Of a DNA stretch of 22,165 nt, positions 1 through 22,165 are shown piece by piece. Numbering within the stretch: the stretch's first letter is position 1; the number at the start of each line of letters is the position of its first letter. The notes below the pieces were generated by a model that ran no database searches, had not been told where the DNA came from, and saw only the letters and a program-made list of their open reading frames with translations. The translations under genes and the position numbers were made by a program. Origin of the DNA: a virus; the IMG/VR virus record IMGVR_UViG_3300030101_002513, positions 1 through 22,165 of that record. One strand, 5' to 3'.

Positions 1-72
1 TGAACTATCGTCTAGTTTTCCTACGTTTCGTGGGTTTTCATAATGGTCAATGACTTTTTCACTATAGGCCAC
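1..72 (-). CDS. iscU: IscU-like Fe-S cluster scaffold protein, N-terminal fragment (runs off left edge)
   Basis: Reading the minus strand from a GTG at 72-70 gives 24 codons beginning MAYSEKVIDHYENPRNVG, then KLDDSS, open to the window edge. From memory, the first 18 residues equal the start of proteobacterial IscU, the scaffold on which [2Fe-2S] clusters are built before transfer to client proteins. The GTG directly follows the TAA of the upstream 60-codon gene, and a GGAGG (87-83) lies 10 bases before it, so the gene seems co-transcribed with the phage head genes. The cluster-binding Cys residues lie outside the window, so whether the protein is full length and active cannot be judged. A chimeric assembly is possible but made less likely by the tight junction. 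Confidence 0.8.
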   Translation of the reverse strand, partial: MAYSEKVIDHYENPRNVGKLDDSS

Positions 73-255
73 TTAGGTATAACCTCCACCTTTAGCCTTA
101 TATTGTTTAGCAAGCATTTGGGCTTTACGTGCTGACCACTGACCAGATTTGCCTCCTTTTGATCCTGCTTTAATACGGTTAAACATATTTTTACGCATGG
201 TAGGTTTAGTATAGTTTCCAGCTTCGTTTACTCTGGATTTACTTTTTCTAGCCAT
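73..255 (-). CDS. small basic protein, 60 aa, unknown function
   Basis: This short, strongly basic protein is rich in Lys, Arg, Gly and Ser, with no membrane segment. Its C-terminal half carries a KGGKSGQWSARKAQMLAK stretch that I associate with small uncharacterised proteins found beside phage head genes; I cannot name a function. The ATG overlaps the TAA of the portal gene (TAATG), which suggests translational coupling, and its own TAA is followed at once by the GTG of the iscU-like gene. The basic character would suit a nucleic-acid-binding or minor head protein, but that is inference. Confidence 0.75.
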   Translation of the reverse strand: MARKSKSRVNEAGNYTKPTMRKNMFNRIKAGSKGGKSGQWSARKAQMLAKQYKAKGGGYT

Positions 256-2297
256 TAAGAAACTCCTGCTGTTGGTGGACGAATAGGGGTAACTGCTGGT
301 TGTTGCGGTTGTGTAGGTTGTGTGTTCTGTTCTTTAACCGCTATGTCTCGTTCTTTTAACAACTGGTCAGAAAGTTTTACCCTACGTTCAAACTCTTTAT
401 CGTCTTCAGTTCCAGCCTTAAGGTTTGTTGTAATGGCTTTAAGACGATCAATCTGAACTTCTTCAGGAATAACCTGAGTTTCAACTGCCAACTTAGCTGC
501 CCTTGCAGATGCTTCTTGTGCCTGACTATTAAGAGCCGTAGTCTGGGATCTTTGAAACTCAATCTGAGCTTGTGCTGCTTGTTGCTCCAACTGTTGTCTT
601 TGCTGTTGAGCTTGTGGATCAGGTTGGTTAGCTTGCCTAAGTTGTTGCATAGCAGCAATAAGAACTTCACGGTTACTCAAAGACATATTGTCAATAATGG
701 CTTCCGTAAGTTGTATCTTGATAGGATTATCGTCACCCATAGTTTGCAACAACTGGGTTAACTGGGCAATCTCGTATTCTCTAGCAACAACCCCAAGGGA
801 ACTAGACGCTATAAACTTGTAGTCACCTACTGGATAAAGCTCTGGTTCAAACTGCATATACCTGTGGGCTACCTTGGTAACAAAAGGTAACAGGAAAGAC
901 TCTTGGAAATTTATCAGGGTTCGTTTGTGTCTTTTTATAATACTGCCAAGACCCATAGAAAAACCAGCGGCTGATCTTGTGTCTGAACCTGCGGTTGTGC
1001 CTGAAGGATCTACTGCACCTGTAGCAGTCTGCACCATCTGTTGTAGTGCTTCAGCTTGTGCAAAGGTAATCTGGTTAACCTGACCAAAGTTAAATGGCTG
1101 TAGTGTCTCAGAAGGATTACCATTGGTTAAAATTACTTTACCTGCTCTTACTTCTGGTTTAGAACCTCTAGGCATCCTTGAGGCATCCATGGCTAACATG
1201 GGATGTATAGTAAGTGCTAAAGCATCTATACGAGCTCGTAGTTCTGCGTCTAACGCCTTTTGTGAGTTGTAGCCTTTCTCACATATACCCCTACCCCAGA
1301 AACGGCTAGGAACAACATCAAAAGGGAAAGCAATAACAGGACGATCCTGCATCATGTATGGGTTTTCTTCTGCTTTTAACAATATTCCTTTATTTGCTAA
1401 AACAATAATAGCTTCAACATAAAAACTCTTTTCAGAGTCCTCATCGTCTTCTACCAGTGTTTCAACTTCTTCATCGAGCTCTCCACCTAGTAAGCCTTCT
1501 TGTTGTGCTTTTTCAAGTAAGTGTCGTGGAACGAGCCCATAGTAAGTTGTTTTACGGATTTTGTTGTCATCATAAATATTACTTAGTTCACGATCAGGTT
1601 CAATATCTGAATCATAGTAACTAGATTCTAAATCAACATCCCTGTAAACCCCTTGTTCCTGAAGTATTTCAACAGAATGTTTAGGAACAAACTCCTCAAT
1701 AGCTACCCCTATTGCATCATCTATAGTTGTAGCTAGAGGATCAATAAGAAAATTCTGTGGCATTATGGAACGTAACTTACAGACTGTCCGTTCTCTTATA
1801 TTTACGCCAACAGCTTGTAGATCACCTCCCATTACAGGCTCAGTTGCAGGAGCCATTTCTTTTTCATCAGATAATGTTATTTCAGCAATACCTGTACCAA
1901 AGATAGCTGAGTTTAACACACACTCTGCAATAGACTTTCTTACTTTGTTTTTAGTAAAGTCTTCATACAGTTTTTCCCTAAGTAAAACAATATCTCGATT
2001 TTCTTGATCTCCAATATCGTCCTTAATATCAAACCAACGACCTCTACCAAAAGTAGCTTCTTCAATTTCAGCTACGGTAGACTCTACTGCCTGTTGTGTA
2101 GCAGGAGATACAATTCTTGAACGCTCAGATCCTCTGGTTTTATCTTCTGTAGACCACTGACCCCTGAAAATTCGATAATATTCATCAAAAGTTGATTGAT
2201 AGTTTGTTTCAAAGTTGTTACGCCAATCGTCACACTTGTTTACAATCCAACCCTCTAAGGTTTCGTCTATAAACGTATCTTCACCATAGTTTTCCAT
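255..2297 (-). CDS. portal protein (head-to-tail connector)
   Basis: This is a 680-residue protein. The portal forms the dodecameric ring at one capsid vertex through which DNA is packaged and ejected. Support comes from its place directly after the terminase large subunit, its size, and an N-terminal segment typical of podovirus portals (SRIVSPATQQAVESTVAEI, then a stretch around FGRGRWFDI). The C-terminal 130 residues are Gln/Ala-rich and should form a long coiled coil or barrel helix. I chose the ATG at 2297, one base after the terL TAA and preceded by AGGA; an upstream in-frame ATG at 2354 would overlap terL by 56 bases and adds 19 unconserved-looking residues. It is longer than the T7 portal (about 536 residues). 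Confidence 0.85.
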   Translation of the reverse strand: MENYGEDTFIDETLEGWIVNKCDDWRNNFETNYQSTFDEYYRIFRGQWSTEDKTRGSERSRIVSPATQQAVESTVAEIEEATFGRGRWFDIKDDIGDQENRDIVLLREKLYEDFTKNKVRKSIAECVLNSAIFGTGIAEITLSDEKEMAPATEPVMGGDLQAVGVNIRERTVCKLRSIMPQNFLIDPLATTIDDAIGVAIEEFVPKHSVEILQEQGVYRDVDLESSYYDSDIEPDRELSNIYDDNKIRKTTYYGLVPRHLLEKAQQEGLLGGELDEEVETLVEDDEDSEKSFYVEAIIVLANKGILLKAEENPYMMQDRPVIAFPFDVVPSRFWGRGICEKGYNSQKALDAELRARIDALALTIHPMLAMDASRMPRGSKPEVRAGKVILTNGNPSETLQPFNFGQVNQITFAQAEALQQMVQTATGAVDPSGTTAGSDTRSAAGFSMGLGSIIKRHKRTLINFQESFLLPFVTKVAHRYMQFEPELYPVGDYKFIASSSLGVVAREYEIAQLTQLLQTMGDDNPIKIQLTEAIIDNMSLSNREVLIAAMQQLRQANQPDPQAQQQRQQLEQQAAQAQIEFQRSQTTALNSQAQEASARAAKLAVETQVIPEEVQIDRLKAITTNLKAGTEDDKEFERRVKLSDQLLKERDIAVKEQNTQPTQPQQPAVTPIRPPTAGVS

Positions 2298-2298
2298 A

Positions 2299-3555
2299 TT
2301 AATATCCTGCGTAAGCGTCCGTAAATTCGTAATCTTCTTCTTCGTAATCAACATTATAAGCTATTTGAGCTAGTTGATCTATGTAAGCTAGGCTATCTAT
2401 CAAATCATCGTGTACCATAGGGCTAGGAAACTGAAATAACTGGTCTAAAAAGGGTGTATTCCAAGAACCTTTGTTTAATTTTATGTTACCATGCTCAAAT
2501 CTACCCTGTAACGCCCAAACAACCCTGTCTGTTTTCTTTTTATTACCGTGGGTTAACTCTTCTATCCTAAAGAACCGTTGATTTTTTTTCATTAAGTCGC
2601 TAATGTAAGGTAAGACTGCGTTTTTTAACGCTCCTTTTTCTATTCCTACGGATACTGGAGAATAATCCCTGACTACTTCAAAGATTTTTCTAGCAGTTTC
2701 CTGTACTCCCCATCTACCGTGGACTATTGTTGATACCCACCAGCCCTCAGTTCCGGCTTTTACGACTGAAATAGCTGTTTCGTCCAGATGATTACTTTTG
2801 GTTTTGTTTTTATTAACATCTATAAAACCAGCAAGGTCAACTGAGACATAGTATTCGCCTTCGTCTGGTTCTTTTTCATCAAATATAACGTATTCTTCTT
2901 TGAAAAGCTCTGATCCCTGTGCTTCAAAGGAAGCCAAGAACTCCTGTCGATAGGAGTAACGTGACATTGACTTTTCTGCTGCTTCGATTTCCTTGGGATC
3001 AAGCAAGGGGTTATCAAAACTGGTAAAATGCCAACTTTTAAAATCAGGATCATCCTCAGTTAACTTGGCGTAGGTATACAAATCATAAAAATGATTTCTA
3101 CCCATAGGTGTACCAATAAATAACGCATGGCCCTTTTGGTCAGCTAGGGCAGGTCTGAGGATCTGTTCCCAGACTTCAGGCTTCATGTCAGCGTATTCAT
3201 CCATACATAGGAACTTAAGGCTGACACCACGCATTGTTTCTGGTCTATCTGCACCCTTTAGTGCAATAGTGCATCCATTAACCAACTTAATATGCAAATT
3301 GTTAACGTGAGAAGAAGCAATAACCCCGTGTCCAAGATCAAGGAGAAGGCTCCACATAATGTCTCTGGCTTGTCCTTGGGTGGGAGCGACATAAAATACC
3401 TGACCTGATTTTTCATTTAAAGCATTAATGATAAGTAACCAAGCAGCCAGCCTTGATTTACCTGTACGCCTACCAGCAGCAATAACCTTAAATCTGGTTT
3501 TATCTGCAAAGACATCTTGTTGCCAAGGTAATAGCTCTACCTTAAGATCAGTCAC
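2299..3555 (-). CDS. terL: terminase large subunit (packaging ATPase/nuclease)
   Basis: This 418-residue packaging motor pumps DNA into the prohead through the portal and cuts the concatemer. The ATPase domain shows Walker A AAGRRTGKS (residues 26-34), Walker B FLCMDE with D119/E120, and the coupling motif GTP at 148-150. The C-terminal nuclease domain has an acidic residue in YYVSVDLAG (D240) and a late HDDLIDSLAY motif typical of the RNase H-like terminase nuclease. The start is GTG (3555), immediately after the TAG of the M15 peptidase gene; no strong ribosome site is seen, so coupling to the upstream gene is likely. Portal follows directly. The family is certain; the packaging type (cos, pac or direct terminal repeat) cannot be read from this. 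Confidence 0.93.
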   Translation of the reverse strand: MTDLKVELLPWQQDVFADKTRFKVIAAGRRTGKSRLAAWLLIINALNEKSGQVFYVAPTQGQARDIMWSLLLDLGHGVIASSHVNNLHIKLVNGCTIALKGADRPETMRGVSLKFLCMDEYADMKPEVWEQILRPALADQKGHALFIGTPMGRNHFYDLYTYAKLTEDDPDFKSWHFTSFDNPLLDPKEIEAAEKSMSRYSYRQEFLASFEAQGSELFKEEYVIFDEKEPDEGEYYVSVDLAGFIDVNKNKTKSNHLDETAISVVKAGTEGWWVSTIVHGRWGVQETARKIFEVVRDYSPVSVGIEKGALKNAVLPYISDLMKKNQRFFRIEELTHGNKKKTDRVVWALQGRFEHGNIKLNKGSWNTPFLDQLFQFPSPMVHDDLIDSLAYIDQLAQIAYNVDYEEEDYEFTDAYAGY

Positions 3556-3927
3556 CTAGTATGTCCACATAACTGGCGGTTTTGAATCTCGTACATCAAC
3601 GTGTACAAACGTATTCGCAATGCCAATTCCTCTGAATCCAAGTTTGATTGCTTCTCTGACAATGGTATACCTTTCAACTCCATTATTAACTTTAATGTCT
3701 GCTGCAAGTCCAAGGGCGTGGGTTCCAGCCTTGGTTTTTTTGGCTTCAATAGGATGAGTAGAGTCACGATAGCCAGAGGTAATAATAAAAGGAAATCCAC
3801 AGTTTTGCCTAAGTTTGTCTAGTTGACGTAATAATTTATCTTGTATTTCATTTTTACCAGTGTGTTGACATTTGAATTCACTCCTAAGGAAATACTCAGG
3901 AACAAAACTCTCTTCATAATTACTCAT
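3556..3927 (-). CDS. M15-family zinc peptidase, probable endolysin
   Basis: This 123-residue protein carries the Peptidase_M15_3 signature: SGYRDSTHPIEAKK, then GTHALGLAADI, then TFVHVDVRD. The expected zinc ligands are H70, D77 and H109. Family members are D-Ala-D-Ala-type carboxypeptidases or L-Ala-D-Glu-type endopeptidases that cut peptidoglycan cross-links, and phage copies usually act as endolysins at the end of infection. No signal peptide is present, so release would need a holin. The ATG at 3927 overlaps the terS stop by 8 bases and is preceded by GGAGAAG; a TTG at 3930 is possible but weaker. Its position between the two terminase genes is unusual. A virion-associated role is the main alternative. 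Confidence 0.88.
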   Translation of the reverse strand: MSNYEESFVPEYFLRSEFKCQHTGKNEIQDKLLRQLDKLRQNCGFPFIITSGYRDSTHPIEAKKTKAGTHALGLAADIKVNNGVERYTIVREAIKLGFRGIGIANTFVHVDVRDSKPPVMWTY

Positions 3928-4309
3928 CAATCACTTCTCCATCAATCGTTGAATCCCCTGAGGATACAATAGTTTCTCCACCAATACCTGTAATTGATAT
4001 ATTAATAGCACTCTTACCTCCACCTATCTTATCTTTTTCAAAATAGCTTAGAGGCATTATTCTGTCAACAACTAACTTCCATGCCGCAGCTTGGTTTTTA
4101 TGTTCGTTGTCCAAAGCAGCATCAAAGATTGACTCAAGAACCATACGAGATTTAGGAGATGACAACATCCTACTTTTATACTCATTGATAATAGCAGCAT
4201 CGCCCTTGGGCCTTCCTCTGGGTAAACCTGTGGCCCCTCTTTTCCTGACAACCATTTCAGACTTCTTGGGTCTTCCACGTTTACGCTTGGGAGGGTCTAT
4301 GTTATCCAT
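3920..4309 (-). CDS. terS: terminase small subunit with two AT-hooks
   Basis: This 129-residue protein is the first gene of the leftward arm. Two AT-hook cores are visible near the N-terminus, RGRPK at 11-15 and RGRPK at 31-35, each in a Lys/Arg-rich stretch that would bind the minor groove of AT-rich DNA. The middle, about residues 45-90, is helical with KNQAAAWKLVVDRIMP, a pattern I associate with small terminases of related podoviruses. The role would be recognition of the packaging start site and loading of TerL. The assignment rests mainly on position two genes before terL and on these motifs. The ribosome site is weak. Another DNA-binding regulator is the alternative. Confidence 0.7.
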   Translation of the reverse strand: MDNIDPPKRKRGRPKKSEMVVRKRGATGLPRGRPKGDAAIINEYKSRMLSSPKSRMVLESIFDAALDNEHKNQAAAWKLVVDRIMPLSYFEKDKIGGGKSAINISITGIGGETIVSSGDSTIDGEVIDE

Positions 4310-4335
4310 AAGTATGTCTTGTGTTAATCTGGTGA

Positions 4336-4392
4336 ATTACCTAAGGATAAAACAATTAGATAAATAATTAAAATTTTACCTTAGATTACCTA
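4336..4392. repeat. ATTACCTAAGG / TTAGATTACCTA motif copies near leftward promoter
   Basis: ATTACCTAAGG occurs at 4336-4346, and TTAGATTACCTA at 4381-4392 next to the predicted leftward start site. The same words fuse into one block at 6654-6668, just downstream of the main rightward promoter and including the Shine-Dalgarno of the SSB-like gene. This could be an operator or RNA element shared by both arms, but chance cannot be excluded by eye. Confidence 0.35.
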
Positions 4393-4395
4393 GAT

Positions 4396-4424
4396 ATTAT
4401 AACATATTTTTTAAACAATGTCAA
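4396..4424 (-). promoter_or_regulatory. consensus sigma70 promoter for the leftward (terminase/head) arm
   Basis: On the minus strand TTGACA (4424-4419), 17 bases, then TATAAT (4401-4396) match the bacterial consensus at all 12 positions. A TGT just before the -10 gives an extended -10. Transcription would start near 4389 and read into terS, 80 bases downstream. The surrounding word ATGTTATAATAT closely matches ATGTTATACTAT at the two rightward promoters. Confidence 0.85.
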
Positions 4425-4513
4425 GTCTTTTTTGTTGTCAATCCTCTTTTTTTTGTGTCTAGCAGGGTACATATAAATATTAACCTACGGCTGTCCCATG
4501 GGGGGGCCAAAAG

Positions 4514-4647
4514 TTATCCACAGGTTTTCAACAGTTTATCCACAGGTAATCCACAAGGAAAAGTTATCCACAGCTTATTCACAGGTTATCCAAGGTTGGC
4601 ATGATTCTTGCAAGAGTTAACCACAGGTTATCCACAGGTTATTCTTT
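4514..4647 (+). repeat. array of 11-bp iterons containing DnaA boxes (TTATCCACA)
   Basis: Exact TTATCCACA boxes start at 4514, 4536, 4564 and 4628. TTATTCACA (4575) also fits the TTATNCACA consensus. One-mismatch boxes are TAATCCACA (4547) and TTAACCACA (4617). More degenerate units start at 4525, 4586 and 4639. All point the same way. Within three runs (4514/4525/4536/4547, 4564/4575/4586 and 4617/4628/4639) spacing is exactly 11 bp, with the unit TTATCCACAGG. TTATCCACA is the high-affinity binding site of the bacterial initiator DnaA, and 11-bp same-strand spacing places sites on one helix face, as in cooperative DnaA filaments. Function as origin, DnaA sink or regulator is inference. Confidence 0.88.
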
Positions 4648-4681
4648 TGGGTGAATTCCTGAGAAAAACTAAAGAAAACAC

Positions 4682-4710
4682 TTGACAAACCAGAGAAAAA
4701 AGTGTAGGCA
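4682..4710 (+). promoter_or_regulatory. possible rightward early promoter (good -35, poor -10)
   Basis: TTGACA is perfect at 4682-4687, but 17 bases on the -10 position reads TAGGCA, only two of six matches. It lies between the DnaA-box array and the first early gene and points towards it, so a promoter is expected in this area. An activator-dependent or non-sigma70 start would also fit. Confidence 0.3.
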
Positions 4711-4760
4711 CGGGCTCCTCTAGTGTTCCTCTACTACTACTATATATATGTCATTTAGTG
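4708..4760. other. DnaA-trio-like repeat and AT-rich candidate unwinding element
   Basis: After a GC-richer patch (4708-4720), the plus strand reads CTACTACTACTA and then TATATATATG. Read 3' to 5', the opposite strand is GATGATGATGAT, the consensus of DnaA-trios that guide DnaA onto single-stranded DNA in bacterial origins. The order of boxes, GC patch, trios and AT-rich DNA, and the strand polarity, match a basal unwinding system. The weakness is distance: the last good box ends at 4636, about 95 bases away, much further than in known cases. Confidence 0.45.
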
Positions 4761-4843
4761 ATATACCTATATTCATATAAGTTATGGTGGCTATTCATAA
4801 AATAAATTAGACAGCCTACCTTTATTAGTCCATTATTAACTCA

Positions 4844-4861
4844 AGACCTGAGGAGAGGTCT
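4844..4861 (+). other. small hairpin in the early leader (AGACCT / AGGTCT)
   Basis: AGACCT (4844-4849) and AGGTCT (4856-4861) form a perfect 6-bp stem with the loop GAGGAG, about 50 bases before the first early start codon. It is too short and lacks the U-run for a terminator. It might be a processing or stability element; the purine-rich loop resembles a ribosome site but has no start codon nearby. Confidence 0.3.
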
Positions 4862-4910
4862 CTAAGGGAAAAACACTGGATAAACATACAGCAACCAAGA
4901 GGACAGACAG

Positions 4911-5336
4911 ATGACTAAAAAAGAGATTTTCAAGAAGCTAAAAAAGGAATATTTGGACAACCTGAGCGTAGCAGCTTATATCAAATATCGAGACACGAGC
5001 TACTCTGTGACTGAGGCAGGAAAGGCAGAGAGAATGTATCGGGTTAGAGAATGGGAAAAGGACGCACACCAAATGGTTCAAATGATGAAACTGTTGGAAC
5101 TCCCGCAGAAATGGATAAATGATTTTAACGCATCAATGGAGCTCCTGACTTGGGAGGATTGTGAAGGAGAAATTGAGAATGGTGACTCCATACCTTGCAG
5201 TGCTCGTGAGATGTTCCTGTACGAAAAGGTTGTAAAAGGTTATGATAGGGCTAAAATCTTTGATGATTGCGGTAACTTCATCAAAAGAGAAAATAGTGTT
5301 CTGGACATTTTGGCAGAACAAAAACTCGCAGCATAG
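4911..5336 (+). CDS. unknown early protein, 141 aa
   Basis: This is the first gene of the rightward arm and I do not recognise the family. The protein is soluble, mixed-charge and mostly helical in appearance, with Trp residues in REWEKD, QKWIND and LTWEDCEGE. There is no signal peptide, membrane segment or Cys cluster. The start ATG at 4911 has AAGAGGA upstream. Its position next to the candidate origin, as the first early gene, would suit a host-takeover or origin-related protein. That is position-based inference only. Confidence 0.75.
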   Translation: MTKKEIFKKLKKEYLDNLSVAAYIKYRDTSYSVTEAGKAERMYRVREWEKDAHQMVQMMKLLELPQKWINDFNASMELLTWEDCEGEIENGDSIPCSAREMFLYEKVVKGYDRAKIFDDCGNFIKRENSVLDILAEQKLAA

Positions 5337-5346
5337 TTGACAGATA

Positions 5347-5372
5347 CAAGGGCATTCGTTAGAGTGTCCTTG
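5347..5372 (+). other. hairpin between the first and second early genes
   Basis: CAAGGGCA (5347-5354) and TGTCCTTG (5365-5372) pair over 8 bp with one G-U wobble and a 10-base loop, just after the stop of the 141-residue gene. No U-run follows, so it is at best a weak terminator or an RNA-processing site. A new promoter starts 12 bases downstream, which fits a boundary between transcripts. Confidence 0.35.
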
Positions 5373-5383
5373 CTTAACAGGTA

Positions 5384-5412
5384 TTGACAATTGCATAGAA
5401 TTCCTGTATGGT
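5384..5412 (+). promoter_or_regulatory. probable sigma70 promoter for the small-gene cluster
   Basis: TTGACA (5384-5389), 17 bases, then TATGGT (5407-5412, four of six matches). It lies in the gap after the first early gene, with predicted start near 5419 and the next start codon at 5445 preceded by GAGGA. It lacks the ATGTTATA[A/C]TAT word of the three stronger promoters. Confidence 0.55.
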
Positions 5413-5444
5413 TACACCATAAATTGACGAATGAGGACAAAAAG

Positions 5445-5591
5445 ATGGACGAACAGTTAGAGTTTGACATAATAGAAACTGACGCACTACCATTTGATGC
5501 TGTGAAAGATCACATGGATTTGATGGACATTCTGGCACCTGTGGCAGACATTGATAATTACGGAGGTTTTGATGATTATTATTCAGGTTAA
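5445..5591 (+). CDS. very acidic 48-aa protein, unknown
   Basis: The protein has 11 Asp and 3 Glu against one Lys and no Arg in 48 residues, so the net charge is near -13. I do not recognise it. Start ATG 5445 is chosen because GAGGA lies 8 to 10 bases upstream; the open frame continues up to a TTG at 5391 that has no ribosome site and overlaps the promoter. Small, highly acidic early phage proteins are often DNA mimics or inhibitors of host enzymes, but nothing in the sequence proves that here. It overlaps the next gene by 20 bases. Confidence 0.6.
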   Translation: MDEQLEFDIIETDALPFDAVKDHMDLMDILAPVADIDNYGGFDDYYSG

Positions 5592-5742
5592 AAATGGAAA
5601 ATATGGTTATGTCTTAAATCAGGTACAGGGTGAAGAAATGGAGTTACCCAATGTGTACTATGAGACATTTGACGAAGCCTACGAAACAGCAACAGAAATC
5701 ATGCGTATCGAGAATGATTTTACAATTGAGGGAGAGTTATAA
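5572..5742 (+). CDS. unknown small protein, 56 aa
   Basis: An ATG at 5572 with GGAGG six bases upstream (5562-5566) starts a 56-residue protein that overlaps the end of the previous gene in another frame. An in-frame ATG at 5551 lacks such a site. The protein begins with a beta-like MIIIQVKNGKYGYVLNQ and continues with an acidic helical half (TFDEAYETATEIMRIEN). The pattern suggests a compact alpha/beta fold. No family is recognised. It sits in a run of small early genes with near-zero spacing. Confidence 0.6.
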   Translation: MIIIQVKNGKYGYVLNQVQGEEMELPNVYYETFDEAYETATEIMRIENDFTIEGEL

Positions 5743-5743
5743 A

Positions 5744-6022
5744 ATGGGAAAGATTAAAAACTTATTACCTGACGATTACGAAGCACCAATGGAGCCCATG
5801 GATATCTATAAAAAAATGATAGATGACGCGGCTCCCGAACGAGCCCAAAAACAAAACGAGTTAGTAGAATTGGCAGTCCACAACATCACTCTTTTGGAGG
5901 CAAAAAAGATTATCAATTTATATTATCATGCACAATATGATGATTTTTCCACCAGTGATATTGACAAGGAACACTATATTGCCATTGGGCAACATGAGAT
6001 AGATAGGGAGAATAGAAAATGA
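5744..6022 (+). CDS. unknown early protein, 92 aa
   Basis: The start ATG at 5744 comes one base after the previous stop, with GAGGGAG about 8 bases before it. An upstream in-frame ATG at 5630 would run through the previous gene in another frame and is rejected. The 92 residues are charged and probably helical, including a long segment from about 30 to 65 (RAQKQNELVELAVHNITLL onward). There are no Cys pairs and no membrane segment. The family is not recognised. The stop overlaps the next start (ATGA). Confidence 0.65.
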   Translation: MGKIKNLLPDDYEAPMEPMDIYKKMIDDAAPERAQKQNELVELAVHNITLLEAKKIINLYYHAQYDDFSTSDIDKEHYIAIGQHEIDRENRK

Positions 6023-6159
6023 GATTTTCAACAAGTGATCAAACAGAGTTCTATGCAATGATTAATTTTGCAGTTACGACAGGGTTGACCTTTGAAGCTA
6101 CAACCTATTCTGATATGGATAAAGAATCCTATGAAATTGTCTTTACTGGGGGATTCTAA
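6019..6159 (+). CDS. unknown small protein, 46 aa
   Basis: This short frame starts at an ATG overlapping the previous stop (ATGA, 6019-6022) and ends at 6159, one base before the next ATG. GGGAG lies upstream. The peptide (MRFSTSDQTEFYAMINFAV, ending IVFTGGF) has no recognisable motif. Exact tiling between two other genes and the coupled start support it as real despite its length. Function is unknown. Confidence 0.55.
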   Translation: MRFSTSDQTEFYAMINFAVTTGLTFEATTYSDMDKESYEIVFTGGF

Positions 6160-6160
6160 A

Positions 6161-6352
6161 ATGCGATGTAGAGCCTGTAACACACTATTGACGGATGCTG
6201 AGTCAGTCAGGAAAGACCAGTTAACGAGAGAATATCTGGATATGTGTACAGAATGTTTGATTGCTGGGAATGTTGGCAGCATGGAACGATACGTGCAGAT
6301 TTCAGAATTCACAGAAGACGAAGATTTAGTTTTGATAAATTACGGAGCATGA
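6161..6352 (+). CDS. small zinc-ribbon-like protein, 63 aa
   Basis: Two Cys pairs, C3-x2-C6 (CRAC) and C29-x2-C32 (CTEC), are spaced as in a zinc ribbon or treble-clef knuckle, followed by an acidic C-terminus (SEFTEDEDLVLINYGA). Start ATG 6161 follows the previous stop directly; the longer frame from 6092 lies inside the neighbouring gene. Such small zinc proteins in phage early regions commonly bind nucleic acid or host polymerase, but the target is unknown. Confidence 0.65.
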   Translation: MRCRACNTLLTDAESVRKDQLTREYLDMCTECLIAGNVGSMERYVQISEFTEDEDLVLINYGA

Positions 6353-6353
6353 C

Positions 6354-6584
6354 ATGATTACTAGAATACACGTAAACCAACACAACATTAGAGCCAACAG
6401 CAAAGGCGCAGATTTGCCAGTATTGACAGTAAAGGATTACAAAGAAAACCGGAAATACAATTTTGTAATGATTTTGGATGCAAAGGACAGACCAGTAGCT
6501 AAAGTAGTCTATAGCCCTGATAAACCACTATCTTGTGGTGCAAAAGTTTGGATCGAAACAGAATTAAATGTTGAAGGGGTTTGA
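6354..6584 (+). CDS. conserved-looking phage protein, 76 aa, unknown function
   Basis: This 76-residue protein begins MITRIHVNQHNIRANSKG and continues through VLTVKDYKENRKYNFVMIL to a strand-rich C-terminal half (AKVVYSPDKPLSCGAKVWIETE). I have the impression of similar small proteins in other phages but cannot name a family with a known role. The fold looks mostly beta. ATG 6354 follows the previous stop by one base with GGAG upstream. It ends at the -35 of the main middle promoter, so it is the last gene of the early cluster. Confidence 0.7.
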   Translation: MITRIHVNQHNIRANSKGADLPVLTVKDYKENRKYNFVMILDAKDRPVAKVVYSPDKPLSCGAKVWIETELNVEGV

Positions 6585-6609
6585 CAAGTGGTCTAAAAAA
6601 TGTTATACT
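6581..6609 (+). promoter_or_regulatory. strong sigma70 promoter for the replication module
   Basis: TTGACA (6581-6586), 17 bases, then TATACT (6604-6609) with an extended -10 TGT. Predicted start is near 6616. The downstream leader reaches a very strong TAAGGAGGG ribosome site (6664-6672) before the SSB-like gene. From 6600 to 6621 the sequence is identical at 21 of 22 positions to 11825-11846 at the second rightward promoter. Confidence 0.85.
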
Positions 6610-6653
6610 ATTACTATGATTATGTTTAGTTATTAATCATTTTGTTTTTAACT

Positions 6654-6668
6654 TTAGATTACCTAAGG
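6654..6668 (+). repeat. TTAGATTACCTAAGG motif overlapping a ribosome site
   Basis: This 15-base block contains both TTAGATTACCTA (also at 4381-4392) and ATTACCTAAGG (also at 4336-4346). Its last bases are part of the Shine-Dalgarno of the SSB-like gene, so a protein or RNA bound here could affect translation. ATTACCTAA also occurs at 14406-14414. Confidence 0.35.
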
Positions 6669-6678
6669 AGGGTAGCGT

Positions 6679-7077
6679 ATGAAAAACAATAGCATGGCAG
6701 TAGAAGGCACAGTAGCATTTTCGTGCCTAACGAGTCCTGATGTGTATCAGGGTAAAGAGACAGGCTGGTATCATCTAGTCCTGAATTTACCTGAGGACAC
6801 AGCAGAAACATTGAAGAAAAAGGGCGTGAAGGTTAAGGACTATGAGGGTAGTCTTCAACGTAAATTCAAAACCAAGTCCAGCAGGATTCCTATGTTTGAT
6901 GAGACAGAAGAAGGTAATCCGGTAGAATGGTTGTCCGGTGAAATACCCAGAGGGTCTAGGGTGCGTATTTTGGCAGGTTTCCCAGATACTGCGGATGATA
7001 AATGGGGTCTGTCCACATACCTTAACAGGGTGAAAATCCTTGAGGTAGCGGAACAGGCAGAACTGGCAGATTTCTAA
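6679..7077 (+). CDS. probable single-stranded DNA-binding protein (T7 gp2.5-like role)
   Basis: This 132-residue protein sits directly before the primase-helicase, as SSB genes do in many phages. The core has alternating strands (EGTVAFSCL, GWYHLVLNLP, RGSRVRILAGF, STYLNRVKILEV) compatible with an OB fold, plus basic patches such as LKKKGVKVK and RKFKTKSSR. The short C-terminal tail is acidic and ends in -DF, like the acidic aromatic-ended tails of T7 gp2.5 and other SSBs that dock on polymerase and helicase. The start has a very strong ribosome site, suggesting high expression. Direct homology to a named SSB family is not certain; context and tail carry the call. Confidence 0.65.
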   Translation: MKNNSMAVEGTVAFSCLTSPDVYQGKETGWYHLVLNLPEDTAETLKKKGVKVKDYEGSLQRKFKTKSSRIPMFDETEEGNPVEWLSGEIPRGSRVRILAGFPDTADDKWGLSTYLNRVKILEVAEQAELADF

Positions 7078-8684
7078 TGTCGCATTTTGTCAAACATGAG
7101 CCATGCCCCAAGTGTGGCTCTAAGGACAACCTAGCCAGATATTCAGATGGTCATGCAGTTTGTTTCTCTATGAATTGTGGACATTATGAACATGGTGACA
7201 ATAGTAATTTACTTGCAGCAGGTGTACTAAATAGAGGTCTGAAAATGGAAGGCACAGTGGCAGCTATTCCAGAGAGGAGAATCAGCAAAGATACGGCCTT
7301 AAAATATGGCGTAACTGTTGAATATGACTCTAGGGGTAAAATAGTAAAACATCACTATCCGTATCAGGACAAATCGACAGGGGAGACAGTAGGCACAAAA
7401 GTCAGGGCTTGTGACCCTAAACAGTTTTACAGTACAGGTACATTCCAGAATACCGGATTGTTTGGTCAGGATAAATTTAAGGAAGGAGGACGATATCTAA
7501 CGATTACAGAGGGTGAAGTATGTGCTATGGCTGCACATGAGATGTTCGATAGGAAATGGCCTGTTGTATCAATCAGATCAGGCGCATCCGGTGCAGCTAG
7601 GGATATAAAGGATAACCTAGAGTGGCTGGAAACATTTGAGAACGTGGTGATATGTTTCGATAGTGATAAGGCAGGACAGGATGCAGCTAAGTCAGTGTTG
7701 GATCTATTTAGCCCTAACAAAGCCAAGAATGTTGTTTTACCCTGTAAGGACGCAGGAGAGATGCTGGAGAACAACAGGGTAAAAGGTTTTGTTGAGGCAT
7801 GGTGGAACGCTAAGACATATCAACCGGACGGGATTGTTTCAGGTACGGATACTTGGGACATGATAACGGAAAGGGAGGACGTACTGATCTATCCGTATCC
7901 ATGGGCCTGTTTAAACGATTTAACCTATGGTTTCAGGGAGAGAGAGTTAGTTACAATCACCAGTGGTAGTGGGATGGGGAAGTCCCAGATAGTCAGGGAG
8001 CTCTCACATTACATACTAAACGCTACGGACGATAACATAGGCATCCTAGCACTTGAGGAGGATATACCAAGGACTGCCTTAGGTCTTATGTCGATTGAGG
8101 CTAATATGCCTCTACATCTCAGGGACGATATAGACTTAGATACAAAGAAACGATACTGGGATAATACACTAGGCACAGGGAGAGTGTTTTTGTTTGACCA
8201 CTGGGGCTCAACCAATGAGGATAACTTACTTTCCAGAATAAGATACATGGCTAAAGGTCTGGACTGTAAATGGATTGTGTTAGATCACCTGAGTATTGTG
8301 GTTAGTGATCAGGAAGTAGCAGACGAGCGTAAAGCAATTGATAGTATTATGACTAACTTACGCAAGCTGGTACAGGAGACAGGGATTGGTTTGTTCTTGG
8401 TCTCACATCTACGCAGACCCAGTGGTAAGGCACATGAGGACGGAGGGCAGATATCACTAGCTGAGTTACGTGGATCAGCAGCAATAGCTCAGTTAAGTGA
8501 TATGGTGATTGGACTAGAGAGGGATCAGCAAAATGCAGATGCTAAAGTACGTAACACCACTAACGTCAGGGTTCTCAAGAACAGATTTGCAGGGCTCACC
8601 GGACTCGCCTGTTATCTCTATTACAACAAGGATACCGGACGAATGGAGGAAACAACCTGTCCTACGGAAAACGGAGACTTTTAA
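7077..8684 (+). CDS. primase-helicase (T7 gp4-like)
   Basis: This 535-residue bifunctional enzyme unwinds the fork and makes primers. The N-terminal zinc knuckle has C10, C13, C29 and C34 (CPKC ... C-x4-C), needed for template recognition. The Toprim primase domain shows TEGE (E145, E147) and FDSD (D195, D197). The RecA-like hexameric helicase domain shows Walker A SGSGMGKS (296-303), Walker B IVLDH (D403) and LVSH (H444). The length is close to T7 gp4 (566). The ATG overlaps the SSB-like stop (TAATG). The C-terminus ends TENGDF; in T7 the acidic aromatic-ended tail of the helicase contacts polymerase. The gene is intact. Confidence 0.95.
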   Translation: MSHFVKHEPCPKCGSKDNLARYSDGHAVCFSMNCGHYEHGDNSNLLAAGVLNRGLKMEGTVAAIPERRISKDTALKYGVTVEYDSRGKIVKHHYPYQDKSTGETVGTKVRACDPKQFYSTGTFQNTGLFGQDKFKEGGRYLTITEGEVCAMAAHEMFDRKWPVVSIRSGASGAARDIKDNLEWLETFENVVICFDSDKAGQDAAKSVLDLFSPNKAKNVVLPCKDAGEMLENNRVKGFVEAWWNAKTYQPDGIVSGTDTWDMITEREDVLIYPYPWACLNDLTYGFRERELVTITSGSGMGKSQIVRELSHYILNATDDNIGILALEEDIPRTALGLMSIEANMPLHLRDDIDLDTKKRYWDNTLGTGRVFLFDHWGSTNEDNLLSRIRYMAKGLDCKWIVLDHLSIVVSDQEVADERKAIDSIMTNLRKLVQETGIGLFLVSHLRRPSGKAHEDGGQISLAELRGSAAIAQLSDMVIGLERDQQNADAKVRNTTNVRVLKNRFAGLTGLACYLYYNKDTGRMEETTCPTENGDF

Positions 8685-8685
8685 C

Positions 8686-10395
8686 ATGAAGTATATTTTT
8701 CTGGACGCTGAGACTGACGGACTAGATCCAACTGTTATCCATTGTGTGTGTTGTCGTTGTGATGGTAAAGAGTTTTGGACTAGCCATCCTCAGGAATTAC
8801 AAGAGTACATCGAAGGTAACGCTATTGTAGGCCACAATATCATAGGCTACGATAAACCAGTGCTGGAGAAACTCTGGGGTACAGACTTTAGTAGTTGTAA
8901 GATAGTTGATACGCTAGTAATGTCCAGACTTGCAGATCCATGCAGGGATGGTGGACACTCCCTACGTAACTGGGGAGAGTACCTTAGGATGCCCAAGGGC
9001 GATCAAAAGGAGTTCGATACCTTTACACCTGAGATGCTGGAGTATTGCCAGCAGGACGTTAAGATAACTGAGGAAGTATTCAAAAGGTTATCATTGGACT
9101 TAGAGGATTTCTCTGAGTTGAGTTTGGATCTGGAACATGACGTACAAATACTGATTAGCCATCAGATTAAACATGGCTGGATGATTGATGAGAAACACGC
9201 ATTTTTATTATTAGCAGAACTAAAGGAGAAAAAACATGACATTGAAGACAAGGTACTACAAACTTTCAAACCGCTTCCTGTATTTATCAAGAAGATTACG
9301 CCAAAGACTAAAAAAGATGGTAAAATCTCTGTCGTAGGACTGAAGTTCCTTGGGGATGCTTGGGAGTTTGTTGGCGGTGACTTTAGCCGTATCGATTACG
9401 AACAGTTCAACCTAGGGTCACGCCAACAGATAGGCAGGTATCTACAGTATTTTGGGTGGAAACCTGAGAAGTTCACTGAGACCGGACAACCAGTAGTTGA
9501 TGAAAAGGTACTGGCTACTATCAAAGATATTCCTGAGGCAGCACTGATCTCTGAGTATCTAACTATACAGAAACGTATAGCACAGATACAATCATGGGTG
9601 GATGCTGTTCAGTCTGATGGTAGGGTGCATGGTTACGTTAACCCTAACGGCACGATTACAGGCAGGATGACACATTCCAAACCTAACATGGGGCAGATAC
9701 CAGCAGTTTATTCCCCTTGGGGTACTGAGTGCAGAGAGTGTTGGATTGTACCTAAGGGTTACAAACTGGTAGGCATGGATGCCTCAGGTCTGGAGTTGCG
9801 TATGCTGGCCCATTACATGAATGACAAGGAGTTTACTAATGAAATTCTCACAGGAGACATACACAAAACTAATCAGCTTAATGCAGGACTCAGAACAAGA
9901 GACCAAGCTAAGACTTTTATTTATGCTTTCCTATATGGTGCCGGAGATGTTAAGATTGGCAACATCGTTGGAGGAGATGCAGTGGATGGTAGAAGACTTA
10001 AAGACAAGTTCCTCAAAAATACGCCAGCACTTGCAGAACTACGAGAAAGAGTTGGACGAGCAGCTACAAGAGGCCATCTTTACGGATTGGATAGGAGAAG
10101 GGTCTATGTACGATCAGAACACAGTGCATTAAATACGTTACTTCAGTCAGCAGGTAGTATCGTTATGAAGAAAGCTCTATCGTTATTGAGCTATCATGCT
10201 GACGTAAACAACATTGATTATCACTTTGTAGGTAACATACACGATGAGATCCAGACGGAAGTACGACAGGAGATGGCACAGCAATACGGCACTCTGGCGG
10301 TGGATTCGATTGAGGAGACAGGAAGGTTCTTTGAACTCAACTGTCCACTTACCGGAGAATACAAAATTGGAGACAACTGGGCAGAGACCCACTAA
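8686..10395 (+). CDS. DNA polymerase, family A, T7 gp5-like, with 3'-5' exonuclease
   Basis: This 569-residue replicative polymerase has exonuclease motifs LDAETDG (D7, E9), GHNIIGYD and YCQQD. Polymerase motif A is MDASGLELRMLAHYM (D365), motif B RDQAKTFIYAFLYGAG (405-420) and motif C IHDE (H519-D520). The residue matching E. coli Pol I F762 is Y413, as in T7; Tyr or Phe here is usually linked with virulent phages. The stretch from KPLP to GSRQQI aligns with the thumb loop that binds host thioredoxin in T7 and is only slightly shorter. The protein is shorter than T7 gp5 (704). ATG 8686 lies one base after the helicase stop; an in-frame start at 8533 inside that gene is rejected. Confidence 0.95.
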   Translation: MKYIFLDAETDGLDPTVIHCVCCRCDGKEFWTSHPQELQEYIEGNAIVGHNIIGYDKPVLEKLWGTDFSSCKIVDTLVMSRLADPCRDGGHSLRNWGEYLRMPKGDQKEFDTFTPEMLEYCQQDVKITEEVFKRLSLDLEDFSELSLDLEHDVQILISHQIKHGWMIDEKHAFLLLAELKEKKHDIEDKVLQTFKPLPVFIKKITPKTKKDGKISVVGLKFLGDAWEFVGGDFSRIDYEQFNLGSRQQIGRYLQYFGWKPEKFTETGQPVVDEKVLATIKDIPEAALISEYLTIQKRIAQIQSWVDAVQSDGRVHGYVNPNGTITGRMTHSKPNMGQIPAVYSPWGTECRECWIVPKGYKLVGMDASGLELRMLAHYMNDKEFTNEILTGDIHKTNQLNAGLRTRDQAKTFIYAFLYGAGDVKIGNIVGGDAVDGRRLKDKFLKNTPALAELRERVGRAATRGHLYGLDRRRVYVRSEHSALNTLLQSAGSIVMKKALSLLSYHADVNNIDYHFVGNIHDEIQTEVRQEMAQQYGTLAVDSIEETGRFFELNCPLTGEYKIGDNWAETH

Positions 10396-10404
10396 GGAGT
10401 AGTT

Positions 10405-10689
10405 ATGGAATGTTCAAACAGAAAAGGAGACTTTGCAGAATACTACGCTGTTACATGGTTATGGGATCAGGGGTACGAAGTTTTTAAAAACTGTGGATCT
10501 ACTGGAATGATTGATATGATAGCTATGAAAGATAACGACATAAAACTGATTGATGTAAAAACCCAGAGGGTGGTTACAAGAGGGAGAGGACTAAGTGAAA
10601 AACAAAAAAAACTGGGGGTCTGTATGTTAATGTTTGACCCAGAGACTCGTAATTTAGCTTTTAGGAAGCATAGACATGAAACATATTGA
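10405..10689 (+). CDS. small PD-(D/E)XK endonuclease / resolvase-like protein
   Basis: This 94-residue protein has the order of a compact PD-(D/E)XK nuclease: GDFAEYYAVTWLWDQGYEV with E12, then GMIDMIA with D37, then LIDVKT with D50 and K52. This is the layout of small Holliday-junction-resolvase-like and restriction-like nucleases that bind Mg2+ with these acidic residues. Start ATG 10405 is preceded by TAAGGAG. It overlaps the next nuclease gene by 14 bases. The substrate is unknown; processing of recombination intermediates or host DNA breakdown would fit its place among replication genes. Confidence 0.75.
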   Translation: MECSNRKGDFAEYYAVTWLWDQGYEVFKNCGSTGMIDMIAMKDNDIKLIDVKTQRVVTRGRGLSEKQKKLGVCMLMFDPETRNLAFRKHRHETY

Positions 10690-11524
10690 AACTTTGATAC
10701 AGGATATTTACAAAGTCGTAGCAACCAAAGAGGTTGATGAGAAAATCGATGTAGAAGCAGAGATAGAAAAGTTTGGCGAAAATGTCAAAACGCTGATGCG
10801 TACTGAGTTTGGAAGGAATCGTAAACGAGATACAAGAAAACTCAGGTTATCCTCTATTGGCAGAGAAGACAAGTTTATATGGAATCAGTTCCATGGAACA
10901 CTAGCGGAAAAGATAATGCCTCACACTTTCGTCAAGTTTATGTATGGACACTTGATTGAGGAAATGATTTTGTTCTTAGCACGAGTAGCTGGACACACAG
11001 TTACGGACGAACAAAAAGAGTGTAATGTAGAAGGGGTAAAAGGGCATATGGACTGTAGAATAGATGGCGTGGTTACTGATGTAAAATCAGCCTCTTCCTA
11101 CGGTTTCAAAAAGTTCAAGTACGGCAACATTGCGGATAATGATGATTTTGGCTATGTAGATCAACTAAGGGCATATGCTCATTCTGAAGGTGAAAAGGAG
11201 TTTGGTTGGTTAGCCATGGACAAACAGAATGGACACTTAACTTATTTGAAAAGACACATGGATGATTTTGAAGGAGATATAGCAGAGAGAGTTCGCCATG
11301 TAAAAAAGCTCGTAGAACAACCGGAGCCCTTGGAATACTGTTTTCAACCAGTACCGGATGGAAAATCAGGAAACTTAAAGTTGGCTATTGGTTGTTCATA
11401 CTGCCAGTTCAAGAGGCATTGCTACACAGACTTAAGAGCCTTCAGATATTCTCAAGGAATAAAGTTTCTAAGTAAGGTGGTAAATGAACCAAAAGTAGAG
11501 GAGATACCTTTACATGAAATTTAA
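10676..11524 (+). CDS. RecB/Cas4-like exonuclease with C-terminal Cys cluster
   Basis: This 282-residue protein is a PD-(D/E)XK nuclease of the RecB/Cas4 type. Visible motifs are GHLIEE (H92, E95/E96), GHMD (D126), TDVKS (D135, K137) and the RecB-type QxxxY in DQLRAYA (Q163, Y167). Near the C-terminus is C240-x2-C243-x5-C249, the spacing of the Cys triad that holds a [4Fe-4S] cluster in Cas4 and AddB-type nucleases; C222 or C116 could be the fourth ligand, since no N-terminal CPR-like Cys is present. It may serve the role of the T7 gp6 exonuclease in DNA degradation and recombination. It overlaps both neighbouring nuclease genes. A zinc site is the alternative to Fe-S. Confidence 0.8.
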   Translation: MKHIETLIQDIYKVVATKEVDEKIDVEAEIEKFGENVKTLMRTEFGRNRKRDTRKLRLSSIGREDKFIWNQFHGTLAEKIMPHTFVKFMYGHLIEEMILFLARVAGHTVTDEQKECNVEGVKGHMDCRIDGVVTDVKSASSYGFKKFKYGNIADNDDFGYVDQLRAYAHSEGEKEFGWLAMDKQNGHLTYLKRHMDDFEGDIAERVRHVKKLVEQPEPLEYCFQPVPDGKSGNLKLAIGCSYCQFKRHCYTDLRAFRYSQGIKFLSKVVNEPKVEEIPLHEI

Positions 11525-11885
11525 ATACAGATCAGGTCTTGAAGAAAAGACCGGAGTAAAGCTAACCAAGGATTATCTTTATGAGCCCTATCAGATACCT
11601 TACATTGTCAACCGTAACTATCTACCGGACTTTGTACATGAAGAAAAGAAAGTCCTGATAGAATGTAAGGGATTCTTCAGGTCAGGAGATATACAGAAAT
11701 ACAAAGCTATCAGGGATTATCTTCCAGAATGGGAACTTATCTTTGTTCTGAGTAACTTTAACAAAAAGATAAGAAAAAATAGTAAGACAACAATGAAGGA
11801 ATGGATGGACAAAGAGGGTTTTTTATGTTATACTATTAATATGATTGATGAACTTAAGAAATACATAAGGCAGAAAAAACCATGA
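11514..11885 (+). CDS. endonuclease I, Holliday-junction resolvase (T7 gp3-like)
   Basis: This 123-residue protein matches T7 endonuclease I along its length: YRSGLEEK at the start, LPDFV in the middle, LIECKG, then a basic SNFNKKIRKNSKTT segment. The expected catalytic residues of this family are E10, D39, E50 and K52. The enzyme dimerises and resolves branched DNA, and in T7 it also breaks host DNA to supply nucleotides. It is slightly shorter than T7 gp3 (149), lacking N- and C-terminal extensions. Its start overlaps the previous gene by 11 bases, and its stop overlaps the next ATG (ATGA). A promoter lies inside its 3' end. Confidence 0.9.
   Translation: MKFKYRSGLEEKTGVKLTKDYLYEPYQIPYIVNRNYLPDFVHEEKKVLIECKGFFRSGDIQKYKAIRDYLPEWELIFVLSNFNKKIRKNSKTTMKEWMDKEGFLCYTINMIDELKKYIRQKKP
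11806..11834 (+). promoter_or_regulatory. second rightward sigma70 promoter, inside the endonuclease gene
   Basis: TGGACA (11806-11811), 17 bases, then TATACT (11829-11834) with an extended -10 TGT. The region 11825-11846 repeats 6600-6621 with one mismatch, although it codes for protein here. It would drive the 57-residue gene, the DUF3310 gene and the ribonucleotide reductase separately from the replication genes. Confidence 0.75.
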
Positions 11886-12055
11886 CATTTACATTTGAGG
11901 AGTTAAAGGAGGAGATCATTAGGGAATATGATGTGGATTTGGTTTGTGAAGTTCTTGAGATAACTGTAGAACAACTTCTGGACGCATTTGAAGATAAACT
12001 AATGATTTACAGAAACAAGTTTGTAGAGGAGGAAGACGGTAATGTTTGTGAGTGA
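11882..12055 (+). CDS. small acidic protein, 57 aa, unknown
   Basis: An ATG overlapping the endonuclease stop (ATGA) opens a 57-residue acidic, helical protein starting MTFTFEELKEEIIREYD and containing EITVEQLLDAFEDKLMIYRNKF. Similar short proteins with a 'LL..FEDKL' pattern occur in other phages, often unannotated; I know no proven function. It is the first gene after the internal promoter and overlaps the DUF3310 gene by 14 bases, which points to coupled translation. Confidence 0.65.
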   Translation: MTFTFEELKEEIIREYDVDLVCEVLEITVEQLLDAFEDKLMIYRNKFVEEEDGNVCE

Positions 12056-12296
12056 TAAACGATTAAATGATGTAACACCGGAAGAGTGGGACGCAGTAAC
12101 GTCACCTAAACACTACAACAAAGGAAATATAGAAGCTATCGAAGCAATAGAAGCATCTATGTCTAAACTGGAATATCAAGGATACTTAAAGGGATCAGCA
12201 CTGAAATACCTCTGGCGTTATAACTACAAAGGTAAACCAGAGGAAGACCTTAACAAAGCAAAATGGTTTCTTGACAGATTAATAGGTGCATTATGA
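12042..12296 (+). CDS. DUF3310-family protein (domain found in T7 gp1.7 nucleotide kinase)
   Basis: This 84-residue protein has the family hallmarks SPKHYNKGNIEAIEAIEAS, then GYLKGSALKYLWRYNYKGKP, then EDLNKAKWFLDRLI. DUF3310 (PF11753) is widespread in phages and occurs in T7 gp1.7, described as a nucleotide kinase acting on dTMP/dGMP. Position just before ribonucleotide reductase supports a role in dNTP supply. Whether this short form is itself a kinase cannot be told from sequence. GAGGAGG precedes the ATG. Its stop overlaps the next start. Confidence 0.85.
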   Translation: MFVSDKRLNDVTPEEWDAVTSPKHYNKGNIEAIEAIEASMSKLEYQGYLKGSALKYLWRYNYKGKPEEDLNKAKWFLDRLIGAL

Positions 12297-12499
12297 CTTT
12301 TAAACTATTGCAAATGATGTGGACTTTTAATTTTAGATGGGGCATAGGTTTTGATGTTGAGGCAACTGATGGCCGTCCGGTATGGACAGTCATCGATAAT
12401 TCTGATATAATAACACCTATGGCTTTTGATGGTTTAGTTGTTTTAGTACCATTCATTTGTTTAACTATTGGGAACGTACACACACTAGAGGATATGTAG
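12293..12499 (+). CDS. small protein with one hydrophobic segment, 68 aa, unknown
   Basis: This frame starts at an ATG that overlaps the DUF3310 stop (ATGA) and ends two bases before the ribonucleotide reductase start. The N-terminal half is aromatic-rich (MMWTFNFRWGIGF), and residues about 43-60 (MAFDGLVVLVPFICLTIG) could cross a membrane once. No family is recognised. The tight tiling supports it as real. A membrane-associated accessory protein is one option; a frame kept open by chance is less likely. Confidence 0.55.
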   Translation: MTFKLLQMMWTFNFRWGIGFDVEATDGRPVWTVIDNSDIITPMAFDGLVVLVPFICLTIGNVHTLEDM

Positions 12500-12501
12500 G
12501 G

Positions 12502-14394
12502 ATGGATCAGTATCAACAATTTATACACAAGTCACGTTACGCTAGGTGGCTACCTGAGGAAAACCGTAGGGAAACTTGGACAGAAACTGTCAACAGGTAC
12601 GTAAACTTCTGGGTGGACAGAAAACAGATAGGGGCTTCAACAGCGGCAGAACTTAAAGCAGCTATTAAAAACCTAGACGTTATGCCTTCTATGCGTTGTA
12701 TGATGACAGCAGGAGAAGCTCTGGACAAAGATAATGTAGCAGGGTTTAACTGTAGTTACCTACACATAGATAGCCCCAGATGTTTTGATGAATTGATGTA
12801 TGTGTTGATGTGTGGCACTGGGGTTGGATTCAGCGTGGAACGTGGGTTCATCAATAAGATGCCTATAGTTGCTGAAGAGTTTTTCCCTACGGATACAACC
12901 ATTGTTGTTGCTGACAGTAAGATAGGATGGGCTAGTGCTTTTAGAGAATTGATTAGCTTACTGTACGCAGGGAAGATACCTAAATGGGACATGAGAAAGA
13001 TCAGACCTGCTGGAGCTAGGCTAAAGACATTTGGAGGCAGAGCTAGTGGGCCTGATCCTTTGGTTGATCTATTTAATTTCTGTGTGGAGGTATTCCAGAA
13101 AGCAGCAGGACGCAAACTTAACTCGATTGAGTGTCACGATATATGTTGTAAGATTGCAGATATTGTCGTTGTTGGTGGGGTTCGCAGGTCAGCTTTGATT
13201 AGCCTGTCGAACCTTTCTGACCCTAGAATGGCTAGGGCTAAGTCAGGCCAGTGGTGGGAAACAGAGCCCCAGAGAAGACTAGCAAATAATTCTGTAGCCT
13301 ACACAGAGAAACCTGACTTTGAATCATTCCTGTCTGAGATGAAAAACATCTATGAAAGTAAAGCAGGTGAGCGTGGAATCTTCAGCAGGGTAGCAGCACA
13401 AAACATTGCAGGTAGGAATGGACGTAGAGATCCAGAGCAGGATTTTGGTACTAATCCATGTTCAGAAATAATACTTAGATCCAATCAATTCTGTAATTTA
13501 TCTGAGGTTGTAATACGTCCTGAGGATACTTTGGATGACCTTAAGAGAAAGGTACGTCTAGCGTCCATCATAGGGACTCTACAAGCCACTTTAACGGACT
13601 TTAGATACCTAAGGAATAGCTGGAGAAGGAACACAGAAGAAGAGGCTCTATTGGGCGTTTCCTTGACCGGTATCATGGATCATAAAATACTGGGTAATGT
13701 GTCTGAAGCAGAGCTTGAGTTTGGCCCTAATAAAAATTGGTTACAGGAGATGAGGGATGTTGCTATCGAAACTAATAAAGTCTGGGCTGGAAAGCTGGGC
13801 ATCAATCAGTCAACCGCTATTACGTGTGTTAAACCTAGCGGCACTGTTTCTCAGCTTGTTAATAGTGCCAGTGGGATTCATCCTCGCTATGCAGACTTTT
13901 ATATCCGTAGGGTTCGTAGCGACAATAAAGACCCTCTTGCTAGTTTCATGTCTAACAGGGGTTTTCCTGTGGAGCCTGACGTAATGTCTCCACAGTCTTT
14001 AGTTTTTTCTTTCCCTGTCAAGGCTCCTAAGACTTCTACATCAGCTAACGAAGTTACAGCACTAGATCAACTAGAGTTGTGGAAGGTGTATCAGAATAAA
14101 TGGTGTGAACATAAACCCAGTATTACAGTTTACTACAGGGACGATGAGTTTCTGGAGGTAGCCCAGTGGATCTGGGATAACTTTGACTTGTGTAGTGGGA
14201 TTGCTTTGTTGCCTTACAGTGACCACGTATATCAACAGGCTCCCTACGAGCAGATTACTGAAAAGAAGTATGAAGAGTTGTTAGCTCAGATGCCCAAAGA
14301 CGTAGATTGGACTGAGCTTGAAGAGTTTGAAACTGAAGATAATACTACAGGGTCACAGGAGTTAGCCTGTGTAGGAGGTGCGTGTGAGCTTTGA
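12502..14394 (+). CDS. nrdJ: class II (adenosylcobalamin-dependent) ribonucleotide reductase
   Basis: This 630-residue enzyme would reduce ribonucleotides to deoxyribonucleotides for phage DNA synthesis, using host vitamin B12. It resembles the monomeric class II type: PSMRCMMTAGEALDKDNVAG followed by FNCSYL (C84), NPCSEI with N318, C320 (thiyl radical site) and E322, NQFCNLSEV (C331), and a C-terminal Cys pair C623-x4-C628 that recycles the active-site disulfide. No nrdB-type radical subunit is nearby, as expected for class II. It is shorter than the Lactobacillus enzyme (about 739). ATG 12502 is preceded by AGAGGA; an in-frame ATG at 12457 inside the previous gene is rejected. Confidence 0.92.
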   Translation: MDQYQQFIHKSRYARWLPEENRRETWTETVNRYVNFWVDRKQIGASTAAELKAAIKNLDVMPSMRCMMTAGEALDKDNVAGFNCSYLHIDSPRCFDELMYVLMCGTGVGFSVERGFINKMPIVAEEFFPTDTTIVVADSKIGWASAFRELISLLYAGKIPKWDMRKIRPAGARLKTFGGRASGPDPLVDLFNFCVEVFQKAAGRKLNSIECHDICCKIADIVVVGGVRRSALISLSNLSDPRMARAKSGQWWETEPQRRLANNSVAYTEKPDFESFLSEMKNIYESKAGERGIFSRVAAQNIAGRNGRRDPEQDFGTNPCSEIILRSNQFCNLSEVVIRPEDTLDDLKRKVRLASIIGTLQATLTDFRYLRNSWRRNTEEEALLGVSLTGIMDHKILGNVSEAELEFGPNKNWLQEMRDVAIETNKVWAGKLGINQSTAITCVKPSGTVSQLVNSASGIHPRYADFYIRRVRSDNKDPLASFMSNRGFPVEPDVMSPQSLVFSFPVKAPKTSTSANEVTALDQLELWKVYQNKWCEHKPSITVYYRDDEFLEVAQWIWDNFDLCSGIALLPYSDHVYQQAPYEQITEKKYEELLAQMPKDVDWTELEEFETEDNTTGSQELACVGGACEL

Positions 14395-14485
14395 TAAAAT
14401 TATTTATTACCTAACTGGGCCTTGGCCTGTTATGTTGTACTGTTTATTGTTTATCTTATGGGTTACGGATGGTTTTTATGTTTGA
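14384..14485 (+). CDS. possible 33-aa single-pass membrane protein at the end of the early arm
   Basis: A GTG at 14384, out of frame with the reductase, has a perfect GGAGG (14374-14378) five bases upstream and opens 33 residues: MSFDKIIYYLTGPWP, then a hydrophobic stretch (VMLYCLLFILWV), then TDGFYV. The ribosome site lies inside the last codons of nrdJ, so translation could be coupled. Its stop overlaps the 3' end of the opposing late gene by 10 bases. Size and one membrane segment resemble tiny phage membrane peptides such as lysis or superinfection-exclusion proteins; there is no motif to choose between them. Confidence 0.45.
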   Translation: MSFDKIIYYLTGPWPVMLYCLLFILWVTDGFYV

Positions 14486-16134
14486 TTCTTTTTTTCTTCT
14501 TCTTCTCTGGCAAATTCTCTCGTTTCCCTGAGGGCTTCTTTTCCTGTACCACCGAAAATACCTACTGTTTCTTTAGCAACACCTAATGCAGAAGGATCTA
14601 AATCAACCACGGCTTCTAATGCTGCTACATTTTCTTCTATCTTTGAAGGATAAAGCTCACTAATTGCCTGTGGTGGGCCTATATTTCTTCCTCTGGTAAA
14701 GATAGGGCCAGAGGTAGCAATCATTTTAGTAGGCAAAACTTTTTCTACTGTTTTTCCTAATACTGGGACTTTTTCAAGAAAATCATGAGTGTCATACATA
14801 TAGTTTTGAAATCTTCCATCAGGATAAACCCTAGCAACAGCAGTTATTCCTCCTTCAACTATAGCTCCTCCTACAAATGTAGTGCTTTGTATCCACACTC
14901 CTTTTTCTTTAGCGTCTTTACTGTTTTTAGTTAATATTTTAAATCGTTTACCTTTTTCAGGACTGTTTTTTAACCCTGTTAATATGTTCTGTTCTGTAGG
15001 TTTTCTACCTGAAGCTGAAATATCTTTTATTACGTTACTAACAGGTGTAAGATAAGGAGCCCTCTGAGCAAAGTCTTGAAAATGATTACCAGAGGCAGTT
15101 CCAAAGGGAACTTTAAACACCATGGTTGTTTTACCTTGTTTGGGTGTTTGAGTTTTTACAAGACTATCATAAGCAAATTCTACATCTGCTTCAGTAACTT
15201 TATTTACTTTTGCTACCTTTGTGTTTTTTACACCATTTACAAAGTTTTCTTTAGTAACAGACGTATAAGGAGATGTAAAAGCAAATTCATCTATCTTTTT
15301 TAACTCAGCCGCTTCTGTTCCTTCACGATTAGCCTGTCGGTTAATGTGACGATTATAGATAGCTTGAGCCATTGCTTTTTCAACATTTCTTTTATTTGTA
15401 GGATCAGCTATTAAAGCAGCAATACGTTTTTGTGTTTCTCTATTTAAACCAGTTTCGTTGTACAAAGCTCTGGCTCTTGGACTAATGGTGCTTTTTAAGG
15501 CAGAAAAAGGAGAATCTAATACCCAATTGACAAACCCTTTTACTCTTCTGGCTGCTTTTGCTGCTTTTTGTTGACCTGAAGGTGTGTTCGTACCTTTAAA
15601 ATTAGGCTCTCTTCTTTTGACAATCATTGTGCCAAGGTTTTCTTCAAACGTAGTTAAAGGTCTATCAACTAAATTATCCTCTGGTATTGTACCATAACGA
15701 TCTGGAATGTAGTTAGATGCTCCTGCAACAATATTACCACTACCAGCATCAGGAACATTTCTAGCAAAACGTATACCGGAGCCCACAACAGGAATAGCTG
15801 AAGCAATATTTAATACATTACCAATATTCTCAGCAGTACGTGGATTCTCCTCTGACAGGCGTTGTAGCTCTTGGACAGGGTAAGACTCTAATGCAGAGGT
15901 TAAAAGCCCTCTAGCGGTCTCCTGTGCGCTCTCAGGCAGTCTATTAAAAGCAAAAGAGCCGAGGAGTTCTATAGGATAACCTATAACGTCCCCAAGCATA
16001 CCTGCTGTTTGTCCTACGCCAGTAAGAGCTAACTCAGCAATATTTTCTTCACCAGTGCTCTGTGCTTCCGCAGCAGCTTGATAAGCAGCAAACCTTCTTT
16101 CAGCGTTAGCTAACGTATCACTGAACAGGCTCAT
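14476..16134 (-). CDS. putative virion protein, 552 aa (last gene of the right leftward arm)
   Basis: I do not recognise the family. The protein is long and mostly helical, with an Ala/Glu-rich start, Gly-containing hydrophobic patches (NVLNIASAIPVVGSGIRF around residue 105-125; FVGGAIVEGGITAVARV near 420-440) and a very charged C-terminus (TREFAREEEEKKNQT). Its place in a run of large proteins after the tail fibre genes suggests an internal virion or ejection protein, as T7 gp14-16 are. ATG 16134 overlaps the previous stop by 17 bases and follows AAGGGGA. No terminator is evident after its stop. Confidence 0.65.
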   Translation of the reverse strand: MSLFSDTLANAERRFAAYQAAAEAQSTGEENIAELALTGVGQTAGMLGDVIGYPIELLGSFAFNRLPESAQETARGLLTSALESYPVQELQRLSEENPRTAENIGNVLNIASAIPVVGSGIRFARNVPDAGSGNIVAGASNYIPDRYGTIPEDNLVDRPLTTFEENLGTMIVKRREPNFKGTNTPSGQQKAAKAARRVKGFVNWVLDSPFSALKSTISPRARALYNETGLNRETQKRIAALIADPTNKRNVEKAMAQAIYNRHINRQANREGTEAAELKKIDEFAFTSPYTSVTKENFVNGVKNTKVAKVNKVTEADVEFAYDSLVKTQTPKQGKTTMVFKVPFGTASGNHFQDFAQRAPYLTPVSNVIKDISASGRKPTEQNILTGLKNSPEKGKRFKILTKNSKDAKEKGVWIQSTTFVGGAIVEGGITAVARVYPDGRFQNYMYDTHDFLEKVPVLGKTVEKVLPTKMIATSGPIFTRGRNIGPPQAISELYPSKIEENVAALEAVVDLDPSALGVAKETVGIFGGTGKEALRETREFAREEEEKKNQT

Positions 16135-18190
16135 TAGTTCCCCTTACAAAGTTTCTAAGTTCAGCTTGTTCTTCTTGAGTCATTCCATCAATAACATCAC
16201 CTAAAATAATATTAATAGCTAAGTTACGTTTATCTTCTGTGGCAAAATTTTGTTTTTCAAAAGCAACTAATTTATTAACTGCTTTGGGATTAGTTGCCAT
16301 TTTAGCAAACACATAAGGTATTGTTAAGATTCCCATAGCTGTAGCAACATCTCCTGCTGATGCTGCTGCTCCAGCCGCAGAAGGTAGAATTATACCTCCA
16401 AGAGTTTGTGGAACTCCATATTCTTTAGCTCTTAGTAAAAGAGTTGCTATGTTTCCATCTGGATTTTTTGAAGCCTCTGACATAGTATTAAACAACTGTT
16501 TAACTTTTTTGTAATCAGTTTTACTTCGGTTTAACACTTGAAACAAAGTAGCGTTTTTTGACGGATCATTAAAAGTTTCTGCTAGTTTTGCGTATTGATT
16601 AATATCAAATGCTTTACTTGAAAAATCTGGAATTAACGAAGTTAAATATCCTTGAGAAATTAATTTTTTTGCTTCTTCAGCAGACTGTATTACTCCTTTG
16701 TCACCTGTTCGTGAAGCGGTTGCTAAAGGAGCTTTTTTTAAAGTAGAAAAAGATTGATCGATACTTCTATAAAATTGTTTAAAAGCCTCACTATCAGCAT
16801 CTATTTTTGTTAAAAAATTTCCTAATTGTTCATAGGAACCTTTATTAGCGTTTCTAATAAAACTTTTACTTACATTAGGTAATAAGTTCTCAATATGTTT
16901 TTTATACTCAGCTTGCATTTGTTTATATTTAGTTCCTGCTTTAGGATCAACTTGGTTTAAAGTATCAATTATACCTGTTCTAATTTTATCACGTAATTCT
17001 GTAAGTTGTATAATTGATTGATCGAAACCGCCAGCCTCTGTTTTGGCTGCTTTAGTAAAATCGTTAATTTTATTACCAATAAGTTTATCTATTTCTAGCA
17101 GGTTACTAGCCCCTATTTTTGTGTTTGTACCATCAAAGAAAACTTGTAATAATTCTTTTTCAATGTAGTTTTTTGCTGGTGTTGCTAATAAACTAAAAGG
17201 TTGGGCTGCTGTTCTTTGTTGCGAGTTAACATAAGAATTAATTTGATTGAATATAAACCTAGTATCAACCATTTGATTTCCAACTAACTCTGAAATTTCT
17301 TTTAAACGCAATCCGTACACTTCGTTACCTGCTTTTCTCCCTGCTTCTATAACTTCAGATATAACTAAACCTAAATCGGCAGATCCAACTTCAAACTTAG
17401 GATTTCCTATAACTTCTTCAAGTGTTTGTTGAACTGCTCTATTAACTTGTTGTTCTGCTCCTTCTATGACATTACCGGAAAAAATTCCTGCTGACCCTAT
17501 ATTTTCCGCTATTTTATCAAAAGGGGTAGCTACTTTAGCTTGAGATCGTGTAAGAGTCGCTCCTCTTTCTTGGAGCAATTCCTGAGTTTTTCTTAAAGAT
17601 TCTGGTTCGCCAGCAAAAGAAGTTTTAGGAATATCACTTTTTATTAGATTTTCAATTTGATCTGCTGCTTCTTCTGGAGAAAACCCAAGTTTTTTCTTAG
17701 CTAAAGGTATTAAAGGATCAATATATTTACTTAATTTTAATGTAGCTAGGTCTATTCCTGCACCCATTAAAGCACTGTACGTAGCTTCCATAAAGTCTAC
17801 GTCTTCTTCTCCATACCCTTGTTTTATAAGAGTACCTGCAAAATCTCCCAAAGCACTTCCTACAGTTGAACCAACAGCAATACCTACAGGCCCACCAAAA
17901 GCTCCTACAGCACCTCCTACGAATGAACCTGCCGTTGATAGACTAATATCAGGATTTTCAACTGCTGCTTGTCCTACTTTACGTACCATCCTACCTGCAC
18001 CTGCACCAAACAGTTCTTCTTGTGGTTCTGATTTTACAGATACGTTTGCTGCATCCCAAAATGCTTGTGTAGCATAACCTTGTGATATAGAAAAATCTTT
18101 TAATACTTCAGGAGTTATATCTTTAGGTACAACAGCAATTCCATTAGGAAACTTTATTGTTTGCAAGTTTTCACTGTTTATTTGTGTCAT
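16118..18190 (-). CDS. putative internal virion / DNA-ejection protein with glycine zipper, 690 aa
   Basis: Residues about 86-125 form a long glycine-zipper-like hydrophobic stretch (AGSFVGGAVGAFGGPVGIAV and onward), a pattern seen in membrane-inserting proteins. Another hydrophobic, Ala/Gly-rich segment lies near 615-655 (GGIILPSAAGAAASAGDVA). The middle, about 180-600, is helical and charged. Size, order and composition fit the largest internal core or ejection protein of a podovirus, which inserts into the host envelope to let DNA through. No lytic transglycosylase motif is recognised. ATG 18190 is preceded by AAAGGAA. The codons look AT-richer than in the replication genes. Confidence 0.65.
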   Translation of the reverse strand: MTQINSENLQTIKFPNGIAVVPKDITPEVLKDFSISQGYATQAFWDAANVSVKSEPQEELFGAGAGRMVRKVGQAAVENPDISLSTAGSFVGGAVGAFGGPVGIAVGSTVGSALGDFAGTLIKQGYGEEDVDFMEATYSALMGAGIDLATLKLSKYIDPLIPLAKKKLGFSPEEAADQIENLIKSDIPKTSFAGEPESLRKTQELLQERGATLTRSQAKVATPFDKIAENIGSAGIFSGNVIEGAEQQVNRAVQQTLEEVIGNPKFEVGSADLGLVISEVIEAGRKAGNEVYGLRLKEISELVGNQMVDTRFIFNQINSYVNSQQRTAAQPFSLLATPAKNYIEKELLQVFFDGTNTKIGASNLLEIDKLIGNKINDFTKAAKTEAGGFDQSIIQLTELRDKIRTGIIDTLNQVDPKAGTKYKQMQAEYKKHIENLLPNVSKSFIRNANKGSYEQLGNFLTKIDADSEAFKQFYRSIDQSFSTLKKAPLATASRTGDKGVIQSAEEAKKLISQGYLTSLIPDFSSKAFDINQYAKLAETFNDPSKNATLFQVLNRSKTDYKKVKQLFNTMSEASKNPDGNIATLLLRAKEYGVPQTLGGIILPSAAGAAASAGDVATAMGILTIPYVFAKMATNPKAVNKLVAFEKQNFATEDKRNLAINIILGDVIDGMTQEEQAELRNFVRGTNEPVQ

Positions 18191-18202
18191 ACAAAGTTCC
18201 TT

Positions 18203-19561
18203 TTACTGTTTAGGTTTAAACTGTGGATATAGATCGTAAAAAATCTTTGCTCGTTCTACTATTTGTTCGTCAGTAAGATTCTCGCTTTCCAGATTTCCTG
18301 CCGAAGGATAGTTAAAAGGACCGTCTACAATTCCGTTTATTCTGTCCATATACTCGTCATAAGTAGCTGACTGACGTAATTGTGCATTTCGTAATTTTAC
18401 ATTTTGTTGAATGTTTCGTAAAGTTTCAAGTATAGCTCTGTTTTCTGCATTACCTCTTCTAACATTTGGACTAATTGCTTCAAGATAATTTCTTTCACCT
18501 TCAGATATTACACCTCCAAAAGTTGCTTTTAAACGTCCTAAAATATTTTGAGCTAATAAATATTCTAAATCTGCTCTTTTTCCGCTTCCAACACCTAATA
18601 ACCTTGCAACATCAGACTTAAAATTAACCACAGGGCCACCTAATTCAAGGGTATCAACATAGTTAATAGCCTCATTAGTTTGGTCTATATTAAATTCTAG
18701 TTCAAGAGCACTTGCAGCAGCAGGTAGTTTTATTTTAACAAACTCTTTTTCTTTAAATTCGTTTATATTACTAACTCGTTTAATATCTGCTTCATTTTGA
18801 GCTCTTATTTCTGCTTCTAGTGTTTTAGCTTTTTCAAATGCAATTTTTCCTTCAAGATCAGTAGGGTTTTGTGCTATTAATGTTAATTTACCTACGTAGT
18901 TTTCTGGAGAACCTCCATAAGGAACTGTTCGTTCAATAGTTTTTCCAGTATTAGGATTGAATACGGTAAATGATTCATAGTAATTACCAACTTCATCTAT
19001 CATTATTTTTGCAGTATCTTTTTGCATTCCTAAGTTTGTACCACCTACTCCTGCAACTTGTTCAAGTAAATCAGTTATGTTGTCTTGTGTAATAATATTT
19101 CTAAAAGGTGCTAATTTTGGATATTGTGCAATAACATTATCTCTAAAAGTAGTTTGTTGCTTAAGATTAAAACGATCTTTAGCTAAAGCCTGTCTAATAG
19201 CTGTTGCTGCTGTTTGTTGTGTTGGAGACCCTAATCTGCTAATGGCATCTACTGCATTAGCGTTTATACCTTCAGGAGTCATTAGTCCTCCAGAGGATTG
19301 TATTGCGTCTTTTAATTGTTGAGCTCTAGGATCTAATCGCCTTTGTGTTGTTGCAGCTTTAGACATTCTCCTGCCTTGGCTAAAAAACCCTTCTCCAGCA
19401 ACAGGAGTTTGTGCTGCTTCAAAAGCTGCTACTCTAGGATCTGTTAGTAGCTGTTGTAAAAGTTCAGGAGCAAATTCTCTACCTGTCATCATACCAGCGG
19501 TTGCCTGTTGTGCTGGTGTAGCTTGTTGAGATGTTCTTTTTTTATATCCAAAAGGTCCCAT
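18203..19561 (-). CDS. putative internal virion protein, 452 aa
   Basis: This protein is hydrophilic, helical and Gln/Ala-rich, with no signal peptide or membrane segment. The N-terminus (MGPFGYKKRTSQQATPAQQ) is flexible. The C-terminal half contains a segment (LGRLKATFGGVISEGERNYL, around residues 340-360) that I have seen in uncharacterised phage structural proteins near ejection proteins. The family has no function I can state. ATG 19561 has AAGGAG upstream; it lies between two other probable ejection proteins with gaps of 12 to 14 bases, which argues for one virion-protein operon. Confidence 0.65.
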   Translation of the reverse strand: MGPFGYKKRTSQQATPAQQATAGMMTGREFAPELLQQLLTDPRVAAFEAAQTPVAGEGFFSQGRRMSKAATTQRRLDPRAQQLKDAIQSSGGLMTPEGINANAVDAISRLGSPTQQTAATAIRQALAKDRFNLKQQTTFRDNVIAQYPKLAPFRNIITQDNITDLLEQVAGVGGTNLGMQKDTAKIMIDEVGNYYESFTVFNPNTGKTIERTVPYGGSPENYVGKLTLIAQNPTDLEGKIAFEKAKTLEAEIRAQNEADIKRVSNINEFKEKEFVKIKLPAAASALELEFNIDQTNEAINYVDTLELGGPVVNFKSDVARLLGVGSGKRADLEYLLAQNILGRLKATFGGVISEGERNYLEAISPNVRRGNAENRAILETLRNIQQNVKLRNAQLRQSATYDEYMDRINGIVDGPFNYPSAGNLESENLTDEQIVERAKIFYDLYPQFKPKQ

Positions 19562-19575
19562 TGTTTAGTTGCTCC

Positions 19576-20445
19576 TTAATTGAAAATTGACCTTAAAAAG
19601 CCGTCTAGTATATTATCTAAAGGATCTATTACTACTTGAGAAAGTAAACCGCCAGTTCCAGCAGCAGACTGCGCTTGATTTAACAAGATATCTTTTATCA
19701 TTTCTAACCTATCTAGTTCTGTTTGACCTTTAAATAACTGAAGTTGATAAGCGTCTTCCATAGCTTCTCTTCCGGTATTAACAGCACCACCATAGTAATC
19801 TTCTTGTAAAGCAGTAGGCAATCTAGCAATTTGACCACCTAACTCAAGCATATTTAATGTCTGTTGTTGAGGTACATAACCTTGACCTAGTAAACCAGAA
19901 CCTAACTCTAGAGCTTGTTGACGTTCTTCCCCTGCTCTTGTCATTGCAGTTAAAGCGTCTGCTGCTAGTTGTTCTTGTATTGCTTTTTCAAACTGTAAAC
20001 CTTCTGGAGTGCCACCGTATTGATCTGATATTAAACCTTGCCTACCTTCGTTAAACAAACGATTCTGAAGGGCTAACCTTGATCTTTCTTGTTCTGGCTG
20101 ACGAAGAGCCTGAAGACGATCAAAGATTTCTTGTTCTCTAGTAGCCCTATCTGCTCCTATTTCACCAAATGCTCCAGCAGCCTGAGTCATTAGGGTATCC
20201 TGAAGAGTCTCTTGATCTGGCGTTAGGTTTACATTAAAACCACCTGTGGCATCTGTAGGTGCAGAAGCTAACGTAGAAGTAACCGTAAAAGGTTGAAACT
20301 GACCCCTACTCGTAGCATCATCTAAGATTGCTTGCCTTCTTGTTTCAATTCCACCTAAGGCATCATCAGCAATGTTTTGAATACCTTCTGTTTGTAAATA
20401 ACCAATAACAGTTTCAGGCGTTAAAAGATCAGATAAAATACCCAT
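19576..20445 (-). CDS. putative virion-associated protein, 289 aa
   Basis: I do not recognise the family. The protein is acidic and Gln/Leu-rich, mostly helical, with a region from about 85 to 190 rich in ALRQPEQERSRLALQNRLF-like heptads that suggests coiled coil. Hydrophobic residues gather near the C-terminus (GGLLSQVVIDPLDNILDGFL). ATG 20445 is chosen over an in-frame ATG at 20481 because the latter lies inside the preceding gene, while CGGAG lies about 10 bases before 20445. Position after the lysis-like genes and before the large ejection proteins fits a minor virion or adaptor protein. Confidence 0.6.
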   Translation of the reverse strand: MGILSDLLTPETVIGYLQTEGIQNIADDALGGIETRRQAILDDATSRGQFQPFTVTSTLASAPTDATGGFNVNLTPDQETLQDTLMTQAAGAFGEIGADRATREQEIFDRLQALRQPEQERSRLALQNRLFNEGRQGLISDQYGGTPEGLQFEKAIQEQLAADALTAMTRAGEERQQALELGSGLLGQGYVPQQQTLNMLELGGQIARLPTALQEDYYGGAVNTGREAMEDAYQLQLFKGQTELDRLEMIKDILLNQAQSAAGTGGLLSQVVIDPLDNILDGFLRSIFN

Positions 20446-20452
20446 TATTGTA

Positions 20453-20743
20453 TTACTCCGTAGGAACTCGTCTAGTCCCATTACTTATTAAAGTTAAAAT
20501 AGTCTTGGTATCACTTTTCATATCTGCCACATCGTCAGCTACACCCTGCAACTGCATTTCTACCACAGTTACTTTTTTATCCAACTCTTGTAACTGAGTA
20601 GAGTTTACTGCTATTTGAGTTTTGTTTTCTCTGATGTCTTCACTATTCCCTTCAGCAGAAGCACTCAGGGTAGCGTATGAAAAAATAGCACCTACCGCAA
20701 CAACACCTAAGGGTGCTATAGATACAATTGATTTTAAGTCCAT
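20453..20743 (-). CDS. membrane-anchored coiled-coil protein, possible inner-membrane spanin
   Basis: This 96-residue protein has one N-terminal membrane segment (about residues 5-27, SIVSIAPLGVVAVGAIFSYA), then a charged region with heptad-like spacing (TQIAVNSTQLQELDKKVTVV and on to about 85). This is the layout of i-spanins such as Rz: anchor in the inner membrane, coiled coil in the periplasm. The preceding gene encodes a short lipoprotein, the partner expected in a spanin pair. Other options are a holin-like or tail-associated membrane protein. The ATG lies two bases after the lipoprotein stop. Confidence 0.55.
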   Translation of the reverse strand: MDLKSIVSIAPLGVVAVGAIFSYATLSASAEGNSEDIRENKTQIAVNSTQLQELDKKVTVVEMQLQGVADDVADMKSDTKTILTLISNGTRRVPTE

Positions 20744-20745
20744 AA

Positions 20746-20925
20746 TTAGGTTCCTGTTGTAGATGTTGATGTTGTGGTAGATATGGTACTGCTTGGAATA
20801 GCTTGGGTTGGCGAAGGAGTTACCTTAGTTCCAACCGTTGTACAACCTGTGGTAAACATTAAAAGTATTACAATAAAGAATATCATAACTACTGCCACTG
20901 TCATTACCTCTGGTAAATCCTTCAT
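20746..20925 (-). CDS. short lipoprotein, 59 aa, candidate outer-membrane spanin (Rz1-like)
   Basis: The frame starts at an ATG overlapping the upstream stop (ATGA, 20925-20922). It encodes MKDLPEV, a hydrophobic signal (MTVAVVMIFFIVILLMF) and TTGC, a lipobox-like site with C28 as the lipidated residue, though Thr at -3 is less usual than Leu. The mature part would be 32 residues, almost all Thr, Ser, Pro and Gly. Rz1-type o-spanins are equally small lipoproteins, typically Pro-rich, attached to the outer membrane. With the coiled-coil membrane protein two bases downstream it forms a plausible spanin pair, in the reverse of the usual gene order. A second in-frame ATG at 20904 could be the start instead. 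Confidence 0.65.
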   Translation of the reverse strand: MKDLPEVMTVAVVMIFFIVILLMFTTGCTTVGTKVTPSPTQAIPSSTISTTTSTSTTGT

Positions 20926-21221
20926 AAGGTTGGTCTTGTATCTGGAAAATCAGAAGTGCTAGGCCAATCTCGTAATGCCTGACGGTATGTAAGCCATTTG
21001 TCACGGTTTGGAAAGTCAGGTGTTTGAGCTATACTGTCGGTAGCTGCAAGTTCTTGATCTCTCCAAATTCTAGCTTCTAAATTAATTTCATCTTGAGTTG
21101 GCCCAGATTCTTTTATTAGCTCATAAGTTCCTTTTCCTTCAACGGAGGCTTTTGCAAAATCTTCATCACAAAGAATGTTATTGGTTGAACCATCGTTAAA
21201 TTTTAATTTATAAATTGCCAT
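20922..21221 (-). CDS. tail fibre assembly chaperone-like protein (Phage_tail_APC-like)
   Basis: This 99-residue protein has the C-terminal pattern of small phage tail-assembly chaperones (PF16778 type): ARIWRDQELAATDSIAQTPD, then FPNRDKWLTYRQALRDWP, then FPDTRP. Such proteins are normally encoded next to a tail fibre or adhesin and help it fold or attach. Here it lies immediately downstream of the glycine-rich fibre gene (gap 3 bases), with GGGG before the ATG. The N-terminal half (MAIYKLKFNDGSTNNILCDE) is strand-like and varies in the family. The stop overlaps the lipoprotein start. Family assignment is from remembered pattern. Confidence 0.75.
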   Translation of the reverse strand: MAIYKLKFNDGSTNNILCDEDFAKASVEGKGTYELIKESGPTQDEINLEARIWRDQELAATDSIAQTPDFPNRDKWLTYRQALRDWPSTSDFPDTRPTL

Positions 21222-21224
21222 TTT

Positions 21225-22165
21225 TTACCCCATTGTAATTGGAAAAATCATTACTACACCACGACCACCTGCTCCTGAATAAGTCGTTGTTGAGTTTGAG
21301 CCATTCATGTTTGATCCACCTCCTGACCCAATACCTCCTGCTTGACCATAAGAAGTAGTGCTAGTTCCTGAGTTATACATCATAGACATTCCTCCTTGAA
21401 ACGGTGGTGCTGGCGGCATCCGCATATAACCTCCACTACTAGAATACGTGGCCATAAACAGATGACGGTCACCCAGCATTGATCTATGTCCTCCTTTGTT
21501 GTAAACCCGACTATAGCTATTAGCATCATATATCTGGTCAGGCGGTAAAGCATGATTTATTCCTAATCCAAACATATCGTAAGAAAGAACTGCATTGCGA
21601 CCCTCATAGCTTAATATTTCTTTAGTGTAGGAAGTAGTACCACCATGACCTAAAGTATGTGCTGACCCAAGCATAGATCCTCCAGCAGAATAAGTATCTT
21701 CTGGACCTCCATCACAATTTGCCGCTGATCCACCAAAATTAACACCTCCCCCTCCTGAACTTTTATAATCAGTGCTACAAGCTAGACTGCCGCCTCCTGT
21801 GTTATTAGAAATATTACCGCCTGACGCAGAACCTCCTGTTACAGCACTAACTGACGAAAATGAAGCATTACCACCATTTCCACCATTTCCTGTCATCGTG
21901 TCAATACCAGATCCTGAAAAAACAGTGTTACCTCCTGCATGACCAGCATCATGGTTATTAGTTCCATCTGATCTTTCTCCTCCTGAACCTATGGTCACAG
22001 TATAATTTTGAGCAACAAGACTTAATCTGGAAATAGCACAACCTCCAGCACCTCCACTATTGCAATTATAATTAGAAGAAACTTGAGAGTGCCCTACGTG
22101 ACCACCGCTTCCACCAGCACCAATAACATATACAATAGCTTCCATAGAAACTGGACAAGCCCACG
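21225..22165 (-). CDS. glycine-rich tail fibre/adhesin domain protein, 5' end beyond window
   Basis: At least 306 residues, extremely rich in Gly, Ser, Asn and Thr, with runs such as GNGGNGGNASFSSV and GGIGSGGGSNMNGSNS. The pattern PVSMEAIVYVIGAGGSGG followed by YTVTIGSGG is typical of the glycine-rich domain at the C-terminus of many phage tail fibres, related in style to gp38-type adhesins that bind receptors. The Met at 22145 is probably internal: the frame stays open to the window edge (WACPVS before it), no ribosome site precedes it, and the domain normally starts a few residues earlier. The true start lies off the right edge. Next is its likely chaperone. Confidence 0.75.
   Translation of the reverse strand, partial: WACPVSMEAIVYVIGAGGSGGHVGHSQVSSNYNCNSGGAGGCAISRLSLVAQNYTVTIGSGGERSDGTNNHDAGHAGGNTVFSGSGIDTMTGNGGNGGNASFSSVSAVTGGSASGGNISNNTGGGSLACSTDYKSSGGGGVNFGGSAANCDGGPEDTYSAGGSMLGSAHTLGHGGTTSYTKEILSYEGRNAVLSYDMFGLGINHALPPDQIYDANSYSRVYNKGGHRSMLGDRHLFMATYSSSGGYMRMPPAPPFQGGMSMMYNSGTSTTSYGQAGGIGSGGGSNMNGSNSTTTYSGAGGRGVVMIFPITMG

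Follow-up and report, generated by a model that had tools for sequence, protein, structure and literature searches.

The stretch of DNA analysed here (the window), a complete virus record consisting of a linear fragment of 22,165 bases, appears to end inside a genuine phage-borne iscU gene, whose product would be an orthodox IscU scaffold able to plug into the host machinery. We put the probability of this reading, its parts taken jointly, at roughly 0.7. The window itself shows only 24 codons of iscU (to residue 24); we infer the remainder of the gene from a second contig, L455, in which a full-length iscU has phage genes on both sides. The proposal of a preliminary description of this DNA, that a phage late operon carries iscU, is borne out by L455.

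The iscU junction in the window and in L455

Read on the minus strand from 72 to 1, the contig end translates, as GTG plus 23 codons, into MAYSEKVIDHYENPRNVGKLDDSS. This fragment matches PF01592 (NifU_N/IscU) with 27.5 bits (E 2e-7), above the Pfam cut-off of 22 bits, and PHROG 8429, 'NifU-like Fe-S cluster assembly protein', with E 2.4e-6. The IscU-like N-terminus described earlier holds at 18 of 18 residues: residues 1-18 are identical to E. coli-type IscU (alignment with 2l4x). In SAR92 bacterium H231, the first 24 residues of IscU are the same as in the window (24/24). The tight junction described earlier, in which iscU has its own GGAGG, is likewise seen: the GTG (72-70) abuts the TAA of the 60-aa gene (73-75) without a gap, and GGAGG stands at 87-83. 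The claim that iscU lies beside the portal gene stands as far as the operon is concerned, which is one and the same phage operon, but a 60-aa basic gene separates the two (Table 1). No RNA families or tRNAs were found in the window.

Table 1. Window features discussed in the text, with the basis of each assignment
Feature	Position	Strand	Basis
iscU 5' end, GTG start at 72-70, 24 codons, then contig end	1..72	-	PF01592, PHROG 8429, L455 counterpart
GGAGG, probable ribosome-binding site of iscU, within 3' end of 60-aa gene	83..87	-	Sequence; 10 bases 5' of GTG
60-aa gene for a basic protein of phrog_17747 (function unknown), immediately 5' of iscU	73..255	-	PHROG E 3.1e-36; 95% identical in L002
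Portal protein gene; the ATG at 2300 is its likely true start	255..2354	-	SU10_portal/P22_portal, phrog_1216
Terminase large subunit gene	2299..3555	-	Terminase_6N/6C, phrog_2
Cas4-domain exonuclease, four conserved Cys (222, 240, 243, 249), possible Fe-S client	10676..11524	+	phrog_1990 E 7e-35
Class II (adenosylcobalamin-dependent) ribonucleotide reductase (RNR)	12457..14394	+	RTPR 327 bits, slightly below cut-off; Pfam RNR domains

The portal, terminase and polymerase of the window are all far from those of any isolate; the best portal match among isolates reaches 20-28% identity and the best polymerase match, in Pelagibacter phage HTVC104P, 51%. The phage lineage is uncultivated, with metagenomes as its only source, and a distant kin of the HMO-2011/HTVC103P group. 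A T7 endonuclease I-like gene (PF05367) lies at 11514-11885, directly after the Cas4-like nuclease gene. In a relative of the window, L002, a large protein encoded downstream of the capsid genes (17700-18200) has long Pro-Glu repeats (PEPEPEP...).

L455 was found by a degenerate pattern spanning the junction of the 60-aa gene and iscU, and is the sole other contig in the viral collection to match it. Phage genes flank its iscU: the portal gene and the 60-aa gene upstream and, downstream and in this order, an 81-aa basic gene, an 88-aa gene, a 53-aa gene and the scaffold and capsid genes. The encoded protein of 129 aa scores 218.8 bits against the TIGR01999 iscU equivalog model (cut-off 192.4) and below the respective cut-offs of the NifU and SufU models; its alignment to solved IscU structures covers 125 residues. 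All cluster sites are kept (C37, D39, C63, H105 and C106), and the same three Cys, Asp and His are kept in related phage IscUs; an apparent Cys loss in a few viral IscU rows, which short deletions probably produced by shifting the numbering, was left unused. L455 IscU carries LPPVKIHC, with the HscA motif LPPVK at 99-103, and LPPVK is also present in the IscUs of L148, L220, L230, L228 and L260. The preliminary description had proposed looking for a full IscU of about 128 aa with its three Cys, and for host isc genes following directly. The L455 protein, with its three Cys, is neither truncated nor Cys-less, and phage genes come next in place of iscA or hscB; on this ground we rejected the idea that the contig runs out into an isc operon of the host.

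The two iscU genes open with different start codons, GTG in the window and TTG in L455; among the 80 bacterial iscU genes examined, just one has a non-ATG start. The two starts share 64 of 72 bases and, in the 23 codons after the start codon, differ at 7 synonymous and 0 non-synonymous sites.

History of the insert and its probable donor

L002 has no iscU at this site, and its DNA is 98.8% identical to that of L455 over 1.9 kb on one side of the insert and 4.2 kb on the other. In neighbouring genes, DNA identity is 88% between the window and L002 and 84% between the window and L455, and the divergence of the iscU starts lies near that of the surrounding genes. This fits common ancestry of the insert: we infer that iscU was inherited from a common ancestor, and that L002 either lost it or acquired an allele without it by exchange. 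At the right seam in L455, iscU overlaps the 5' end of the 81-aa gene, where its stop codon lies; both genes open with ATGGC, a common stretch that could have served recombination.

Between L148 and L100, iscU has a dS of 0.70 and a dN of 0.018, a pattern of substitutions that shows phage iscU to be under purifying selection. The G+C content is 37.4% in L455 iscU, 37.3% in the L455 contig and 51.9% at the SAR92 H231 locus; the phage-like composition of the gene suggests long residence in phage. On the IscU tree, the protein closest to that of L455 is from Porticoccaceae NAT43 (90% identical), and the closest bacterial IscUs are those of Porticoccaceae/SAR92 and related Cellvibrionales. The donor would be a gammaproteobacterium of Porticoccaceae/SAR92 type. 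This group is probably also the host of the uncultivated phage lineage, a guess that is tentative because the tree support around L455 is modest (81-82). As for a single origin of the phage iscU genes, the 15 phage rows of the tree require 8 changes; a tree constrained to unite all phage rows is nevertheless not clearly rejected (p 0.0565), and one that unites L455 with the L148 group is not rejected (p 0.288).

An assembly chimera, in which the end of a phage contig was joined to a host iscU, would account for an IscU match at the extreme contig end and for the high DNA similarity between the window and L002, which ends exactly at the TAA of the 60-aa gene; by itself, this break is compatible with an insertion or a chimera. 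What decides the matter is L455, an independent contig with the same junction and phage genes on both flanks. Moreover, the window and L455 differ synonymously and in the start codon, and are thus not one misjoined sequence, and start codons other than ATG are rare among the bacterial iscU genes examined; a chimera is ruled out for practical purposes. We also considered that iscU might be an inactive passenger, that is, a gene taken from a host not long ago and now drifting in a variable phage slot, a reading that agrees with the varied inserts held by relatives between the 60-aa and 81-aa genes and with the absence of iscU from L002. This is very improbable: start codon aside, the window and L455 show synonymous differences only, dN/dS is far below 1 for pairs of phage iscU genes, the G+C of iscU matches that of the phage, and the gene recurs in many related phages. 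On the contigs compared, three other accounts of the window's iscU (chimera, pseudogene and host isc operon) are either excluded or very unlikely.

iscU in other marine phages and its changing neighbours

Six marine environmental viral genomes with iscU have been described (Nishimura et al. 2017, PMC5332604), and iscU and erpA are found in HMO-2011-type phage genomes (PMC9038755); Fe-S supply is discussed in both reports. In the viral collection, a pattern for AYSEKVIDHYENP is matched by at least 120 stretches. The earlier view that iscU in a phage is striking is weakened by the two reports and by the number of viral stretches bearing the gene. The iscU of the window and L455 is a well-supported further case of a known marine phage auxiliary gene, not a new kind of system; since iscU is already published in marine phages, the useful part is the clean pair with and without the gene.

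The genomes of Nishimura et al. resemble ours in that a proteobacterial-type iscU serves as marine phage auxiliary gene and the viral IscUs group with gammaproteobacteria; Cas4 is named there as an Fe-S protein. They include a SAR86-like case and were compared with Pelagibacter phage HTVC008M and T4-like genomes, whereas the window and L455 represent a different lineage, with a Porticoccaceae/SAR92-type IscU encoded downstream of the portal gene. The HMO-2011-type phages are also a marine group with iscU, and their portal is distantly related to that of the window (20-23% identity). In contigs with a more distant portal (L324, L327 and L344), IscU is only 52-56% identical to the phage IscUs described here. 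Bacterial IscUs (E. coli 2l4x and SAR92 H231) and the phage protein have the same length class and catalytic residues. Unlike its bacterial counterparts, however, the phage gene lies outside an isc operon, begins with a codon other than ATG in close coupling to a phage gene and, in L455, has its stop codon within the next phage gene.

An IscA-like gene is present in the available flank of 85 among the 120 matches listed, and only 2 among the matches listed have the look of a host operon, with IscS. The strongest match in the phage collection, L202 (CAKLQF020000009.1), is filed as Acinetobacter phage MD-2021a and holds a complete iscR-iscS-iscU-iscA-hscB-hscA-fdx operon. It looks like mislabelled bacterial DNA.

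The setting of iscU was surveyed in phages that have a polymerase, helicase, nuclease or RNR related to that of the window. The gene directly follows a class II RNR gene in L220, L221, L230, L242 and L261, is accompanied by an IscA gene in L228 and L276, and adjoins the 60-aa/81-aa cassette in L148, L100, L150, L207 and L260. None of 80 portal-relative records, many of which are short fragments, matches PF01592, and we rejected, within this sample, the view that iscU is fixed in the lineage. Upstream of iscU in L148 (77-2847), and in part in L150 and L207, we observed a FecR-domain gene (PF04773) and a gene combining CHASE2 with a class III adenylate/guanylate cyclase (PF05226, PF00211), an unusual cargo for such a phage.

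The interval between the 60-aa gene and the 81-aa gene is closed (10 bases or less) in 90 of 201 locus entries, a number that includes duplicates of single contigs, and contains inserts in the others; apart from iscU, these include a methyltransferase gene and one for recombination endonuclease VII. The interval (the site after window position 73) is a variable slot with differing genes. The very basic small genes around it (window 73-255, and the 81-aa, 84/88-aa and 51/53-aa genes of L148, L002 and L455) form a cassette whose members travel as a unit, close to the head genes, in several lineages of marine phages. We may tentatively speculate, with some doubt, that this cassette is a cargo-exchange slot shared across marine phage lineages, and that iscU entered phages several times, with more than one gammaproteobacterium as donor. 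The entries would fall into three settings: the space between the 60-aa and 81-aa genes, other places of the cassette region, and the position after the class II RNR gene. If this is true, additional Fe-S scaffold would have been selected for again and again in the lineage.

Proposed role of the phage IscU

In the ISC pathway, IscU receives sulfur from IscS and assembles a [2Fe-2S] cluster on three Cys; HscA and HscB bind LPPVK and assist the hand-over of the cluster from IscU. As all cluster and partner sites are kept in the phage protein, it should fit the host machinery. We propose that iscU was captured from a Porticoccaceae/SAR92-type gammaproteobacterium and came to sit in the late operon downstream of the portal gene, between the 60-aa and 81-aa genes. 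Its product would accept sulfur from host IscS and use Cys37, Cys63 and Cys106 to assemble a [2Fe-2S] cluster, which it would hand onward with host HscA/HscB. During infection, the extra scaffold would raise the cluster-building capacity available to phage clients, for example the four-Cys Cas4-like nuclease, and the same capacity would serve host Fe-S enzymes needed until lysis. Host capture, partners, timing, clients and benefit are in this sense our reading of the sequences. Against it, the 80 portal-relative records, many of them fragments, gave no PF01592 match, and L002 shows that a phage of this kind can do without iscU.

The Cas4-like nuclease is a possible and plausible IscU client. 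Its Cys 222, 240, 243 and 249 are conserved in 19/20, 20/20, 20/20 and 20/20 sequences, respectively, the last three being spaced CxxCx5C; the protein has no match in Pfam at E 0.01. The nuclease gene lies in another, probably early, operon, and iscU in the late operon. We rejected the nuclease as the explanation for the presence of iscU: no association between the two was seen, and the four Cys are equally conserved in relatives in which iscU was not detected.

Host Fe-S enzymes are an equally good guess for the clients. A reading in which phage IscU supports these enzymes (respiration, oxidative-stress repair) and not phage proteins comes, in our estimate, somewhat short of even odds. One plausible Fe-S protein only is found among the proteins encoded in the window, viral Fe-S genes are often read in papers as aiding electron transfer or the redox response of the host (PMC7785012; PMC8940887), and the position of iscU in a late operon fits upkeep until lysis. 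However, the evidence does not directly discriminate between the two kinds of client, and the window is a fragment from which further phage Fe-S proteins may be missing. Alternatively, phage IscU might mainly compete for IscS, so that sulfur is drawn from TusA and tRNA thiolation to Fe-S assembly, altering translation or the host stress state. IscU and TusA do compete for IscS, and deletions of iscU, hscA and hscB alter lambda infection in E. coli (PMC2900299). Yet lambda infects better when iscU is deleted and worse when tus genes are deleted (PMC2900299), and extra IscU is thus expected to hurt a lambda-like phage; furthermore, pure competition for IscS would not need the cluster-binding residues, all of which are kept. 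We therefore consider this competition an unlikely main role, and retain the orthodox scaffold, with phage or host clients, as the best explanation.

A contig end of 24 codons has thus been turned into a verified phage gene, and Porticoccaceae/SAR92 is pointed to as a likely host group for an uncultivated lineage. L455 and L002, whose flanks are 98.8% identical, form a natural pair with and without iscU, which makes the benefit that a phage may draw from its own IscU directly testable.

Follow-up and report, generated by a model that had tools for sequence, protein, structure and literature searches.

A phased array of DnaA boxes in an exchangeable control slot of uncultured marine phages with a T7-like replisome: a candidate docking module for host DnaA

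Gene content of the phage and its relatives

The window, i.e., the whole stretch of DNA analysed here, is a virus record of 22,165 bases that represents a partial genome. Its leftward-transcribed left arm codes for a portal protein, TerL, an M15 peptidase and, closest to the control region, a probable terminase small subunit (TerS). The right arm runs rightward through small genes to those for an SSB-like protein, a primase-helicase, a DNA polymerase, nucleases, and a ribonucleotide reductase (RNR), and is followed by leftward genes (Table 1). The DnaA boxes described below lie in the divergent control region, beyond the TerS gene (hereafter the slot), directly upstream of the operon with the SSB, primase-helicase, and polymerase genes. 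As originally predicted, the phage has a replisome of its own, with the primase-helicase and a PolA-type DNA polymerase encoded in one operon (phrog_239 and phrog_17) and a weak match of the SSB to phrog_112. Its designation as a T7-type phage holds for this replisome but not for the RNA polymerase (RNAP): the T7-type enzyme (PF00940) was detected in none of the 22 family records searched, near-complete ones included, by a search that does find the T7 protein, and the RNAP-primed origin expected of such a phage therefore appears to be missing here. A phage DnaA and a phage sigma-54 activator of the PF00158 type were also looked for and not found, and no recognisable initiator was seen among the early proteins tested. 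Comparison of the early-region genes gave no family restricted to array carriers.

Its relatives form a large, uncultured, marine family with genomes of about 35-37 kb. Closure of related records, at lengths of about 35.4-36.7 kb, rests on exactly overlapping ends in G004 and G005 and, judged by eye, on nearly exact overlap in G010 and G014. A genome scan for the host found only distant primases in MAGs (34-47% identity); the long relatives have no tRNA genes, and RNR matches in plasmids fall below 36%. Alternative early genes, with products that are either GP88-like (PF17338, phrog_1617) or a phrog_2554 protein, occur near the slot in three relatives (L049, 6338-7171; L001, 7699-8463; L007, 5726-6484).

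Architecture of the DnaA-box array

Nine boxes on the plus strand make up the array, namely four exact copies of TTATCCACA, one TTATTCACA, and four others with one or two mismatches, which amounts to four exact boxes, three with one mismatch, and two with two. Within each of the three runs the box starts are exactly 11 bp apart, the between-run gaps being 17 and 31 bp, and the minus strand of the array region holds no box at up to two mismatches. The original prediction of such an array in a divergent control region, on one strand, in 11-bp steps, and in three runs, is thereby confirmed, except that its tail box at 4639-4647 (TTATTCTTT) has four mismatches and is not credible, so that the array ends at 4636. 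Five same-strand matches to TTAT[CT]CACA were observed within 134 bp, against a maximum of two (reached three times) in 1000 first-order Markov sequences simulated from the same 22-kb window, and all four exact boxes of the window (4/4) lie inside the array. The boxes, their phase, and their strand are thus far beyond chance, and the several TTATCCACA matches in excess of chance identify a DnaA-box cluster. Given the box consensus, the phase, and the recurrence described below, we predict that host DnaA very likely binds the array.

A GC cluster directly precedes the first box. Most relatives have a run such as CCCCCCCGCCCCC at this position, their first box coming after the GC run. Further out, the slot is flanked on the left, and in many members on the right too, by a family element of roughly the form GTATRCYNGYGGRTAC, of which the copies in the window are divergent; where long genomes have the strict GTATRCYNGYGGRTAC-type motif, it is confined to the slot flanks. 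On either side of the array lies one of the three least stable 60-bp stretches in the window (Table 1), but the AT-rich stretches of the relatives lie at varying distances.

Bacterial basal unwinding systems are recognised by three or more DnaA-trios no farther than 16 bp from a box (PMC8287927). No conserved trio element was found within this distance of a box, most relatives having none, and the best trio run of the window was equalled in 33 of 100 shuffles. The stretch to the right of the array does contain a perfect run of DnaA-trio form, CTACTACTACTA, which is found in this window only; it has the right orientation (with the E. coli arrangement as we read it) but lies 94 bp past the last box, and was rejected as a trio element. 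GC skew, earlier suggested as a check for an origin at the array, speaks neither for nor against one: its sign follows gene orientation and flips again at ~14.4 kb, where only the gene direction changes, and it was dropped as origin evidence.

Table 1. Features of the control region and the neighbouring genes in the window
Feature	Position	Strand	Remarks
Probable terminase small subunit gene	3920..4309	-	The left-arm gene nearest the slot; role assigned from position
Least stable 60-bp stretch of the window	4355..4414		Left of the array; nearest-neighbour energies
Left flanking element, GTGTCTAGCAGGGTAC	4455..4470	+	Divergent copy of the family element GTATRCYNGYGGRTAC; by eye against relatives
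GC cluster, CCCATGGGGGGGCC	4491..4508		Directly precedes the array
DnaA-box run 1	4514..4555	+	Four boxes, 11-bp phase: 4514 TTATCCACA, exact; 4525 TTTTCAACA, 2 mismatches; 4536 TTATCCACA, exact; 4547 TAATCCACA, 1 mismatch
DnaA-box run 2	4564..4594	+	Three boxes, 11-bp phase: 4564 TTATCCACA, exact; 4575 TTATTCACA, 1 mismatch; 4586 TTATCCAAG, 2 mismatches
Sigma-54 type -24/-12 promoter, TGGCATGATTCTTGCA	4597..4612	+	Between runs 2 and 3, toward the early genes; consensus match
DnaA-box run 3	4617..4636	+	Two boxes, 11-bp phase: 4617 TTAACCACA, 1 mismatch; 4628 TTATCCACA, exact
TTGACA, -35-like hexamer	4682..4687	+	Consensus only; many relatives have it next to the right flanking element too
Probable right flanking element, GTGTAGGCACGGGCTCC	4702..4718	+	Equivalent of the relatives' GTGTGAGTATGCTAGTGGATACC; by eye, weak in the window
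Third least stable 60-bp stretch of the window	4725..4784		Right of the array; holds CTACTACTACTA at 4731-4742
First gene of the early (right) arm	4911..5336	+	No known family
T7-like replisome: SSB-like protein, primase-helicase, DNA polymerase	6679..10395	+	SSB-like match weak

Recurrence and exchange of the array at the slot

Relatives were gathered by primase and TerL scans, which yielded at least 597 contigs with kin of TerL. The stretch past TerS was collected in 67 distinct copies, 61 of which were found without use of the boxes and constitute an unbiased set. Of these 61 slots, 31 contain three or more boxes, each with no more than one mismatch, in a stretch of 200 bp. All 103 exact boxes of the set lie on the early-gene (plus) strand and none on the other (0.4 expected); of the 97 neighbour spacings, 62 are exact multiples of 11. 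Conservation in relatives, proposed earlier as a check, thus gives a mixed result: the array is present in half of the wider family but not in the nearest relative (L001; 99% identical in TerS, 98% in TerL, and 98% in RNR), which lacks any box; the complete genome G005 likewise has zero exact boxes. In a distant relative (L103), six boxes with up to one mismatch follow the GC run, all of them in the opposite direction.

What occupies the slot in place of the array varies. In L001, several palindromic repeats (GGTTAGTAAGTACTAACTTCAGAAT-type and GTTAGTAAGTACTAAC) at 6310-6480 are followed by four sigma-54 sites; its palindrome was found in 90 stretches of the viral collection, almost all single copies, and offered no lead. 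GC-rich repeats of the CACACCTGCG type fill the slots of five further relatives (L012, L017, L022, L074, and L250). The GC-rich slot repeats CACACCTGCG and GTACACACGCG are mostly alternating purine-pyrimidine (L012, 7038-7250; L017, 590-830; L074, 620-850; and L250). Exchange is also seen between near-identical phages: L096 and L284 share 99.8% of TerL, and four boxes are present in one and remnants only in the other. Mapped on the TerL tree, the array calls for at least 11 gains or losses on well-supported branches, a number to which recombination between terminase and slot can add. The slot content is exchangeable, and the array is optional. Binding of the array by a pac-type terminase was ruled out as an explanation: the TerS and TerL of L001 are 98-99% identical to those of the window while its slot content is wholly different, so the terminase cannot be reading the boxes.

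A phased array that comes and goes at a single slot, between conserved flanks and beside a near-identical terminase, amounts to a natural exchange experiment, one that would show how a phage replisome plugs into the host initiator and whether phages sense or use the timing of host replication.

Sigma-54 type promoters and an alternative inverted repeat

The sigma-54 type promoter between runs 2 and 3 of the window likewise belongs to a wider pattern. On the early-gene strand, TGGCAY-N5-TTGCW occurs in 41 copies against 0.03 expected (an enrichment of ~1000-fold), distributed over 23 of the 61 unbiased slots, and in most array members that have it the motif starts 9-13 bp past the last box. Arrays are present in 19 of these 23 slots as against 12 of the 38 others (p=1.6e-4), which leaves 12 of the 31 array slots without a sigma-54 site. 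A second element, the 26-bp inverted repeat GTGAC-N16-GTCAC, is found in 43 copies against 0 expected in the 61 slots, and arrays are less common in the inverted-repeat set (5 of its 28 members) than in the sigma-54 set. It occurs together with the sigma-54 motif in none of the 61 slots (p=2.8e-9), and this mutual exclusion indicates that the slot carries at least two alternative regulatory sets.

Up to four sigma-54 type promoters are seen per control region (L001 at 6484-6668, L039, L049, L063, L070, L073, L076, and others). The inverted-repeat slots include those of L015, L024, L033, L050, L225, L226, L243, L246, L275, L282, L295, and others, in some of which second copies of the repeat occur past the early promoter, e.g., near 6592 in L033. 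Promoters of the sigma-54 class depend on an AAA+ activator and on RpoN in the host, and we know of few reports of promoters of this type in phages.

Comparison with other phages and known DnaA-binding systems

DnaA boxes in phages have been known singly, and in the literature searched, which covered DnaA boxes with phage origins or with terminal repeats of T7-like phages as well as sigma-54 promoters in phages, no description of such arrays was found. What is new is the exchangeable slot and the coupling to sigma-54, not DnaA boxes in phages as such. The original prediction regarded a DnaA array as unexpected in a phage with its own replisome. This view did not survive the comparison with T7-like isolates, for Shigella phage A7 (MK685668) and Enterobacter phage phiEap-1 (KT321314), the latter with an annotated RNA polymerase, carry arrays at both ends of their records, in terminal repeats of 177 and 195 bp, respectively. 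Similar arrays are present in P483 (Berlinvirus) and Klebsiella phage Kp7, and T7 itself has CCTAAAG repeats at the corresponding place in its terminal repeat. In the Berlinviruses A7 and P483, the Eapunavirus phiEap-1, and Kp7, as in the window, the TTATCCACA boxes lie on the same strand, mostly 11-30 bp apart, and the array is placed between the terminase genome end and the early genes. However, the boxes of these isolates point the other way relative to early transcription, no sigma-54 sites were seen beside the arrays displayed, and A7 and phiEap-1 further differ in the terminal-repeat location and the latter in its RNA polymerase annotation.

T5-like phages also have DnaA boxes, in Slocum at 6090-6490 within a divergently transcribed, pre-early stretch, near the terminal repeat and injection stop signal (PMC13250531), but these are few and scattered, form no 11-bp array, and go with a two-step DNA transfer that is specific to T5-like phages. 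With the low-affinity arrays and R boxes of the E. coli oriC the array shares the 2-bp gap between neighbouring boxes (PMC6727663), but the phage boxes are mostly of the high-affinity consensus, and no DnaA-trio or fixed unwinding element was found. The predicted DnaA sites also have a counterpart at the lambda origin and pR/pO, where DnaA stimulates transcriptional activation and its sites adjoin promoters in the replication region of the phage (PMC3985674); lambda differs in having its own initiator O with iterons, whereas no initiator gene was recognised here. Like datA, the array is a DnaA-box cluster outside an established origin, but it is compact and phased, and it goes together with promoters and flanking repeats.

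Possible functions of the array

The reading that we tentatively prefer is that the array constitutes a predicted docking module for host DnaA that helps to start phage replication or the early programme. At the start of the early/replication operon, host DnaA would dock on the array between its flanking repeats and would fill the runs cooperatively, the boxes being 2 bp apart on one strand; the same separation permits cooperative filling of the low-affinity arrays of the E. coli oriC (PMC6727663). The resulting complex might help to open the adjoining AT-rich DNA, which would allow the ring-shaped primase-helicase and the polymerase of the phage to load, while transcription from the adjoining promoters of the sigma-54 and sigma-70-like types would help, roughly as at the lambda origin, where host DnaA and transcription act at a phage origin (PMC3985674). 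What the analysis shows is the boxes with their phase and strand, their recurrence in one slot, the exchange, the sigma-54 motif, and no detected phage RNAP or DnaA; we infer DnaA binding, melting, and loading, and that replication and not transcription alone is served. Other members of the family would use different repeats or the inverted repeat in the same slot, leaving the module optional, and this optional nature points to a plug-in rather than the sole way to start. The array is thus probably an optional way of launching the phage programme through host DnaA. More speculative, and in its entirety rather doubtful, is the generalisation that a virulent family with a T7-like replisome and no detected RNAP starts this replisome by means of exchangeable initiator cassettes, in one form of which the DnaA array with sigma-54 would replace a phage initiator, sister phages swapping in other repeats.

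A start of replication at the array, also suggested by the original prediction, is favoured by the two unstable stretches that flank it, by its position upstream of the replisome operon in phages in which no RNAP, DnaA, or initiator was detected, and by the phase and strand of the boxes, their recurrence, the start after a GC cluster, the oriC-like 2-bp separation, and the lambda precedent. Against it count the roughly half of the family that has the same replisome without an array, including L001 and also G005 with its lack of exact boxes, the absence of a conserved DnaA-trio, and the variable distance of the AT-rich flank. By the T7 precedent, T7-like phages would have an RNAP-primed origin away from their terminal repeats, so that the arrays in such phages may do something other than start replication; moreover, many members keep a fixed spacing between array and sigma-54 promoter, which speaks for transcription.

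The foremost alternative, which we still regard as unlikely, is that DnaA on the array regulates the adjoining sigma-54 and TTGACA-type early promoters, coupling the early or late programme of the phage to host DnaA, and that replication starts elsewhere. This possibility of a DnaA-controlled switch, raised by the original prediction, gains new weight from the sigma-54 promoter beside the array. It is favoured by the presence of the motif in 23 slots and its 9-13 bp spacing from the last box in most array members that have it, by the co-occurrence of motif and array, and by the exclusion between motif and inverted repeat as alternative regulatory sets; moreover, L001 keeps four sigma-54 sites, with palindromic repeats replacing the array at the position of an activator site. 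However, the 12 array slots that lack a sigma-54 site do not fit it, a host activator would be needed as no phage one of the PF00158 type was found, and we know of no case of DnaA activating the sigma-54 polymerase.

A further proposal, likewise among those of the original prediction and with a low probability, is that the array soaks up host DnaA and thereby halts new rounds of host replication, in the manner of datA or of synthetic box arrays. The exact, high-affinity, and tightly clustered boxes, the gain and loss of arrays with little other change, and the similar arrays in first-entering or terminal regions of unrelated phages are all compatible with such a sink, but a sink would work at any place, on either strand, and at any distance from a promoter, all three of which are conserved here, and the few boxes per genome would matter to the DnaA pool only after many phage copies had been made. 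The least probable of these readings takes the slot for the physical terminus of the genome, or for part of a short terminal repeat, with the boxes taking part in the entry of DNA, the protection of its ends, or the processing of concatemers, a role suspected for the T5 injection stop signal. In its favour, the slot adjoins the terminase genes, the A7 and phiEap-1 arrays lie within terminal repeats where T7 has its CCTAAAG repeats, and DnaA boxes are described as part of the injection stop signal of T5 (PMC13250531). Against it, the near-identical terminase of L001 does not read the boxes, the assembled genomes close elsewhere (termini not being readable from assemblies), and contig ends show no clear pile-up at the slot beyond three near the GC run.

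The tie to sigma-54, together with the arrays in the terminal repeats of laboratory T7-like phages, makes the question of function testable with cultured phages. Box clusters also occur in Lactococcus, Limnohabitans, and Vibrio phages, and across the whole collection the tandem-box pattern was found in at least 120 stretches, against 69 for the reversed-pattern control.
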